A DNA stretch of 64,000 bases, from assembly GCA_945919795.1 (NCBI GenBank), contig CAMEJJ010000019.1, positions 1 through 64,000 on the forward strand. The letters run 5' to 3'. A program made the position numbers and the translations under genes. Positions 1-64,000 of the stretch are shown one piece after another (the stretch's first letter is position 1; every line of letters starts with the position of its first letter). The stretch comes from an uncultured Lachnospiraceae bacterium. Its GTDB lineage: Bacteria; Bacillota; Clostridia; Lachnospirales; Lachnospiraceae. The notes beneath the pieces were generated by a model, which saw nothing but the letters and a program-made list of their open reading frames with translations, searched no databases and was not told the origin of the DNA.

Positions 1-19
1 ATCCTTGTTTTTCATCAAG

Positions 20-49
20 ATTGCGAACGAGCTTAGCGAGTTTCGCAAT
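20..49. repeat. Small intergenic palindrome
   Basis: The arms ATTGCGAA and TTCGCAAT are perfect 8-bp inverted repeats around a 14-nt loop. The element lies in the leader of whatever gene follows off the left end. It resembles other intergenic hairpins in this window that carry an ATTGC/GCAAT core (near 20922 and 30970). It could be a REP-like repeat or simply a leader hairpin. Confidence 0.45.
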
Positions 50-83
50 TACCTATCATCAATTATTACACAAAGACAGGTAA

Positions 84-112
84 ATTATACCACATTCCAC
101 AAATTGTATAAA
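84..112 (-). promoter_or_regulatory. Putative sigma-A promoter pointing out of the window
   Basis: On the minus strand TTTATA is followed after 17 nt by TATAAT, and TGG directly precedes the -10, giving an extended -10. It starts just after spoIIIAH ends, so it likely serves the next gene beyond the left edge. Confidence 0.5.
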
Positions 113-121
113 GTATGGATT

Positions 122-979
122 TTAATTCTGTCCTACCGGAGAAATCGTGATGTTTTCCGCCGGTATTCCTGTTTTTCTTTTCACAATATCTTCAATCTGA
201 GCAATCTGAACCTGACTTAATTCATTCATTCCGATGCAGACATCCACATATTCTCCATTAATACTTACCACATTTTCCGAAAATCCCTTTGCCTGTAACA
301 TCACCATTGCATCACATTCTTTCTGTGCCACATCTGTCAAGGCAATCATGCTGTTGATGGCATCCTGCTTGGCTGCTTCCGAAACATTTTCATTATTGAT
401 AATATCAAGTAGTACTGCTTTGTTTTGTGCTCTGGTCTGTTCTTTTATCAAGTTAGCTTCCGCTAACGAAGTTACGGACATGGTATTTGTAAACACTGCT
501 TCTCCGGGAATATCAACCGTTTGAGAACTGTTATCTGCCTGTTCTGTTTCCGGCATTTCTTCTATGACAGCCGAAGCTGATTCCGCATTTGTTTCCATCG
601 TTGCATCTGTCATATCCAAATCTGCATCAGCAAACAGCTCAGCTTCCTCTTCATCCATTCCTTCCATGGAAGCAACATCAAAATCCTCATCCAGACTTTC
701 TATTTCCGTATAATATGTACTATCCTCATCGGAAATATCATATAAAGACGTCTCATCATAGGTCACGGTTGCATCCTCTAACAGATTGTTGTTCATGGTT
801 TCTTCTACCGTTTCTGCATCAGCTTCTTCAAACTGAGCCGAAGTTGTAAATAATACATCTTCATCGATTTGTTTTCCTGTAAAATTCAGATATCCGGCAA
901 TGGCAATCATGAGCGCCAGAGCTGTAATCATAATCTGATTTCTCTTCCATAATTTTTTTACTGAAAATTCTTTTTTCAT
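122..979 (-). CDS. spoIIIAH: Stage III sporulation protein AH
   Basis: This is the mother-cell ring protein that pairs with forespore SpoIIQ to form the feeding-tube channel across the engulfment space. One N-terminal membrane helix is visible at about residues 16-34. The YscJ/FliF-like conserved domain occupies about residues 175-285, ending in KTGIPAENITISPV. Between them lies a long acidic Ser/Thr/Glu linker (about 45-165), making the protein 285 aa against 218 in B. subtilis. A GGGG ribosome site sits 7 nt before the ATG. It is the last gene of spoIIIA, 12 nt after spoIIIAG. Confidence 0.93.
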   Translation of the reverse strand: MKKEFSVKKLWKRNQIMITALALMIAIAGYLNFTGKQIDEDVLFTTSAQFEEADAETVEETMNNNLLEDATVTYDETSLYDISDEDSTYYTEIESLDEDFDVASMEGMDEEEAELFADADLDMTDATMETNAESASAVIEEMPETEQADNSSQTVDIPGEAVFTNTMSVTSLAEANLIKEQTRAQNKAVLLDIINNENVSEAAKQDAINSMIALTDVAQKECDAMVMLQAKGFSENVVSINGEYVDVCIGMNELSQVQIAQIEDIVKRKTGIPAENITISPVGQN

Positions 980-991
980 AGTTATGCCCCT

Positions 992-1630
992 TTACCCGGT
1001 TTTGCTTTTCATTTTTACTATTGTTATTTTATGCTCATCCAATTCAAATAATGACAACACAGCCTCCTTCATTTGATTTTTCACTTTTGCATTGTCTCCG
1101 CCTTGTGCAACAATCAAAATTCCCTCTATGGACGGTAAAATCTGTTTTGCTACAAACGGAACATCATTTCCGTTTTCATCCACAGTGTATACGGTCTCCT
1201 GCGTATCCTCATATTCTGCAGAAGAGGTCGTAGTTCCCCCTTCATTTTTGCTGTCATTATTGCGTCGATAAGAAATATCTTTTTCCACAATGGTACCCCC
1301 GGCATCATGCAATGTGATAAAGACTTCCACCTTCCCTGCCCCATTCATATTCTGCAGAATTGAACACAACTTATTTTCCAGATATCCAGAATATAGATCA
1401 TAAGTTTCCAATGCATTTCCCGACATCTTAAAACCGCTCTTATACGTATTACTGCTTCCGGTCTTGCTTTGGCTGTTTTGACTCTGATTCTGTTTTGTTG
1501 CATATAATACAGATTGTTCATCCTCCTTTTTTGTAGGGATCGTAACAACAAGTAATAAAAGCCCTCCGATTAATAAAATGGCAAGTCTGTCTTTTCCCAA
1601 TTTTTCGATGAATTTTTTTAATTGTTTCAT
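992..1630 (-). CDS. spoIIIAG: Stage III sporulation protein AG
   Basis: SpoIIIAG forms a large ring of the mother-cell side of the sporulation channel. A single membrane helix (about residues 14-33) follows a short basic N-terminus, then a Ser/Asn/Gln-rich linker, then the folded ring domain with GKVEVFITLHDAGG and the conserved ILPSIEGILIVAQGG stretch. The length of 212 aa is normal for the family. The start ATG overlaps the spoIIIAF stop (ATGA), implying translational coupling inside the operon. Confidence 0.93.
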   Translation of the reverse strand: MKQLKKFIEKLGKDRLAILLIGGLLLLVVTIPTKKEDEQSVLYATKQNQSQNSQSKTGSSNTYKSGFKMSGNALETYDLYSGYLENKLCSILQNMNGAGKVEVFITLHDAGGTIVEKDISYRRNNDSKNEGGTTTSSAEYEDTQETVYTVDENGNDVPFVAKQILPSIEGILIVAQGGDNAKVKNQMKEAVLSLFELDEHKITIVKMKSKTG

Positions 1631-2040
1631 TCTTCTACCTCAAAACTATCTGTCTCAAAACTATCTGTCTCAAAACTATCTTTCTCAAATTTATCTGTCT
1701 TAGTTTCATCTTTCTCATATTCGTCTACTGCATCCTGAATATACTGCTCCAACAATTTCTGTGATTCTTCACTGATTTCGTTCATATTTTTATTTTCTGA
1801 CGAGATATCCCAGATTTGACCGCTTTTTTGCAAATTCTCTTCAAATTGTATCATTAATTCCTGGTCCGAAAATTCTGTGATATCGATAAATTTCCTGCCA
1901 AACGGATAAAGTAGAAATAATATCACAAAAACACCGGAAATATTCCGATATAATCCCATAAACTTTTCCGACAAAAACAACTGGGAAATAAAATCACACA
2001 AACAGACAAAGATACAGATGTTCCTGATATATTCATCCAT
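1627..2040 (-). CDS. spoIIIAF: Stage III sporulation protein AF, repeat-tailed
   Basis: A small membrane protein of the SpoIIIA complex. Two hydrophobic helices (about residues 4-20 and 31-48) precede a charged cytoplasmic or intermembrane tail. The ORF track begins at a TTG at 2067, but the ATG at 2040 has an AGAGAGG ribosome site 7 nt upstream and gives MDEYIRNIC, which fits the family, so I use 2040 (137 aa). This is short against about 206 aa in B. subtilis. The C-terminus ends in tandem pentapeptides (DSFET), from a 15-bp DNA repeat. Its exact function in the channel is not known. Confidence 0.82.
   Translation of the reverse strand: MDEYIRNICIFVCLCDFISQLFLSEKFMGLYRNISGVFVILFLLYPFGRKFIDITEFSDQELMIQFEENLQKSGQIWDISSENKNMNEISEESQKLLEQYIQDAVDEYEKDETKTDKFEKDSFETDSFETDSFEVEE
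1634..1698 (-). repeat. 15-bp tandem repeat in the spoIIIAF tail
   Basis: The unit tcaaaactatctgtc occurs about three times in a row with a degenerate fourth copy. It encodes DSFET-type pentapeptides at the C-terminus. In-frame length keeps the downstream ATGA coupling to spoIIIAG intact. Confidence 0.75.
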
Positions 2041-2056
2041 GAAATGACCTCTCTTA

Positions 2057-3115
2057 TTAACCGACAAATGAATTCATCCCTAAGGTTGCAACAGCGATGG
2101 CAATAAAAAACATACCACTTGAAAACAACTGGATACGTGATAGTAAAAAAAAGCAGTCTGCCATTTTCCAAACATGTGCAGTAAACTTTTTTTCTCCTGA
2201 TATCTGCAATATGGCTGATGCAAGACGGACAACAAATCCATACATTAGTGTTGTGACTGCCGGCTTAAAGCACATAATAAACAAGATAAAAATACCGATG
2301 AAACCGATGCTGTTTTTTACCAGAATTGCTCCCCTTAAAACAGTTTCCGTTATTGTCGTTGCATAATCTCCCAATCCGGGAATCAAAGAAACCGTTTTAA
2401 TAATCAGTTTACTTTGTACCCCATCTATAGCCGGCATCAATCCTGCCTGTAGCATACTTCCTCCAATGACTGCAAATATAGCGGAACGGGTCAGAAATAT
2501 GATGATTTTTTTTAAAAGTGCGATAACTCCACCAAAACGGTTACCCTCAGGTAACTGATTTAAAACATACAGGACGCAAACCAGCCTTGCCATCGGCATC
2601 ACAAATATGGTCATGACATTTTCAATTACGAATAGCAAAAGTAATTGAAATTCGTAATACGCGGCAGCTGTAACAGGACCACCTGAAATCCCCAGCACCA
2701 TACATAAAGATGGCATCAGGATTGCACAGAAACTTTTCATTTCCTCAAGAAATGTCAGACATTGCTCATAAGAACGCAAAAAGCATTTCATTAAAATCAA
2801 AGAAACAAATAAAAATATAAAATAGCTCGAAAAAATCGAAATTTTTTTATCAGAAAACAAATCAGACAGTCCATGTAACAACAATGCAAAAATTCCAAGC
2901 AAAAAAATTCCAAGGAACAAGCTTTTACATTGTTCTAAATTTCCGAAAAAAACATCTTTAAAATACTGCAAAGTAATTTCTTTGATTGAATCCAGATCAC
3001 CATGCATCAACTCTTCCAGTAAATCTTCAAAGGAAATAAACTGATGTCCAAAAATCTGATCCAGAAAATGATCTATATTTGTAAAATCCATTCCTTCCAC
3101 AAAAGTATCCGTCAT
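2057..3115 (-). CDS. spoIIIAE: Stage III sporulation protein AE
   Basis: A polytopic membrane protein of the SpoIIIA secretion-like complex. At least six hydrophobic segments run from about residue 68 to the end, with conserved LSGGPVTAAAYYEF-like and VKNSIGFIGIFILF motifs. The length is 352 aa. B. subtilis SpoIIIAE has a cleaved N-terminal signal peptide; here about 65 soluble residues come first and no signal helix is visible, and an in-frame TGA lies seven codons upstream of the start. The start overlaps the spoIIIAD stop (TGATG), so it is translationally coupled. Confidence 0.9.
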   Translation of the reverse strand: MTDTFVEGMDFTNIDHFLDQIFGHQFISFEDLLEELMHGDLDSIKEITLQYFKDVFFGNLEQCKSLFLGIFLLGIFALLLHGLSDLFSDKKISIFSSYFIFLFVSLILMKCFLRSYEQCLTFLEEMKSFCAILMPSLCMVLGISGGPVTAAAYYEFQLLLLFVIENVMTIFVMPMARLVCVLYVLNQLPEGNRFGGVIALLKKIIIFLTRSAIFAVIGGSMLQAGLMPAIDGVQSKLIIKTVSLIPGLGDYATTITETVLRGAILVKNSIGFIGIFILFIMCFKPAVTTLMYGFVVRLASAILQISGEKKFTAHVWKMADCFFLLSRIQLFSSGMFFIAIAVATLGMNSFVG

Positions 3116-3492
3116 CAGTAAAACTCCTTTATTACATCAACCAAATTCAGAAAAATGGGCATACCTATCAGTAGCACACTGAATTTGCCGGCCGTTTCCA
3201 CACCTTTCCCTATCGAAGCATATCCTGCATCTTTACAGATTTCTCCACAAAATTCACTGATATAAGAAATTCCGACAATCCGCAAAAGTGTATAAATATA
3301 CGCATCTGCATTTTCGATTTGTGAAGAAACCAGTCGAATCATATCTGCAATATTCATAAAGGAATCCATACAGAGCATAAACAGAAAAACACCGACACAT
3401 AACGAAAAAATATAAGCATATTCCGGTTTTGTCTGCTTAATGAACATTGTAATAGCAACCGCAATAATCGCTAATAAACCTATTTTAATCAT
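3115..3492 (-). CDS. spoIIIAD: Stage III sporulation protein AD
   Basis: A small polytopic membrane protein of the channel complex, with about four hydrophobic helices. The ORF track starts at 3588, but the ATG at 3492 gives MIKIGLLAIIAVAIT and has AGGAG 8 nt upstream, matching the 125 to 135 aa of the family. The conserved segment with a glycine-rich QTAGKFSVLL-type motif appears here as KGVETAGKFSVLLIG. It is close to SpoIIIAC in sequence style and follows it by 11 nt. Confidence 0.9.
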   Translation of the reverse strand: MIKIGLLAIIAVAITMFIKQTKPEYAYIFSLCVGVFLFMLCMDSFMNIADMIRLVSSQIENADAYIYTLLRIVGISYISEFCGEICKDAGYASIGKGVETAGKFSVLLIGMPIFLNLVDVIKEFY

Positions 3493-3503
3493 GCATTCGT
3501 CTC

Positions 3504-3698
3504 CTAAAATGAAAACAACTCTTCCATTGTGCGAAATAAATCGACCAGATAAGGAAGAACCCATGTAAGCACCAGGATAAATCCACACAAGCTTACCAGA
3601 TAGGCATGCTCCTCTTTTCCGCTATGCTTTAAAACCTGATTTAACAACGTAACCAGAATCCCCACCGCTGCAATTTTAAATAATATTCCGACACTCAT
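3504..3698 (-). CDS. spoIIIAC: Stage III sporulation protein AC
   Basis: A 64-aa protein with two membrane helices, matching the 68-aa B. subtilis SpoIIIAC. The family motif HSGKEEHAYLVSLCGF lies between the helices. The ORF track start at 3773 lies inside the spoIIIAB 3 prime end; the ATG at 3698 has AAAGGAG 6 nt upstream and gives MSVGILFKIAAVGI, so it is preferred. SpoIIIAC/AD are membrane components of the mother-cell channel. Confidence 0.9.
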   Translation of the reverse strand: MSVGILFKIAAVGILVTLLNQVLKHSGKEEHAYLVSLCGFILVLTWVLPYLVDLFRTMEELFSF

Positions 3699-3709
3699 GG
3701 AACACTCCT

Positions 3710-4228
3710 TTACCAAAGTAAAATAATCACAAATAAACTGATTAAAAACCCCATTGACTGATACAATCTGCATTTTTCTTTTTTTTGCTTATCCATTTGT
3801 TCATATTCATCCTTCATCATCTCGTATACATATTGCAATTGCTTCAGCTGTGCATCTCTGTCATAAAAACCGGTCTGGTCAAACAGATGTATCCATTCTT
3901 TTTCGATTTTTGACGGCAGAACCATTGGCATATGATTCATTTGTTCTTTCCAAATCAAATTTAATTCTTTTCCTTCATTTATTTTGATGGATGTTGCAGC
4001 ATCCTGTAAAACTTTTCCGATTTCTCCATCCTGCCTGAAAGAAACCTTGCAAATTGCTTCTGGAAGTGTGGCTCCTTCCGTCTTGATTTGGGCAATCATA
4101 AGTTCAATAATTTTCATGAAATGTTGTAGATTTACATGCATTTCTTCATATGTAAAAGCCTGCTCAAATCCCAAAAAAACACCGGAAAACAAGACCAATA
4201 TTCCTCCGATCACCCGCATTTTTATCAT
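3710..4228 (-). CDS. spoIIIAB: Stage III sporulation protein AB
   Basis: SpoIIIAB resembles the GspF-type platform proteins of type II secretion systems. It has an N-terminal membrane helix (about residues 5-21), a soluble helical body with conserved LPEAICKVS, and a C-terminal helix ending IILLW. The length of 172 aa is standard. Its ATG overlaps the stop of spoIIIAA by 4 nt, so it is coupled to the ATPase it likely works with. Confidence 0.92.
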   Translation of the reverse strand: MIKMRVIGGILVLFSGVFLGFEQAFTYEEMHVNLQHFMKIIELMIAQIKTEGATLPEAICKVSFRQDGEIGKVLQDAATSIKINEGKELNLIWKEQMNHMPMVLPSKIEKEWIHLFDQTGFYDRDAQLKQLQYVYEMMKDEYEQMDKQKKEKCRLYQSMGFLISLFVIILLW

Positions 4229-5190
4229 CCTCTCTTCGCCAAAAGCTTTTGTGCGTTATCGTAAATACTCCATACCTGCTTTTTCGTTCCGTCATTTTCT
4301 TTTTCCCAGCGAAGTAAAATCAGTCTGTGAAATACCTTCTTTATGATTGAGAAAAATGCATTCTTTTCCGAATATATCTCATCAAGACTATCACCATGTA
4401 CCGATGCCAGAATTTTAATTCCACATACCGATGCTTTCTCCACTGCTTCATAATCCCTTTGTAGTCCCAGTTCGTCCACGACAATTATTTCAGGTCCCAT
4501 AGACCTTATTGCCATCATCATCCCTTCTGCCTTTGGACAGGCATCTAAGACATCGGTTCTTTTTCCCACATGATTTTGTGGAACCCCCATATAACAACCT
4601 GCCAGTTCCGATCGTTCATCTACAATGCAAATCTGCTTTCCGTCTGCATATCGGTTACCATCCGAAAGACTTTTTGCTAAATCCCGCAGCATCGTGGTCT
4701 TGCCAACTCCCGGAGATGAAATGATCAAAGTGTTCAGAAACTTTCCATGATCAAACAAATATGGCAGTATCGCATTCCCCACTCCCGGAATTTCATGCAC
4801 AATCCTGACATGCAGAAACTGTACCTGTTTCATCAATGAAATCTTTCCATCCTGTAATACAACCTGTCCACATACACCGACTCTATGACCTCCCGCAACA
4901 GTTAAAAATCCCTGCTTAAGCTGACTTTCGTATGCATAGGGAGAATAGTTACAGATGTGATTGAATAAAACATCAACATCTTCTTTGGAAAAGACAAACC
5001 CTTTTTCCATCTCTTTATGCAATCTTCCGTTTTTATCCGGAAAAAATTCCATTCTTCCAATCACAAAGATACAGGGACAATTGACTCTTATCCGGATTTC
5101 CTGCAGCTCATTTTCAATCTGATTTAAAGCTGAAAGCATACTGTGAAACTGTGTGGGAAACATATTTCTGATTTGATCTGATTTATTCAT
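4225..5190 (-). CDS. spoIIIAA: Stage III sporulation protein AA, ATPase
   Basis: The secretion-type ATPase that energises the SpoIIIA-SpoIIQ channel. The Walker A motif SSPGVGKTTM lies near residue 160 and the Walker B region reads EIIVVDELG. The 321 aa and the upstream GGHRVGVCGQ motif fit the family. It is the first gene of the operon; a GGAGG ribosome site precedes the ATG. Upstream elements fit sigma-E control in the mother cell, as known for B. subtilis. Confidence 0.94.
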   Translation of the reverse strand: MNKSDQIRNMFPTQFHSMLSALNQIENELQEIRIRVNCPCIFVIGRMEFFPDKNGRLHKEMEKGFVFSKEDVDVLFNHICNYSPYAYESQLKQGFLTVAGGHRVGVCGQVVLQDGKISLMKQVQFLHVRIVHEIPGVGNAILPYLFDHGKFLNTLIISSPGVGKTTMLRDLAKSLSDGNRYADGKQICIVDERSELAGCYMGVPQNHVGKRTDVLDACPKAEGMMMAIRSMGPEIIVVDELGLQRDYEAVEKASVCGIKILASVHGDSLDEIYSEKNAFFSIIKKVFHRLILLRWEKENDGTKKQVWSIYDNAQKLLAKRG

Positions 5191-5205
5191 ATATCCTCCG
5201 TGTAC

Positions 5206-5233
5206 AAACTATGTTTGTCCTTTAAATATATGA
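5206..5233 (-). promoter_or_regulatory. Putative sigma-E promoter of spoIIIA
   Basis: On the minus strand TCATAT and CATAGTTT are separated by 14 nt, close to the sigma-E pattern of Bacillus (ATA-type -35, CATA-type -10, 14 nt apart). The -10 sits in a perfect palindrome (ACAAACTATGTTTGT), and GGACAAAC resembles the SpoIIID half-site. Matching was by eye. Confidence 0.4.
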
Positions 5234-5290
5234 AAAAGAAATGATAATAGAACCTGTTAATAAAAACTTACTTTTCGGATTTGTATTCCC

Positions 5291-5334
5291 CAAAAAAAGA
5301 TAAAAAGGATTGTCACCCTCCGGTAACAATCCTT
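5291..5334 (-). terminator. Intrinsic terminator overlapping the rseP stop codon
   Basis: The RNA forms a 13-bp stem (AAGGATTGTTACC paired with GGTGACAATCCTT, one G-T pair) with a GGAG loop, followed by TTTATCTTTTTTT. The left arm and the loop are the last codons of rseP, so the terminator is built into the gene end. It isolates spoIIIA from the housekeeping operon. Confidence 0.9.
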
Positions 5335-6416
5335 GCAATATCATTATATAAAACAACAACCATCAATAACATCAGCAGTGCAAAACCAACAAAATTAATA
5401 ATTCCTTCCTTTTCAAGCGGCAACGGTTTCCGCCTAATCAGTTCAATGAGATATATGAAAAGCCTTCCACCATCCAGAGCGGGGAACGGAATCAGATTTA
5501 AAACACCCAGATTGGCACTTAACAGAATGGCAAAATTAAGCATATTCAGCCAAACGTAAAATGCTCCGTCTGATTTAGATTCGTTATATATGTCACCTAC
5601 CGTATCTGCCATCCCGACCGGTCCGGATAAATCTTTTACGCCGGCCTTTCCGCTTAACAGCATACCAAGACTCTTAATAGTCGTATCAATCCAGTATTTT
5701 ACCTCATATCCGCTATATAAAATAACCTTGGGCGGTGAAAGCTTTGTATAACCGCCGGTCATGGAAATGCCGTAATAGTATCTGCCTGCTTCATCTGAAT
5801 ATACAGGGGTCAGGACAGTATCATACAATTCTCCATCTCTTTCATATGTGACATGTACCGGACTGCCATCCGATAACATGGCCTCTATTGAAATCTCACG
5901 GAATAGGTGAATGTTATGACGATTCAGCTTTACAATCACGTCACCGGGCATCATACCTGCCGCCTCAGCACCCCCACCTTCCAAAACATTTCCTACAACC
6001 GGAAGATCCGTTCCGATACTGCCGACAATAAAAAGTGATAAAAAGAAAGCAAGAATAAAGTTAAAAATCGGACCTGCAAGTACCGTTGCAATTCTGGCAA
6101 ACACCGGTGCATCCGGAAAAGCTTTTCCGTATTTGCCTATATTGGCAAAATCAGCAGTTTCCGATCCCTGTTCTCCAGACTGTGCGGCATCATCCTGATT
6201 TAATCCGTCCTCACCCTCAAACATACATGCTCCACCGATTGGCAGTAATTTTAATGAATAGCATGTGCCGTTTCTATCAAAGTGTAATAGCGTCGGTCCC
6301 ATTCCGATGGAAAACTCCACTACATGTATTCCGTTTGCTTTTGCAATAATAAAATGTCCAAATTCATGTGCTACAACTACAACACAAAAAATTAAAATAA
6401 AAAAAATAATTCCCAA
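5313..6416 (-). CDS. rseP: Site-2 intramembrane metalloprotease RseP/RasP
   Basis: A zinc protease that cuts transmembrane anti-sigma factors and signal peptides in the membrane. The catalytic HEFGH lies at residues 17-21 in the first helix, a PDZ domain is near 140-215, and the second zinc ligand motif NLIPFPALDGG is near 310. The length is 367 aa. No ATG is available: the start is TTG at 6416, with AAAGG inside the 3 prime end of dxr about 10 nt upstream. It ends the pyrH-frr-uppS-cdsA-dxr-rseP run. Confidence 0.93.
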   Translation of the reverse strand: MGIIFFILIFCVVVVAHEFGHFIIAKANGIHVVEFSIGMGPTLLHFDRNGTCYSLKLLPIGGACMFEGEDGLNQDDAAQSGEQGSETADFANIGKYGKAFPDAPVFARIATVLAGPIFNFILAFFLSLFIVGSIGTDLPVVGNVLEGGGAEAAGMMPGDVIVKLNRHNIHLFREISIEAMLSDGSPVHVTYERDGELYDTVLTPVYSDEAGRYYYGISMTGGYTKLSPPKVILYSGYEVKYWIDTTIKSLGMLLSGKAGVKDLSGPVGMADTVGDIYNESKSDGAFYVWLNMLNFAILLSANLGVLNLIPFPALDGGRLFIYLIELIRRKPLPLEKEGIINFVGFALLMLLMVVVLYNDIARIVTGG

Positions 6417-6417
6417 A

Positions 6418-7566
6418 TCAGCAACACCTTTCTGCTATTTGTTCATAACACCATTGTTCTGTCATCAAAATCTGTTCAACATCCGGATGTGCAATTACCT
6501 GATGTCTCGACATTGTTTCTGCAATTATGTCCGCAATATCAAGGAACCTGATTTTTTCATGCAAAAACAGACTAACCGCTTTTTCATTAGCGGCATTAAA
6601 TACAGTAGGCATACTTCCGCCTTTTTCAAATGCCTCATAGGCCAGTTTTAATCCCTGAAAGGTTTCCAAATCAGGTCTCTCAAAGCTAATCTGCCCAAGT
6701 TGAAAGAAATCAATTCCCTCTGTATTCATCGGTAAGCGGTCCGGATAAAACAATGCATATTGAATGGGTAATTTCATATCCGGAAGTCCCAACTGTGCAA
6801 TAACGGCACCATCCGCATACTCTACCATAGAATGTATGATACTTTGAGGATGTACTACAACCTGAATCTGATCATAATTTACATCAAAAAGCCAGCCTGC
6901 TTCCATAACCTCTAATCCTTTATTTACCATCGTTGCAGAATCTATGGTAATCTTAGGTCCCATCGACCAGTTGGGGTGCTTTAGTGCATCCTTTACAGTC
7001 TTATCTGCCAATTGCGCTTTTGACATTCCTCTGAATGGGCCTCCGGATGCCGTTAATAAAATCTTCTTTAATCTGTTTTTCGGTTCCCCATTTAACGATT
7101 GAAAAATAGCGCTATGCTCACTGTCAACCGGCAAAATGGATACTCCCATTTGTTTTGCCAATGGCATAATAATATGTCCTGCCGTGACCAGAGTTTCTTT
7201 ATTGGCTAACGCAATATCTTTTCCGGCTTTTATTGCTTCAATTGTAGGCGTAATACCAATCATTCCTACAACTGCCGTTAAAACAACATCCGCCTCTTCC
7301 ATGATGCAAATTTCAATTAAGCCGGACATTCCGGCAAGAACCGTCACATCGAGATCTGCCACTTTTGTTTTTAAAGCTTTCGCAGCCGCCTCATCAAACA
7401 TAACCACTTTTTTCGGATGATACTTGCGTATCTGTGGTTCTATTTTTTCCACATTGCTTCCGGCCGCAAGCGCAACAACCTGCAGTCTGTCCGGATATGC
7501 ATCAACGATTTCCAAAGTCTGTGTTCCAATGGAACCGGTAGAACCTAAAACAACAATATTTTTCAT
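6418..7566 (-). CDS. dxr: 1-deoxy-D-xylulose 5-phosphate reductoisomerase
   Basis: It catalyses the NADPH-dependent conversion of DXP to MEP, the committed step of the MEP isoprenoid pathway. The N-terminal NADPH motif GSTGSIGTQTL, the metal-binding SEHSAIFQ, the substrate loop LTASGGPFRG and the NWSMGPKITIDSATMVNKG stretch are all intact. The 382 aa are standard. The pathway partner ispG is also in this window but in another operon. Its product flow feeds the neighbouring uppS. Confidence 0.96.
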   Translation of the reverse strand: MKNIVVLGSTGSIGTQTLEIVDAYPDRLQVVALAAGSNVEKIEPQIRKYHPKKVVMFDEAAAKALKTKVADLDVTVLAGMSGLIEICIMEEADVVLTAVVGMIGITPTIEAIKAGKDIALANKETLVTAGHIIMPLAKQMGVSILPVDSEHSAIFQSLNGEPKNRLKKILLTASGGPFRGMSKAQLADKTVKDALKHPNWSMGPKITIDSATMVNKGLEVMEAGWLFDVNYDQIQVVVHPQSIIHSMVEYADGAVIAQLGLPDMKLPIQYALFYPDRLPMNTEGIDFFQLGQISFERPDLETFQGLKLAYEAFEKGGSMPTVFNAANEKAVSLFLHEKIRFLDIADIIAETMSRHQVIAHPDVEQILMTEQWCYEQIAERCC

Positions 7567-7641
7567 CTTTTTATCCTTATCTGACAGAATATCATACTTC
7601 TATCACAGTATAATGTTATTTTATCTTTCTTTGTTTATTTC

Positions 7642-7661
7642 ATACCAACATCCTGGTATCA
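7642..7661 (-). repeat. Short hairpin at the cdsA end
   Basis: The RNA GATACCAGGATGTTGGTAT folds on arms ATACCA and TGGTAT and overlaps the cdsA stop. There is no U-run. Its outer arms match the longer hairpin after ribF (20922-20969), as if the two were long and short forms of one element. Confidence 0.4.
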
Positions 7662-8480
7662 TTTTAATAATAAAACAGCCATGTAATAGATCATCGGCGA
7701 AGTAAAAATCACACTGTCGAAACGATCCATAATACCACCATGTCCGGGAATGAGCTTCCCATAATCCTTGATGTTAAAATTTCTTTTGATCGCAGATGCG
7801 GCAAGATCACCAACCTGACTGATCATGGCTCCAACTGCCGAGATAACCGGGAATACCCAAAGCATATTTTCATTGCTGGCTCCGGCGCGAATAAGGACAA
7901 AAGCATATAACAAACCTACAACAGCACTTCCGATTACACCACCAACAGCACCTTCTATTGATTTTTTCGGACTTAAAATCGGTGCTAACTTATGCTTGCC
8001 AATAGTCATTCCAACCAGATAAGCACAGGTATCACAAATCCAGGAACTGATAAAAATCAGCCATACGATATAAAATCCATTTTCCAAGCATCTGGTCATA
8101 TATAAATAAGACAGCATGATTGGTGCATAGATAAAAGAAAATACAGCAGCCATAATCTGTTTTGCTTCATATTTCGGAAAAGTAAATACATAAACAAATA
8201 AAATGGAAACAATCGTCAAAGTTATGGTTAACATAACAAATGTTTCTGTGTTTGCAAAATAGATAATCAGATAATATCCAATAATACCAAACAAACCAAA
8301 CCACTCAATCAGACAAGGCTTTTTCATTTCTCCTCTGACTTTCATTGCCTTTGTCATTTCAAAATAAGCAATGGCAGAAATTGCCAGAGTAAAAAGATAT
8401 AACCAAGGTCCTCCTAAAATCAAAACCGTTCCGATTACAAGTACCAAAACAACGGCACTCCAAAATCTGGCCTTAAACAT
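7659..8480 (-). CDS. cdsA: Phosphatidate cytidylyltransferase
   Basis: It makes CDP-diacylglycerol from phosphatidic acid and CTP for phospholipid synthesis. The protein has about eight membrane helices and the full CDS signature near the C-terminus (SAIKRNFNIKDYGKLIPGHG followed by GIMDRFDS). The 273 aa are normal. GGAG precedes the ATG and the gene follows uppS by 2 nt, the usual uppS-cdsA-dxr order. Confidence 0.95.
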   Translation of the reverse strand: MFKARFWSAVVLVLVIGTVLILGGPWLYLFTLAISAIAYFEMTKAMKVRGEMKKPCLIEWFGLFGIIGYYLIIYFANTETFVMLTITLTIVSILFVYVFTFPKYEAKQIMAAVFSFIYAPIMLSYLYMTRCLENGFYIVWLIFISSWICDTCAYLVGMTIGKHKLAPILSPKKSIEGAVGGVIGSAVVGLLYAFVLIRAGASNENMLWVFPVISAVGAMISQVGDLAASAIKRNFNIKDYGKLIPGHGGIMDRFDSVIFTSPMIYYMAVLLLK

Positions 8481-8482
8481 TT

Positions 8483-9190
8483 CTACTCCTCCTTAACATT
8501 TCCATAACGACGATCTCTTGCATTATAGACTGCAATCGCTTTTTCCAATTCTTCTTTTGAAAAAGCAGGCCACGGTACATCCGTAAAATAGAATTCCGTA
8601 TATGCAAGCTGCCATAGCAGGAAATTGGATATACGTTCTTCGCCACTGGTTCGAATCATAAGATCCGGTTCCGGAATGTCTTTGGTATCCAAATAAGTTG
8701 AAAACAATTCTTCCGTCATATCCTGCGGATTAATCACACCGTTTTTTGTATCCAGCATAATTTTTTTAACTGCACGGATTATTTCGTCACGGCTTCCATA
8801 ATTAAGCGCAATTTGAAAATGTAGACCATCATTGTTTACGGTTGCTTTTTCTAATTCATCAATCCGATTGCGGATGTCCTCATCCAATCCACTCTTGTCG
8901 CCGATGACACGCACACACATCCGATTCTTTTCAGCCGTTTTCAGACAGGTCTTCATATAATTACGCAAAAGTTTCATCAATGCATCGACTTCTTCTTTGG
9001 GACGATTCCAGTTTTCGGTAGAAAAAGCATAGACAGTCAAATACTGTATTCCCATTTTATATGCTTCTTCGCATATAATCTCTACATTTTTACTGCCCTG
9101 TGCATGCCCATAATTTCTGGGCATTCCTTTGCTTTTCGCCCATCTTCCGTTTCCGTCTAATATAATTGCAACATGATTCGGTACATTCAT
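8483..9190 (-). CDS. uppS: Undecaprenyl diphosphate synthase
   Basis: A cis-prenyltransferase that builds the C55 lipid carrier for peptidoglycan and teichoic acids. The substrate motif ILDGNGRWAKSKG starts at residue 9, and the C-terminal RTSGEERISNFLLWQ with the FTDVPWP segment is conserved. The 235 aa are standard. The ribosome site is AGAGGAA. A 156-nt gap with the frr terminator separates it from frr. Confidence 0.96.
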   Translation of the reverse strand: MNVPNHVAIILDGNGRWAKSKGMPRNYGHAQGSKNVEIICEEAYKMGIQYLTVYAFSTENWNRPKEEVDALMKLLRNYMKTCLKTAEKNRMCVRVIGDKSGLDEDIRNRIDELEKATVNNDGLHFQIALNYGSRDEIIRAVKKIMLDTKNGVINPQDMTEELFSTYLDTKDIPEPDLMIRTSGEERISNFLLWQLAYTEFYFTDVPWPAFSKEELEKAIAVYNARDRRYGNVKEE

Positions 9191-9306
9191 ATTCTGATTC
9201 CTCTTCTAATATTCCAATTTTGCCAATTCTCCACTATATCAAAAAGATAGGTCACCTAAACCGTCAAAAACATCGCTCATGGGTTTCATCGGATTAGTGC
9301 CATAAC

Positions 9307-9337
9307 ACAAAAGAAGGGGCAGAATGCCCCCTTTTTT
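9307..9337 (-). terminator. Terminator after frr
   Basis: The RNA arms GGGGCA and TGCCCC close on a 3-nt loop and are followed by TTCTTTTG. The A-run on the other side makes it look bidirectional. uppS, cdsA, dxr and rseP may therefore depend on read-through or a promoter in 9191-9300 that I could not place. Confidence 0.6.
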
Positions 9338-9346
9338 ATGATCTGA

Positions 9347-9898
9347 TTATACTGTCAGAATTTCTTTTGACTTTTCTTCCACCATTTGGTCAATGGTTTT
9401 AATATATTTGTCTGTTAATTTCTGCAGTTCATCGGCAAGCTGTTTTGCTTCATCTTCAGATATTTCGCCTTTTCCAAGCTTTTTAAAGGCATCATTACCG
9501 TCACGACGGGCATTTCTTACCACAACTTTATTCTCTTCACCTTTTTTCTTAATATCTTTCACTAAATCTTTACGACGCTCTTCTGTCAATTCCGGAAAAA
9601 CGATACGAACAACATTTCCGTCATTGGAAGGGGTAATGCCTACATCAGACATCATAATGGCTTTTTCGATTTCTTTAATTAAACTCTTTTCCCAAGGCGC
9701 AATCTGAATCATTCTCGGTTCAGGAACGCTGATATTACCTACGCTCTGAATCGGTGTAGGCGTTCCGTAATAATCTACTTTTATTTTGTCAAGTACATGA
9801 GGATTGGCTCTTCCGGCACGAATTGAAGCAAAATCCGAAGCCAGAAAATCAATCGCTTTCTGCATTTTTTCATCATAAACTTTTAATCTTTCATCCAT
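9347..9898 (-). CDS. frr: Ribosome recycling factor
   Basis: RRF splits post-termination ribosomes together with EF-G. The 183-aa protein has the family start with ASIRAGRANPHVLDKI and the conserved RIVFPELTEERRKDLVK segment. AGGAGG lies 7-9 nt before the ATG. It follows pyrH by 13 nt, the usual pair. Confidence 0.96.
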   Translation of the reverse strand: MDERLKVYDEKMQKAIDFLASDFASIRAGRANPHVLDKIKVDYYGTPTPIQSVGNISVPEPRMIQIAPWEKSLIKEIEKAIMMSDVGITPSNDGNVVRIVFPELTEERRKDLVKDIKKKGEENKVVVRNARRDGNDAFKKLGKGEISEDEAKQLADELQKLTDKYIKTIDQMVEEKSKEILTV

Positions 9899-9911
9899 TT
9901 TTATTATCCTC

Positions 9912-10607
9912 CTAAACCGTCACTTTCGTGCCGTTAAATTTTCCTTTCACGGTATTCACAATACTGTTTTCCTCATTCAGACTAAAAACCCACATAGGCA
10001 TTTTATTATCTCTTGCCATAATGGAAGCGGTCATATCGACAACCTGAAGATTTTTCTCAACTACCTCGTCAATAGATAGTTCATCATATTTTTTAGCCTG
10101 TGGATTAACCTTGGGATCCGAATCATATACACCGTCAATTGCCTTTGCTAACAAGACAACTTCAGCCTCTACTTCAATAGCCCGCAATAAAACTCCTGTG
10201 TCTGTCGAAAAATAAGGATGTCCTGTTCCTCCTGCAAAGAACACTACTTTTCCCTGCTTAAAATATTTATTTGCCCGGTCTTTGGAAAACAGCTTTGTAA
10301 ACGATCCACACGAAAAAGGGGTCAATATTTCTGTTTCCATTCCAACAGATCGGAATATTTCGGATACATAAATACAATTCATAACCGTCGCGAGCATACC
10401 AATCTGATCTGCCTTTGTGCGGTCAATATTTTCACTCGTACGGCCTCTCCAGAAGTTTCCTCCGCCGATAACAATTCCGACTTCAATGTTATCATCCACC
10501 AGTTGCTTTACCTGTTTTGCAACTCCTCTTACCGTTTCTTCATCAAAACCGGTCTTTTTCTCACCTGCCAGTGCTTCCCCACTGAGCTTTAACATAATTC
10601 TTTTCAT
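9912..10607 (-). CDS. pyrH: UMP kinase
   Basis: It phosphorylates UMP to UDP in pyrimidine nucleotide synthesis and belongs to the amino-acid-kinase fold, unlike eukaryotic UMP kinases. The N-terminal LKLSGEAL, the GIVIGGGNFWRG glycine loop and the C-terminal DNKMPMWVFSL are intact in 231 aa. In most Firmicutes it directly follows tsf; here the upstream gene is a bactofilin. Confidence 0.96.
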   Translation of the reverse strand: MKRIMLKLSGEALAGEKKTGFDEETVRGVAKQVKQLVDDNIEVGIVIGGGNFWRGRTSENIDRTKADQIGMLATVMNCIYVSEIFRSVGMETEILTPFSCGSFTKLFSKDRANKYFKQGKVVFFAGGTGHPYFSTDTGVLLRAIEVEAEVVLLAKAIDGVYDSDPKVNPQAKKYDELSIDEVVEKNLQVVDMTASIMARDNKMPMWVFSLNEENSIVNTVKGKFNGTKVTV

Positions 10608-10677
10608 ATGTCTTACCTTCTTCTAACTGAAAATATATTACAAAAAATCAAAATGATGTAAGTATCAAAAGTATCAT

Positions 10678-12018
10678 TTATTTCATATCCTTAAAGAATG
10701 ATGCAGGACTGACATCCGCATAGCATTGTGAGCACAAACCTTCAATCACCGCACCGTTATTCATCTGTACGGATTTTGATTTGATATTACCCATAACAAT
10801 CGCACTGGAATCAAGAACGACCGGTCCATGAACATCGATATCACCTTTTACGGCTCCGGCAATAACAGCGCTTGTTGCAAAGATATTACCGATAATAACC
10901 GAATTAATTCCAACCTTTACTGTGCCTGTTGCATGAATTTCACCTGTAATGTGGGCTGCATCTGCAAATACTTCTGCCGCATTGGAATTTCCTTCAATTT
11001 CTCCCGATACATTTAATTTTCCTAAAACTTCAATATTACCTTTGATACTGCCAAGAACATCAAGGGAACCCTGACTGGAAATATCACCATTCACTTTCAT
11101 TCCCTTTGTTACAATTGCCGTCTCGTCCAAAACATCCTGACTCATAACTGATTCTACCCTTTCACTTACCACTTCGTCTACGGCTTTTTCCAATTCATTC
11201 TTCATTGCTTTATCTTTTCCGGTATCTTCTTTCATAATTTCCTCATATACTTCTTTTTCAAAGGAATTATCATTACGAATCAACATTTCCTTTACCTCCG
11301 GTTCTTCTTCTGGTACTGTTTCTACTGCTTCTTGTATATCTTCCGGTTTTACAGGCCCTTCAGGTTCTTCCATGGTCACTGCTGTCTCCGGCTCTGTGAT
11401 TTCTTCCGCAACAAATACTTCCTCCTGCATTACCGGCTCTTCGGTTTCTTCCGTAACCACTTCTTCTGGCTCTGCGGCTTCTTCCACAACTACTTCTTCT
11501 TCTGGCTCTGCGGCTTCTTCCACAACTACTTCTTCTTCTGGCTCTGCGGCTTCTTCCAAAACTACTTCTTCCTCTGGCTCTGCGACTTCTTCCGCAACAA
11601 ATTCTTCCTCCGGCATTACCGGCTCTTCGGTTTCTTCCACAACCACTTCTGTCGGTTCTTCGAGTTCCTGCATAATGTCATCATTTGAAGGTATCTCGTC
11701 TTCTATCATATCAGATACTTCTTTCGATACAGATTGTTCAACTGCAGCCACCAGTTGTTCGACTGTTAACGTTTCTGTCTCTTTAGGCTCTTGGGGGTGA
11801 AGCGCTGCATCAATCAGTTCTCTTGCAAATGCATCTGCATCCGAAACATTTTCTTCCACTGTATCAAGTATCGCTTTATCGCCTTTATCTGAATCTTTCT
11901 TTTTTAAATTTGTCTTTTTTTCTTCCGGATCTGCAATTTCTTCATCCATGTCATCATTTGGGAGCAATTCATTCATTGCCAACGATAAATCTTCTTTTAA
12001 ATCCTGAAAAAAACCCAT
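10678..12018 (-). CDS. Bactofilin with long acidic repeat region
   Basis: Bactofilins are beta-helical cytoskeletal polymers that scaffold local envelope synthesis. The polymer domain (DUF583, about residues 305-440) shows short hydrophobic turns such as MKVNGDISSQGSLDVLGSI. The preceding 300 residues are Glu/Val/Pro-rich and largely disordered, with 12-residue repeats of the EEVVVEEAAEPE type; this is much longer than simple bactofilins. AGGAGG precedes the ATG. It lies 19 nt after a polysaccharide deacetylase, so the pair may act together on the cell wall. Confidence 0.85.
   Translation of the reverse strand: MGFFQDLKEDLSLAMNELLPNDDMDEEIADPEEKKTNLKKKDSDKGDKAILDTVEENVSDADAFARELIDAALHPQEPKETETLTVEQLVAAVEQSVSKEVSDMIEDEIPSNDDIMQELEEPTEVVVEETEEPVMPEEEFVAEEVAEPEEEVVLEEAAEPEEEVVVEEAAEPEEEVVVEEAAEPEEVVTEETEEPVMQEEVFVAEEITEPETAVTMEEPEGPVKPEDIQEAVETVPEEEPEVKEMLIRNDNSFEKEVYEEIMKEDTGKDKAMKNELEKAVDEVVSERVESVMSQDVLDETAIVTKGMKVNGDISSQGSLDVLGSIKGNIEVLGKLNVSGEIEGNSNAAEVFADAAHITGEIHATGTVKVGINSVIIGNIFATSAVIAGAVKGDIDVHGPVVLDSSAIVMGNIKSKSVQMNNGAVIEGLCSQCYADVSPASFFKDMK
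11465..11600 (-). repeat. 36-bp tandem repeat in the bactofilin gene
   Basis: Copies of a 36-bp unit start near 11465, 11501, 11537 and 11573. The middle ones are nearly identical, and the unit encodes EPEEEVVVEEAA. Flanking sequence holds more diverged copies. Confidence 0.85.
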
Positions 12019-12037
12019 CGCTCTTCCTCCTTAGTCT

Positions 12038-13036
12038 TTACAATGAAATATGCAAAATTACAGGAGTATTCTCTGTAATTTTATCTATGATAATTTCATC
12101 ATTTTCTGTCAGTTCTTTTAAAATCATATCCAGCGCCTCTACGGTACTATCCTTATCCGCACCATCGTGTAACAATACCACTGCCGTCTGAAAACGATCA
12201 ATCCCTTTTAATACATTATCCGTAATTGCACTGGCAGAAAGCTTTTGTCCGCTTGCATCACCACCGGATATATTCCAATCAAAGCACTCAATATTTTTCT
12301 CATTCAAAGAACGAACAAGTTCTACCATGCTAATTTTGCTTACTGTATTACTGCTTCCTCCCGGCAGACGACAAATTTGCGGCCTTACTCCTGTTGTATC
12401 ATAAATATAGTCGGATAATTTATTGAAATCTTCAAAAAATGCTTCCTCCGAATCATAAATGCTTGAATACTTATGACTATAAGAATGAATACCAATACTG
12501 TGACCATCTTCTACAATCCGTTTTAATAATTCCTGTCCATGTTCGGAAGTATTACCAACAACAAAGAACGTTGCTTGTACATCATATTTTTTTAAAATGT
12601 CCAGTATTTCCTCAGTATTATCACTTGGACCGTCGTCAAAAGTCAAATACACCCGTTTCTTTCCGTCCGCAGTCTCTGCGTCCTGACTGGAATTTGCATT
12701 TTCATTTCCGGTACTGGTTAGTGTTGTACTACTATTTATAATCGAACCTTCTCCATCAAAAGTCTGCGTTGCAGGCTGCATATTGTTTTGATTTTCCACT
12801 AACACAGAATCTTCCACTTCAGATGAATATCGTTCAAGTTCCATCTGCATTTCTTCCACCTGCGCTTTGGAATTGTTTAAATCCTTTTTTACAATATGCA
12901 AACGAATTCCTAAAAAGATACAAAGCATAACCGGAATAACAATTGCAGCAATTACGGTTCCTACAATGATCTTTTTTAACCGTTTTATTCTTTTACGCCG
13001 ATTTTCGGGCAAGCGTTCTATTTCCTGCTTTGCCAT
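12038..13036 (-). CDS. Membrane-anchored polysaccharide deacetylase, YlxY-like
   Basis: A NodB-fold carbohydrate esterase family 4 protein, likely removing acetyl groups from peptidoglycan or a related glycan outside the cell. One membrane helix (about residues 24-45) is followed by a short coiled coil and linker, then the NodB domain from about residue 128. TFDDGPS, HSYSHK with the metal histidines, and RLPGG are visible. B. subtilis keeps a predicted deacetylase gene, ylxY, right after pnpA, the same position as here. The substrate is not determined. Confidence 0.88.
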   Translation of the reverse strand: MAKQEIERLPENRRKRIKRLKKIIVGTVIAAIVIPVMLCIFLGIRLHIVKKDLNNSKAQVEEMQMELERYSSEVEDSVLVENQNNMQPATQTFDGEGSIINSSTTLTSTGNENANSSQDAETADGKKRVYLTFDDGPSDNTEEILDILKKYDVQATFFVVGNTSEHGQELLKRIVEDGHSIGIHSYSHKYSSIYDSEEAFFEDFNKLSDYIYDTTGVRPQICRLPGGSSNTVSKISMVELVRSLNEKNIECFDWNISGGDASGQKLSASAITDNVLKGIDRFQTAVVLLHDGADKDSTVEALDMILKELTENDEIIIDKITENTPVILHISL

Positions 13037-13069
13037 TCATTCTCCCCGCTTCCATACGCACTACGGTTT

Positions 13070-13098
13070 ATTTTATCACATCTTTTCTTTTATGACAA
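13070..13098 (-). promoter_or_regulatory. Putative sigma-A promoter of the deacetylase-bactofilin operon
   Basis: TTGTCA and TAAAAT are separated by 17 nt on the minus strand, about 35 nt before the deacetylase start and just after the pnp terminator. Confidence 0.6.
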
Positions 13099-13142
13099 AT
13101 TAGAATTGCCTTACTTTTAAAGAAAAAAAGCCAAAAATAATA

Positions 13143-13187
13143 AAAAAAAGACATCCGGATAATAAACTCCAAATGTCTTTTTTATTA
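13143..13187 (-). terminator. Terminator after pnp
   Basis: The arms AAAAAAGACAT and ATGTCTTTTTTT enclose a short second stem, with U-rich sequence on both sides, so it could work in both directions. Confidence 0.75.
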
Positions 13188-13206
13188 AAATCACCAAAAA
13201 TCAGTT

Positions 13207-15300
13207 TTATGACTGAGGAACATCCTTCATTGAGAAACTGATTCGACCCATTTTGTCTTTACCTAAGCATACAACGGTAACGGTATCACCCAATGTCAAA
13301 ACGTCTTCCACATGGTTGATACGCTCTTTTGCAATCTTAGAAATGTGAACCATACCTTCCTTGCCGGGTGCAAACTCAATAAATGCTCCAAACTCTTTGA
13401 TACTTACAACTTTTCCTTTAAAGATCTGACCTTCTTCAAAATCAGTTGTGATAATCTGAATCATCTCAATTGCTTTGTCCATCATAGCCTGATCCGTGCC
13501 GCATACACTTACCGCACCGTCATCTGTGATATCAATCTTAACACCGGTCTGATCAATAATAGCATTGATTGTCTTACCGCGCTGGCCGACAACATCACCA
13601 ATCTTTTCAGGATCAATCTTTGTCTGAACAATCTTGGGTGCATATTTGCCCACGGTTTCACGAGGAGCTGCAATAGCAGGTTTCATACAAGTATCCATGA
13701 TAAATTCTCTTGCTTCACGGCATCTTGCAATTGCGCCTTCTACGATTGGTCTGGTTAATCCATGGATTTTGATATCCATCTGAATGGCTGTAATACCTTC
13801 GGTTGTACCGGTAACCTTAAAGTCCATATCACCAAAGAAATCTTCCAATCCCTGAATATCTGTCAACAATACAAAATCATCATCTGTATCACCGGTTACA
13901 AGACCACAGGAAATACCTGCAACCATCTTTTTAATCGGAACACCGGCAGCCATCAAAGACATACAAGATGCGCAAGTAGATGCCATGGATGTGGAACCGT
14001 TTGATTCGAATGTTTCAGATACCGTACGGATTGCATAAGGAAATTCTTCTTCACTGGGCAAAACAGGAAGTAAAGCTCTTTCTGCCAAAGCACCATGTCC
14101 GATTTCACGACGTCCGGGACCACGACTTACTTTTGTTTCTCCAACAGAATATGCCGGAAAATTGTAATGATGTAAATATCGTTTTGTAGTAATATTATCA
14201 TCCAGTCCGTCTACTTTTTGTGCTTCAGACAAAGGGGCAAGAGTTGTCACATTACAGATCTGTGTCTGACCACGTGTAAACATGGCAGAACCATGAACAC
14301 GGGGAATAATATCAACTTCTGCAGCTAAAGGACGAATCTGATTTAACTGTCTGCCATCCGGACGTTTGTGATCTTTTAAAATCATCTTACGAACAGTCTT
14401 TTTCTGGTACTGGTAAATTGCCTCTCCCAAAATAGCAAGCCATTCTTCTTTATCTGCAAATGCCTCTTCCAATTTGGCCGTAATATTGCGGATATTTTCT
14501 TCGCGCACCTGCTTTTCATCTGTAAATACAGCTTCTTCCATCTCTGCAGGAGGAACGATTTCTTTGATTGCTGTAAACAATTCTTCCGGAATTGCACAAC
14601 TTTCATAGCTGTGTTTCGGTTTTCCAACCTCTGCAACAATTTTATTGATGAACTCAATAATTGTCTGGTTCACTTCATGCGCTTTGTAAATCGCATCAAT
14701 CATTTTTGCTTCAGGAATTTCATTACATCCTGCTTCGATCATAATTACTTTTTCTGCTGTAGATGCAACTGTCAGTCTCATCTGACCTTTGTCCCATACT
14801 TCCTGGCTCGGGTTAATGATGAATTCATCATCCACCATACCAACCTGTGTCATAGCACAAGGACCGTCAAACGGGATGTCTGAAATGCAGGTTGCAATGG
14901 ATGTACCAAGCATAGCAACAAGTTCCGGTCTGCACTCAGGATCAACGCTCATTACCATGTTATTTAATGTAACATCATTTCTGTAATCCTTGGGGAATAA
15001 CGGACGCATAGGTCTGTCGATCACACGGCTTGTTAAAACTGCATTTTCACTTGCCTTTCCTTCACGTTTGTTAAATCCACCGGGGATTTTTCCTACGGAG
15101 TAAAATTTCTCTTCATACTCAACAGAGCAGGGGAAGAAATCAATTCCATCACGTGGTTTCTCACTTGCTGTTGCGGTAGACAACACTGTTGTCTCTCCAT
15201 AGTGCATAAATGCACATCCGTTTGCCTGCTTACCAACTCTTCCGATATCAACGGACAAAGTACGTCCTGCAAGCTCCATACTGAATGTTTTGTAACTCAT
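13207..15300 (-). CDS. pnp: Polyribonucleotide nucleotidyltransferase
   Basis: PNPase degrades RNA 3 prime to 5 prime using phosphate and is a main exoribonuclease of Firmicutes. Two RNase PH-like halves, a KH domain (about 555-615) and an S1 domain (about 620-690, FKGKVVSIKEFGAFIEF) are visible. The ORF track start at 15372 adds 24 unlikely residues; the ATG at 15300 has AAAAGGAG 8 nt upstream and gives MSYKTFSMELAGR (697 aa, against about 705 in B. subtilis). It follows rpsO, the usual pairing, but an rpsO terminator lies between. Confidence 0.95.
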   Translation of the reverse strand: MSYKTFSMELAGRTLSVDIGRVGKQANGCAFMHYGETTVLSTATASEKPRDGIDFFPCSVEYEEKFYSVGKIPGGFNKREGKASENAVLTSRVIDRPMRPLFPKDYRNDVTLNNMVMSVDPECRPELVAMLGTSIATCISDIPFDGPCAMTQVGMVDDEFIINPSQEVWDKGQMRLTVASTAEKVIMIEAGCNEIPEAKMIDAIYKAHEVNQTIIEFINKIVAEVGKPKHSYESCAIPEELFTAIKEIVPPAEMEEAVFTDEKQVREENIRNITAKLEEAFADKEEWLAILGEAIYQYQKKTVRKMILKDHKRPDGRQLNQIRPLAAEVDIIPRVHGSAMFTRGQTQICNVTTLAPLSEAQKVDGLDDNITTKRYLHHYNFPAYSVGETKVSRGPGRREIGHGALAERALLPVLPSEEEFPYAIRTVSETFESNGSTSMASTCASCMSLMAAGVPIKKMVAGISCGLVTGDTDDDFVLLTDIQGLEDFFGDMDFKVTGTTEGITAIQMDIKIHGLTRPIVEGAIARCREAREFIMDTCMKPAIAAPRETVGKYAPKIVQTKIDPEKIGDVVGQRGKTINAIIDQTGVKIDITDDGAVSVCGTDQAMMDKAIEMIQIITTDFEEGQIFKGKVVSIKEFGAFIEFAPGKEGMVHISKIAKERINHVEDVLTLGDTVTVVCLGKDKMGRISFSMKDVPQS

Positions 15301-15363
15301 TCTGTTTTCTCCTTTTCTGATTTTTATAATCAGGCAGAAGATGCCGAAACTACTGACCGAAAG

Positions 15364-15393
15364 ATTATACATCTTATTTGTGTTTCGTATCGA
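15364..15393 (-). promoter_or_regulatory. Possible promoter of pnp
   Basis: A good TATAAT preceded by a weak -35 (CGATAC at 17 nt, or TCGATA at 18 nt) lies about 65 nt before the pnp start, after the rpsO terminator. A CTGAT/ATCAG hairpin sits just before the ribosome site. Confidence 0.35.
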
Positions 15394-15458
15394 TCTTTCT
15401 TTTAATCATATTTTTTAATCTTCCCGTCAGTGGTCTCGGAATGAACCTTCCGCCTGTT

Positions 15459-15498
15459 AATAAACATACAAAGGACGGATACTGAAAATATCCGTCCC
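15459..15498 (-). terminator. Terminator after rpsO
   Basis: A perfect GGACGGATA/TATCCGTCC stem with a 7-nt loop, followed by a weak U tract TTTGTATGTTTATT. Some read-through into pnp is likely. Confidence 0.65.
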
Positions 15499-15518
15499 CG
15501 ATATGATTATTATTTGAA

Positions 15519-15794
15519 TTACTGAATCGAATCTCTTAATCCGAGTTTTTCAATCAATGCACGATATCTGTTGATATCTGTTTTCTTTAAGTAAGATAAA
15601 AGACCACGTCTCTGACCTACCATTTTTAACATACCGCGTCTTGAATGATGATCCTTCGGATGTGTTTTTAAGTGATCGGTTAATTCTTTGATACGAGCTG
15701 ATAATACAGCTACCTGAACTTCCGGTGAACCTGTATCGCCGGGTGTTCTTGCATATTCGTTGATAATTGCCTGTTTCTTTTCTTTAGAAATCAT
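15519..15794 (-). CDS. rpsO: 30S ribosomal protein S15
   Basis: S15 binds 16S rRNA helices 20-22 and nucleates the central domain of the small subunit. The 91-aa sequence has [15 protein letters not shown] and the family signature [24 protein letters not shown] lies 8 nt before the ATG. Its own promoter and a folded leader lie upstream. Confidence 0.97.
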
Positions 15795-15821
15795 TTCTAA
15801 ATCCTCCTGTTCTTTTCATAT

Positions 15822-15870
15822 GGCCAATCTAAGTATCGGGTCTAGGCATTCCCGAAACCGGGTATCGGCT
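15822..15870 (-). ncRNA. Putative S15-responsive leader RNA of rpsO
   Basis: In the transcript, CGGG can pair with an upstream CCCG (giving a CCCG-GTTT-CGGG hairpin) or with a downstream CCCG, and GCC/GGC can close the whole segment. Mutually exclusive hairpins of this kind are typical of S15 autoregulation, though the known S15 leaders differ between phyla. The fold was drawn by eye. Confidence 0.4.
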
Positions 15871-15888
15871 AAAATTCATACAAAACGT

Positions 15889-15917
15889 ATTTTACCATGG
15901 TTTACAGAACTTGTAAA
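15889..15917 (-). promoter_or_regulatory. Sigma-A promoter of rpsO
   Basis: TTTACA and TAAAAT are separated by 17 nt, with TGG before the -10 (extended -10). The start site would be near 15882, leaving a leader of about 88 nt. Confidence 0.7.
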
Positions 15918-16043
15918 GTCTATATTTGTCATTTCGTAACTGTCCACATTTACCATGTTGCAACTGTTGCATTTACAACCATCATACATTTTATAACATC
16001 AAATATAATTTCATCATATCCATTGACTATTTTGGTTAATTGT

Positions 16044-17237
16044 TTATTGTTTTGTATATGAAGTATTTCCGGCAGCATAAATGTTATATGCCGCAACATG
16101 ATCATAGATTGCTCTCCAGCTACTATGCGCATCCGCCGTCACACAAATAAACTCGGTCCCATCATTTCTTTCATAACAGCTGGCCGCACAATTACCTGAC
16201 TGAACCACATATCCTGTCTTGGCACCAAGAATTGTGCCGCCCATTTCCTTATCTTCAATTCTACGCATGAACCAATTGGAAACGGTAATCCCTTCCGGAT
16301 GTTGCTCTGTCATGGAAGTGGTATAGGAACGTGTATTTAAAACCTGTCTGCATAAATCATTTTCCATAGCCGCTTCTAGCATAACTGCCATATCATAAAT
16401 GGAACAATAATGATTTTCATCATACAATCCGACACAATTGGTAAAATGTGCACTGTCAGCGAGTCCAAGTTCCTCTATTTTCTGATTCATCATATCAACA
16501 AAAACTTCCTGAGATCCTGCAACATAGGTAGCCAATCCCACTGCCGCATCTCCACCTGAAGGCAGAATGGTTCCATATAAAAGATCCTTTACCGTAACAA
16601 CTTCTCCATCCAGAAATCCGACGCTACTACAATCATTCACATAGGCATAATCCGTAATATCCAAGGTCATGGTAAAGGTATCATCCAGATTGGTCACATG
16701 TTCGCTGGCAACCAACAATGTTAAAATCTTTGTCATGGATGCCGGATTAATCCGCTCATATGCATTTTTTTGTGCAACAACCTCTTTCTTGGATAAATCT
16801 ACCATCAACGCATACGTACTGGTCACCTCCGGACTGTTTAATCCGGTTGCCGCATCCGTCTTGAACTGATATGCCTCGCTGTTTACCGTACTATTTGAAT
16901 CAACTGCTATCGGTTCTACACCATCTGCCATCTGATTCAATTGGGAAACATCCGATAATTCTCCGGTTTCATCTACGTTTCTTGTATTTCCGATATTCGC
17001 ATCCACCATCGTTGCCGCATCCGCACGTCCGCCATCCTCTGCTTTGTCATCCGGTTTGTGCAATGCCGATATTCCGCCAATGCAAAGCAATACAAAAATC
17101 AGAATTCCGATTGCAAAGAGTATTCGTTTCTGCCGTTCTTTCTTTCTACGCATGGCCACTCTCTTTTTTCTCATTTCCATACGCTTAAGCTGTTCGGGTG
17201 TATAATGATAATCTCTGTTTTCTCTACTCACTCTCAT
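16044..17237 (-). CDS. Serine-type D-Ala-D-Ala carboxypeptidase (DacA/DacF-like)
   Basis: A low-molecular-weight penicillin-binding protein that trims the terminal D-Ala from peptidoglycan stems. A basic N-terminus and one membrane helix (about 40-58) anchor it outside, followed by a low-complexity linker and the catalytic domain from about 135. The SxxK motif is SMTK and the KTG motif is KTGYV. The SxN motif position reads PSGGDAA, with Gly where Asn is usual. The ATG has a ribosome site only 2 nt away; a GTG two codons later (17231) is better spaced and may be the true start. Confidence 0.87.
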   Translation of the reverse strand: MRVSRENRDYHYTPEQLKRMEMRKKRVAMRRKKERQKRILFAIGILIFVLLCIGGISALHKPDDKAEDGGRADAATMVDANIGNTRNVDETGELSDVSQLNQMADGVEPIAVDSNSTVNSEAYQFKTDAATGLNSPEVTSTYALMVDLSKKEVVAQKNAYERINPASMTKILTLLVASEHVTNLDDTFTMTLDITDYAYVNDCSSVGFLDGEVVTVKDLLYGTILPSGGDAAVGLATYVAGSQEVFVDMMNQKIEELGLADSAHFTNCVGLYDENHYCSIYDMAVMLEAAMENDLCRQVLNTRSYTTSMTEQHPEGITVSNWFMRRIEDKEMGGTILGAKTGYVVQSGNCAASCYERNDGTEFICVTADAHSSWRAIYDHVAAYNIYAAGNTSYTKQ

Positions 17238-17392
17238 TTCCTTCTTTACAACAATTGTTTCCTATATCACATCATTCATACAAATAAAAATGCCAACGCA
17301 TCCTGTATTTCATTCAAAATCATGTTATCAGTATAACAACATAACCGATTAATGGGAATAGTTTTTCATCATCCATTTCCCGAATTATACCA

Positions 17393-17428
17393 TAAAAAAC
17401 GCTTAGGAATCGTTCTCCTAAGCGTTTT
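17393..17428 (-). terminator. Terminator after the NlpC/P60 gene
   Basis: A 13-bp stem (AAAACGCTTAGGA with TCCTAAGCGTTTT) is followed by TTATGG on the minus strand, with U residues continuing from the stem. Confidence 0.85.
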
Positions 17429-17449
17429 ATCTTGTAATCGTTTAAATCA

Positions 17450-18889
17450 TCAATCCTGAATAATACGACGCACCGTTGTAGGTGTACGGTAATAAACACT
17501 GGTAATACGAATACCATATTTCGGGCTGCTCGCATGAATAACCTGTCCACCACCGATGTAAATCGCAACATGGTTAATCCGACCGCCTTTTGAATAAAAT
17601 ACCAAATCACCGGGTTTTGCCTCGGCAAGTGAAACCTTCGTTCCCATATTAGCCTGCGCTCTGGACGAATGAGGCAATGAATATCCATATTTTCCAAAGA
17701 TACTGAGAACATATCCGGAACAGTCAGCACCTTTTGTCAGACTTGTTCCACCCCATACATAAGGGTTACCAAGGAACTGTTTTGCATATTCACAAAGTGA
17801 AACACGGACATCGGATACTCCTTCACCGAATAAGAATTCACTCATATTTAATGCCGTCTTTAAATCTTCACCGACGGTAACATATTCTGCATTTACATAG
17901 GTTTCCTGACCATCATATAAAACCTTTACCCAGCCGTCAAGCTCTTCAACAACTTCAAGCTCTTCACCGTATGCAACCATATTCACAACTTCTGCTTCCA
18001 AATCAGGAGCAGTTCTGACCTTTAATCCATCAGCAGAAACGGTTGCCAGTTTTTTAACAATCTGATTTGCATAAGCAGCAGCTAAATCTCCTGTTAAAAT
18101 GTAATCGGTGGAAACATATCCCTCAACGGAACCGGAAACAATATGTGCTTTATTTCCAACGACTTCCAATATCTCACAGCCGGAATCGTTTGACATCTTA
18201 CCGACAATTTTGCTATTGTCATCTGCAGTCTCACGAACATTTAAATGATCATCAACAATGGCAATACCCAAATTTGTATATCCGTAAAGAGTATCTACAT
18301 CATCCTCTTCTTCGCCTTCCTCCGGAAGTGAAATTTCTAAACCGGTATCCGTTGCACCTGTGGAAATCATAATGGAATCCGCTACCGCCTGCGCCTGTGC
18401 CTCTGCTTCTAATTCAGCCGTTAATGTTTCTTCCAAAGCTGCAATTTTAGATCCTTCAGGAGCTGATCCGGTCTGAATCGTCATCTCGGGCTGTTCTTCT
18501 ACCACATCTGTTGATACATCTGCTGTGACATCACCGGATATCGTGATGGAACTGTCACTTACACTTACAATGTTTTGTTCTTCGAAAGAATTCTGTGCCA
18601 CATCATTCTGATTATCAGACGTATTCACTGTAATCGATGCATCCATTGCAACAGACAATCCCGCTGCCCCAATACTGTTATTGTCTGATGAAACAGTAGT
18701 GGAAGCAGTGGAAGCTTTTGTACTGTCATTTTCCTGAGCCGTGGATGAGGTACAAACAATACCACCTTCAATTAAGGTAGCACCTCCGACTGATAAGCCG
18801 GGAATATAATTCTGTGCCGCCACAGTGGTACCTGCAACTGTAGAAATCGCCACAACTCCAATTAACAATTTTATAATATTATTTTTCAT
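17450..18889 (-). CDS. Secreted NlpC/P60 peptidoglycan endopeptidase with two SH3b domains
   Basis: A cell-wall hydrolase that cuts stem peptides of peptidoglycan. A signal peptide (about 1-26) is followed by a long Ser/Thr/Asp linker, two SH3b domains (about 205-265 and 285-335) and a C-terminal NlpC/P60 domain (about 360-479). The catalytic Cys is in GADCSGYV and the His in NHVAIYIG, with a later HASSPK. The 479 aa fit two-SH3b hydrolases of gut Firmicutes. Its promoter carries a WalR-like box, fitting control with cell-wall turnover. Confidence 0.93.
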   Translation of the reverse strand: MKNNIIKLLIGVVAISTVAGTTVAAQNYIPGLSVGGATLIEGGIVCTSSTAQENDSTKASTASTTVSSDNNSIGAAGLSVAMDASITVNTSDNQNDVAQNSFEEQNIVSVSDSSITISGDVTADVSTDVVEEQPEMTIQTGSAPEGSKIAALEETLTAELEAEAQAQAVADSIMISTGATDTGLEISLPEEGEEEDDVDTLYGYTNLGIAIVDDHLNVRETADDNSKIVGKMSNDSGCEILEVVGNKAHIVSGSVEGYVSTDYILTGDLAAAYANQIVKKLATVSADGLKVRTAPDLEAEVVNMVAYGEELEVVEELDGWVKVLYDGQETYVNAEYVTVGEDLKTALNMSEFLFGEGVSDVRVSLCEYAKQFLGNPYVWGGTSLTKGADCSGYVLSIFGKYGYSLPHSSRAQANMGTKVSLAEAKPGDLVFYSKGGRINHVAIYIGGGQVIHASSPKYGIRITSVYYRTPTTVRRIIQD

Positions 18890-18920
18890 ATCATATCCTT
18901 TTTTAAATCTAACATAATTT

Positions 18921-18937
18921 GTTACAAAAATGTTACA
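18921..18937 (-). promoter_or_regulatory. WalR-like box
   Basis: TGTAAC-ATTTT-TGTAAC exactly fits the published WalR (YycF) consensus TGTWAH-N5-TGTWAH. It lies just downstream of the -10 of the wall hydrolase gene, over the likely start site, a position associated with repression in B. subtilis. Confidence 0.55.
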
Positions 18938-18942
18938 AGATT

Positions 18943-18970
18943 ATTATAGCACAGAATAATATTACGTCAA
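18943..18970 (-). promoter_or_regulatory. Sigma-A promoter of the NlpC/P60 gene
   Basis: TTGACG and TATAAT are separated by 16 nt on the minus strand, about 55 nt before the start codon. Confidence 0.7.
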
Positions 18971-19044
18971 CCACAAAATACAAGCCAATTCTTTCCTATA
19001 AACCACCAAATATATGAAAAAACTGCTTGAAAACCCCTTTTATT

Positions 19045-19143
19045 GACAAAATGGACCGGCAAAACCGCTCCGCTTGTTTTACTGCTGATTAGCGGTCGGC
19101 AAATGCAATCGTACAAGCACATTGCACTTGCCTCGTCGCCATA
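19045..19143. repeat. Hairpin-rich intergenic segment
   Basis: This part of the 289-nt gap holds two inverted repeats: ACCGCT/AGCGGT, and imperfect 12-nt arms GGCAAGTGCAAT / ATTGCATTTGCC. No ORF or U-run goes with them. It follows the Na/Pi transporter terminator. Function unknown; it may be a degraded repeat. Confidence 0.4.
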
Positions 19144-19144
19144 A

Positions 19145-19176
19145 CAAAAAGACGAGAGTGTATCTCTCGTCTTTAT
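19145..19176 (-). terminator. Terminator after the Na/Pi cotransporter gene
   Basis: AAAGACGAGAG and CTCTCGTCTTT form a perfect 11-bp stem with a 5-nt loop, followed by TTTGTT. Confidence 0.85.
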
Positions 19177-19178
19177 TA

Positions 19179-20813
19179 TTAGGTTGTTTCAACATTATTC
19201 AGATATAAAACAATATTTGTTGCATGATCAGCCACACGCTCTAATCCGGATACAACATCCGAATACAACATACCGGCCTCAGGTGTACATTCGTTTCTTG
19301 TTAAACGATTGACATGTGCCTGTTGGAGTTCTCTCTCCTTTTCATCTACCGCCTGCTCTAACCGCATTATATCTTCCATATGTTCATCACTAGAATCATG
19401 AATCGTATCAATAGAAAACTGTACAATGGTATTGACCATATTTAAGATATCTCCAAGTTCTTTGATGGCTTCTTTACTAAAGCTCAACTTTCCTTCTTTT
19501 CTTCTTTGAGCCGCTTCTGCAAAATTTTCTGCATGGTCACCAATTCGTTCAATGTCATTGACAACATGGAATAGGGCACCCAGACTCTTTAAGTCTTCTA
19601 TCGGAAGTGTCGTCTGATTGATCTTTACCAGATAATCTGTGATGGACTTATTTAAGAAATTGATATTCTTTTCAACCTCATAAACTTCCTTCATATCCTC
19701 TTCATCCAGTGTAATCAGTGCATTCATGGCTCGATTTAGATTTTCACTTGCCAGGCACGCCATACGTTCTACTTCTTTTAACACATCCACTACGGCAGTT
19801 GCAGGATTGAATACCGCTTTTTCTCCGATATATTTCAATTGCATATTTTCTCGGTAATTTACTGATTTTTCTTCTCCGGGGACAAACAAATACGTCAATT
19901 TTACAATCCAGGTTGAGAAAGGCAGTAAAATAATAACCTGAAAAATCTTAACAGCTGTATGTGCATTTGCAACACAACGTCCCGGATTATCCCCTGAAAT
20001 CCGATGTAACAATTCCAAAACAAAATCCATACCGAATAGGAAAATAAAAAATACGATGATGGTTCCGATAATATTAAACAGCAAATGAATCATAGCGGCC
20101 CGTTTTGCATCTTTTTTACCGGTCATGGATGTTAAAACAGCCGGCGTACAGGCACCGATATTACATCCGAGAATAATGAACAAACAGATATTCAGACTGA
20201 GCAGCCCCTGATTACACATTAATAAGGCAATGCTGACCGTTACCGAAGAACTCTGGATAATGGAAGTCAATAAGGTTCCCACCAAAACCGCAAGCAACGG
20301 GCTCTTCAATGTACTTAACATATTTACAACAACCGGAACATCCCTCAATGCACTCATAGCACTACTCAGACTGCTGAGGCCGGTAAATAAAACACCAAAT
20401 CCTAAAACCACTTCTGCCATTTTTACGATTTTGGGGTTTTTACAAAACATAACAAAAACGGCACCGACCAACAAAAAGATGGGAGCATATTCCGATAAGT
20501 TAAAAGAAACCAGTTGCGACGTAATGGTTGTACCGATATTGGCACCAAAGATAACACCTGCCGCCTGATACAAATTCATCAATCCTGAGTTTACAAAGCT
20601 GACAACCATTACCGTACAGGCTGAAGAAGACTGAATGATGGCGGTAAAAAGCATACCAACCAACATACCCGTAAAACGGTTTGTTGTAAAAAACTCTAAA
20701 ATACTTCTTAATCTGGCACCGGCTGCTTTTTCAATGGATTCACTCATTGTATGCATTCCGAACAAAAAAAGACCAAGACCACCGGCCATAGATAATAAGA
20801 TTGAGCTACTCAT
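19179..20813 (-). CDS. Na+/phosphate cotransporter with PhoU-like domain
   Basis: A NptA/YjbB-type sodium-phosphate symporter. Two inverted repeats each carry the QSSSA-type motif (AIIQSSSACTVMVVSF near 60 and SIIQSSSVTVSIALLM near 185), within about eight to ten membrane helices. The C-terminal 200 residues form a cytoplasmic PhoU-like helical domain. The 544 aa fit the bacterial family. It appears to be a single-gene unit between its own promoter and terminator. Direction of phosphate flow is not clear from sequence. Confidence 0.92.
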   Translation of the reverse strand: MSSSILLSMAGGLGLFLFGMHTMSESIEKAAGARLRSILEFFTTNRFTGMLVGMLFTAIIQSSSACTVMVVSFVNSGLMNLYQAAGVIFGANIGTTITSQLVSFNLSEYAPIFLLVGAVFVMFCKNPKIVKMAEVVLGFGVLFTGLSSLSSAMSALRDVPVVVNMLSTLKSPLLAVLVGTLLTSIIQSSSVTVSIALLMCNQGLLSLNICLFIILGCNIGACTPAVLTSMTGKKDAKRAAMIHLLFNIIGTIIVFFIFLFGMDFVLELLHRISGDNPGRCVANAHTAVKIFQVIILLPFSTWIVKLTYLFVPGEEKSVNYRENMQLKYIGEKAVFNPATAVVDVLKEVERMACLASENLNRAMNALITLDEEDMKEVYEVEKNINFLNKSITDYLVKINQTTLPIEDLKSLGALFHVVNDIERIGDHAENFAEAAQRRKEGKLSFSKEAIKELGDILNMVNTIVQFSIDTIHDSSDEHMEDIMRLEQAVDEKERELQQAHVNRLTRNECTPEAGMLYSDVVSGLERVADHATNIVLYLNNVETT

Positions 20814-20850
20814 ATTTTTTACCTTTTCCTTACAAAAGTTTTACAAGTAA

Positions 20851-20879
20851 ATAATAAAGTATGTAAAAACAAGATACAA
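20851..20879 (-). promoter_or_regulatory. Putative promoter of the Na/Pi cotransporter gene
   Basis: TTGTAT and TATTAT are separated by 17 nt on the minus strand, about 38 nt before the start codon. A degenerate WalR-like pair (TGTAAA-N5-TGTAAG) follows but misses the consensus at its last base. Confidence 0.5.
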
Positions 20880-20921
20880 CATTTATTTTTCATTTCCGAT
20901 AAATTTTCTATTAATTTTTAT

Positions 20922-20969
20922 GATACCAACGGATTGCTACCCACTTTGTGCTCTGGCAATCCTGGTATC
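20922..20969 (-). terminator. Long hairpin after ribF, possible terminator
   Basis: The RNA arms GATACCA-GGATTGC and GCAATCC-TGGTATC form a 14-bp stem with a 2-nt bulge. The tail CATAAAAATTAAT is poor in U, so termination may be weak or the hairpin may instead stabilise the 3 prime end. Confidence 0.5.
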
Positions 20970-20975
20970 TTTATA

Positions 20976-21899
20976 TTAATCAACGGCAAAATATTCTCGT
21001 GCCTGACGAATATCATTTTTAACACAAAGACTTAAATCGCTTACGGATTCAAACCGCTCTTCTTTGCGGGAAAAATGTAACAGTTCGACCACAAGCTCCC
21101 TGCCATATAAATCCCCATCAAAATCAAGCAGATAGGTTTCCACACTCATTCGGTCACCATCTTGTACGGTTGGCCTACATCCGATATTGGTAACTCCTTG
21201 ATATGTTATGCCTTCGCAAAAAACATTACAAAAATAAACCCCGTTTGGAGGCAAGAGTTTTTCTTTGGATGGGTAAATATTTGCAGTCGGGATGCCCAGA
21301 GTCCGTCCCAGCTTTTTGCCATCTTCCACAATTCCACTTATAAAATAAGGAGTCCCTAACAATTCTTCTACTAACTCCATATTGCCGTTTGTGACTTCCT
21401 CACGCACATAGGAAGAACTGATTTCTTTCTGACCCCTAAGTATTTTATCAATAATCACAAGGCGGAAATGATACTCCTTAGCCATACTTTTTAATAATGC
21501 TTCATTCCCTTTTCCGCCTTTTCCAAAAGAGACATCCGTTCCGGCAACAATCAGTTTCCCATTCATTTTATGCAACAAAAAATCGGTCACATAATCTCTT
21601 GGTAAAACATCCGCAGTAGCCTGTGCAAAAGGATATTCCACCAGATAATCAATCTGCATCTTTTCAAACAATTTTCTTTTTTCTTCGCGTGTTGTCAGTT
21701 CCGGTATCTGCTTTTTACTAAAAAAGGTTTCCGGCGAAGGATCAAATGTAAAAACTGCTGTCTTTAATCCCTCTTTTTTTGCCTGAAAAAGATTGGAAAA
21801 GATTTCCTTGTGACCGCGATGGATACCATCAAATTTACCTATTGCAATAGCAGTCGGTTCTTCAATATGAAATTCTGTAGTCTGCTCAATGATCTGCAA
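20976..21899 (-). CDS. ribF: Bifunctional riboflavin kinase / FAD synthetase
   Basis: It converts riboflavin to FMN and FAD. The N-terminal adenylyltransferase domain has KFDGIHRGHKEIF, with the HxGH nucleotide motif, and the C-terminal flavokinase domain has GRTLGIPTANI. The 307 aa are standard. The start codon is TTG at 21899 with GAGGAG 7 nt upstream; no ATG is available near it. It follows truB by 12 nt, the conserved truB-ribF pair. Confidence 0.95.
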   Translation of the reverse strand: MQIIEQTTEFHIEEPTAIAIGKFDGIHRGHKEIFSNLFQAKKEGLKTAVFTFDPSPETFFSKKQIPELTTREEKRKLFEKMQIDYLVEYPFAQATADVLPRDYVTDFLLHKMNGKLIVAGTDVSFGKGGKGNEALLKSMAKEYHFRLVIIDKILRGQKEISSSYVREEVTNGNMELVEELLGTPYFISGIVEDGKKLGRTLGIPTANIYPSKEKLLPPNGVYFCNVFCEGITYQGVTNIGCRPTVQDGDRMSVETYLLDFDGDLYGRELVVELLHFSRKEERFESVSDLSLCVKNDIRQAREYFAVD

Positions 21900-21911
21900 A
21901 ACACTTCTCCT

Positions 21912-22823
21912 CTATCCGGGTATAAACATTTTATATGGTTTCAGTATATTTTCCCCTTCAAAATATTCATATATTCCGTAAAATTCACCATTGCTGTGAT
22001 ATGCGAGAATCCGCTGCCCATTTTCTAACAGATTCAGATTCCATTCCGATAAAAGCATCTCTTTGGTGCAGGTATTTCCGTTTTCCAAAATTCTGTTGTA
22101 TTCAGGTTTTATTGTTGCCTTGTAAAGATCTTTGAAAACCCGATCCACCGGAATAATAATTTCACATAATCTGTCTTCTATTTTATACTGTTCCAGTTCC
22201 TGTAGCAAACAGGCATCCTTCAGATAGAAATTTTCCACTCTGGTACGCTGTAAATTCTCCATACAGGCACCACAGCCGAGTTTTTTCCCAATATCATCAC
22301 AAAGAGAACGAATATAGGTCCCCTTTGAACACAAAATCCGAATCTCAACTCTTGGAAGATTTATATTTAAGATTTCTATTTCAAATATCTCTATCGGTCT
22401 GGGTTGGCGTTCGACTTCAATTCCTGCTCTGGCCAACTCGTACAATTTTTTCCCGTTTTGCTTTAAAGCCGAATACATAGGCGGAATCTGCATAGATTTC
22501 CCCAAAAAAGACAGAACAGCCGCTCTTACTTCTTCCTCTGATACCAAAACCGGATTTTGAGAAAGAACGACTCCTCCGATATCCAGCGTATCCGTTACCG
22601 TCCCTAACAGAAGCGTTGCAATATATTCCTTCGTCTTATCCGTCAAAACATCGCAAAGCTTGGTTGCATTGCCCAGACAAACCGGCAAAACACCTGTAGC
22701 ATCCGGGTCCAGTGTGCCGGTATGTCCAACTTTTTTCTGGCGTAGAATCCCACGGACCTTTGCACATACATCATGACTGGTGTAACCTTTTTCTTTATTG
22801 ATAATTACAATTCCATTGATCAT
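21912..22823 (-). CDS. truB: tRNA pseudouridine(55) synthase
   Basis: It makes pseudouridine 55 in the T loop of tRNA. The catalytic Asp sits in KVGHTGTLDPDATGVLPV near residue 40, and the RCSKGTYIRSL-type motif appears as LCSKGTYIRSLCDDIG. The 303 aa are normal. The ribosome site is weak, so translation may be coupled to the gene upstream (17 nt away). Confidence 0.95.
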   Translation of the reverse strand: MINGIVIINKEKGYTSHDVCAKVRGILRQKKVGHTGTLDPDATGVLPVCLGNATKLCDVLTDKTKEYIATLLLGTVTDTLDIGGVVLSQNPVLVSEEEVRAAVLSFLGKSMQIPPMYSALKQNGKKLYELARAGIEVERQPRPIEIFEIEILNINLPRVEIRILCSKGTYIRSLCDDIGKKLGCGACMENLQRTRVENFYLKDACLLQELEQYKIEDRLCEIIIPVDRVFKDLYKATIKPEYNRILENGNTCTKEMLLSEWNLNLLENGQRILAYHSNGEFYGIYEYFEGENILKPYKMFIPG

Positions 22824-22840
22824 CGTTTATCTCTGTCCGC

Positions 22841-23251
22841 CTATGATTTTGAAGCTTCATATTCTGAAATTGTCTGTTCTAAAATCTCACATGCCGTTTC
22901 TACAGTATTTAAGCAACGAGTTTCTTTACTAAATGACTGCGGTTTAATATCTTTACACAAATGGGAACCATATTTTTCTTGAAATTTCTTCATAAGCAGA
23001 ACCGTAACCGGTCTGATATCCTCACTTTCATGTGCATTCTTCTCAATATATTTCATAGACAAAATGGAAGCAGCACTCAAAATGGCACCACAGGTATTAC
23101 CGCACTGAATACCGGCTCCGAAAACGCCCAACATTTTCATATCTTCATCATGCAGACCAAGATTATAGTAATCATTTCCCGCACGGATGATAGTTTCCGC
23201 ACAATTATAATTTCCGTCAAAATAGTATTTACCGATTTCGTCTTTTAACAT
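22841..23251 (-). CDS. C_GCAxxG_C_C family putative redox protein
   Basis: Members of this family have a conserved Cys pattern (here NCAETI, then GIQCGNTCGAI and later cysteines) and are thought to be membrane-associated or cytosolic redox proteins, but no function is proven. The 136 aa are all-helical by appearance. GGAG lies 7 nt before the ATG. It is inserted between nrnA and truB, which are normally adjacent, and starts only 24 nt after the nrnA terminator stem with no clear promoter. Confidence 0.82.
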   Translation of the reverse strand: MLKDEIGKYYFDGNYNCAETIIRAGNDYYNLGLHDEDMKMLGVFGAGIQCGNTCGAILSAASILSMKYIEKNAHESEDIRPVTVLLMKKFQEKYGSHLCKDIKPQSFSKETRCLNTVETACEILEQTISEYEASKS

Positions 23252-23270
23252 CTTTTCTCTCCCATTTTAT

Positions 23271-23302
23271 AAAGAAAGGGCCGGTTTTAAGCGACCCTTT
23301 GT
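23271..23302 (-). terminator. Terminator after nrnA
   Basis: AAAGGG-T-CG and CG-G-CCCTTT form a 9-bp stem with a T-G pair, followed by CTTTATAAAA. The short U tract suggests partial termination, allowing some flow into truB-ribF. Confidence 0.6.
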
Positions 23303-23320
23303 TAAATTATTAGTTGTATC

Positions 23321-24283
23321 TTAAATTTGCTTTTTTATTTCCGTCAGCAGCTTATGAATCATAGTATTTTTATCTCCTGACATCGTACATCCGGCAGCTC
23401 TCACATGTCCACCACCGCCAAAAACAGAACAAACTGCCGAAACATCAACATATTCCTTACTGCGTAAACTTCCTTTAAAAGTGCCATCTTCATTTTCTCT
23501 TAACAAAATAGCAACATCAACACCTTTGACATATCGCATCTGACTGACAACACCTTCAAAATCCTTAGCATCTACTTGTAAACGGTTCATATCTTCCATC
23601 GTTACAACCATGAAACAAGCCAAACCATCTAAAGAAAGCTCACAATTTTGAAGTACATATCCCAACAGCTTTGACTGTGCATATGTTTTTTCATAAAACG
23701 TCTTTTCAATCAGCTTTGGAAAATCAAAGCCATAACCAATCAGCCATGCAGCGATCTCCAAGGTTTTCGGTGATGTATTGGAATACTGAAAAACGCCGCT
23801 ATCCTGAATGATGCCAAAATACAATGTCTCTGCAAGATCTATGTCCATGAAAGAATTATCCGGATCTGCATATCGGATTAAATCCGCCACAAGTTCACTT
23901 GCTGAACTCGCTTTCGCGTCAATATAACAAGCATCACCAATTCCTTCATTAGTAATATGATGATCAATATTAATTTTTATATCTGCATCCACAAAATAAG
24001 GATAGGCATCACCAATTCGGTCTTTTTCGGGAACAGAATCCGCAACAATAAAGACATCGTAATGTTGTCCGTCATTTTTTCTCACAATCTCAGAGACACC
24101 CTTTATAAAAGCATAAGCTTCGGGAACCTCTTCAATACGGACATGAATCTGCTTATCGGGATAGGCATTTTTCAAGAATTGCCAGAGCGCCATGGTAGAA
24201 CCGACACAATCTCCATCCGGACGAATGTGCCCGCTGATACCGATAGCATCTGCATTTTTGCATAATTCCAACAAATTGATCAT
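23321..24283 (-). CDS. nrnA: Bifunctional oligoribonuclease / PAP phosphatase (DHH family)
   Basis: NrnA degrades 2-5 nt RNA and removes phosphate from pAp. The DHH motif is in KINIDHHITNEG near residue 105, and the DHHA1 domain ends in GGGGHVRAAGC. The 320 aa are standard. Its ATG overlaps the rbfA stop (ATGA), the usual infB-rbfA-nrnA order. Confidence 0.94.
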   Translation of the reverse strand: MINLLELCKNADAIGISGHIRPDGDCVGSTMALWQFLKNAYPDKQIHVRIEEVPEAYAFIKGVSEIVRKNDGQHYDVFIVADSVPEKDRIGDAYPYFVDADIKINIDHHITNEGIGDACYIDAKASSASELVADLIRYADPDNSFMDIDLAETLYFGIIQDSGVFQYSNTSPKTLEIAAWLIGYGFDFPKLIEKTFYEKTYAQSKLLGYVLQNCELSLDGLACFMVVTMEDMNRLQVDAKDFEGVVSQMRYVKGVDVAILLRENEDGTFKGSLRSKEYVDVSAVCSVFGGGGHVRAAGCTMSGDKNTMIHKLLTEIKKQI

Positions 24284-24636
24284 AAATTCTTATTTACCTC
24301 ATCAATTTTCTTTGTCATATCCACACCATAGGCAATGGACTGATCCATGACAAAATGTAGCTGTGGTGTATTTCTTAAATTGATTTCTTTTGCAAGGCAG
24401 TTTTTAATATAACCTTCGGCACTTTTTAAACCTGCCAGCGTATCTGCCTGCGCCTTCTCGTCTCCCAATGTGGAAATCCAGACCTTTGCCGTCTTCAAAT
24501 CCGGTGCAACATTAACCGCAACAACACTTGTCAGGGGTGAAATACGCGGATCTTTGATTTCACCTCTGATAATGTTTGCAAGTACTCTCTGAACTTCATT
24601 ATTGATACGAGTATTTTTAATACTGTTTTTTTTCAT
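24280..24636 (-). CDS. rbfA: Ribosome-binding factor A
   Basis: RbfA is a KH-fold maturation factor for the 30S subunit that binds near helix 45 of 16S rRNA. The 118-aa sequence has NEVQRVLANIIRGEIKDPRI and the ending TPQLHFVMDQSIAYG, both family hallmarks. The ribosome site GAGG lies inside the infB end; the two genes are 1 nt apart. Confidence 0.95.
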   Translation of the reverse strand: MKKNSIKNTRINNEVQRVLANIIRGEIKDPRISPLTSVVAVNVAPDLKTAKVWISTLGDEKAQADTLAGLKSAEGYIKNCLAKEINLRNTPQLHFVMDQSIAYGVDMTKKIDEVNKNL

Positions 24637-24637
24637 A

Positions 24638-27496
24638 CTATCTGGGAACCTCTACCATAATATATGCTTCTACAATGTCACCTTCCTGCATCTGATCAAA
24701 GCCTTCAAATACAAGACCACACTCAAAGCCTGCTTTAACTTCTTTTACGTCATCTTTGAAACGTTTTAAGCTGGCCAGTTCTCCTTCGTAAATCTGTTCC
24801 TCTCCACGGGAGATACGAACCTTACATCCTCTGTCAAATCTGCCGTCCAATACATAAGAACCGGCAATGTTACCAACTGCAGATGCCTTGAAGAGCTGAC
24901 GCACTTCAGCATGACCGATAACCTGTTCTTCATAAACAGGATCTAACATTCCCTTCATGGCAGCTTCCACATCTTCGATTGCCTGATAAATAACCTTATA
25001 CAGACGAACATCGACACCTTCGCGTTCTGCGGTTGCCTTTGCCATTACATCCGGTCGCACATTAAAACCAATAATAATCGCACTGGATGCAGCAGCAAGA
25101 GAAACGTCCGATTCATTAATGGCACCTACACCACCATGAATACATTTTACGACTACCTCTTCATTGGAAAGTTTAACCAAACTCTGTTTTACAGCTTCCA
25201 CACTACCCTGAACATCAGCTTTGATAATCAGATTCAATTCTTTCAGATTACCTTCCTGAATCTTGGAGAATAAATCATCCAATGACATCTTAGCCTTTGT
25301 TTCTTCCAGTTTTTTCTCTTTATTTTGTGCAATAAAGGTTTCTGCGAAGTTTCTCGCTTCCTTATCGCTATTGTGTGCAATGAAAATCTCACCTGCATTG
25401 GGAACATCGGATAAACCTAAAATCTCTACCGGAGTAGAAGGTGTGGCTTCTTTAACACGACGACCCTTATCATCAATCATGGCACGAACTTTGCCGTGAG
25501 CTGCTCCTGCAGAGATAAAATCTCCCACCTTCAAAGTACCTTTCTGTACCAGAACGGTTGCAACCGGTCCTCTTCCTTTATCAAGCTCAGCTTCAATAAC
25601 AAGACCTCTTGCTTTTCGATTGGGATTTGCCTTTAACTCTAAAATTTCTGCGGTCAAAATAATGGTCTCCAGCAAATCGGCAATTCCTTCTCCACTCTTT
25701 GCAGAAACGGGAACAAATTCGGTGCTTCCGCCCCAATCAACCGGAATCAGTTCATATTCGGTCAGCTCCTGTTTAACCCTGTCAATATTGGCATTCGGCT
25801 TATCAATCTTATTGACTGCAACAATAATTTCAATACCTGCAGCCTTAGCGTGATTAATCGCCTCTATTGTCTGTGGCATAACACCGTCATCAGCAGCTAC
25901 AACCAATACGGCAATATCCGTTGAATTGGCACCACGCATACGCATGGCTGTAAATGCTTCATGTCCGGGTGTATCCAAAAATGTAATTTTTTCGCCGTTT
26001 GCAGTTACAGTATACGCACCAATATGCTGTGTAATACCACCGGCCTCTCTGTCGGTAACATTGGTCTTACGAATCGCATCCAAAAGAGACGTTTTACCGT
26101 GGTCAACGTGTCCCATAACACAGATAACCGGAGGTCTCTGCTTCAAAGTTGCTTCATCTTCCTCTTCTTCTTTTAAGAGCTCTTCGATAATATCAACTTT
26201 TACTTCCTTTTCACAAAGAATTTCATATTCCATTGCAATTTCTTCTGCAGTTTCATAAGCGATTTCCTGATTTACCGTAACAATCTGTCCCTGCATGAAA
26301 AGCTTTTTGACAATGGCAGAAGGCTGAATTTTCATTTTATCGGCAAGATCCTTAATGGTCAGGGTTTCGGGAATAACGATTACTTTAATCTGTTCTTCCT
26401 CTTTTTCCTCCACTTTCTTTTCCGGTTTGATAAATCTGCCGGGTTTGTTCATCTTGCCCTTTTGGCCCATCATTTCATCATCTTCGTAAAGATGGTCTTT
26501 TTTGGAACGTTTATCTCTTTCCTGGCTTTGACGGCGTTTTTCCTCATCACGGTGTTTTTCCTGTTCTTTGATCGGAGCGTCCGGAACGAAGCCTTTATTT
26601 GCGGAAGAAGGCTTTCTGAAATTGTTGTTCCCCGCTTTGCCATCTCCTCTGTTAGGGCGTTCATTATTGCCAAAAGTCCTCTTATTATCGCGGTTAGCTT
26701 CGCGAGAACCATCCCCGCCTCGATTATCCTGGCGATTTTCATGATAACCACCCTGACGTCTTTCTCCGTTTCCGGATTTGGCATAATTTTGACCATTTCC
26801 TCTTCTGTCATCGTTTCGGTTGTTTTTGAAATCGCCTCTGTTTTCGTTTCGTCCATCATTTCTGTTACCGCCTCGATTATCATTACGATTGAAACCGTCT
26901 TTTTTCGTTTCCTGCTGTTTTGTAACAGGTGCTTTTTCCGGTACCCCGAATTCTTCTTCGTAACTCGGCAAGACTGCGGGTTTGATAACCGGTTTCGGTA
27001 AAGGTCTGTACTGCTGTTGCTGTTGAATAACCGGTCTTCCATTTCCGGGGCGCTGTCCATTATTGCCGTTGCCGCCATTAGGACGATTTCCTCCATTCTG
27101 TGGCCGGTTTCCATTCCGTTGTTGCATGGAACTATTCTGCATATTGGAAACAAAAATAATATTTTTCTTTTTCTTTGGAGCCTCACCGGTCTTTGCAGCT
27201 TCCGGTTTTGCATCTGTCTTAGTTGCTCCTGCTTTTGAAGCTTCGGCTTTCGGAGCTTCTGCTTTTGTTTCTTCTGTCTTTGGAGTTTCTGCTTTTACTT
27301 CCGGCTTTTCTTCTTTTTTCTCTGCCGGTTTTTCAGTCTGCTTTCCAAATTGTTTTTTCACCAATGCAATCGCATCATCTTCGATGCTGCTCATGTGGCT
27401 CTTTATTTCCATACCTTTATCATTTAAAAATGCTATTACTTCTTTGCTGGATACATCCAGTTCTTTTGCAAGCTCATGTATTTTTATTTTCGCCAT
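24638..27496 (-). CDS. infB: Translation initiation factor IF-2
   Basis: IF-2 is the GTPase that delivers fMet-tRNA to the 30S subunit and drives subunit joining. The protein has 952 aa: an IF2_N domain (1-50), a long Lys/Glu then Asn/Gly/Arg-rich disordered stretch (about 50-360), a second IF2_N, and the G domain near 455 with [11 protein letters not shown] and [10 protein letters not shown]-terminal domains II-IV are complete. GGAGG precedes the ATG. The Asn/Gly/Arg linker is at the long end for Firmicutes. Confidence 0.97.
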
Positions 27497-27512
27497 ATTC
27501 TACCTCCGAAAT

Positions 27513-27827
27513 TCATTTGCCGTTATTTACCGATTTTAAGATGCTTTTTGCAATTCCGGCATCCGTTATTGCAACATTCGCTCTCATCTGCGTTCCGATG
27601 AAATGGCCTAAAACATCTTTATTTCCGTAAACGACCATTGGAACCTCATAAAATTCACACATATTTCTAAATTGTTTTTTCGTATTATCCGATGCATCCT
27701 CTGCAACAATGACCAGATGGGCCATTCCCGTCTTTACCGCTTTTTCAACAGCAAACTCTCCGCTTACCAAATTACGTCCTTTTGCTGCAATGGACATCAT
27801 GGATAAAACTCTGTCGGGTTTACTCAT
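27513..27827 (-). CDS. L7Ae/L30e-type RNA-binding protein YlxQ
   Basis: A 104-aa member of the L7Ae family that binds kink-turn-like RNA. The core LVIVAEDASDNTKKQF and the GTQMRANVAITDAG ending match YlxQ proteins found in nusA-infB operons. Its ATG lies inside the ylxR 3 prime end (8-nt overlap). The precise RNA target is not established. Confidence 0.9.
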   Translation of the reverse strand: MSKPDRVLSMMSIAAKGRNLVSGEFAVEKAVKTGMAHLVIVAEDASDNTKKQFRNMCEFYEVPMVVYGNKDVLGHFIGTQMRANVAITDAGIAKSILKSVNNGK

Positions 27828-28089
27828 TCAGCTTATCAAACTCCTTTAACAGGTTGTCATATACATCTTTGGAAATGGCATGCTTTAAGGAACGCTCTAA
27901 TCCTTTGGACTTTTGAGCAGCCTTGAGACAATCTGCATTTTTACACAGATATGCGCCGCGTCCGTTCTGCTTTCCGGTAACATCCAGTAAGATTTCATCT
28001 TCCGGTGTTTTTATCACACGCATCATTTCTTTTTTACTTTTCATTTCACCGCATCCGACACACTGCCGTAACGGAATTTTTTTTGCCAT
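27820..28089 (-). CDS. YlxR (DUF448) RNA-binding protein
   Basis: An 89-aa protein of the DUF448/YlxR family between nusA and ylxQ. The family start PLRQCVGCGEMKSKKEMMR and the KQNGRGAYLCKNADCL motif are clear; the two Cys pairs look like a metal site. A regulatory or RNA-related role (including contact with RNase P in some Firmicutes) has been proposed. Confidence 0.9.
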   Translation of the reverse strand: MAKKIPLRQCVGCGEMKSKKEMMRVIKTPEDEILLDVTGKQNGRGAYLCKNADCLKAAQKSKGLERSLKHAISKDVYDNLLKEFDKLNE

Positions 28090-28097
28090 AAAACCAC

Positions 28098-29327
28098 TTA
28101 TTCCTCTGTTTCTGAATTTTCTGCTACTTCTGATTCCTCTGAATATTCGGCATTTTCATCATATTCACTGCTCTCATATTCACCATCTTCATACTCAGCG
28201 CCTTCATACTCAGCGCCCTCATACTCACCATCTTCGTAATATTCTTCATCATCCATATAATCTTCGTAATGGAAACCGGGAGCATCCTTCGCCTGAGTTT
28301 CACTCTTGATATCAATCTTATATCCGGTAAGTCTGGCTGCAAGACGGGCATTCTGTCCTTCTTTACCGATTGCTAATGATAACTGATGGTCCGGAACAAC
28401 GACTTTAGCTGTTTTTTCATCCGGATCTGCAAATACTGCAACAATTTTTGCAGGAGACAGTGCATTCTGAATTAACACACCGGGGTTTTCATCCCAGTTG
28501 ATAATATCAATTTTTTCACCGCGAAGTTCATTGACAATGGCGTTTACTCTGCCACCGTTCATACCAACACAGGCGCCAACCGGATCCACATTGGGATTTT
28601 CAGAATAAACTGCCATTTTGGTTCTGCTTCCGGCTTCTCTTGCAATACTTTTAATTTCAACCGTACCATCTGCAATTTCTGCAACTTCTTCTTCGAACAG
28701 TCTTTTCACCAATTCGGGATGTGTACGACTGACAAGTACACGTGGTCCTCTGGAAGTATTGCGAACTTCCAACACATAAACCTTAACTCTTTCGCCCTGC
28801 TTAAAAGTTTCACCGGGAACCATTTCTTTCTCATCCAAAACTGCATCACATTTACCAAGGTTGATGCTGACATTTCTTCCGAGATATCTCTGGAATGTAC
28901 CGGTTACCACATCTTTTTCTTTTTCAAAATACTGATTGTAAAGAATGTTTCTCTCTTCCTCACGGATTTTCTGAACAATGACACCTTTTGCATTCTGTGC
29001 AGCAATTCGGCTGAATTCTTTACTTCTTACTTCGATTTTAACAGTGTCTCCGACTTTTGCCTTTTTATCATATTCCAGCGCTTTTTCTAAAGAAATCTGT
29101 AATACATCATCTTCTACATCTTCTTCACTTTCAACGACCTCTTTGTTGGCCCATACCATGAAATCACCGGTTTCACGATCCATTTCTACGGTAATATTGT
29201 CAGATTTACCAAAATGATTTTTGCAAGCAGTAATCAATGAATTTTCAATTGCATCAAACAAAACATCTTTACTGATTTCTTTCTCCTTCTCCAACATATC
29301 CAGTGCCAATAATAATTCTTTGTTCAT
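28098..29327 (-). CDS. nusA: Transcription termination/antitermination factor NusA
   Basis: NusA modulates pausing, intrinsic termination and antitermination. N-terminal RNAP-binding domain (1-125), S1 domain, and two KH domains with VGACVGMNGGRVNAIV and LAIGKEGQNARLAARLTG are present. The ORF track start at 29363 is replaced by ATG 29327 (MNKELLLALDML, AAGGA 5 nt upstream), giving 409 aa. A C-terminal tail of about 60 acidic residues contains EYEGA-type repeats not found in the short B. subtilis protein. It may bind RNAP or RNA-binding partners through charge, but this is inference. Confidence 0.95.
   Translation of the reverse strand: MNKELLLALDMLEKEKEISKDVLFDAIENSLITACKNHFGKSDNITVEMDRETGDFMVWANKEVVESEEDVEDDVLQISLEKALEYDKKAKVGDTVKIEVRSKEFSRIAAQNAKGVIVQKIREEERNILYNQYFEKEKDVVTGTFQRYLGRNVSINLGKCDAVLDEKEMVPGETFKQGERVKVYVLEVRNTSRGPRVLVSRTHPELVKRLFEEEVAEIADGTVEIKSIAREAGSRTKMAVYSENPNVDPVGACVGMNGGRVNAIVNELRGEKIDIINWDENPGVLIQNALSPAKIVAVFADPDEKTAKVVVPDHQLSLAIGKEGQNARLAARLTGYKIDIKSETQAKDAPGFHYEDYMDDEEYYEDGEYEGAEYEGAEYEDGEYESSEYDENAEYSEESEVAENSETEE
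28186..28245 (-). repeat. 15-bp repeats in the nusA acidic tail
   Basis: Copies of tcatactcagcgcct-like 15-mers encode tandem GAEYE pentapeptides. Two adjacent copies differ by one base. Confidence 0.7.
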
Positions 29328-29355
29328 TTTTCCTTTTTCCTCCTGAAAATAAATG

Positions 29356-29823
29356 TTAATCAAATTCTATATAAGGTCTGATCAGCGCTGCTTCTTTTCG
29401 GTTCAGCCTGATTTCTTTTTCCTCTGTCTGAATGGTCAGCGTATCTGCATCAAACGCTGTCAGAGTACCGATTAGTTCTTTTTTCTTATCCATCATTTTA
29501 AATAAGTGAACTTCAATCTCTTTTCCAACATTTCTCTGAAAGTCCTTATCCTTCTTAATCGGTCTTAACAAACCGGGAGAACTGACTTCCAGAATATAAG
29601 CTTCTTCAATAAAATCTTCCTGATCCAAAAGATCGGATAAGGCTCTGCTGACCAGTTCACAGTCATCAATGGAAATACCGCCTTCTTTGTCAATATAAGC
29701 ACGTAAGTACCAGTTGCTTCCTTCCTTAACGTATTCCACATCCACCAACTCAAATTGATTGGCTTCCATAATCGGTAAAAGCAATGCTTCTGTACGGCTT
29801 TCATATGTATCGCGTTTTGACAT
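29356..29823 (-). CDS. rimP: Ribosome maturation factor RimP
   Basis: RimP assists early 30S assembly around S12 and S5. The 155-aa protein has the two-domain family layout with ILEVSSPGLLRPIK at the joint. The ORF track begins at 29877 in the leader hairpin; ATG 29823 has GAGGTG upstream and gives MSKRDTYESR, so it is preferred. It starts the rimP-nusA-ylxR-ylxQ-infB-rbfA-nrnA operon. Confidence 0.94.
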   Translation of the reverse strand: MSKRDTYESRTEALLLPIMEANQFELVDVEYVKEGSNWYLRAYIDKEGGISIDDCELVSRALSDLLDQEDFIEEAYILEVSSPGLLRPIKKDKDFQRNVGKEIEVHLFKMMDKKKELIGTLTAFDADTLTIQTEEKEIRLNRKEAALIRPYIEFD

Positions 29824-29849
29824 AGATTCACCTCTGTTTTTATTTAACA

Positions 29850-29882
29850 ATAGAAAAAAGTGGACTTGCAAGCCCACTTTTT
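29850..29882 (-). promoter_or_regulatory. Terminator-like attenuator in the rimP-nusA leader
   Basis: The RNA AAAAAGTGGGCT-TGCA-AGTCCACTTTTT folds into a 12-bp stem with a 4-nt loop, followed by U-rich TTCTATT. It lies between the promoter and the rimP ribosome site, so it would stop transcription before the operon. NusA-stimulated attenuation in this leader has been reported in B. subtilis. Confidence 0.75.
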
Positions 29883-29907
29883 ATCATCGTTTTTACTATC
29901 CTAGATT

Positions 29908-29937
29908 AGTTTACACCTAATGTTTCAGGAATGTCAA
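29908..29937 (-). promoter_or_regulatory. Sigma-A promoter of the rimP-nusA-infB operon
   Basis: A consensus TTGACA and TAAACT are separated by 18 nt on the minus strand, about 85 nt before rimP and after the tRNA terminator. Confidence 0.65.
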
Positions 29938-29946
29938 TATAAAATA

Positions 29947-30000
29947 TTAAAAAAATCCACAAAATCCGCAAACTCTTGATTTTACTAAGCTTACGGATTA
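29947..30000 (-). terminator. Terminator after tRNA-Glu
   Basis: AATCCGTAA pairs with TTGCGGATT (one T-G pair) around a long loop, followed by TTTGTGGATTTTTTT. Confidence 0.55.
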
Positions 30001-30008
30001 TTTATTAG

Positions 30009-30080
30009 CAGCTTGTAGGGGAATCGAACCCCTGATTCCGCCGTGAGAGGGCGGCGTCTTAACCTCTTGACCAACAAGCC
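30009..30080 (-). tRNA. tRNA-Glu (anticodon CUC)
   Basis: The minus strand gives a full cloverleaf of 72 nt: acceptor GGCTTGT with ACAAGCT (G1-U72 wobble), D arm with GGTCAAGAGGTTAAG, anticodon stem CCGCC/GGCGG with loop CTCTCAC and anticodon CTC, and T arm with GGTTCGATTCC. The discriminator is G. CCA is not encoded, so it must be added by the CCA enzyme. It is a lone tRNA between a methyltransferase gene and the rimP operon. Confidence 0.93.
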
Positions 30081-30085
30081 ATTTA

Positions 30086-30109
30086 CAAAGGACACTCACA
30101 CGTCCTTTG
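30086..30109 (-). terminator. Hairpin between the methyltransferase gene and tRNA-Glu
   Basis: Perfect CAAAGGAC/GTCCTTTG arms with an 8-nt loop, but no U-run. It is either a weak terminator of the methyltransferase gene or a leader hairpin of the tRNA precursor. Confidence 0.45.
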
Positions 30110-30111
30110 CT

Positions 30112-30140
30112 ATCTTACTAAATTATGAAAAAGAATGCAA
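30112..30140 (-). promoter_or_regulatory. Possible promoter of tRNA-Glu
   Basis: TTGCAT and TAAGAT are separated by 17 nt on the minus strand, about 30 nt before the mature tRNA, just after the methyltransferase stop. Confidence 0.4.
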
Positions 30141-30150
30141 GAACTTTTTG

Positions 30151-30933
30151 CTATTTTTTCAAAATATCCACAACATGAGCTCCTGCTCCAAGTAAATCTG
30201 CTCTTTCACAAACAGTCTTCTGATACTGTACAAAAGCCTCAAATTCCTCTTCACTTAACGCATTAAGAAACGGCCTGATATAATTTGCTGCACCATCGGG
30301 AGAAATGATTTTTATCCGGGTCAGATCTGCCGTCTCATTTAATTTTACGATATCTTCCGTCCGTACATAATCATAAAGAGAATGTCCTTCCATAAAACGG
30401 GTATGAAAATCTGCATCAATCATCCCGTTTTCCAGACATTCCAACACATGTTTCTCTTTAAAGGCATAGGTAATAATACTGTATTCATTCATACAATAGG
30501 CAACCAAAATCATGCCACCTTTTTTCGTAACCCGCTTAGCTTCCAAAAGAGCCTGTAATTTTTCCTCAAAACTACCCAAATGATACATCGGACCGAATAA
30601 AAGCGTCAGATCAAATGTTTCATCCTGAAATCTTTTCAACTTCAGGGCATTTCCCTTGTATGCTTTGATTTCCGGTTTCTTCTGTTTCAAAATTCCCAGA
30701 TTATGCTGTACCAGTTCTACAGCCGTCACATCATATCCTTCTTCAAAAAGCGGAATGGAATATCTGCCGGTTCCGGCTCCGATATCCAGAATTTTGATTT
30801 CTTCCGGTCTTATGTCTTTGGGCAGATATTGATGAATATACTGCATGGAAATACGATATTCGACCTGTCCATGTCTGGAATTCAGTCTCTTCTCTTCATT
30901 AAATTTATTATAGTATTCTTCTAACTGATTCAT
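30151..30933 (-). CDS. Class I SAM-dependent methyltransferase
   Basis: A 260-aa methyltransferase. The SAM-binding motif I is ILDIGAGTGRYSIP near residue 47, followed by the acidic VTAVELV at the end of strand 2 and FDLTLLFGPMYHLG in the motif IV position. It resembles UbiE/small-molecule methyltransferases, but the substrate cannot be named. AGGAA precedes the ATG. It has no obvious partner: polC lies upstream and a tRNA downstream. Confidence 0.85.
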   Translation of the reverse strand: MNQLEEYYNKFNEEKRLNSRHGQVEYRISMQYIHQYLPKDIRPEEIKILDIGAGTGRYSIPLFEEGYDVTAVELVQHNLGILKQKKPEIKAYKGNALKLKRFQDETFDLTLLFGPMYHLGSFEEKLQALLEAKRVTKKGGMILVAYCMNEYSIITYAFKEKHVLECLENGMIDADFHTRFMEGHSLYDYVRTEDIVKLNETADLTRIKIISPDGAANYIRPFLNALSEEEFEAFVQYQKTVCERADLLGAGAHVVDILKK

Positions 30934-30967
30934 ATTTTATTCCTATTACATAGAATGATGTATGTGG

Positions 30968-31063
30968 ATTGCTACATTGCTACGCAATTCTCGCAATCCA
31001 CGAACACCTCATACTACCATAAAATGCCGTATTAACGCCATTTTATTCCGTATTCGGTGTTCA
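30968..31063 (-). repeat. Two tandem hairpins downstream of polC
   Basis: Hairpin 1 runs from GAACACC (overlapping the polC stop) to GGTGTTC, with inner arms ATAAAATG/CATTTTAT. Hairpin 2 has GTGGATTGC/GCAATCCAC with an inner ATTGC-GTA-GCAAT stem. CATAC/GTATG can pair across them. Neither has a U-run, so this is not a standard terminator. Confidence 0.6.
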
Positions 31064-34000
31064 GGATGTCATAAAATCAAACAAACTAAACTGGTTGGAA
31101 ATCGGAATATCTCCGAGTAGATTCATCTCTGCCATTTTTTCCGCAGTCGTCTTGGAAATTTTACCACGCTCGCATAAATCGTCTCGGGATAAAAAGGGTC
31201 CGTTTTTGGCGGCTTCCATCAGAGATTCTGCTGCCGAATCACCCATTCCGTCAATGCTGTTAAAGGATGGCATGATTTTTCCATCCACAATCTGGAACAA
31301 TCTGGAATGTGCTTTATAGATATCAATCGGTACAAATTCAAAGCCACGGGCATACATTTCCTTAACAATACGCAAGTCTCTTAACGAATCCTCTTCTTTT
31401 TTCGATAAATCATCTTTTCTGGAATTGTAGTCTTCGAGTGTTGCATCAATTTTTCCAATTCCCTGGCACATGATTTCATAAGAAAAACCGCTCGCACGGA
31501 TACTGAAATATGCCGTATAATAAGCCAACGGATAATTTACCTTAAAATAAGCAACTCGCCATGCCATCATAACATAGGCAGCCGCATGCGCTTTCGGGAA
31601 CATGTATTTGATTTGCTCACAGGACCAGATATACCAGTCCGGAACATCATGCTCCTTCATCAACGCTTTCCACTCAGCCCAGTTTGCACACTTTCCTTTT
31701 GCCACGGTTCCCTTACGAACTGCTTCCATAATCTTAAAAGCGGTACTTTCATCCAATCCCTTGTCAATCAGATAAATCATAATATCGTCACGGGTACAGA
31801 TTGCTGTGGAAATGGTAGCTTTCCCTTCCTGAATCAATGTCTGGGCATTGTTTAACCATACATCGGTTCCGTGTGCCAGTCCCGCAATACGCTCTAAATC
31901 GGTAAAGGAAGTCGGCTTGGTATCCAAAAGCATTTGCATAGCAAACTCCGTACCAAATTCCGGTATTCCCAAAGAGCCCAGTAAAATTCCGCCGATATCA
32001 TCCGGTGTAATCTTTAATGCCTCCGTATTTTGGAACAGGGACATGACGTCTTTATCGTCCAACGGAATCTTAACCGGATCAACACCGGTCAGATCCTGAA
32101 GCATACGAATCATCGTTGGGTCCAGATGTCCTAAAATATCCAGTTTCAAAAGATTGTGATCAATTTTATGATAATCAAAATGGGTAGTAACGATATCTGT
32201 TGTCATATCGTTTGCCGGACGCTGAACCGGTGTAAAAGAATTGATATCCTCACCTACCGGCAAAACAACAATTCCACCAGGATGCTGACCGGTAGAACGC
32301 TTTACTCCCGTACAACCAACGGAAATACGGTCAATTTCACATCCACGTTTTGAAATACCACGCTCTTCAAAATATTTACGCACAAAACCATATGCCGTCT
32401 TATCGGCAACCGAACCAATGGTTCCGGCACGATAAGTCTGTCCGTATCCAAAAATAACTTCCGTATATTTATGCGCTTTACTCTGGTATTCATTGGAGAA
32501 GTTCAAGTCAATATCCGGCTCTTTATCCCCCTTAAATCCTAGGAAGGTTTCAAACGGAATGTCAAATCCGTCTTTTACCAGTAATTCTCCGCACTGCGGA
32601 CACATTTTATCCGGCATATCACACCCGGATTTACCGGAGTATGCTCTGACTTCATCAGAAGTAAAATCATAATAATGACATTTTTTACAATAATAATGCG
32701 GACTGAGAGAATTTACCTCTGTAATTCCGGAAAGATAGGCAACAAAAGAAGATCCAACCGATCCTCTCGAACCAACCAGATAACCGTCTTCCACAGACTT
32801 CCACACTAACTTCTGGGCAATAATATACATAACGGCAAATCCGTTTTTGATAATAGCATTCAATTCCTTTTCCATACGTTTTTCAACAATTTCAGGAAGA
32901 ACCTCGCCATATATCTCATGTGCCTTGTTGTGACAGATTGTGGTCAGTATCTCATCCGAATTTGGAATAATGGGCGGACTCTTATCAGGTCTGACCGGAT
33001 CAATCGATTCAATGCAATCCGCAATCAGATTGGTATTCGTAATAACTACCTCTCTTGCTTTATCACTTCCAAGATATTGGAATTCCTCTAACATCTCTTC
33101 CGTAGTACGAAGATACAAAGGAGCCTGCTCTTCGTCCTTATACCCCTGGCCCGCCTGGATAATTCTTCTGTATATTTCATCTTCCGGATTCAGGAAATGG
33201 ACATCACAGGTTGCACAGACCGGTTTATGGAGTGCTTCTCCGATTTCTACAACCTTGCGGTTTAATTCCATCAAATCCTCCATGGATTCAATATTCTCAT
33301 GTCGATCCGATTCAATCATAAACTTGTTGTTACCAAGCGGCTGAATTTCCAGATAATCATAAAAGCCGGCGATCTTATACAATTCGGCATCGCTTTTTCC
33401 ATCCAACATGGCGCGGAACAATTCGCCCGCCTCACAGGCGCTGCCCAAGATCAGGCCTTCCCGGTATTTTTGCAAAAGGCTTCTGGGAATCCTTGGTTTT
33501 TTATAAAAATAATCGATATGGGATTGGGAAATCAATCGATAAAGATTAATGCGTCCCACTTCATTTTTAGCCAGAATAATAATGTGATAATATGGAAGCT
33601 TTTTGACCGTATCCTTGTTATCCTCAGCTAACTGATTAATATCCATCAGTTTCGTTACGCCCTTTGCTTCCAGCATAGGTAAAAACTTCACAAAAATCTC
33701 TGCTGTCGCTTCCGCATCATCCACTGCGCGGTGATGATTTTCCAAAGACACACCCATAGACTTGGCACAGGCATCCAACGTATGCTTTGCCTGATTTGGC
33801 AAAAGGATTCTGGCGATTCCTACGGTATCAACAATGGTAAACTCTCTCAAAAGATTTTGCCTTGCAGCATTTTCCTTGATGAAACTCATATCAAACGATG
33901 CATTGTGGGCAACCATGACACAGTCCTTGGAAAATTCCAAAAACTCAGGAAGTACTTCTTCAATGCCCGGTGCATCCATCACATCATGATCGGTAATGGA

Positions 34001-35704
34001 TGTCAGTTGAGTAATCCGGTACGGAATCGGTTCTCTCGGATTTACAAAAGTGGAATACCGCTCTGTAATCTGTCCGTTTTGAACTTTTACGGCACCAATT
34101 TCGATAATGTTATTCTTAACAGGCGAAAAACCGGTAGTCTCAATATCAAAGACAACATAATCCTGGTGAATATCCAGATTTTTAGGGTTATCCACGATTT
34201 GTTTGGAATCATCAACCAGATATCCTTCCACACCCAGAATGATTTTAAAGAAGTTCTGCCTATCAGGAACGATGCCGGCTTCTTTACAACGTTTCTTTTC
34301 CGCATCCCATAAATCACACCAGGTATGAAACACATCCGCAAGCGCATGCACCACACCGTGGTCGGTTATGGCAATCGCAGGATGTCCCCATTTATAGGCA
34401 CACTTGACAATATCAATAACATCAGAAACTCCATCCATATCACTCATTTTGGTATGGCAATGCAGTTCCACTCTTTTATTAGCAGAGTAATCCATCCGCT
34501 TGGTCGTAAAATCGTCGATTTCTTTGATAATCAATCCACGACCGCCAATCGTCAGCTCATGATCAAACTTGTCAACAGAAACATCACCCTTTATCTTTAC
34601 AAAGGTTCCTTTTTTGGCATCAAAGCGCCCCAGTACTTCGTCAATGCGCTCATCTTCCACAAACTGTTTAACAATGATTGTATCCGTAAAATCGGTGACG
34701 GTTAAAATCAAAATCGTCTTTTTCAAAGAAGCAATTGGTTTTGTATCTACGCCGATAACCTTTCCCCTTATGACAACATTTCCGATTTCGCCAACAATAT
34801 CCTCAATCGGAATCGGTTCTCCTTCAATATCATGCATTCCCCAAATAATACTGGGATCATCTGATTTTTTCGGATAAAAATCTTTTTTCCTAGGATAATC
34901 TTTATTATATTTTCTTCCTTCCGAATTCGAAAAATTACCATTTTGTGCTTTCGTCTGACGGGCACTTCGAGCATTTTGGATTTCCCGGCCACCTTTTTCT
35001 GCAGATGCAACCTTTGCCTTTTCAGGCTGTTTCTCTTTTGCATCTATCATTTGTCCCGTTTGATCACCTTCATCCGGCTCCGCCAAAGATGAATTTTCAT
35101 CCATAGAATCATTTTGTGCAGATGATGTTAATCGCATCTCGATTTCTTCAATCTGTCTTTTTAGCTTAATTTCATCATCTTTTTTGGTAGCACTTTCTTC
35201 TGCCGGCTTAAAAGCAATCTTGATATCCACATAAACACCGCAACGCTCTGTAAAAATCTTGTTTAAAATATCCGTAAGCTCTGTGGCACGGTCATGATAG
35301 ACATGAATATCCTCTGCCGTTAACAACAAATGTTCCTCTGAAAATTCCGCATCTGCTTTTTTGAGCATACTAAATAAAACCGGACTGTAATTTCTAAGCT
35401 CCAGCAAAATACTGTCCCGATATTCTTTGTATAAATTCTGTGGCGTATACTGCTTCGAAAGCGTAAAGTGCTCGTAAATCTTGATCACGATATTGGTCTG
35501 TTCAAACAGTTGTTTCTTAATCTGCTGTTCTACCGCGATAATTGTTTTTTTGGCAATGAGTCTATCTGCTGCAATATAGATACGCAGAATATCCTTATTT
35601 CTTGTTGTTGTGATATGCGTAACCTTAATTCCTGCCAATTCATTCTTTAATTCTTCTTTTAACTGCAAGGTTGGAAAGGCCGCAAAAAAATCTTTTGGTT
35701 CCAT
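31061..35704 (-). CDS. polC: DNA polymerase III alpha subunit, PolC type
   Basis: The gram-positive replicative polymerase with built-in proofreading. Order: N-terminal domain (1-185), a charged linker (about 185-290), OB domain, PHP domain (HCHTKMSDMDGVSDV near 415), an inserted 3-5 exonuclease with FDIETTGF near 525, PHP remainder, then polymerase palm with DPDIDLNFS and C-terminal helix-hairpin region. At 1547 aa it is about 100 residues longer than the B. subtilis enzyme, mainly in the linker. AAGGA precedes the ATG. It follows ispG by 45 nt. Confidence 0.97.
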   Translation of the reverse strand: MEPKDFFAAFPTLQLKEELKNELAGIKVTHITTTRNKDILRIYIAADRLIAKKTIIAVEQQIKKQLFEQTNIVIKIYEHFTLSKQYTPQNLYKEYRDSILLELRNYSPVLFSMLKKADAEFSEEHLLLTAEDIHVYHDRATELTDILNKIFTERCGVYVDIKIAFKPAEESATKKDDEIKLKRQIEEIEMRLTSSAQNDSMDENSSLAEPDEGDQTGQMIDAKEKQPEKAKVASAEKGGREIQNARSARQTKAQNGNFSNSEGRKYNKDYPRKKDFYPKKSDDPSIIWGMHDIEGEPIPIEDIVGEIGNVVIRGKVIGVDTKPIASLKKTILILTVTDFTDTIIVKQFVEDERIDEVLGRFDAKKGTFVKIKGDVSVDKFDHELTIGGRGLIIKEIDDFTTKRMDYSANKRVELHCHTKMSDMDGVSDVIDIVKCAYKWGHPAIAITDHGVVHALADVFHTWCDLWDAEKKRCKEAGIVPDRQNFFKIILGVEGYLVDDSKQIVDNPKNLDIHQDYVVFDIETTGFSPVKNNIIEIGAVKVQNGQITERYSTFVNPREPIPYRITQLTSITDHDVMDAPGIEEVLPEFLEFSKDCVMVAHNASFDMSFIKENAARQNLLREFTIVDTVGIARILLPNQAKHTLDACAKSMGVSLENHHRAVDDAEATAEIFVKFLPMLEAKGVTKLMDINQLAEDNKDTVKKLPYYHIIILAKNEVGRINLYRLISQSHIDYFYKKPRIPRSLLQKYREGLILGSACEAGELFRAMLDGKSDAELYKIAGFYDYLEIQPLGNNKFMIESDRHENIESMEDLMELNRKVVEIGEALHKPVCATCDVHFLNPEDEIYRRIIQAGQGYKDEEQAPLYLRTTEEMLEEFQYLGSDKAREVVITNTNLIADCIESIDPVRPDKSPPIIPNSDEILTTICHNKAHEIYGEVLPEIVEKRMEKELNAIIKNGFAVMYIIAQKLVWKSVEDGYLVGSRGSVGSSFVAYLSGITEVNSLSPHYYCKKCHYYDFTSDEVRAYSGKSGCDMPDKMCPQCGELLVKDGFDIPFETFLGFKGDKEPDIDLNFSNEYQSKAHKYTEVIFGYGQTYRAGTIGSVADKTAYGFVRKYFEERGISKRGCEIDRISVGCTGVKRSTGQHPGGIVVLPVGEDINSFTPVQRPANDMTTDIVTTHFDYHKIDHNLLKLDILGHLDPTMIRMLQDLTGVDPVKIPLDDKDVMSLFQNTEALKITPDDIGGILLGSLGIPEFGTEFAMQMLLDTKPTSFTDLERIAGLAHGTDVWLNNAQTLIQEGKATISTAICTRDDIMIYLIDKGLDESTAFKIMEAVRKGTVAKGKCANWAEWKALMKEHDVPDWYIWSCEQIKYMFPKAHAAAYVMMAWRVAYFKVNYPLAYYTAYFSIRASGFSYEIMCQGIGKIDATLEDYNSRKDDLSKKEEDSLRDLRIVKEMYARGFEFVPIDIYKAHSRLFQIVDGKIMPSFNSIDGMGDSAAESLMEAAKNGPFLSRDDLCERGKISKTTAEKMAEMNLLGDIPISNQFSLFDFMTS

Positions 35705-35749
35705 ATATCCTTCATCCGTTATGATATCAGTTATCCATATATTAACCCA

Positions 35750-36805
35750 TTATGCATTCCAGTGCTCAAGTTCATAACGCAAAACATGAAGCAATTCTTC
35801 TTCCGGAACTTTTTTTATAATCTCACCTTTTTTGATTAACAAACCGACACCGTCTCCACCGGCAATTCCGATATCCGCTTCTTTCGCTTCTCCCGGTCCG
35901 TTTACCACACATCCCATAACGGCTACCTTTAAATTAAGTGGCATACCGGCAACCATTTCTTCTACTTTATTGGCAAGTCCAATCAAATCAATTTTGGTAC
36001 GACCGCAGGTTGGACATGCAATAACCTCAATTCCTTTATGATACAGTCCTAAAGAACGCAAAATTGTCTGAGCTGAACGGATTTCTTCTACCGGATCTCC
36101 GGACAAAGAAACTCGCATGGTATCGCCTATTCCTTCATGCAGCAGAATGCCAAGACCGACTGCCGACTTGATATTGCCGCCATACAGGGTACCTGCCTCC
36201 GTAATGCCGATATGCAACGGATAATTGGTCTTTTTCACCAATTCTTCATGAGCTTTTACACAGATCGGAATATTGGATGATTTGATACTGATTACCATAT
36301 TGTCATATCCGGCATCTTCTATCATATGTACTTTATCCAAAGCACTTTCTACAATTCCCTCCGGTGTGACACCATGATACTTTTCCACCAGTTCTTTTTC
36401 TAACGAACCGCCGTTTACACCAACACGAATCGGGATATTTCTTTCTTTTGCACAGGCAACCACTTCACAAAGCTTTTCTTTTCCGCCGATGTTGCCCGGA
36501 TTGATTCGAATCTTATCCGCTCCGTTTTCCATGGCTGCAATGGCCATTTGATAATCAAAATGAATATCTGCGACTAACGGAATGGATATTTCTTTTTTGA
36601 TTTCCCGAAATGCTTTTGCGGCTTCCATAGTCGGGACCGTACTACGCACAATATCACATCCGGCCTCTTCTAACCGCCTGATTTGCGCAATCGTTTCTTT
36701 GACATTTTCCGTTCTGGTGTTAGTCATGGACTGAATCAGGATTGGATTTCCGCCACCAATAATTTTATTTCCGATTTTTATAACTTTGGTTTCATCTCTA
36801 TACAT
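35750..36805 (-). CDS. ispG: 4-hydroxy-3-methylbut-2-en-1-yl diphosphate synthase
   Basis: IspG (GcpE) converts MEcPP to HMBPP with a [4Fe-4S] cluster in the MEP pathway. The TIM-barrel part has IRINPGNIG, and the cluster cysteines lie in ACPTCGRTKID and GCVVNGPGEA. The 351 aa are typical of the bacterial type. AAGGGG precedes the ATG. It heads an ispG-polC unit with its own promoter; in many clostridia rseP comes just before, but here rseP is 30 kb away. Confidence 0.95.
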   Translation of the reverse strand: MYRDETKVIKIGNKIIGGGNPILIQSMTNTRTENVKETIAQIRRLEEAGCDIVRSTVPTMEAAKAFREIKKEISIPLVADIHFDYQMAIAAMENGADKIRINPGNIGGKEKLCEVVACAKERNIPIRVGVNGGSLEKELVEKYHGVTPEGIVESALDKVHMIEDAGYDNMVISIKSSNIPICVKAHEELVKKTNYPLHIGITEAGTLYGGNIKSAVGLGILLHEGIGDTMRVSLSGDPVEEIRSAQTILRSLGLYHKGIEVIACPTCGRTKIDLIGLANKVEEMVAGMPLNLKVAVMGCVVNGPGEAKEADIGIAGGDGVGLLIKKGEIIKKVPEEELLHVLRYELEHWNA

Positions 36806-36928
36806 GTTAATTACCCCTTCAATTTTATCTGTTTTCTCAGAATGAACATCAAATTATTGAAAATAAAATGAATACAGTCTCATTCCATTTGCAATATTTA
36901 GTATATTCCATTTTTGAACCTACATCAT

Positions 36929-36958
36929 ATTATAGTCATCCTTTGATTTTACAGTCAA
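36929..36958 (-). promoter_or_regulatory. Strong sigma-A promoter of ispG-polC
   Basis: TTGACT and TATAAT are separated by 18 nt on the minus strand. The leader to ispG is about 115 nt; I see no clear hairpin or riboswitch in it. Confidence 0.7.
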
Positions 36959-36999
36959 TACTTGAATCTTTCTTCCGAGTATGCTACAACCATTTAATC

Positions 37000-38076
37000 C
37001 TAATTCTCCGCTCCGTTCCTCCGCATTATGCTTCTCCCATAGATATCTTTTTCCACCATATCTTCTGTATTCTGTTCTTCTATTTCTGTCCGGATCCTGT
37101 CAGAATCCGGATTGTAATGATTCCCGATTTGTTTATTATAAACCGTAACGGTTTCAATCTTCTCTACATATCCTGCCTCTTTTGTGAAATTCCTGTATAC
37201 CTCAAATTTCATAAACAGAAGTCCCACAATCATTAATATAATCAACACCCCCTGCGATAGCGGTTTAGAAAATCCATGAATAAGAAAGCGACAGGTATCA
37301 CCAATCACATCATTACTCTTTTTTCTTTGATACGAAATACGCCCCTCCATCATAGAATTTTCCCATAAATCAAAATCCTGTAACATACGCATCGCATCCG
37401 CATAACCCTCCCGTGGATTTAAACGAACTGCCTTTTTCATGATTGCCTGGCATTCCTCTGACAACTGTCGCACGTCCGCCTTCCCATTTAACATGCCCTG
37501 CTGATAAGAACAGCCGGTTAGCATTTCATACATAATCAATCCCAGTGCATAAGTATCCCGAAAAGGTAACAACGCTCCCGCCGTTTCGCAATGATATGCC
37601 TTTGTTCCATGAACATCCATATGTTTTTCACCTTCAATGATCACCGAGCCAAAATCAATCAAATACACTTCTCCTTTTTCTGTAATCATAATATTTTCCG
37701 GCTTTAAATCCCCATAAATCCATTTTGGAGCATGACAATGAAACAACTGTAGAATATGCAAAATTTTCCTACCGATTGATAAAACTTCTTTTTCTGTAAA
37801 AACGTGTTTTGTCTTAAGTAATTGACGCAAATTCTGTCCCGGAATATATTCCATAAAAATATTCATCTTTTCATCATTTTTTATGCAATCAATTAAAAAA
37901 GGGATTCCGGGGGCTTTTAGTTCTTTTAACACCTGTAACTCTCTCTGACTTTCCTGTCCAACGTAAGGATAGGATTTCATGGCAAGCATTTCATCTGTAT
38001 TTGGGTTGCGCACCAGATAAACTTTTGCCCTGCTACCATGACCAATTTCCCGAACCAATTCATATTTTTCTGTCAT
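37000..38076 (-). CDS. Membrane-anchored Hanks-type Ser/Thr protein kinase
   Basis: A eukaryotic-like kinase with its catalytic domain in the cytoplasm and one membrane helix near 290-310, followed by a short outer tail without PASTA domains. The glycine loop is GHGSRAKVYLV, the Lys is in LAMKSY, and DFGS and the activation segment are visible. The catalytic loop reads IYGDLKPENI, so the usual His-Arg before Asp is replaced by Tyr-Gly. ATG 38076 with AAGGAGG is preferred over the track start 38118, which lies in the phosphatase end. It pairs with a PP2C gene. Confidence 0.9.
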   Translation of the reverse strand: MTEKYELVREIGHGSRAKVYLVRNPNTDEMLAMKSYPYVGQESQRELQVLKELKAPGIPFLIDCIKNDEKMNIFMEYIPGQNLRQLLKTKHVFTEKEVLSIGRKILHILQLFHCHAPKWIYGDLKPENIMITEKGEVYLIDFGSVIIEGEKHMDVHGTKAYHCETAGALLPFRDTYALGLIMYEMLTGCSYQQGMLNGKADVRQLSEECQAIMKKAVRLNPREGYADAMRMLQDFDLWENSMMEGRISYQRKKSNDVIGDTCRFLIHGFSKPLSQGVLIILMIVGLLFMKFEVYRNFTKEAGYVEKIETVTVYNKQIGNHYNPDSDRIRTEIEEQNTEDMVEKDIYGRSIMRRNGAEN

Positions 38077-38102
38077 ACAACTCCTCCTTATTCTGAAAAA
38101 TT

Positions 38103-38825
38103 CTATATTTTCATCCATACCGCTGAAATATTATCCGTTTCACCTCTTCGCAAGTTATCCGCTGCTAACTCTTTCAACCTGCGACTTATTCTTCCACTAT
38201 CAGTCATACTTTTGGTAGTAAGACACATCGACCAGATATTAGAATCAAACAAATTGGAAAAACCATCTGTACAAAGCACAAAGTTTTTGCAAGCTGTGAT
38301 GCCGTAATAAAAATCTGGTCTGTATTCTTTATTCAAGCCAAGACATCTTTGTAACCTATGTTCCACTGCATGATCGGTTGTCTTTTGTATGAACTGTGTC
38401 TTACCAAAAACAGAGCGTACAAAATAGATTCTGCTGTCACCCAGATGAAACAGAAAATAACATGCTCCATACAAAATAAGCATGGATACGGTGGTCCCCA
38501 TCCGTCCCATATGTTTCCGCATCATATGAAATAATTTCTGATTGATTTGATAAAAAGCAGAATTACCTTTTGTTCGAATGATGTTTCTCTTTTCATGAAA
38601 CTTATAATTATCATTCAAAAAAACAGGCAGCAATTCACGGTCAAACCAACAGTCTAAATATTGTACACATTCATATGAAGCCTGCTCACCGCATTCTTCA
38701 CCTCCCATTCCGTCACATACTACAGCCATCACAAGTTCTCCCTGCGCAAGCTTTGTACTACGCACTAAGAGTGCATCCTGATTATTTGGACGCAGACCGG
38801 ACTCATAGACATAACCAAATACCAT
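38103..38825 (-). CDS. PP2C-family Ser/Thr protein phosphatase
   Basis: A metal-dependent phosphatase that likely reverses the neighbouring kinase. Motifs RPNNQDALLV, VCDGMGGEECGEQAS, FHLGDSRIYF, LCTDGFSNL and the ending DNISAVW are all in place. The track start at 38948 lies in the promoter and leader; ATG 38825 with AAAGGA 8 nt upstream gives MVFGYVYESG and 240 aa, the normal PrpC-like length. The kinase ATG follows its stop by 26 nt. Confidence 0.92.
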   Translation of the reverse strand: MVFGYVYESGLRPNNQDALLVRSTKLAQGELVMAVVCDGMGGEECGEQASYECVQYLDCWFDRELLPVFLNDNYKFHEKRNIIRTKGNSAFYQINQKLFHMMRKHMGRMGTTVSMLILYGACYFLFHLGDSRIYFVRSVFGKTQFIQKTTDHAVEHRLQRCLGLNKEYRPDFYYGITACKNFVLCTDGFSNLFDSNIWSMCLTTKSMTDSGRISRRLKELAADNLRRGETDNISAVWMKI

Positions 38826-38843
38826 ATTCAGTTTCCTTTCTGT

Positions 38844-38888
38844 GAAAAAACACATCCGAAACGGATGGTTGCGGTACAGAACGTACCG
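38844..38888 (-). promoter_or_regulatory. Conditional-terminator-like leader of the PP2C-kinase operon
   Basis: Two hairpins follow the promoter: CGGTAC/GTACCG, then CATCCG-TTT-CGGATG followed by TGTTTTTT, a small intrinsic terminator 15-20 nt before the ribosome site. AAACGG upstream can instead pair with CCGTTT, which would break both hairpins and act as an antiterminator. Confidence 0.55.
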
Positions 38889-38904
38889 TTTATCAGATAA
38901 TGCT

Positions 38905-38933
38905 ATTATAGTCGTCTTTTTGTAAAAAAGCAA
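38905..38933 (-). promoter_or_regulatory. Sigma-A promoter of the PP2C-kinase operon
   Basis: TTGCTT and TATAAT are separated by 17 nt on the minus strand, with the predicted start near 38898. Confidence 0.65.
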
Positions 38934-38951
38934 TCCCCTAAAATACACATT

Positions 38952-38987
38952 TAAAAAAGCCGATTCCTATTGAGAACCGGCTTTTAC
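38952..38987 (-). terminator. Terminator after tsf
   Basis: AAAAGCCGGTTC pairs with GGAATCGGCTTTT (one mismatch or wobble), followed by a U-run, 70 nt after the tsf stop. Confidence 0.8.
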
Positions 38988-39055
38988 TTTTAACATATGT
39001 CTGAATTCATCAGCTTACTGACACTTCTTACTGGCATCTCTGCCATTTTCTTTCA

Positions 39056-39982
39056 TTAGCCAAGCTGAGCTGCAACTTCTGCAGCAAAGTCTTCGTTCTT
39101 TTTCTCCATACCTTCGCCAACTTCGAAACGAACGAATTTTGTTACAACTAAGTCTTTGTTAACAGATTCCAGATATTTTGCAACAGACTGTTTTCCGTCT
39201 TCTGCTTTTACATATACCTGATCCATTAATACAACTTCTTTTAACTGTTTGTTGATACGACCCATAACCATGCCGTCTTTTACCTTATCAGGTTTTGCAG
39301 CTTCTTTGGGATCGTTTTCAATCTGAGCTTTGATGATTTCTTTTTCATGATCGATATAAGACTGATCAACATCTTTGTCAGAAATGAACTGAGGATTTAA
39401 AGCAGCGATCTGCATTGCAATATTTGCCAAAGCTTCTTTTGCTGCATCATCAGATGCACCGTCAGCTGCAACTAAAACACCAATTCTTCCGCCACCGTGT
39501 AAGTAAGAAACAACCAAATCACCGGATACTTTTTCAAATCTTCTGATAGATAATTTTTCTCCGATAGTAGCAGTTTTTTCTACTAATACATCTTTTACGG
39601 TCTTGCTTGCATCTTCATTCCATGCTTCTGCAGCAAAAGCTTCAATATCCTGACCGTCTTTTCCTCCATTTAAGGAAGAAGCCAAAGCCTGTTTTGCAAC
39701 AGCTTCAACATAAGTCTGGAATACTTCATTTTTTGCAACGAAGTCTGTTTCTGAGTTAACTTCTACAACAGCTGCTGTATTGCCTTCAATTGCTGCACGG
39801 CAAATACCTTCTGCTGCAATTCTGCTTGCTTTTTTCTCAGCCTTAGCTGCACCGCTTTTTCTTAATACTTCAACAGCGGCATCCATATCACCATCGGTCT
39901 CGGTAAGGGCTTTTTTACATTCCATCATACCTGCACCGGTCATTTCTCTTAATTCTTTAACCATAGAAGCACTGATTGCCAT
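39056..39982 (-). CDS. tsf: Elongation factor Ts
   Basis: EF-Ts is the nucleotide exchange factor for EF-Tu. The N-terminal UBA-like domain starts MVKELREMTGAGMMECKKAL, and EVNSETDFVAKNE is the core signature. The 308 aa are normal. AGGAGG lies 8 nt before the ATG. It follows rpsB by 48 nt. Confidence 0.97.
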   Translation of the reverse strand: MAISASMVKELREMTGAGMMECKKALTETDGDMDAAVEVLRKSGAAKAEKKASRIAAEGICRAAIEGNTAAVVEVNSETDFVAKNEVFQTYVEAVAKQALASSLNGGKDGQDIEAFAAEAWNEDASKTVKDVLVEKTATIGEKLSIRRFEKVSGDLVVSYLHGGGRIGVLVAADGASDDAAKEALANIAMQIAALNPQFISDKDVDQSYIDHEKEIIKAQIENDPKEAAKPDKVKDGMVMGRINKQLKEVVLMDQVYVKAEDGKQSVAKYLESVNKDLVVTKFVRFEVGEGMEKKNEDFAAEVAAQLG

Positions 39983-40030
39983 GATTATATCCTCCTAATA
40001 TAAAATCGTAATCTGAAACACTATTAGCTA

Positions 40031-40792
40031 TTAAGCTTCTTCTGTTTCTACTGTTTCTTCTTCTGCTGCTTCAGCCATTTCTGCTAACTCTTCTGTTACA
40101 TCTGTAGCATCACCCTGTTTTGCTTCAATAACAGCATCAGCCATGGTAGAAACGATTAATTTTACGGCACGGATAGCATCATCGTTACCGGGAATAACAA
40201 AGTCAAGTTCTTCCGGATCACAGTTTGTATCAGCCATACCAACTAATGTAATTCCTAAAGCATGCGCTTCCTGAACACAAATTCTTTCTTTTTTCGGATC
40301 TACAACAAAAATACAATCGGGAATCTGAGTCATGTTCTTGATACCACCGATGTTTTTCTCTAATTTATCCCATTCTTTCTGTAACTGAGCAACTTCTTTT
40401 TTCGGTAATGCTTCAAAAGTACCGTCTGTTGCCATCTGTTCAATTGCACGTAATCTTTCGATACGAGACTGAATTGTCTTGAAGTTGGTTAACATACCGC
40501 CTAACCATCTTTCATTTACATAGAACATACCACAACGCTCTGCTTCTGTTTTAACAGCATCCTGAGCCTGTTTCTTTGTACCAACAAAAAGTACGGTACC
40601 GCCAGCTGAAACGATCTGGCTAATTGCCTGGTATGCTTCATCAACTTTACCTACAGATGTCTGTAAGTCGATGATATGGATTCCATTACGCTCTGTATAG
40701 ATGTAAGGAGCCATCTTAGGATTCCATCTTCTTGTCTGATGTCCGAAATGAACACCTGCTTCGAGTAACTGTTTCATTGAAATAACGCCCAT
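40031..40792 (-). CDS. rpsB: 30S ribosomal protein S2
   Basis: S2 binds late at the 30S head-body junction. The start [20 protein letters not shown] and [17 protein letters not shown] are typical, and the protein ends in an acidic Glu-rich tail. The track start at 40882 lies in the leader; ATG 40792 with GGAGGGA upstream gives 253 aa. It follows the fla/che operon as in B. subtilis. Confidence 0.96.
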
Positions 40793-40930
40793 TTTTATTC
40801 CCTCCATTTGGTTATTTTCTTCCGCATGCATCAACTCTCCTGCCACTTTGGCGTTAACAAAGCACCGGCATTTAATCCGCATACGTGTTTTTTGGGCAGA
40901 ATTATCCCGCCCGTTTTTTCACAACAGATT
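40793..40930 (-). ncRNA. Structured leader of rpsB
   Basis: The leader of about 135 nt contains GGGC/GCCC and nested GCC-CTTTG/CAAAG-GGC hairpins before the ribosome site. S2 autoregulation of rpsB leaders is known in other bacteria; whether this RNA binds S2 is inference. Confidence 0.35.
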
Positions 40931-40931
40931 G

Positions 40932-40960
40932 ATGATAACATAAAAAAAAGGCCGTTTCAA
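40932..40960 (-). promoter_or_regulatory. Putative rpsB promoter overlapping a terminator
   Basis: TTGAAA and TATCAT are separated by 17 nt. The -35 lies in the loop of the upstream terminator hairpin and the spacer is its U-run. Confidence 0.5.
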
Positions 40961-40978
40961 GCCTTTTTTTACTTTTTG
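40942..40978 (-). terminator. Terminator of the fla/che operon
   Basis: AAAAAAAGGC and GCCTTTTTTT form a 10-bp stem with an 8-nt loop, a few nt after the last gene of the run. Confidence 0.85.
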
Positions 40979-40983
40979 ATAGC

Positions 40984-41601
40984 TTAGTTCACTCTTTTTA
41001 CTAATGCTTCTGCTATTTCTTTCTCGTCAGCACCGGCATTGATTTCATGATTTCCGGTCGTCAGACGTTTATCATAACCATTTTGGCATAAATACCGGTC
41101 AAACTCTGCAGAATCTTCAATCACTCCCATTTCTTCCAAACGGTTTGCTACAGTTCTGGATCCGTCTCCACTGTAAATGGTTACAACATATCTTTTTTCT
41201 GCCGAATCTGCTTGATCCGATTTTACGGTTTCTGCATCTGATTTTGTTTTCTCCGGATTGTCGGTTTCTATTTCTTTTTCCGAATCTATTTGTGTAGAAC
41301 TGTTGGTTTCCGTTTCCTTTTCAGAATCTGTCTGCGTCGGATTATCTGTTTCTGCTTCCGGTTCTGTTTGCTGAGTTTCTTCTTGTTGAGCCACCTCGGA
41401 AATATCATTCACGGAAATTTCCTCTTCATTTCCCAAATCGGCCGATAAAACACTGCTTTCGAGCATTCCGAGTGATTTTGCTCGTTCCACAATTTCTGCA
41501 TCGGTCAGTGTTTCTTTCTGACCACCCTTTGTAAAACCCATCAAAAGAGCTGTAACTACGATCCCGATGCCAAGTCCGCGTAAGTAATATCTCATTCTCA
41601 T
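40984..41601 (-). CDS. Membrane protein with MltG N-terminal-like domain, no catalytic domain
   Basis: A 205-aa protein with one N-terminal membrane helix (about residues 8-22), an acidic Thr/Glu/Asp-rich linker with imperfect repeats (about 70-125), and a C-terminal VTIYSGDGSRTVANRLEEMG domain like the LysM-like N-terminal module of endolytic transglycosylase MltG. The catalytic YceG region is missing. A wall-binding role is possible. It ends the fla/che run; ribosome site AGGTGATG lies inside the upstream gene. Confidence 0.7.
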   Translation of the reverse strand: MRMRYYLRGLGIGIVVTALLMGFTKGGQKETLTDAEIVERAKSLGMLESSVLSADLGNEEEISVNDISEVAQQEETQQTEPEAETDNPTQTDSEKETETNSSTQIDSEKEIETDNPEKTKSDAETVKSDQADSAEKRYVVTIYSGDGSRTVANRLEEMGVIEDSAEFDRYLCQNGYDKRLTTGNHEINAGADEKEIAEALVKRVN

Positions 41602-41603
41602 AA

Positions 41604-42377
41604 TTACATCACCTCAAACAAATCAATCACCAGATTGACTTCTCCGACACCTAATCCCAGTTCTTTTGCGATTGCAATATTGGATTTTCCTTTTTTATGA
41701 AGTTCCAGAATGCGGTCATTATTATTGATACTCTCTGTTTCAGCATCTCCGATAACAGGCATGGATACTGGCTCAATAATTTTACCTGTCTTGGCACTCG
41801 TAGATTTTGATGTTTTTCTGGTTTTTTTAGGAGTTTGGGGTTCAATTACTTCCTTGACCAGATTAATGGTTTCAAACTGATTATCCACATCTTCATCCAT
41901 CGTTTGTTCCATCGTCTCTTCAGCCTTTGTCTCTTCCTGCAGCTGTTTTGTTACCAATTCAAGCTCTGTTTTGGTCTCTTTTGCCATAGCATTGGTTTTA
42001 TCTGCCTGTATCACAGTTTCTCTTAAGTTTTTCTGTTTATCATGAAGCATATCATACATAAACATGACTTCCTGATGATTTTTATTGATATCAGAAAGGA
42101 CAGTCTCGGAAAATTCAGAAACGGCAGTAATCTTTTCATTGGAAACCCGCTCTAAGGATCTCTCGGCTTTTTCCATCGCATATGTTATTGTCTCATCAAT
42201 GGTATCCTGAATCTGGTCTTTAGCATCTCTGATTTTCCCATCAACCATTTCATTAATTTTATCTTCAGAAAGCTTTACCGTTTCTTCGTCCGGTGTATAC
42301 ATTGTTTCCGGTACAATAAAACTTGCAATAAAAACTATGATACCCAATATCAGAAGCGCTATTTCCATTCCTGTCAT
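41604..42377 (-). CDS. DUF6115/SwrB-like membrane protein
   Basis: A 257-aa protein with one N-terminal membrane helix (about 4-21), a long coiled coil (about 35-170) and a C-terminal HTH-like motif, ILELHKKGKSNIAIAKELG, with GVGEVNLVIDLF. Its place between fliA and rpsB equals that of swrB in B. subtilis, a membrane protein that activates flagellar basal-body assembly, and the layout is similar. I infer a related role; homology was not tested. Confidence 0.7.
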   Translation of the reverse strand: MTGMEIALLILGIIVFIASFIVPETMYTPDEETVKLSEDKINEMVDGKIRDAKDQIQDTIDETITYAMEKAERSLERVSNEKITAVSEFSETVLSDINKNHQEVMFMYDMLHDKQKNLRETVIQADKTNAMAKETKTELELVTKQLQEETKAEETMEQTMDEDVDNQFETINLVKEVIEPQTPKKTRKTSKSTSAKTGKIIEPVSMPVIGDAETESINNNDRILELHKKGKSNIAIAKELGLGVGEVNLVIDLFEVM

Positions 42378-42400
42378 TTTCTTATCTCCGTTTCCTGTAA

Positions 42401-42718
42401 CTAAACAGACATATCAAAGTGGGAAGTACCTTTTAATATCACTTTCCCATCGCTTTGAGGCTGTTGTTTTTTTCGATGACTTCCCCCGTCACCGGCATAT
42501 GTATTGCTGCCTTTTTCTCTGGCATCCGCACGATTTTCACTTTTATTTGAATCATCGCCCTTTTGAATCTGATTGGCTTTCTGATCCTCTTTTTTTACAG
42601 ACTGAAGCTGATAATTCGCCTGATCCACATTGGCCTTCATATCCTCATTGTGTTTCATAGCGGAATAATCCTGCGTTCGCTGTATCGTTCCCTGAAATTC
42701 AATCATTCCAATTGCCAT
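42401..42718 (-). CDS. Hypothetical protein of the flagellar operon
   Basis: A 105-aa soluble protein, Gln/Lys/Asp-rich and probably disordered, with the start MAIGMIEFQGTIQRTQDYS. No family was recognised. It lies 12 nt after fapA with a strong AGGAGG site, and between flagellar-linked genes, so it is probably real and expressed with them. Function unknown. Confidence 0.75.
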   Translation of the reverse strand: MAIGMIEFQGTIQRTQDYSAMKHNEDMKANVDQANYQLQSVKKEDQKANQIQKGDDSNKSENRADAREKGSNTYAGDGGSHRKKQQPQSDGKVILKGTSHFDMSV

Positions 42719-42729
42719 ACAATGGCCTC

Positions 42730-44322
42730 CTAATAAGCAGTAACTTTAATATCTCCCCGGTCTTTGATAAAGCGGCAGAATTTAACCGGATTTTTTAATA
42801 CTAAAGAAGCATCTCCGATTGCAACTTTTGTACCGGCATATGCATCCTCAGATACGCAGACACAAGCCTGACCTTCGCTACTCATGGCGCTTTCCAACAC
42901 TTCAAGTTCACTACGGTCTTTTTCAACCGTTTCACTCAACTGTTGATTTGCAGCCGCTAACGATTTAACATACTTCATTTGATCAGGTGTGAATTTTTCT
43001 CCCTGTTTCAACTTAGTAGTCAGATTAACCAGTATCGGCTGTATCTGTCCAAGCTTTTTCTGCGATTCCATCAGTTCTTTCTGGAGTTGCTGATAACGAA
43101 GCTTGCTTTCGGGATCGACACCAACTTCAACTATGGTATCTGCACCCATCGGAGAACCTAATGTCTTACAACTGATTTTCTCTGTTGCACGTACAATTCC
43201 GCCGGCAATGAATCCTTTTTTTCCATCTACCAAAACATAGTTTCTGGCACTTACCGTAGAATGTATGATGGATTCCGACTCAATATACGCACCGGAAATA
43301 ATCGTGGCGTTTTCTGCAAATTTTAAAATAACACGTCCTCCGGCTTTTAAAATACCCTTTCCCATTCCATTCATGCCACGTGCAATAATGATATCACCAT
43401 CCGCTTCAATCGTAGCACCTTCAACGACACCTTTCACTTCCACATTGCCTTTTGCCTTAATGGCAAAACCGGCCTGAACATTGCCGTTTACCATGACACT
43501 GCCTTCCGACTCAATATTACCGGTCGCCGTACCGACATTTTCTACTTCATATACATCCGACACAAAAACCTTATCTTCAGTCAGACACACATGCCCATTG
43601 ATTAAGGAACGGATTTCACATCCGTCTTCAGATATTTCAATGTTATTTCCATATTTTAACGTCAGTTTCTTAATGGTGCGGGGCTTGATTATTTCCCCAT
43701 ATACCGTGGTGCCATTCTCACCGGGAACTTCTCTGGTCAGGCGGGCCAGAAGATCGCCTGTTTTACAATGATTTATCGTATTTAAATGGAAAAAATCGAC
43801 TGATCCATCCTCATTTCTGGTTGGTCTGGTACTTAAATCCGTATTAAAAAAATATTCAATGGAAGCATCCGTTCCATGAATCGGAGCCGTACCTCTTGCA
43901 AGTACAATATCTGCACAGTAATTTCTCTTTTGCATATATTGTTCCATTGCAGCTTCATCATATCCATATACAACTTTCTGAAATTTCAAATCACTGATGA
44001 TATCATCTTTTCTACCATAAGCTGCACCATTTGAGCTTGGCGGATAAAACCTTCCAACGACCTCCATACGGTCTTCCGAAACACGAACAGAAAGCATTTC
44101 CTGCTGCGGAAAACATGGTTTTGCGCACAATGGTACAATTACCTCTTTATCATAATTGGATGCAACCTGATATAACATTTTTAAATCTGCAATTTCAATC
44201 TTTTTTAAATGCAGATACTCCGTCAATTCGGCAATATTCAATTTTTCACCGCCATCCGTAGGTGGTACTAAACGGACAGCTGTACTGTTGCCATCGGCAA
44301 CCAACTGAAAATATGCATTCAT
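42730..44322 (-). CDS. FapA family (DUF342) protein
   Basis: A 530-aa DUF342/FapA protein. An N-terminal domain (about 1-170) is followed by a right-handed beta-helix-like repeat region (about 200-380, with IESEGSVMVNGNVQAGF-type turns resembling bactofilin) and a C-terminal coiled coil. Members are often called polymerase or flagellar assembly protein A, but their role is unclear. It follows fliA by 44 nt. Confidence 0.85.
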   Translation of the reverse strand: MNAYFQLVADGNSTAVRLVPPTDGGEKLNIAELTEYLHLKKIEIADLKMLYQVASNYDKEVIVPLCAKPCFPQQEMLSVRVSEDRMEVVGRFYPPSSNGAAYGRKDDIISDLKFQKVVYGYDEAAMEQYMQKRNYCADIVLARGTAPIHGTDASIEYFFNTDLSTRPTRNEDGSVDFFHLNTINHCKTGDLLARLTREVPGENGTTVYGEIIKPRTIKKLTLKYGNNIEISEDGCEIRSLINGHVCLTEDKVFVSDVYEVENVGTATGNIESEGSVMVNGNVQAGFAIKAKGNVEVKGVVEGATIEADGDIIIARGMNGMGKGILKAGGRVILKFAENATIISGAYIESESIIHSTVSARNYVLVDGKKGFIAGGIVRATEKISCKTLGSPMGADTIVEVGVDPESKLRYQQLQKELMESQKKLGQIQPILVNLTTKLKQGEKFTPDQMKYVKSLAAANQQLSETVEKDRSELEVLESAMSSEGQACVCVSEDAYAGTKVAIGDASLVLKNPVKFCRFIKDRGDIKVTAY

Positions 44323-44366
44323 CTACTCTCTCTCCACAATAAACCCCAAATTTGATGTAAGACATT

Positions 44367-45137
44367 TTATCTGTCTGATAAAATCCCCATATACTCTCCC
44401 ATTTTCGTTCTCATTTTAACCAAAGCCTTGGTATGTAACTGTGAAACTCTTGATTCGGAGACTTCCAAAACCTGGCTGATTTCTTTTAACGTCAAATCCT
44501 CATAATAATACAAAACAACAACTTTTCGTTCCTTTTCTGTAAGAACTTCCAGAGATTCCTTTAATTTTTCTTTTAATTCGACCTGTTCAACCACTTCTTC
44601 CGGCATTTCAAATCCGGCATTCCGACTTTTATCAGCAGCCAACTCCGGTCCACCCTGCTCAATATATTCATTCAGACTGACAACGCCGGTTATTTTCATC
44701 TGCGACTGCCAATCTGTATACTCATCATCCGAAATACCGAGTGCAGATGCAATTTCTTCATCCGTAGCAGCGCGGCCTTTTGTTGCTTCAATTTCCTTCA
44801 TGACCGTTTCAATCTTTTTTTGCCGCTGTCGTATGGTTCTTGGAATCCAATCCATTTTCCGGATTTGATCTAAGATAGCACCACGTATACGTAAGCTTGC
44901 ATATGTCTCAAATTTCACATCTTTCATCATATCAAACTTATCGATTGCATCAATCAGACCAAAAACACCGTATCCTACCAAATCATCATACTCAACATTA
45001 TATCCAAGATACATGCTCAGACGTCCGGCCACCAGTTTTACCAATGGCGCATATTCAATTATCAGTTTTTCTCTTAAATCAGGACTTTTCAAACGATGAT
45101 AGTCCTGCCAAAGTCTCTTCTTTCCTGCTTCGTCCAT
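44367..45137 (-). CDS. fliA: Flagellar sigma factor FliA/SigD
   Basis: The alternative sigma factor for late flagellar and chemotaxis genes. Regions 2, 3 and 4 are present: NVEYDDLVGYGVFGLIDAID in region 2, a KMDWIPRTIR segment in region 3 and a C-terminal HTH, LTLKEISQVLEVSESRVSQLH. ATG 45137 with GGAGGG is chosen over the TTG at 45161 (256 aa). In B. subtilis it sits at the same place, after cheD. Confidence 0.95.
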   Translation of the reverse strand: MDEAGKKRLWQDYHRLKSPDLREKLIIEYAPLVKLVAGRLSMYLGYNVEYDDLVGYGVFGLIDAIDKFDMMKDVKFETYASLRIRGAILDQIRKMDWIPRTIRQRQKKIETVMKEIEATKGRAATDEEIASALGISDDEYTDWQSQMKITGVVSLNEYIEQGGPELAADKSRNAGFEMPEEVVEQVELKEKLKESLEVLTEKERKVVVLYYYEDLTLKEISQVLEVSESRVSQLHTKALVKMRTKMGEYMGILSDR

Positions 45138-45193
45138 GAAAACCCTCCACGGATATAACAATTAAGAAACCAAACAATACTCCGTTTCAATTG

Positions 45194-45466
45194 TCACATA
45201 TCCTGTTCCTCTGGCACAGTTTCCTTCTCAATAACCGCACCATCTTCATCCTCGGCATTTGCCTCTTCATTTGCTTCTTCATTTTCACGGTCAAACCGGT
45301 CAATGACACTCACAACAATCCTTCCAATGGCATAAAACACAACCAGTGAAGCCAAAAGAATCCATAAAAATTTAATCAATTCATAATTCTTAATATACAA
45401 AATAATGCTTACAACCGCACCGGCTATCAGCATAAGAATCAAAGGGAACCTTTTTTTATTATTCAT
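45194..45466 (-). CDS. Small membrane protein between cheD and fliA
   Basis: A 90-aa protein with two membrane helices (about 7-24 and 31-52) and an acidic cytoplasmic tail. No known family was recognised. Clean AAGGTGA ribosome site and its place inside the fla/che operon support expression. It has no B. subtilis counterpart between cheD and sigD. Confidence 0.72.
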   Translation of the reverse strand: MNNKKRFPLILMLIAGAVVSIILYIKNYELIKFLWILLASLVVFYAIGRIVVSVIDRFDRENEEANEEANAEDEDGAVIEKETVPEEQDM

Positions 45467-45467
45467 A

Positions 45468-45953
45468 TTAGATCACCTTTTCCGGTTTTCCGACAGCACG
45501 AATCACAAAATCTCCTGTTTCCGGATAAAAAATAACTGTTCGTCCATAATTTTCTCCGGTGTCCTCTGCCAGTATCGGAATATTCAATTCTTCTAACTTT
45601 TTCTTTACCGCCATTACATTTTTTTCACCGACCTTGATTAAGGACGATTTATTCTGAAATGCAAACATCTGAGCCCCACCGGCAATTTTTGCAACCAGCC
45701 GGTTTTTTGAACCGCCAGCACATACAATCCGGTTTACCAGTTCGACAATACCGGTATCTGCAAATTTCGGAATATTTGTATTATCTTTAATGGCTGTACT
45801 GTCCGGCAGCATAATATGAGCCAAGCCACCGACTTTCGTAATGGGATCTCTTAATGCAATACCCACACATGAACCTAATCCTAAAGTCGTAAGGCCATCC
45901 GGACTTTTGCAGATATTTAAATCTGCCATTCCCACCTTAATAATTTCACCCAT
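45468..45953 (-). CDS. cheD: Chemoreceptor glutamine deamidase CheD
   Basis: CheD deamidates receptor Gln and binds CheC to tune its phosphatase activity. The catalytic Cys is in LGLGSCVGIALRD and the His in GGLAHIMLPDS; AKIAGGAQMF is also conserved. The 161 aa are standard. It follows cheC by 1 nt. Confidence 0.94.
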   Translation of the reverse strand: MGEIIKVGMADLNICKSPDGLTTLGLGSCVGIALRDPITKVGGLAHIMLPDSTAIKDNTNIPKFADTGIVELVNRIVCAGGSKNRLVAKIAGGAQMFAFQNKSSLIKVGEKNVMAVKKKLEELNIPILAEDTGENYGRTVIFYPETGDFVIRAVGKPEKVI

Positions 45954-45954
45954 T

Positions 45955-46563
45955 TTACAAACCTAATGCCGATAATATTTTATCATAGGATTCCAAATCC
46001 GGAACCAGAATAAAATATCCGTTTAAACTCTTTTCATCTGAAAACTCCGTCTGAATCATCAGAATTTTATCTCCGATTTCTCCAAACTCAATTGCAGGAA
46101 CACTTAATATGGCTCCTGCCATATCAATACATAAATCAGGAACTGAAGGCATAATCGAAAGTCCCGTCAAAGTAGACAGGGAATTGAGATATGATGCAAC
46201 GATTATATTTCCAATTTCCTTCATTGCCGAAAGCTCCATCTCCGTGAAATCACCTTCCGTTTCCTCTGACTGCATCAGTTTTGCCACGAGAGAATGAGCT
46301 GCTTTTTCTTCCAGCAAAAACATCATGCTTCCGGTAATATCGCCTTCTACAATCAGATAAACACCTGCCATCAACTGTTCTTCTCCACCGATGGCAGCTC
46401 CTACCTCTGAGAAATCCAAAAGTCGAATTTGGGGAACTTTCATATCTACTTTACATTGCAATAACTGCGCCAACGCTGTTGTTGCATTTCCTGCTCCAAT
46501 ATTGCCGATTTCTTTTAAAACATCAAAATACTGATCGGAATTATTCAAACTAAAATCATGCAT
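45955..46563 (-). CDS. cheC: CheY-P phosphatase CheC
   Basis: CheC dephosphorylates CheY-P and interacts with CheD. Two active-site helices with the E-x2-N pattern are visible: DVLKEIGNIGAGNA near 15 and LSAMKEIGNIIVASYLN near 115. The track starts at a TTG (46593); ATG 46563 (MHDFSLNNSDQYFDV) is preferred, giving 202 aa, though its ribosome site is weak. Confidence 0.92.
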   Translation of the reverse strand: MHDFSLNNSDQYFDVLKEIGNIGAGNATTALAQLLQCKVDMKVPQIRLLDFSEVGAAIGGEEQLMAGVYLIVEGDITGSMMFLLEEKAAHSLVAKLMQSEETEGDFTEMELSAMKEIGNIIVASYLNSLSTLTGLSIMPSVPDLCIDMAGAILSVPAIEFGEIGDKILMIQTEFSDEKSLNGYFILVPDLESYDKILSALGL

Positions 46564-46648
46564 ATATTTCAACCATCTCTCTTTGTTTTGCAACGTTTAC
46601 ATTGCTTTGTTTCGTTTTCTGTCGTTAGCCGGACATGAAAACACGGAA

Positions 46649-47116
46649 CTAGTTTGTTTTTTCTTTCTCGGCAAATACAAGATTTAAATCAAACAAGGAG
46701 ATCAACTCGCCTTTGTCTTTTCCAATTCCCGAAATAAAATTTGTTTTCTCTTCACCGGAATCATAAGAGACTTTTTCAATTTCTCTTGCATCGAGAGTAA
46801 CAACCTCTTTTACCGCATCAACCAAAACACCGATTACCTCGCCGTTTTCTAATTTGATGATAATAATTCTTGTTAATTTTGTAATTTCATCTTCTGCCAG
46901 TCCCATTTTCAATCGAAGTGAAACAACCGGTACCACTTCACCTCGAAGATTAATGACACCTTTGATATATGCAGGTACATTGGGCACTCTGGTAATCCTC
47001 TGCATACGGACAATATTGTCAATATACTTAATATCGATACCAAACTGCTCATCACCGAATTTTACAACAATATACTGAATAGGATTATATGATTCGAGTT
47101 CCTTTAATTCGTCCAT
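46649..47116 (-). CDS. cheW: Chemotaxis coupling protein CheW
   Basis: CheW links receptors to CheA. The 155-aa SH3-like protein has QYIVVKFGDEQFGIDI and the conserved NLRGEVVPVVSLR segment. GGAGG precedes the ATG. It lies 14 nt after cheA. Confidence 0.95.
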   Translation of the reverse strand: MDELKELESYNPIQYIVVKFGDEQFGIDIKYIDNIVRMQRITRVPNVPAYIKGVINLRGEVVPVVSLRLKMGLAEDEITKLTRIIIIKLENGEVIGVLVDAVKEVVTLDAREIEKVSYDSGEEKTNFISGIGKDKGELISLFDLNLVFAEKEKTN

Positions 47117-47130
47117 TTGCTACCTCCCTC

Positions 47131-49221
47131 TTACAGTAATGCATTTGCGTCGATGATCAATGCAATCTCACCATCGCCCAGAATTGTTGCACCACTGATA
47201 ACTTTACTCTTATTAATATACTTTCCAAGTGACTTAATAACGATTTCCTGCTGTCCCATCAATTCATCCACAACCAGGCCGGCAAGCTTGTCACCTTTTT
47301 TCACAATGGCAACAATCAGATTATCATCCGGTCCCTTTGTAGATTCGTTATCCAATACTTTATTCAAACGGATCAACGGGATAACATCTCCACGCAGATT
47401 AATAACTTCTTCATTCTGAACAAACTTAATTTCGTTTGGAGCAATATCCTCAATCGTCTGAATAGAACCTAACGAAATCGCATATTTTTCTCCACCAACT
47501 TCTACCATCAATGCCTGAATAATAGCTAATGTCAGCGGAAGACGAATAATGAAAGTACTACCTTCTCCAAGCTTGGTCTTTACTTCAACATCACCACTAA
47601 GTGATTCTATTTTAGATTTTACGACATCCAGACCAACACCTCGTCCGGATACATCCGTAACCTGCTTTGCAGTCGAAAAACTGGGCTGGAATAACAAATC
47701 AATCGCATCTTTGTCTGTCATTGCATCAGCCTGCTCCTGTGTGATTTTTCCCTTTTCCACAGCTTTTGTTTTTACAGCTTCAACATCAATTCCGTTACCG
47801 TCATCCCTTACCTCAATGACAACGTTATTTCCATCCTGGTATGCATCTAAGAAAATAGAACCAACTTCCGGTTTGCCGCGTTTTTTTCGAATTTCAGCTG
47901 ATTCCAAACCATGGTCGGCTGAATTACGCAACAGATGCATTAACGGATCCCCGATTTCATCAACCACAGTACGGTCTAATTCTGTTTCTTCACCTGACAT
48001 AAACAACTGCATTTTCTTATCCAGCTTTTTGGAAAGATCCCTGATCATCTTGGGGAATTTCTGTACTACTGATTCAATCGGAACCATTCGTACTTTCATA
48101 ACTGATTCATGTAAGTTGGTTGTAACACTTTCCAAGTATTCAATCGGTTCATTTACACTGCTGTTAGAAGTGATACCTTCGGTCTGTGCAGCAGAAACAA
48201 GCGAGTTTTTCGCAATAATCAACTCACTTACCAAATTCATTAATACATCCAGTTTTTCAATATCCACACGTACCGTTCTGTTAACAATCGGTTTTGCAGC
48301 CGCTTTCTTTTCCGCTTTAGCCGGTGTCTGACCTGTTGCATGCTGTGCTGCTGATACTTCATCCACTTTCTCTTCTACAGCGGGAACTTCGTCCTGTTTT
48401 ACTTCTTCTAACTCAATCGGTGCTATGTAACAATTCTCGATTTCAGATACATTCATAACGGCAGCCTTTACCTTATCCATATCCGCTTCCGTAATAAAGA
48501 TTACACTGAAATCAAAATCAAATTTTTCATCTTCAATATCCTGTGCACTTGGAACGGAAATCATGGTTTCTCCAAGTTCTTCCAATGCTTTATATACCAA
48601 AAACGCACGAGCAGCTTTCAATATACAGGTTTCCTGAACATATACTGTCAGTCCGAATACATTTTTTCCCTGTTTTTTAGCTTCACCCAGGACCTTTTTG
48701 TCTGTGTCTGTAAAAGAAATAGCTCTCCATTTTTCTTTTGCTTCATCTGCCTGTGTGGCAACAGGTGCCGGTTCTGCAGCAGGTGCAACACTTTCTGCCG
48801 GAGCTTTAACAGGTTCTGCTGCTACAGGAGCAGAGCCTTTTCCGGCCAAAATATCATTGAGAGCTTTGATTAAATGCTCATTATCATTGGTTCCTTCATC
48901 AGAGGTGTTCTGAATATTTTCTGTATACTCCTCCAATGAATCCAGGCACTGGAACAAAATATCAATCATGCTTCCATCCGCTTTTATGGTCCCATTACGA
49001 ACCTCAGAAAACACATTTTCCATGTCATGTGTTAAATTCTGCATTCTCTTATAGCCCATAGTTCCTGCCATACCTTTTAACGTATGCGCAGCACGGAAAA
49101 TTTCATTGATTGTATCCATATTTTCCGGATCCTGCTCTAAATTCATAAGCTGATCACTTAAATTTTGCAGATGTTCCTTGGTCTCATCAAGGAAAATTTC
49201 AAGATACTGGCTAACATCCAT
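47131..49221 (-). CDS. cheA: Chemotaxis histidine kinase CheA
   Basis: CheA phosphorylates CheY and CheB in response to receptors. The HPt domain has the phospho-His in RAAHTLKGMAGTMG near residue 46; a CheY-binding domain, a dimerisation domain (about 320-380), an ATPase domain with LLRNSADHGLES and GRGVGLDVVK, and a C-terminal CheW-like domain with NLRGDVIPLIRL follow. The 696 aa are normal. Its start overlaps cheB by 11 nt. Confidence 0.97.
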   Translation of the reverse strand: MDVSQYLEIFLDETKEHLQNLSDQLMNLEQDPENMDTINEIFRAAHTLKGMAGTMGYKRMQNLTHDMENVFSEVRNGTIKADGSMIDILFQCLDSLEEYTENIQNTSDEGTNDNEHLIKALNDILAGKGSAPVAAEPVKAPAESVAPAAEPAPVATQADEAKEKWRAISFTDTDKKVLGEAKKQGKNVFGLTVYVQETCILKAARAFLVYKALEELGETMISVPSAQDIEDEKFDFDFSVIFITEADMDKVKAAVMNVSEIENCYIAPIELEEVKQDEVPAVEEKVDEVSAAQHATGQTPAKAEKKAAAKPIVNRTVRVDIEKLDVLMNLVSELIIAKNSLVSAAQTEGITSNSSVNEPIEYLESVTTNLHESVMKVRMVPIESVVQKFPKMIRDLSKKLDKKMQLFMSGEETELDRTVVDEIGDPLMHLLRNSADHGLESAEIRKKRGKPEVGSIFLDAYQDGNNVVIEVRDDGNGIDVEAVKTKAVEKGKITQEQADAMTDKDAIDLLFQPSFSTAKQVTDVSGRGVGLDVVKSKIESLSGDVEVKTKLGEGSTFIIRLPLTLAIIQALMVEVGGEKYAISLGSIQTIEDIAPNEIKFVQNEEVINLRGDVIPLIRLNKVLDNESTKGPDDNLIVAIVKKGDKLAGLVVDELMGQQEIVIKSLGKYINKSKVISGATILGDGEIALIIDANALL

Positions 49222-50341
49222 CTTTCATTACCCCCACGTTCTTTATTATTGCTTCAGCCACTTTATCAAGCGGCACACTTTCATTGGTTAACTCTGCCAT
49301 ATCGACTGCCCTGGGCATGCCATATACAGCGCAGGTCTCTTTACTTTGTGTGATAACATAAACTGTTTTACTGCATTTTAAATTCTCGATTCCTTCGGTT
49401 CCGTCAGCTCCCATTCCGGTAAGCACAACACAAACAACTTCTTGAAACTTGGAATTGGCTAATGACTCAAACATATAGTTGGCACAGGGCTTTACGCCCT
49501 CTCTTGTACATCCGTCAAATAAACAAATCCTGTCAGCACGATTTTTATGTCGGATTTCCATGTGAAAGCCACCTTTAGCAATATAGACATTTCCTTTTTC
49601 AAGGGTCATGCCGTCAGATGCTTCCTGAACTTTCAGCTTTGAAACCGAATCAATTCTCTTTGCCAAAGAGTCGGTAAATCCGGCCGGCATATGCTGTACA
49701 ACCAACACCGGTGCATCTAAATCGGCCGGCAGATAAGGAAGTACTTCCATCAAAGCTTTCGGTCCTCCGGTCGAACTGGCAATTGCAACAACCTTTTTTG
49801 CCGGTTGACCATGACTTTTTTTATCCTTCTTTTTCATGAGTCCCGCAATCACATTTCCATTATGCTTATGAAGATTCGCATCGCTTTCATGCATCTTACT
49901 TTCAGGCCGCTCACTCTCATGCAGATTAGTAATATCCGTCTCATCCTCAAAAACAACCGATGAAATAATCTTAAAAAAAAGAGTTTTAAACTTTTCACTT
50001 TGTATTTCTTCAATGCTCTGAGGCTTTGTAATGAAATCAGCTGCTCCCTGCGAAAGAGCTTCAATTGTGATATGTGTTCCTTCTCCGGCAACCATGCTGA
50101 AAATGACAACTTTAGCAGGATACTGCATCTGGTTCATCTTTTTTAAAAAGGTAATGCCATCCATCTTTGGCATCATCAAATCCAGAAGAATTAAATCATA
50201 GCTTTTTTCTTTTACCAGTTTTAGTCCTTCCAAACCATCTGCCGCTGTATCTTCAACCACAAATCGATGATCTGAATTAATTATATCACAAAAAATTCTT
50301 CTCATGAGTGCAGAATCATCTATAAACAAAATTTTTTTCAT
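49211..50341 (-). CDS. cheB: Receptor methylesterase/response regulator CheB
   Basis: CheB removes receptor methyl groups when phosphorylated. The receiver domain has FIDDSALMRR and the phosphorylated Asp in ILLDLMMPKMDG; the esterase domain has the Ser-His-Asp triad in ASSTGGPKAL, VQHMPAGFT and GMGADGTEG. The 376 aa are standard. No cheR is in the window. A linker of about 40 residues rich in His/Glu/Ser joins the domains. Confidence 0.96.
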   Translation of the reverse strand: MKKILFIDDSALMRRIFCDIINSDHRFVVEDTAADGLEGLKLVKEKSYDLILLDLMMPKMDGITFLKKMNQMQYPAKVVIFSMVAGEGTHITIEALSQGAADFITKPQSIEEIQSEKFKTLFFKIISSVVFEDETDITNLHESERPESKMHESDANLHKHNGNVIAGLMKKKDKKSHGQPAKKVVAIASSTGGPKALMEVLPYLPADLDAPVLVVQHMPAGFTDSLAKRIDSVSKLKVQEASDGMTLEKGNVYIAKGGFHMEIRHKNRADRICLFDGCTREGVKPCANYMFESLANSKFQEVVCVVLTGMGADGTEGIENLKCSKTVYVITQSKETCAVYGMPRAVDMAELTNESVPLDKVAEAIIKNVGVMKDGC

Positions 50342-50359
50342 TTTTATTCCTTTTTTTAA

Positions 50360-51076
50360 TTATACTCTGCTACGTTTTTTCCGCTCTTCCTCAAAAATAA
50401 ACCGAATAATGGCTTCTCTTTGATTGCTCAATATGCTTGTAAATTTCAGACGATGTTCGAATTCACCTTTTTGATTATCATTTTCCCTACAACTTAAGAC
50501 TTCTCCGGCAAGTTCATACACGGTTTCCTTGCCATGTGAATGAAGACTAAATAACAATGCAATCTGTTCTCCTACCGTAAAGGCAGTCTGAGAAACAAAT
50601 TTCAGGCCCCCACCGCTGATATCGCGAATTTCACATTTCTTCATCATCAATCCCTGCTGCATATGGAAATTGTTCTTTTCTAAATCTTTCATTTCTTCTT
50701 CCATCAGTGTTCTGGCCTTTAACGGCAGGCTGATAGAATAACGATAATATTCCCTGCGCTGGAATTTCTCCAGTTCCGAAGTCACTTCAGCCAGCAAAAT
50801 ATAAACATTATTACTTTTATAACGATCTGCAATCCGAACAAAACACTGATATAACCCCTTCTGGGTATAAAAACAAAACTGATACTGACCATCTTTAGGG
50901 AGCAATATCAATTTGGAACCTTCCATCGGCATTAAAATCTCAAGCTGGTCATCATCAAGGATGTCATACACCTTGGAAGAATATACTTTTTTATTGGATG
51001 CCGATCCTAAAATAGCTCTTTCCACAGCCATGATATCAATTTTTTCACCGGGCCTTACTAATTCTGTCAAAGTCAT
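50360..51076 (-). CDS. YcgR-like PilZ protein (c-di-GMP flagellar brake)
   Basis: A 238-aa protein with an N-terminal YcgR-type domain and a C-terminal PilZ domain. The c-di-GMP motifs RREYYR and DISGGGLKF are intact. Such proteins slow the motor or bias turning when c-di-GMP rises. ATG 51076 with GAGGAG 7 nt upstream is preferred over the track start at 51112. It lies 46 nt after a long palindrome. Confidence 0.9.
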   Translation of the reverse strand: MTLTELVRPGEKIDIMAVERAILGSASNKKVYSSKVYDILDDDQLEILMPMEGSKLILLPKDGQYQFCFYTQKGLYQCFVRIADRYKSNNVYILLAEVTSELEKFQRREYYRYSISLPLKARTLMEEEMKDLEKNNFHMQQGLMMKKCEIRDISGGGLKFVSQTAFTVGEQIALLFSLHSHGKETVYELAGEVLSCRENDNQKGEFEHRLKFTSILSNQREAIIRFIFEEERKKRSRV

Positions 51077-51122
51077 AGTTTTTCTCCTCTGTTCTGGGGG
51101 GATATGAATCATTTTTTTGGTT

Positions 51123-51270
51123 AGGTGTCTGAGAAATTTATATATTCTATCACAGACGCGTTCTCACTTGGATGACAACGTAGCAGTACTAAATTCGCAA
51201 TAAATTGCTCATTAAGTGCTGACGTTGTCATACAGTCTGTGAGTAGAATATATGAATTTCTCAGACACCT
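51123..51270. repeat. 148-bp near-perfect inverted repeat between flhG and the PilZ gene
   Basis: The outer arms AGGTGTCTGAGAAATT and their complement continue as an almost perfect 33-bp stem (one mismatch, one bulge), then an asymmetric loop, then TGACAACGT arms and CAGTACT/AGTGCTG arms around GCAATAAATTGC. It contains no ORF. It could be a MITE-like element or a stable mRNA hairpin inside the operon. Confidence 0.88.
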
Positions 51271-51281
51271 TCGTAAAATAT

Positions 51282-52157
51282 TTATTTCTTGGTTATAATA
51301 TGGGAAAAGAATGCTGCCATTCCTCGTTTCTGTGGTAATAAAGACTGTTCGCCATACATCAGTACCTGTGCAATTTCCTGATATGCCTTTGCTGACTTTG
51401 CATTCGGATTAGCTAAAGATACCGGTGTCTGCTGCATAACCGCCTGACTAAGATGCGAATCCTGCGGTACACTTCCCAAATAAGAAATGGGCAGTTTCAA
51501 ATATCTCGCAACCACTGCATTCAGCTTTGTAAACAGGGCTTTTCCCTCTTCCTTGCTATCCACTTTATTTGCCATCACCTTAATCTGCGAAGTCTCAGAT
51601 GAAAACCTGTCATGGCGGTTTAACGCCTTTAACAGAGAATAGGAATCTGTAATGGAAGTGGGTTCCGGTGTTGTTACCAGAATAATTTCTCCACTTGCAA
51701 CCAAAAATTCCAAAACGGCATCAGAGATTCCGGCTCCGGTATCCACAATCACGATATCCGCAATCGCATCAAGTTCTGCCAAATTCTGTATAATATAAAT
51801 CAAATATTCTCTGCTTAAATTGGAAAGACCTGCAATTCCGGAACCTCCGGAAATAAAGCCGACTCCTCCCGGTCCCCAGGTAATGATATCCTTTATATTT
51901 TTCCCCTGGTAAATCAAATCACACAAATTGTGACGGGGAACCGTGCCAAACATGATTTCAATATTGGCAAGTCCAAAATCGGCATCCAAAATAATGACAC
52001 GCTGTCCCATCTGCCGAAATTGAATTGCAAGATTAATGGCTGTATTGGATTTGCCCACACCACCTTTTCCGCTTGTTACCGTAATAACTCTGGCAACCGG
52101 CCGTTGGGGTTGCTGATTCATTTTAATGATATTTCTTAAGTTTTCTGCCTGATCCAT
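51282..52157 (-). CDS. flhG: Flagellar number regulator FlhG (MinD-like ATPase)
   Basis: A MinD/ParA-type ATPase that controls flagellar number and placement with FlhF. The deviant Walker A is TSGKGGVGKSN near 30, with VIVDTGAG for Walker B. The track start adds residues inside flhF; ATG 52157 with AAGGAGG gives MDQAENLRNI and 291 aa. It follows flhF by 10 nt. Confidence 0.95.
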   Translation of the reverse strand: MDQAENLRNIIKMNQQPQRPVARVITVTSGKGGVGKSNTAINLAIQFRQMGQRVIILDADFGLANIEIMFGTVPRHNLCDLIYQGKNIKDIITWGPGGVGFISGGSGIAGLSNLSREYLIYIIQNLAELDAIADIVIVDTGAGISDAVLEFLVASGEIILVTTPEPTSITDSYSLLKALNRHDRFSSETSQIKVMANKVDSKEEGKALFTKLNAVVARYLKLPISYLGSVPQDSHLSQAVMQQTPVSLANPNAKSAKAYQEIAQVLMYGEQSLLPQKRGMAAFFSHIITKK

Positions 52158-52167
52158 ATCTGCCTCC

Positions 52168-53400
52168 TTAAGAAATTTTATTTCCGCCAAGCAACATTTT
52201 GACTGTTTTTTGCGGGTTGAAATCTTCCATATCATCAGGAACGTTTTGACCACATGTCACATAGGAAAGCTTTGCTCCTGTATGGAGTTTCAAATTTAAC
52301 AGATTACCCAAGCAGGTGGTCTCGTCAAGCTTGGTGAAAATCAATTTATACTGGGTTATGGTTGCATAAGCATCCGCAATACTCAGTAAATCTTTATATT
52401 TTGTGGTTGCACTGACAACCAGATAAACTTCTTTTTCAATGGACGGATCAACAGCCATGATAAATTCATTCATAGCATCCCGTTGTTTTTCATTGTGATG
52501 TGAATGACCTGCCGTATCCATAAAAATATAGTCATAATCCTTATATTTCTCGATTTCCTTCTGCATTTCATCCGTTGTATAGATGATACAAAACGGAACA
52601 TTCAAAATATTGGCATAAGTACGAAGCTGTTCAGCGGCTGCAATACGATAGGTATCCATGGTAAACAATGCTACTTTTTTATTTTGTTCCACAGAATAAC
52701 GGGATGCGATTTTTGCAATCGTTGTTGTCTTTCCAACTCCTGTGGGACCCACGAAAAATACGACCTTGGGACCTTTTTTAGCCGGTGTTATTCCCTCCGG
52801 CTGTTCAAATTTTAATATCATTTTTTGATACACATTGGACAGCATAAAATCAATCGGCATATTGGGCTTAATTACCGAATCCAGTTCATCAATAATCTGA
52901 TTTGCATAGGTCTCCGCAATTTCGTTTTCAAGCATGGTATTGTATAACAGTTTTAAAAAACGGACATTGCTGTTTTCATCTTCATCTCTGTCTTCTTTTT
53001 TGACCGTTTTATTTTCCACAACATTTTTTTGCGGTTCGTCCTTTTGTAATTGTTTTTCAATCAAATTCTGCAGACTATCCAGTTTCTTCTCAAGGACTTT
53101 ATCATTGCTACTATCATCCGACACCGACATTGAGGACGGTACAACCTGTTCCTGCTTTTCGGAAGAAACCGTTCTTTTTTCAGGAATCGGCTTAACCACA
53201 TCTTTTTTTACGGGTAAAATACGGTCCGGTTCTTCCTCCAAGGCAACGGTTACCTCAATGGATTTCGATTTTAAGAAAGAAAAGAAGCCTTTTTTCTTCA
53301 CCTCTTTTACATTCATGACAACGACACCGTTTCCAAGCTCCTTTTTTGCGGCTTCGATTGCATCGTTTTCTGTTTTTCCCTGGAATTTTTTAATAATCAT
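52168..53400 (-). CDS. flhF: Flagellar SRP-like GTPase FlhF
   Basis: An SRP-family GTPase that places the flagellum. The N-terminal basic domain (1-130), NG domain with GPTGVGKTTTIAKIA near 220 and DTAGHSHHNEKQR are visible. The 410 aa are normal. Its ATG abuts the flhA stop. Confidence 0.96.
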   Translation of the reverse strand: MIIKKFQGKTENDAIEAAKKELGNGVVVMNVKEVKKKGFFSFLKSKSIEVTVALEEEPDRILPVKKDVVKPIPEKRTVSSEKQEQVVPSSMSVSDDSSNDKVLEKKLDSLQNLIEKQLQKDEPQKNVVENKTVKKEDRDEDENSNVRFLKLLYNTMLENEIAETYANQIIDELDSVIKPNMPIDFMLSNVYQKMILKFEQPEGITPAKKGPKVVFFVGPTGVGKTTTIAKIASRYSVEQNKKVALFTMDTYRIAAAEQLRTYANILNVPFCIIYTTDEMQKEIEKYKDYDYIFMDTAGHSHHNEKQRDAMNEFIMAVDPSIEKEVYLVVSATTKYKDLLSIADAYATITQYKLIFTKLDETTCLGNLLNLKLHTGAKLSYVTCGQNVPDDMEDFNPQKTVKMLLGGNKIS

Positions 53401-55434
53401 TTATATCTTCACCGTCCCCACTGACTGTAATTCCACATTTGGCTCAATTTCATTATAGGATATAACAATCAAATCGTTTAAATACTGCTCTGTCATCTTT
53501 TTAAAATAAATCCGGACTATGGGAGAAGTGATTACAATCGGCGGTTTTCCCAGACTTTCAAGTTTTTCAATCTCCTCTTTGGTACTGTCGATAATCGCTC
53601 TCGTTTTTTCCGGATCCAGTGTCAGATAAGCACCCTGTTCTGTCTGTTTGACACTGCCCATGATCTCCTGTTCCACTTTGGCATCAACCGTAACAACACT
53701 GGTTGTTTCATTTGGTGCAAAGAATTTGGCACAGATTGCTCTTTTTAATGCCTGCCTTACATACTCTGTCAGGATATCCGTATCCCTTGTAGACGTCGCA
53801 AAATCTGCGAGTGTCTCGAAAATGGTCAACAAATCGCGGATGGATACCCCCTCCATCAACAGATTTTGCAATACTTTTTGAACCTCGCCAAGTCCAAGCA
53901 GTTTCGGAACCAGTTCTTCCACAATGGAAGGATTGGTTTCTTTGAGATTGTTAACCAGATTTTGAACATCCTGTCTTGTAAGCAATTCAGCAATATGCTG
54001 ACGGATGACTTCTGTCAGATGAGTTGCAATAATGCTTGGCGGATCAACTACGGTATATCCAAGGCTTTCTGCACGCTCTCTCTGCCCCTCGGTAATCCAG
54101 ATGGCCGGCAGGTGGAAAGAAGGCTCAAAGGTTGGAATACCGGTGATTTCTTCCTCAACATATCCCGGATTCATCGCCATATAATGGTCAAAGAGAATTT
54201 CTCCTTCCGAAACCTGAATTCCCTTGATTTTGATAATATACTGGTTGGGATTCAACTGAATATTATCACGTAATCGGATAATGGGAACCACAGTACCTAA
54301 CTCTAAAGCAACCTGACGACGTATCATAACAACACGGTCCAACAAGTCTCCGCCCTGATTGACATCGGCAAGCGGAATAATACCATAACCAAATTCCAGC
54401 TCGATCGGATCGACCTGTAAAAGCGAATTGACATTCTCCGGCTGCCTTATTTCTTCGGCTTCTGCTTCCTCCATATCCACAGCCCCTTCAATGGTTGCAG
54501 TTTCAATCTGTGCCTGCATATTTCTGCCGCATAAAATAAAGCAAAAGCCAAGTGTCAGAAACAATAGCGGATTTAACGGTGTAACAACCCCTAAAAAGCA
54601 AAGAATACATCCAACCAGATAGCATGCCTTCGGCATACCGAAAACCTGCTTAATTAAGACGGAACCAAAATCCGAATCCTTACTTCCTTTGGTAACCAGA
54701 ATACCGGTGGAAAGAGAAATTAAAAGAGAGGGAATCTGGCTGACCAGTCCGTCACCGATTGTCAGAATGGAATAGCGGCTTAAAGCGGTGGAAATATCCA
54801 TGCCGTTTCGAAGCATTCCCATGGCAATACCACCAACTAAGTTGACAACCGTGATAATCAGACCGGCTACCGCATCACCCTTTACGTATTTTACCGCACC
54901 ATCCATGCTACCAAAAAAGCTGGATTCTAACTGTATTTTTTCTCTTCTGACTTTGGCTTCTGCATCCGTGATAGCGCCGGTATTCAAATCAGCATCAATT
55001 GCCATCTGCTTACCGGGCATAGCATCCAGTGTGAAACGTGCTGTTACTTCAGCAACACGTTCAGAACCTTTATTGATAACCATAAACTGAATAATGATCA
55101 GGATAATAAATACAATGGCACCCATAATCAGGTCACCGCCACCAACGAAACCACCGAAGGTTTCTACCACATTACCGGGACTTCCGGTTGTAAGGATCAA
55201 TCTTGTGGATGATACGTTCAGTGCAATCCTGAAAATGGTGGTAAATAACAAAACAGTAGGGAAATAGGACATTTCCAGTACTTCTTTTGCAAACATACAA
55301 CGAAACATAATCGTGAATGCCAAAGCAATATTACATGCCAGCAAAATATCTAAAAGTACGGAAGGAATCGGTACAATCAACATCACAAATGCAGCAACAA
55401 TATACAAAGCTACGCCAACATCTGCTTTTTTCAT
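53401..55434 (-). CDS. flhA: Flagellar type III export gate protein FlhA
   Basis: The export gate subunit with eight N-terminal membrane helices and a large cytoplasmic domain that binds chaperones. The FHIPEP-type region has AIDADLNTGAITDAEA, and the 677 aa are normal. A 208-nt purine-rich leader with repeats separates it from flhB. Confidence 0.97.
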   Translation of the reverse strand: MKKADVGVALYIVAAFVMLIVPIPSVLLDILLACNIALAFTIMFRCMFAKEVLEMSYFPTVLLFTTIFRIALNVSSTRLILTTGSPGNVVETFGGFVGGGDLIMGAIVFIILIIIQFMVINKGSERVAEVTARFTLDAMPGKQMAIDADLNTGAITDAEAKVRREKIQLESSFFGSMDGAVKYVKGDAVAGLIITVVNLVGGIAMGMLRNGMDISTALSRYSILTIGDGLVSQIPSLLISLSTGILVTKGSKDSDFGSVLIKQVFGMPKACYLVGCILCFLGVVTPLNPLLFLTLGFCFILCGRNMQAQIETATIEGAVDMEEAEAEEIRQPENVNSLLQVDPIELEFGYGIIPLADVNQGGDLLDRVVMIRRQVALELGTVVPIIRLRDNIQLNPNQYIIKIKGIQVSEGEILFDHYMAMNPGYVEEEITGIPTFEPSFHLPAIWITEGQRERAESLGYTVVDPPSIIATHLTEVIRQHIAELLTRQDVQNLVNNLKETNPSIVEELVPKLLGLGEVQKVLQNLLMEGVSIRDLLTIFETLADFATSTRDTDILTEYVRQALKRAICAKFFAPNETTSVVTVDAKVEQEIMGSVKQTEQGAYLTLDPEKTRAIIDSTKEEIEKLESLGKPPIVITSPIVRIYFKKMTEQYLNDLIVISYNEIEPNVELQSVGTVKI

Positions 55435-55445
55435 TCTGTACCTCT

Positions 55446-55570
55446 CCTTTCTCTGAAAATAATTCCCTGTTTCATTTTCTCTGTAAACAATTCTCTGTTT
55501 ATTATTATATTTCTCTGCTTATTCTTCTCTGTTCGTGTTTCTTATTCGTATTTTTCTTTTATTTCTCTAT
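55446..55570 (-). repeat. CAGAGAA repeats in the flhA leader
   Basis: In the 208-nt gap before flhA, CAGAGAA occurs five times (plus TAGAGAA), spaced 14, 20, 14 and 28 nt apart, in a purine-rich transcript with few stems. The rest of the gap shows no ORF. Another repeated piece is CAGATGTTA near 55600-55630. Confidence 0.6.
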
Positions 55571-55642
55571 GTTTTGCTATTGTTCACCAAACATAACATC
55601 TGTTCATATTTTCAAATTTAACATCTGCTGTTTTAGCGATTA

Positions 55643-56752
55643 TCAAATTTTACCCTGCATGTGATAAACCATGGCAAGTACTTCCGCAACCGCCTGATAC
55701 AACTCCTGCGGCACCTGCTCTCCCAATTCCACATTGTGATAAAGCATCCGCGCCAAAGGCTTGTTTTCCACAATTTCGATATGATATTCTTTGGCCTTTT
55801 CTTTGATTTTCTGTGCCAGATAATCCTCACCCTTGGCAACCACAATTGGCGCCGGAGCAATTTCCGTATCATATTTGATGGCAACGGCAAAATGCGTCGG
55901 GTTTGTAATAACTACATCCGCTTCCGGCAATTGCTGCATCATACGCCTGCGGGACGCTTCCTGCATCTTTGCCCGGATTTTTCCTTTTACCTGCGGATCT
56001 CCTTCTGCCTGTTTGTACTCATCTTTTACTTCCTGTTTGGTCATCTTCTGATCTTCATGGAATTTATGCTTCTGATATGCAAAATCCAAAGCAGCAATGA
56101 TGATATAAATAAGGGAAACTTTCAATCCGAAATCAATAGCAAGCTTTCCTGCTGCGGCAATCCCCTGCCATAAAGGCATATTAAACAACAAATAAATGAT
56201 ATCCGCATTATCCTTGAAGGTTGAATAAGCCACCCATGCAATCAATCCGATTTTTAAAAAGGATTTCAACAGTTCCATCAGGGACTGTGCCGAAAACATA
56301 CGTTTAAATCCATTAACCGGATTCATTTTACTGAATTTGGGTTGCATCGGTTTTGCAGTCGGTTTCCATTTTACCTGAACCAGATCGGAAACAAATGCAA
56401 CAATAAATCCCAATACAAGAAACGGTGCAATAATCAATAGGATTTTTAACATTACACTTCGGATTAGTGTATAAAAAACTTCTGCCGATATAAAACCGTT
56501 GGGCATTTTTATCAATTCACCCATGCGATTATAGGTAAATGAAAAAACAGACAAAAAGTTTTCGCCTAAATAACCCAGTCCGAATTTCAAAATAAGAAAC
56601 AATACAATGAGCCCGGTCGCATTGGCAATTTCTTTGCTTTTTGCAACCTGGCCTTCTTTTCTGGCGTCACTTAATTTTTTGGCGGTAGGTTCTTCTGTCT
56701 TTTCTCCGCCCGGTCCTTCCTTTGCGAAGAACTGCAGGTTGTATTGAATCAA
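55643..56752 (-). CDS. flhB: Flagellar export switch protein FlhB
   Basis: FlhB has four membrane helices and a cytoplasmic tail that self-cleaves to switch export substrates; the NPTH site is in VITNPTHFAVAIKY near 268. Start is TTG (56752), overlapping the fliR stop as TTGA, with GGAGG 10 nt upstream; the family start LQFFA follows. Length 369 aa. Confidence 0.95.
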   Translation of the reverse strand: MIQYNLQFFAKEGPGGEKTEEPTAKKLSDARKEGQVAKSKEIANATGLIVLFLILKFGLGYLGENFLSVFSFTYNRMGELIKMPNGFISAEVFYTLIRSVMLKILLIIAPFLVLGFIVAFVSDLVQVKWKPTAKPMQPKFSKMNPVNGFKRMFSAQSLMELLKSFLKIGLIAWVAYSTFKDNADIIYLLFNMPLWQGIAAAGKLAIDFGLKVSLIYIIIAALDFAYQKHKFHEDQKMTKQEVKDEYKQAEGDPQVKGKIRAKMQEASRRRMMQQLPEADVVITNPTHFAVAIKYDTEIAPAPIVVAKGEDYLAQKIKEKAKEYHIEIVENKPLARMLYHNVELGEQVPQELYQAVAEVLAMVYHMQGKI

Positions 56753-57534
56753 GCCATCATCGCCTCCACAAACGTTACCATCATGGTCTTCATTTCAGTA
56801 AATATAAAATCAGAAATATAAGGCAGCATTCCGATTGTCAAAAACATTACCCCAAGACCAAACAACAATTTAATCTGCATACCGACCGCAAACATATTCA
56901 TCTGCGGAGCAACTTTTGCCATAATTCCCAAAATGACATTGGTAATCAACAAAACACAAAATACCGGCAGACAGATTCGAAAACCAATATTAATATAATC
57001 AGACATAAACGAAATGATGGCAGATAGCATCCTGTCACTGTGAAAAACAGCACCGTTAACCGGTATCAAAGTATAAGTTTCCACAAAAGCCTTGATTAAA
57101 TATTGATGCATGTTTGATACAACCAAAATCAAAAGCACCATATACTGATAAAGCATTCCGGAGATACTGACGCTTTCCTTGGTCAAAGGATCATATTCGC
57201 TTGCCATCGCAAGACCAATTTCCATATCAATCATACGTCCGGCAAACGTAACAATATGCGTACAGATATTAACCGCCAATCCGATTATTAACCCTGTGAA
57301 AACCTCATGTGCCACAATTAACGCATACTCAAGTACCGTACGATATTCGATTACTTCATGTGGCATGGTTGTCTCATAAACCAAAATGGCAAAGAAAAAG
57401 GAAAATGCTGTTTTTACACGCCGTGGCGTATTGTTCATGCTAAAAAAGGGAGCAACGAACACAAAACTCGCTACCCTTGCCAAAATCAGCAGAAAATATT
57501 CAAATTCATACATGGAAAAGGAATAATTAATCAT
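56749..57534 (-). CDS. fliR: Flagellar export gate protein FliR
   Basis: FliR is a core membrane component of the export gate with about six helices. The 261 aa include the PLTKESVSISGMLYQ segment and the conserved hydrophobic NMHQYLIKAF region. AAGG lies 7 nt before the ATG. It follows fliQ by 4 nt and overlaps flhB. Confidence 0.94.
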   Translation of the reverse strand: MINYSFSMYEFEYFLLILARVASFVFVAPFFSMNNTPRRVKTAFSFFFAILVYETTMPHEVIEYRTVLEYALIVAHEVFTGLIIGLAVNICTHIVTFAGRMIDMEIGLAMASEYDPLTKESVSISGMLYQYMVLLILVVSNMHQYLIKAFVETYTLIPVNGAVFHSDRMLSAIISFMSDYINIGFRICLPVFCVLLITNVILGIMAKVAPQMNMFAVGMQIKLLFGLGVMFLTIGMLPYISDFIFTEMKTMMVTFVEAMMA

Positions 57535-57538
57535 CCCA

Positions 57539-57808
57539 TCACCTTATATATACAGAAAAATTGGACCACAACTCAATCATATAACCACTGATACTGTCAA
57601 GAATCCAGCTACCTAACAGCATAAGCGTCAAAAAAACAGCCAGAATTTTCGGAACAAAGGTTAATGTCTGTTCCTGAATCGATGTAACTGTCTGAAAAAT
57701 ACTGACAATCAGACCAACAGCCAATGACACAAGTAAAATCGGAGCCGCTGTTTTAATAATGAGGAAAAGCGCTTCGCTTCCCATGTCTACGACCCAATCT
57801 GTTGACAT
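57539..57808 (-). CDS. fliQ: Flagellar export gate protein FliQ
   Basis: An 89-aa protein with two membrane helices, part of the FliPQR pore. APILLVSLAVGLIVSIFQT and the TSIQEQTLTFVPK loop are typical. AAGGAAG precedes the ATG. Confidence 0.95.
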   Translation of the reverse strand: MSTDWVVDMGSEALFLIIKTAAPILLVSLAVGLIVSIFQTVTSIQEQTLTFVPKILAVFLTLMLLGSWILDSISGYMIELWSNFSVYIR

Positions 57809-57832
57809 ATAACCCTTCCTTTCTGTTTGTTT

Positions 57833-58732
57833 CTAGTAAAATGTCCTTACAAGATTTACAATGACCAAATTCCATCCATCAGCTAAAACAAACAATAAAA
57901 TCTTAAACGGCATGGAAATTGTGGTTGGCGGCAACATCATCATACCCATACTCATCAGGGCGGAAGCCACAACCATATCAATCACAATAAACGGTATATA
58001 AATTACAAAACCGATAATAAAAGCCGTACGTAACTCACTGACCAAGAAAGCCGGAATGAGCGCACTGGTAGGGATATCATCCAATTCCCCGGTCCATTCA
58101 TATCCACCGATATCACAAAATGTCTTGGCATCCTTTGTCTGAGTTTGTGCATACATAAACTCCCGCAGTGGTGCAACACCTCTTTCCAATGCAACCTCCT
58201 GCGTAATTTCTCCTGCTTCAAACGGTTTAATTGCATCTTCATTAATCTGGGTAATGACCGGATTCATAATGAAAAATGTTAAAAATAGAGATAACGCGAT
58301 TAAAACCTGATTCGGCGGAGCGGTCTGCGTATTTAATGCTGCTCTTGTAAAATGAAGCACAATCAGAATACGTGTAAAAGAGGTTAAACAAATAATGAGA
58401 ATAGGTGCCAAAGTGATGCCGGTCAAGATCAGCATGATCCTTAGTGCACCCGCAATAGATCCATTCCCATCATTGTATGTAACGGTTAAGTCGTTCGCAA
58501 TATTCAGTTCTTTTAAATCGTCAGGCGTTTCGGCAGCTCCGGGCTCTCTGATATTGGTCCGGTCCTCAGTTTCTCCGGCATCGGATGTTGAATCCAATGC
58601 TCCCATGGTTGATGCCTGCACACTTGTCGGATTTATGAAAAAAATACAAACAAGAAATGCTAAAAGCAACAAACCCTTTTTGAGGCAACTGCCAAAATGA
58701 GCACTATGAATCTTAGGTAATATCATCCTCAT
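57833..58732 (-). CDS. fliP: Flagellar export gate protein FliP
   Basis: FliP forms the export pore with FliQ and FliR. It has a cleavable signal peptide, then four helices with TSFTRILIVLHFTRAAL and PTTISMPFKILLFVLADGW. The track start is TTG at 58744; ATG codons at 58732 or 58726 lie in the same frame, and I use 58732 (299 aa) with modest certainty. The start overlaps the fliO end. Confidence 0.92.
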   Translation of the reverse strand: MRMILPKIHSAHFGSCLKKGLLLLAFLVCIFFINPTSVQASTMGALDSTSDAGETEDRTNIREPGAAETPDDLKELNIANDLTVTYNDGNGSIAGALRIMLILTGITLAPILIICLTSFTRILIVLHFTRAALNTQTAPPNQVLIALSLFLTFFIMNPVITQINEDAIKPFEAGEITQEVALERGVAPLREFMYAQTQTKDAKTFCDIGGYEWTGELDDIPTSALIPAFLVSELRTAFIIGFVIYIPFIVIDMVVASALMSMGMMMLPPTTISMPFKILLFVLADGWNLVIVNLVRTFY

Positions 58733-59120
58733 CGCTTTCTTCAATCGCCTTCTTTGGTTTATTTACCGCAAAATCTTTTGCTTTATTAAAAAAATCTTCA
58801 AACGAAACTGCACTCTTTGACAAATCATTGTCATACAATACAATCTCACTCTCATCCAGTTCACGCAGTACGGTAACGGTATCTTTACAGATAGCAACCG
58901 CCATATACCTTTTTCCAATGCGCAAAATCTGGACATATTTGTTTTGCGTTAATCGAAAGGTATCAACAACTTCAAAATTACTGCCCTTCATCTTGCCTTT
59001 TTGCACACCTGCGACATATCGGGTTGTCAGCCAGGTGGCTCCTAAAACTACGATAAAAAGCAATATCACGGTAAGCAACTGTGCTACCGAATCAATCTTT
59101 GACGTTGAAACAAGAAGCAT
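58713..59120 (-). CDS. fliO: Flagellar biosynthesis protein FliO
   Basis: A small one-pass membrane protein that helps FliP assembly. One helix (about 14-33) precedes a basic region with FEVVDTFRLTQNKYVQILRIG, the FliO/FliZ family pattern. The track start at 59132 is a TTG without a spaced ribosome site; the ATG at 59120 gives MLLVSTSKID and avoids overlap with cheY. Confidence 0.83.
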   Translation of the reverse strand: MLLVSTSKIDSVAQLLTVILLFIVVLGATWLTTRYVAGVQKGKMKGSNFEVVDTFRLTQNKYVQILRIGKRYMAVAICKDTVTVLRELDESEIVLYDNDLSKSAVSFEDFFNKAKDFAVNKPKKAIEESDEDDIT

Positions 59121-59121
59121 A

Positions 59122-59484
59122 TTAACCGACAACCTTCTTTACCGCTTCCAAAACACGATCTGCCTGGAAAGGTTTTACAATAAAGTCTTTTGCACCTGCC
59201 TGAATGGATTCAATTACCATAGCCTGCTGTCCCATAGCAGAACACATGATTACCATAGCTCCCGCATCTGAAGCTTTGATATTCTTTAAAGCCTGAATTC
59301 CATCCATCTCAGGCATTGTGATATCCATCAATACCAAATCCGGTTTTAATTCATTGTACTTTTCTACAGCTTTTAATCCGTTTTCAGCCTCTCCAACTAC
59401 ATTGTAACCATTTTTGGTTAAAATGTCTTTGATCATCATTCTCATAAATGCTGCATCATCACAAATCAAAATATTTTTCGCCAT
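59122..59484 (-). CDS. cheY: Chemotaxis response regulator CheY
   Basis: A single receiver domain of 120 aa that binds the motor switch when phosphorylated. ICDDAAFMR, the phospho-acceptor VLMDITMPEMDG (Asp near 54), and the final KPF motif are intact. AGGAG precedes the ATG. It is placed between fliY and fliO as in B. subtilis. Confidence 0.96.
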   Translation of the reverse strand: MAKNILICDDAAFMRMMIKDILTKNGYNVVGEAENGLKAVEKYNELKPDLVLMDITMPEMDGIQALKNIKASDAGAMVIMCSAMGQQAMVIESIQAGAKDFIVKPFQADRVLEAVKKVVG

Positions 59485-59494
59485 TTTTTCTCTC

Positions 59495-60745
59495 CTAAAT
59501 TCCCTGATTATTTACTATTTCGGTTACTCTGATACCAAAACTTTCTTCAATTACAACAACTTCACCTTTTGCAACAAACTTTCCGTTGACTAATACATCT
59601 ATAGGTTCACCCGCAATCCTGTTTAACTCAATGATTGTGCCGGGTGCGAAGTCCAAAATTTCTGCAATGGATTTTTTTGTTCTTCCAAGTTCGACAGTTA
59701 CCTCCAACGGTACATCCATAATCAATCCAATATTTTCCTGACTTGGCATTGCCGAAAAATCCTGATTGAATGACTGGAATTGCGCCGGCTGAATGTTCAG
59801 ATTTTGCTGCGGTGGCATTGCCATCTGCGGCATTCCCATCTGTGGCATCCCCATTTGAGGCATTCCCATCTGCGGCATTCCGTATCCCATCGGTTGCTGC
59901 ATTGACATGTCATATCCCGCCTGCGGCATTCCCATCTGTGGCATCGGTGCCGGTGTCGGTTCGACGGTCGGCGGAACATATGGTGCCGGTTCCGGTGCTG
60001 ACACCTCCGGTTCCTGATTGCCGATAAACATCTGATAAAGAGATTTTGCAAAATCAATCGGATACAATTGCATGATTGTCGAATCAACTAAATCATCAAT
60101 CTGCATACGAAATGCAATCTTTACAAACGCACCTTCTAAGAAAGGAGCAATATCCGACGGCTTTCTCTGCTCTAACAAATTCAAAAGACTGGCTTCCGGA
60201 GGACTAATATCAATCATACGTCCCAACATGGAAGAGAGGCTCGTAGCACTTGAACCCATCATCTGGTTCATCGCTTCGGAAATAGCACTTAAATGAAGCT
60301 CTGAAAGTTCACCTTCCGTATTTGTTCCGTCTCCACCCATCATAAGGTCGGTAATGACTTTTACATCCTGTTCCCGAAGAATTAAAATATTTGCTCCATC
60401 CAATCCCGCCGTATACTTTATCTGAATAAATACACACGGTTTTTCGTAATCCTCCATGAGATTAGACCATCTTGCCATGGATACAACAGGAGTTGTTATA
60501 TTAACTTTTTTGTTTACTAGCGAATACAGTGTCGTTGCTGACGTTCCCATACTGATGTTGGCGATCTCACCAATGGCATCTTTTTCTATATCCGTCAATT
60601 CAACGTCTTCCATTATCGGAGCAGACTGTGGAACGTCTGCAACTGGAGCCGAATTCTCATTTGATGTTTCCTGAGGAACCTCTCCCATAGCCATTCCGGC
60701 TAACAACGCATTAATCTCGTCCTGAGATAATGATGCTCCGTCCAT
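59495..60745 (-). CDS. fliY: Flagellar switch protein FliY (CheC-like/FliN fusion)
   Basis: FliY is both a switch subunit and a CheY-P phosphatase in Firmicutes. The N-terminal CheY-binding LSQDEINALLAGM is at 5-17; two CheC-type active helices follow (DAIGEIANISMGTSA and LSAISEAMNQMMGSSA); the FliN domain is at about 335-416. A Met/Gln/Pro/Gly-rich linker with PQMGM repeats (about 260-320) joins them. 416 aa. Confidence 0.95.
   Translation of the reverse strand: MDGASLSQDEINALLAGMAMGEVPQETSNENSAPVADVPQSAPIMEDVELTDIEKDAIGEIANISMGTSATTLYSLVNKKVNITTPVVSMARWSNLMEDYEKPCVFIQIKYTAGLDGANILILREQDVKVITDLMMGGDGTNTEGELSELHLSAISEAMNQMMGSSATSLSSMLGRMIDISPPEASLLNLLEQRKPSDIAPFLEGAFVKIAFRMQIDDLVDSTIMQLYPIDFAKSLYQMFIGNQEPEVSAPEPAPYVPPTVEPTPAPMPQMGMPQAGYDMSMQQPMGYGMPQMGMPQMGMPQMGMPQMAMPPQQNLNIQPAQFQSFNQDFSAMPSQENIGLIMDVPLEVTVELGRTKKSIAEILDFAPGTIIELNRIAGEPIDVLVNGKFVAKGEVVVIEESFGIRVTEIVNNQGI
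59815..59890 (-). repeat. 15-bp repeats in the fliY linker
   Basis: Tandem copies of cattcccatctgtgg-like 15-mers encode GMPQM pentapeptides in the linker between the phosphatase and FliN domains. Confidence 0.8.
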
Positions 60746-60749
60746 TCGT

Positions 60750-61730
60750 CTAATCCTCCTCTCTGATAACCGATGTTACCCTTACGGCGTATTTATCTTT
60801 ATTCACACCGGGTAATGCGGTAAATTTCTTTATGTTTCCAACATATATTTCCATCTCATCCTCAACTCCCCGATCCAGTCTGATAATATCCCCGACCTGT
60901 AAAGAAGCAAAGTCCATAACGGAAATAACACTCTGTCCAAGCACTGCTTTAATCGGTACATCCACTCTTTTAATTAAAGCTTCAATATTGTCATGATATG
61001 CATCATCATTGATTTCCTGCATAGTCGAAAACCAGTACTTGGTATTCAATTTATCCATAATGCTTTCCAACGTCAAAAACGGAAGACAAGCATTCATAAA
61101 TCCCTCTACTGAACCAATTCGGACGTTTAATGTTACGATTGCTATCATTTCATTGGGTGAAATAATCTGGGCAAACTGCGGATTGGTCTCTATCCTTTCC
61201 AAAAAAGGATCCAGCGACACAACATTTCGCCACGGCTCACGGAATAATCCCATACAGATTACCAAAACCTTATCTAAAATAGATAACTCAATCTCTGAAA
61301 AATCACGGTTTTTTTCTAACGGCAAACCCGCACCGCCTAACATTCGGTCTATAATCGCATATCCCAGACTGGATTGAATCTCCATAATGATATTGCCGGG
61401 TAAAGGATTAAAGTTAATGATTCCCAAAATAACCGGATTACTTAATGCATTGGTAAATTCGGAAAAAGTAACCGCTTCAGAACTGGCTACACTGACCTGA
61501 ACATTTTTTCTCAAATAAACCGGAAGATTGGTTGATAACAATCGACCATAATGCTCAAAAATAATTTCTAACGTTCGAAGATGCTCTTTTGAAAACTTGG
61601 CGGGACGCTTAAAGTCATAGTTTTTGACCTGCGGTCCCTGGTTTTCTTTCAAATCATCTACTTCGAGTTCACCACTGTCCAGTGCCGCCAGCAAACTATC
61701 TATCTCATTTTGAGATAAAACTTCACTCAC
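60750..61730 (-). CDS. fliM: Flagellar motor switch protein FliM
   Basis: FliM binds CheY-P with its N-terminus (LSQNEIDSLLAAL) and carries the middle CheC-like domain and a C-terminal FliN-like domain. The track start at 61739 is a GTG inside the ribosome site; the GTG at 61730 with AGGAGG 8 nt upstream gives MSEVLSQNEI, so it is chosen (326 aa). Confidence 0.94.
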   Translation of the reverse strand: MSEVLSQNEIDSLLAALDSGELEVDDLKENQGPQVKNYDFKRPAKFSKEHLRTLEIIFEHYGRLLSTNLPVYLRKNVQVSVASSEAVTFSEFTNALSNPVILGIINFNPLPGNIIMEIQSSLGYAIIDRMLGGAGLPLEKNRDFSEIELSILDKVLVICMGLFREPWRNVVSLDPFLERIETNPQFAQIISPNEMIAIVTLNVRIGSVEGFMNACLPFLTLESIMDKLNTKYWFSTMQEINDDAYHDNIEALIKRVDVPIKAVLGQSVISVMDFASLQVGDIIRLDRGVEDEMEIYVGNIKKFTALPGVNKDKYAVRVTSVIREED

Positions 61731-61812
61731 CAAGTTCACCTCCTGTTCATGTTAATATGACACACTTCCGTACATCAAATTCATTGAACTTCCGTGCAAT
61801 AAATTTGATGAA

Positions 61813-62337
61813 CTACTGTACAATTAATTTACTGAAAGTCACTTTATAAATAAAATCGGAGTCAAACATTTCTTTTGACTGTAATCTTTCCAAAATTTCC
61901 TTTTGGATATCCGCACTGCGGGGCTGAAGTTCATCTGCTGTATACTTACTGATTACTTCTGTAATGATACCTTCAATCAAACTTTGCCTTGTGCCGATAT
62001 CAGCACCATACGTCTTGTAACCATCATTCTTGGTATTGAGAGACAAGGATACTTTGACCATCGCATAATGTTGAATGCCATCTTCTCCCTTCAAAAGGGG
62101 AATTGTCATCTCCTCAGGCAGATCGTATACCTGGGTATCTTCTAAAGATACCACTTCAGCCGGTGTTTCAGATTCGCCTTCCGGATTCAATTCCAGTTTT
62201 AAAATGGATGCAATATCCGTAACAATTGCTGCCGTTTTTTTATTGGTGCCTGTCACACTGATCATCATAATCGATGTCATAACCAGGTTAACAATCAGCA
62301 ATGCCAATATCACAATAGACAATAAATTCTTCTTCAT
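61813..62337 (-). CDS. fliL: Flagellar basal body protein FliL
   Basis: FliL supports stator function around the MS ring. One membrane helix (about 5-25) and the FliL domain with YAMVKVSLSLNTKN and GIITEVISKYTADEL are seen. The 174 aa are normal. AGGAGG precedes the ATG. Confidence 0.93.
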   Translation of the reverse strand: MKKNLLSIVILALLIVNLVMTSIMMISVTGTNKKTAAIVTDIASILKLELNPEGESETPAEVVSLEDTQVYDLPEEMTIPLLKGEDGIQHYAMVKVSLSLNTKNDGYKTYGADIGTRQSLIEGIITEVISKYTADELQPRSADIQKEILERLQSKEMFDSDFIYKVTFSKLIVQ

Positions 62338-62348
62338 TTATGTGCCTC

Positions 62349-63161
62349 CTATTCACCAGTACTGAGTGAATGATAAATCTTGATTTCCACCCTACGATTC
62401 TGTGCCCGTCCCTGATCAGTAGAATTATCAGCCACCGGAACATATTCTCCCCTGCCGGAATGTTTTATTTTGGCAGGATCCAAAAACGTAGTCTCCATAA
62501 AGTAATTGAATACCGACAATGCACGGAAGCTGGACAATTCGTTATTATCCGCAAAGCGTGAATTGTGTATCGGAACGTTATCCGTATGTCCTTCTATTTC
62601 AATCGTACTTTCTGCATATCGTGATAAAATCTGTCCAATCTTATCAAGAACCGGCTTTGCTTCTTCTTTTATGTCGGCACTTCCCGAATCAAACAACAAC
62701 GCACCGTTCAATGTCAAAGATACATACTGGGATGTAAAATCAACATCTATTTCATTGGCAAACTGGCTTTCATCGATAGCCTCTTCCACCTTCTCAGCAA
62801 GCTGTTCACTTTCCTCTAATTGTTTTTCAGCCATCTGCTTTTCATATTCTTCTAAATCATTGACCATCTGGTCACTTTCGGCCGTCTTGCCGGTACTATT
62901 GATATAATCATCCAGCTCGTTTAGCTGACTGACGCCGTTACTGATTAAAATACCGTCACCGATTGCTGATGCTCCACCTGAAAAAATACTGAAATTCTGG
63001 TTAAATGAAGCAGCCACCTGTTGTAACTTCTGTGCATCCATAGTCGACATGGAGAAAAGAAGTACAAAGAAACACAAAAGCAAATTCATCAAATCGCTGA
63101 AGGTTGCCATCCACGCCGGAGAACCGCCACCGCCGCCTTCTTCTTTCTTCTTTCTTGCCAT
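62349..63161 (-). CDS. motB: Motor stator protein MotB
   Basis: MotB anchors the stator and conducts ions with MotA. The single helix has the key Asp in FSDLMNLLLCFFVLLFS (near residue 22), and the OmpA-like peptidoglycan-binding domain has EGHTDNVPI near 193. The 270 aa are normal. A GGGGG stretch lies before the helix. Its ATG abuts the motA stop. Confidence 0.96.
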   Translation of the reverse strand: MARKKKEEGGGGGSPAWMATFSDLMNLLLCFFVLLFSMSTMDAQKLQQVAASFNQNFSIFSGGASAIGDGILISNGVSQLNELDDYINSTGKTAESDQMVNDLEEYEKQMAEKQLEESEQLAEKVEEAIDESQFANEIDVDFTSQYVSLTLNGALLFDSGSADIKEEAKPVLDKIGQILSRYAESTIEIEGHTDNVPIHNSRFADNNELSSFRALSVFNYFMETTFLDPAKIKHSGRGEYVPVADNSTDQGRAQNRRVEIKIYHSLSTGE

Positions 63162-63956
63162 TTACTGCTCACCGCCCTCCTCTGAGCCTGCTGAGGCTCT
63201 GTCTTTGGGAGCTAAGAAAGATTTCAATTTTTCTTCGATAACTCTGGGATTTTCTCCTGCCTGAATGGATAAAAGACCTTCAATCATAATCTCTTTTACC
63301 ATGGACTCGTTTTCACTGTTGGCCTTTAATTTGGTTGCAACCGGAGTTCCAATCCAGTTTGCCAACATAGAACCATACAAAGTCGTAATCAGGGCCGTTG
63401 CCATATTCGGACCAATGGTACTGGCATCGGATAGGTTTTGTAACATCAAAATAAGGCCGATCAAGGTACCGATCATACCCCAGGCTGGGCCCATGGCTGC
63501 AATATTCATCCAAAAATCGATCCTCTTCTTGTGTCGGTCTTCTATACAGGTTAATTCAGTTTCCAAAATACCACGCACCAATTCCGGATCTGTACCATCG
63601 ACAATTAATAAAATACCCTTTTTTAAAAAAGCATCATCCAAATCGGCCGCTGCTTCTTCCAGCGAAAGAAGTCCCTCTTTACGTGCAATATTTGATAAAT
63701 CTATAATCTTTTTGATAATCTGCGGGGTATCCAGTGAAGGGGTCTTAAAAACTAACGTAAAACTCTTTAATCCACTGATGAAATCCTGAATCGGATTCAT
63801 TGCCAAAATACAGGCAAACGTACCACCAACCGTAATAATGAAAGATTGTCCATGCAAAAAATGCTTGATAGCTGCAAAGCCTTCATCACCGGTTACGATA
63901 CCGAAAATAATCATACCCAGACAGACTACTAATCCAATAATTGACGCTAAATCCAT
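63162..63956 (-). CDS. motA: Motor stator protein MotA
   Basis: MotA has four membrane helices and a cytoplasmic loop contacting FliG. GPAWGMIGTLIGLILML and GPNMATALITTLYGS are typical. The 264 aa are normal. AAAGGA precedes the ATG. The upstream gene lies off the right edge. Confidence 0.96.
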   Translation of the reverse strand: MDLASIIGLVVCLGMIIFGIVTGDEGFAAIKHFLHGQSFIITVGGTFACILAMNPIQDFISGLKSFTLVFKTPSLDTPQIIKKIIDLSNIARKEGLLSLEEAAADLDDAFLKKGILLIVDGTDPELVRGILETELTCIEDRHKKRIDFWMNIAAMGPAWGMIGTLIGLILMLQNLSDASTIGPNMATALITTLYGSMLANWIGTPVATKLKANSENESMVKEIMIEGLLSIQAGENPRVIEEKLKSFLAPKDRASAGSEEGGEQ

Positions 63957-64000
63957 TGAAAAAATTCCTGTCCTTTTTACCTCTTAAGTAAAAATATCCT

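Follow-up and report, generated by a model that had tools for sequence, protein, structure and literature searches.

Enterobacterial ERIC sequences are imperfect palindromes of ~130 bases that are intergenic and transcribed, and their insertion at 3' ends has been reported to alter RNA levels (PMC10969869, PMC3049150). In Streptococcus pneumoniae, the BOX, RUP and SPRITE repeats are small, dispersed intergenic elements that lie near genes and have predicted RNA folds, with SPRITE situated near 3' termini (PMC3049150). The Correia elements, or NEMIS, of Neisseria are long transcribed palindromes which serve as RNase III substrates (PMC10969869).

A palindrome from an uncultured Lachnospiraceae bacterium can be set beside these systems. 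With moderate confidence, we read it as a member of a family of dispersed non-coding repeats in the Lachnospiraceae, i.e., an ERIC/BOX-like hairpin placed between cistrons or at the 3' end of an mRNA, with a core that is presumably the part recognised by the agent that spreads or uses it. To judge from Rfam and the literature searched, the family is undescribed: no Rfam family matched at gathering or relaxed thresholds, other than chance matches of the microRNA type, and no prior description was found in the literature, subscription journals and preprints being outside the coverage of that search.

A long palindrome between flhG and a PilZ-domain gene

The window, i.e., the whole stretch of 64,000 nucleotides analysed, carries at 51123-51270 a near-perfect palindrome of 148 bases within the fla/che operon, which is its strongest inverted repeat on a search with 12-base seeds and a span within 200 bases. 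The original prediction, made from the letters alone, had described near-perfect pairing continuing inward, a very stable hairpin and a region in which nothing codes, all of which is borne out. The 35/36 bases of the two arms are paired with one mismatch and one bulged C, after which the inner blocks pair, and the predicted RNA fold reaches -79.9 kcal/mol as against -32.7 +/- 3.5 in shuffled sequences (z = -13.4). No gene crosses the palindrome, which is situated between the flhG stop codon and the ribosome site of the PilZ gene. The fla/che genes are transcribed from the minus strand. The features of the locus are:

51123-51270, no strand assigned: whole element, near-perfect palindrome of 148 bases, from pairing, fold and BLAST copies
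51123-51157, no strand assigned: left outer arm, variable in sequence among copies with pairing kept, from the comparison of copies
51235-51270, no strand assigned: right outer arm, from the comparison of copies
51136-51263, minus strand: match to covariance model R1 at 114.9 bits, the window copy itself belonging to the alignment behind the model; the strand is that of the GNRA reading and the transcribed strand of the fla/che genes
51160-51167, minus strand: mini-hairpin GT-GAGA-AC
51188-51198, no strand assigned: conserved box 1, ACTAAATTCGC on the plus strand, from the copy alignment
51199-51206, no strand assigned: variable terminal loop or hairpin, 2-30 bases in other copies, from the copy alignment
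51207-51217, no strand assigned: conserved box 2, GCTCATTAAGT on the plus strand, from the copy alignment
51282-52253, minus strand: upstream gene flhG, whose stop codon precedes the element by 11 bases in the direction of the transcript
50360-51112, minus strand: downstream PilZ-domain gene, named after the original sequence-only prediction; it probably starts at the ATG after GAGGAG near 51077

Elsewhere in the window, the minus strand at 23886-23997 gives a weak match to the same model (14.4 bits, E = 0.02), which could be either a degenerate copy or due to chance. A Clostridiales-1 RNA (RF01699) lies on the minus strand at 30956-31079, with a tRNA nearby at 30009-30080.

Copies in the genome and at orthologous sites

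The search for further copies and empty sites that had been proposed with the original prediction yields both, with many copies in the own genome and in relatives. By BLAST, the own genome (3.1 Mb) contains about 15 nearly complete copies and several partial ones; the covariance model returns 18 matches there, 15 of them strong and intact. Two congeners, G003 and G005, have similar copy numbers.

The site in the window is occupied in G003, retains only the left arm in G005, and lacks the element in the more distant congeners G001, G002, G004, G006 and G007. Since G003 is occupied despite being more distant from the window's genome than G005, the state in G005 is best read as a deletion between ATTTAT repeats. 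For the same reason, we rejected the possibility that the lone arm in G005 is a pre-insertion site, with the arms derived from the target. The loss in this closest congener at the locus, together with the absence from the five more distant ones, implies that the element is dispensable between flhG and the PilZ gene and, on these genomes, that it does not define the fla/che operon.

Other orthologous sites reveal complete or partial losses among the congeners; at one, which maps to window positions 23092-23453, G005 has probably gained the element. The original prediction saw no target duplication by eye, and indeed none that is clean is visible at the palindrome or at the other orthologous sites compared (~8 in total, several of which are deletions).

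Three further loci are of note in their own right. At one (L027), G005 has the element and the window's genome (G000, L353) has a different long palindrome in the same intergenic place. At another (L012), the element seems to replace the last codons of a response-regulator-like gene, with insertion remnants in congeners. Finally, a copy with 1.2 kb of flank (L033/L034) is 100% identical between G003 and G005, which differ by ~10% at other loci; this points to either recent transfer or contamination.

A conserved core within variable but paired arms

Over the central 105 bases, most copies of the own genome share 94-100% identity and a few are near 90%, and the outer arms vary in sequence with pairing maintained. 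Each copy would form a long hairpin in which the arms retain pairing rather than sequence. At orthologous sites (L003/L028, L014/L225), the arms show matched changes, e.g., GTGTGGC/GCCACAC to GTGCGGC/GCCGCAC, which template switching within the hairpin could produce instead of selection. Conservation of the core does not always exceed that of the flanks, with core identity at 97-100% in some orthologous pairs and 92-95% in others; the latter differ mostly by a recurrent GTTGTC to GCCCAC change at several loci, a pattern that looks like exchange between copies.

Across 53 representative copies, 93% of cells pair and 16 of 24 pairs have changed on both sides. Cells with double changes number 148, as compared with a mean of 45.5 in shuffles (none of 500 reaching that number) and a maximum of 48 in slid controls, a covariation of the kind that marks structured RNA. 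On the minus strand, the loop of the mini-hairpin is GNRA in 50 of the 53 copies and both of its pairs covary. The minus-strand core can be read as an RNA with a three-way junction. It would comprise a mini-hairpin of two pairs of the GC-GNRA-GC type, a helix with a bulge of two bases, a U.U mismatch and, for most copies, G.A pairs in tandem, and the variable terminal hairpin. Model columns 47-95, which are C.A on the minus strand and U.G on the plus strand, favour the plus strand, and for this reason the minus strand is the likely but not proven folding strand. A DNA hairpin on the minus strand may be an alternative to the RNA fold.

This anatomy bears directly on the MITE-like insertion that had been proposed for the palindrome. 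The insertion-like part of that proposal stands, as the element is dispersed and has other copies with occupied and empty sites, but the MITE label does not. A classical MITE would be a non-autonomous DNA transposon whose ends are recognised by the transposase of a resident IS, and the family resembles one in being short, AT-rich, palindromic, non-coding, multi-copy and dispersed, in forming lineage-specific subfamilies and in its presence or absence at orthologous sites. Yet the copies share no common terminal inverted repeats, their ends being the least and their core the most conserved part; none of the sites compared shows a clear target duplication; and in 1.2 Mb of loci neither a matching transposase nor an autonomous version nor an ORF between the conserved boxes was found. 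Conservation of the core across genera would also be unusual for a decaying MITE. We therefore regard this explanation as unlikely. A search of the fetched loci for an autonomous form, with a gene enclosed by the boxes, gave only contig-edge halves and chance matches, and that reading was rejected.

Distribution across the Lachnospiraceae

A pattern made of the two boxes matches 31 of 397 genomes of the family, with 15 matches in the own genome and 297 in G024; the reversed pattern, run as a control on the same 397 genomes, gives none. The invariance of the boxes in the alignment is partly due to their use as the search pattern, and the covariance model provides a less biased sampling. Model R1 matches 99 of 220 family genomes (completeness >= 90%) in a survey that capped the matches counted near 15 per genome; copy numbers range from 1 to about 300. 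In G238, a genome missed by the box pattern, the tandem G.A part is replaced and the remaining core kept. In a phylum-wide sample of 160 genomes only two match R1, namely the own genome and one other, both of the same family. Among the matches listed in a scan of named records are many Lachnospiraceae assemblies; a few of those listed bear other labels, e.g., Selenomonadaceae or proteobacterium, and may be mislabelled or contaminated. The exact pattern has no copy in viral contigs.

A related tandem form of the box motif is seen in ribosomal-protein operons of several genera (L044, L054, L062, L069 and L048 near 1501), where it lies on either side of rpsH (ahead of S8, and in the gap from S8 to L6) as well as between rpsL and rpsG.

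Genomic placement and orientation

On simple ORF calls, made with no trained gene finder, 181 of 182 distinct copies lie outside long ORFs and one inside. Where a copy has two near neighbours (121 copies), these are co-directional in 97 cases, convergent in 15 and divergent in 9. The median distance from the upstream stop codon to the core box is 81-91 bases, so that the arm begins almost at the stop. The genome G209, in two contigs, contains 41 copies, and of 30 examined 22 are co-directional, six convergent and none divergent, with two overlapping ORF calls. The copies, being just downstream of stop codons and mostly between co-directional genes, are probably co-transcribed with them.

A very stable hairpin directly after a stop codon might first suggest intrinsic termination or attenuation of transcription between flhG and the che genes. 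Read on the transcribed strand, the stem is not directly followed by a T run, related copies reside inside ribosomal-protein operons of other genera, and most copies stand between co-directional genes, all of which makes this explanation highly improbable.

Orientation relative to the genes is not fixed (56 vs 41 overall, 13 vs 9 in G209), being balanced in the own genus but biased, in three genomes with many copies, towards the box strand as the transcribed one; the core can hence hardly be a strand-specific cis-regulator in all copies. Close neighbours of opposite orientation are arranged as plus then minus of the box motif in 12 of 12 cases. Such close inverted pairs occur at L083, L084, L097, L103, L106, L126, L142, L150, L165, L177 and L182; a composite element built from them was rejected, as the intervening sequence is not shared.

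Insertion in both orientations is also what would be expected if the element spread by way of RNA. Under this alternative, the core would be a structured RNA, hitherto undescribed, that brings about its own spread, either copied from RNA in a SINE-like manner or recognised as a folded strand by a partner, and has thereby reached ~45% of the sampled Lachnospiraceae genomes and ~300 copies in one of them, with the arms co-evolving in place so that pairing is preserved. We think this rather improbable. The SINE-like form, a retro-element whose core is a functional RNA acting in trans or on itself, e.g., as a processing or ribozyme-like module, is equally doubtful: the GNRA loop, the tandem G.A and U.U in most copies, the three-way junction, the strong covariation and the lack of a visible target duplication agree with it, but no promoter of its own is seen, the mid-core is replaceable, as in G238, and Rfam holds no relative.

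Movement as a REP-type element by a Y1 (RAYT/IS200-like) transposase acting on a folded single strand appears very unlikely. The imperfect hairpin with its adjoining mini-hairpin would suit such an enzyme; GC-GNRA-GC is known to form a very stable mini-hairpin in DNA too, and again no target duplication is seen at the compared sites. Nevertheless, Y1_Tnp is lacking in the own genome and occurs in ~14 of 21 genomes with the element as against ~16 of 19 without it, which indicates no Y1 link, and the copies of G209 show no replication-strand bias (19 leading vs 22 lagging, by hand count).

The wobble pairs of the arms are consistent with the ERIC/BOX-like hairpin that we favour. The ratio of G.U to A.C is 71:42 where the box strand is transcribed and 19:39 where the other strand is (Fisher p = 3e-4; p = 9e-4 on label shuffling within genome groups), i.e., the bias reverses with orientation and G.U is enriched on the strand transcribed by the host. 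As the observed ratio of 1.8 exceeds the mutation-only ratio of ~1.1-1.2 calculated from flank composition, selection on the transcript is favoured, albeit not proven, and the bias could be partly mutational. In cis, the hairpin would probably act in REP/ERIC-like fashion, altering how the mRNA on its upstream and downstream sides is processed or how stable it is, and at the locus in the window it would probably uncouple flhG from the PilZ-che part of the operon.

Implications and comparison with known systems

The family sits in a dominant family of gut bacteria, with related copies in ribosomal-protein and flagellar operons, and if it is transcribed the expression of many operons would be affected. 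In contrast to a MITE, the element is conserved in its interior and has ends that are free to change yet stay paired, and this anatomy opens the recognition of the core to direct testing.

The Correia/NEMIS elements are likewise long palindromes but are defined by their terminal repeats, whereas the ends of the Lachnospiraceae element vary. REP/BIME sequences with RAYT also form intercistronic hairpins with possible effects on mRNA; in comparison, the Lachnospiraceae element is longer, has a conserved core and shows no link to a Y1 transposase. With BOX, RUP and SPRITE it shares small size, dispersal, intergenic location and a predicted RNA fold. However, BOX has a modular build, and its proposed mover is an IS whose ends resemble it, of which no counterpart was found in the loci fetched here, and SPRITE has a T run that the Lachnospiraceae element is without. 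ERIC is comparable as an imperfect intergenic palindrome, but belongs to another host group and has no likeness in sequence, as judged by inspection; as compared with ERIC, the Lachnospiraceae element has a core conserved across many genera, enclosed by arms which vary in sequence and keep their pairing.
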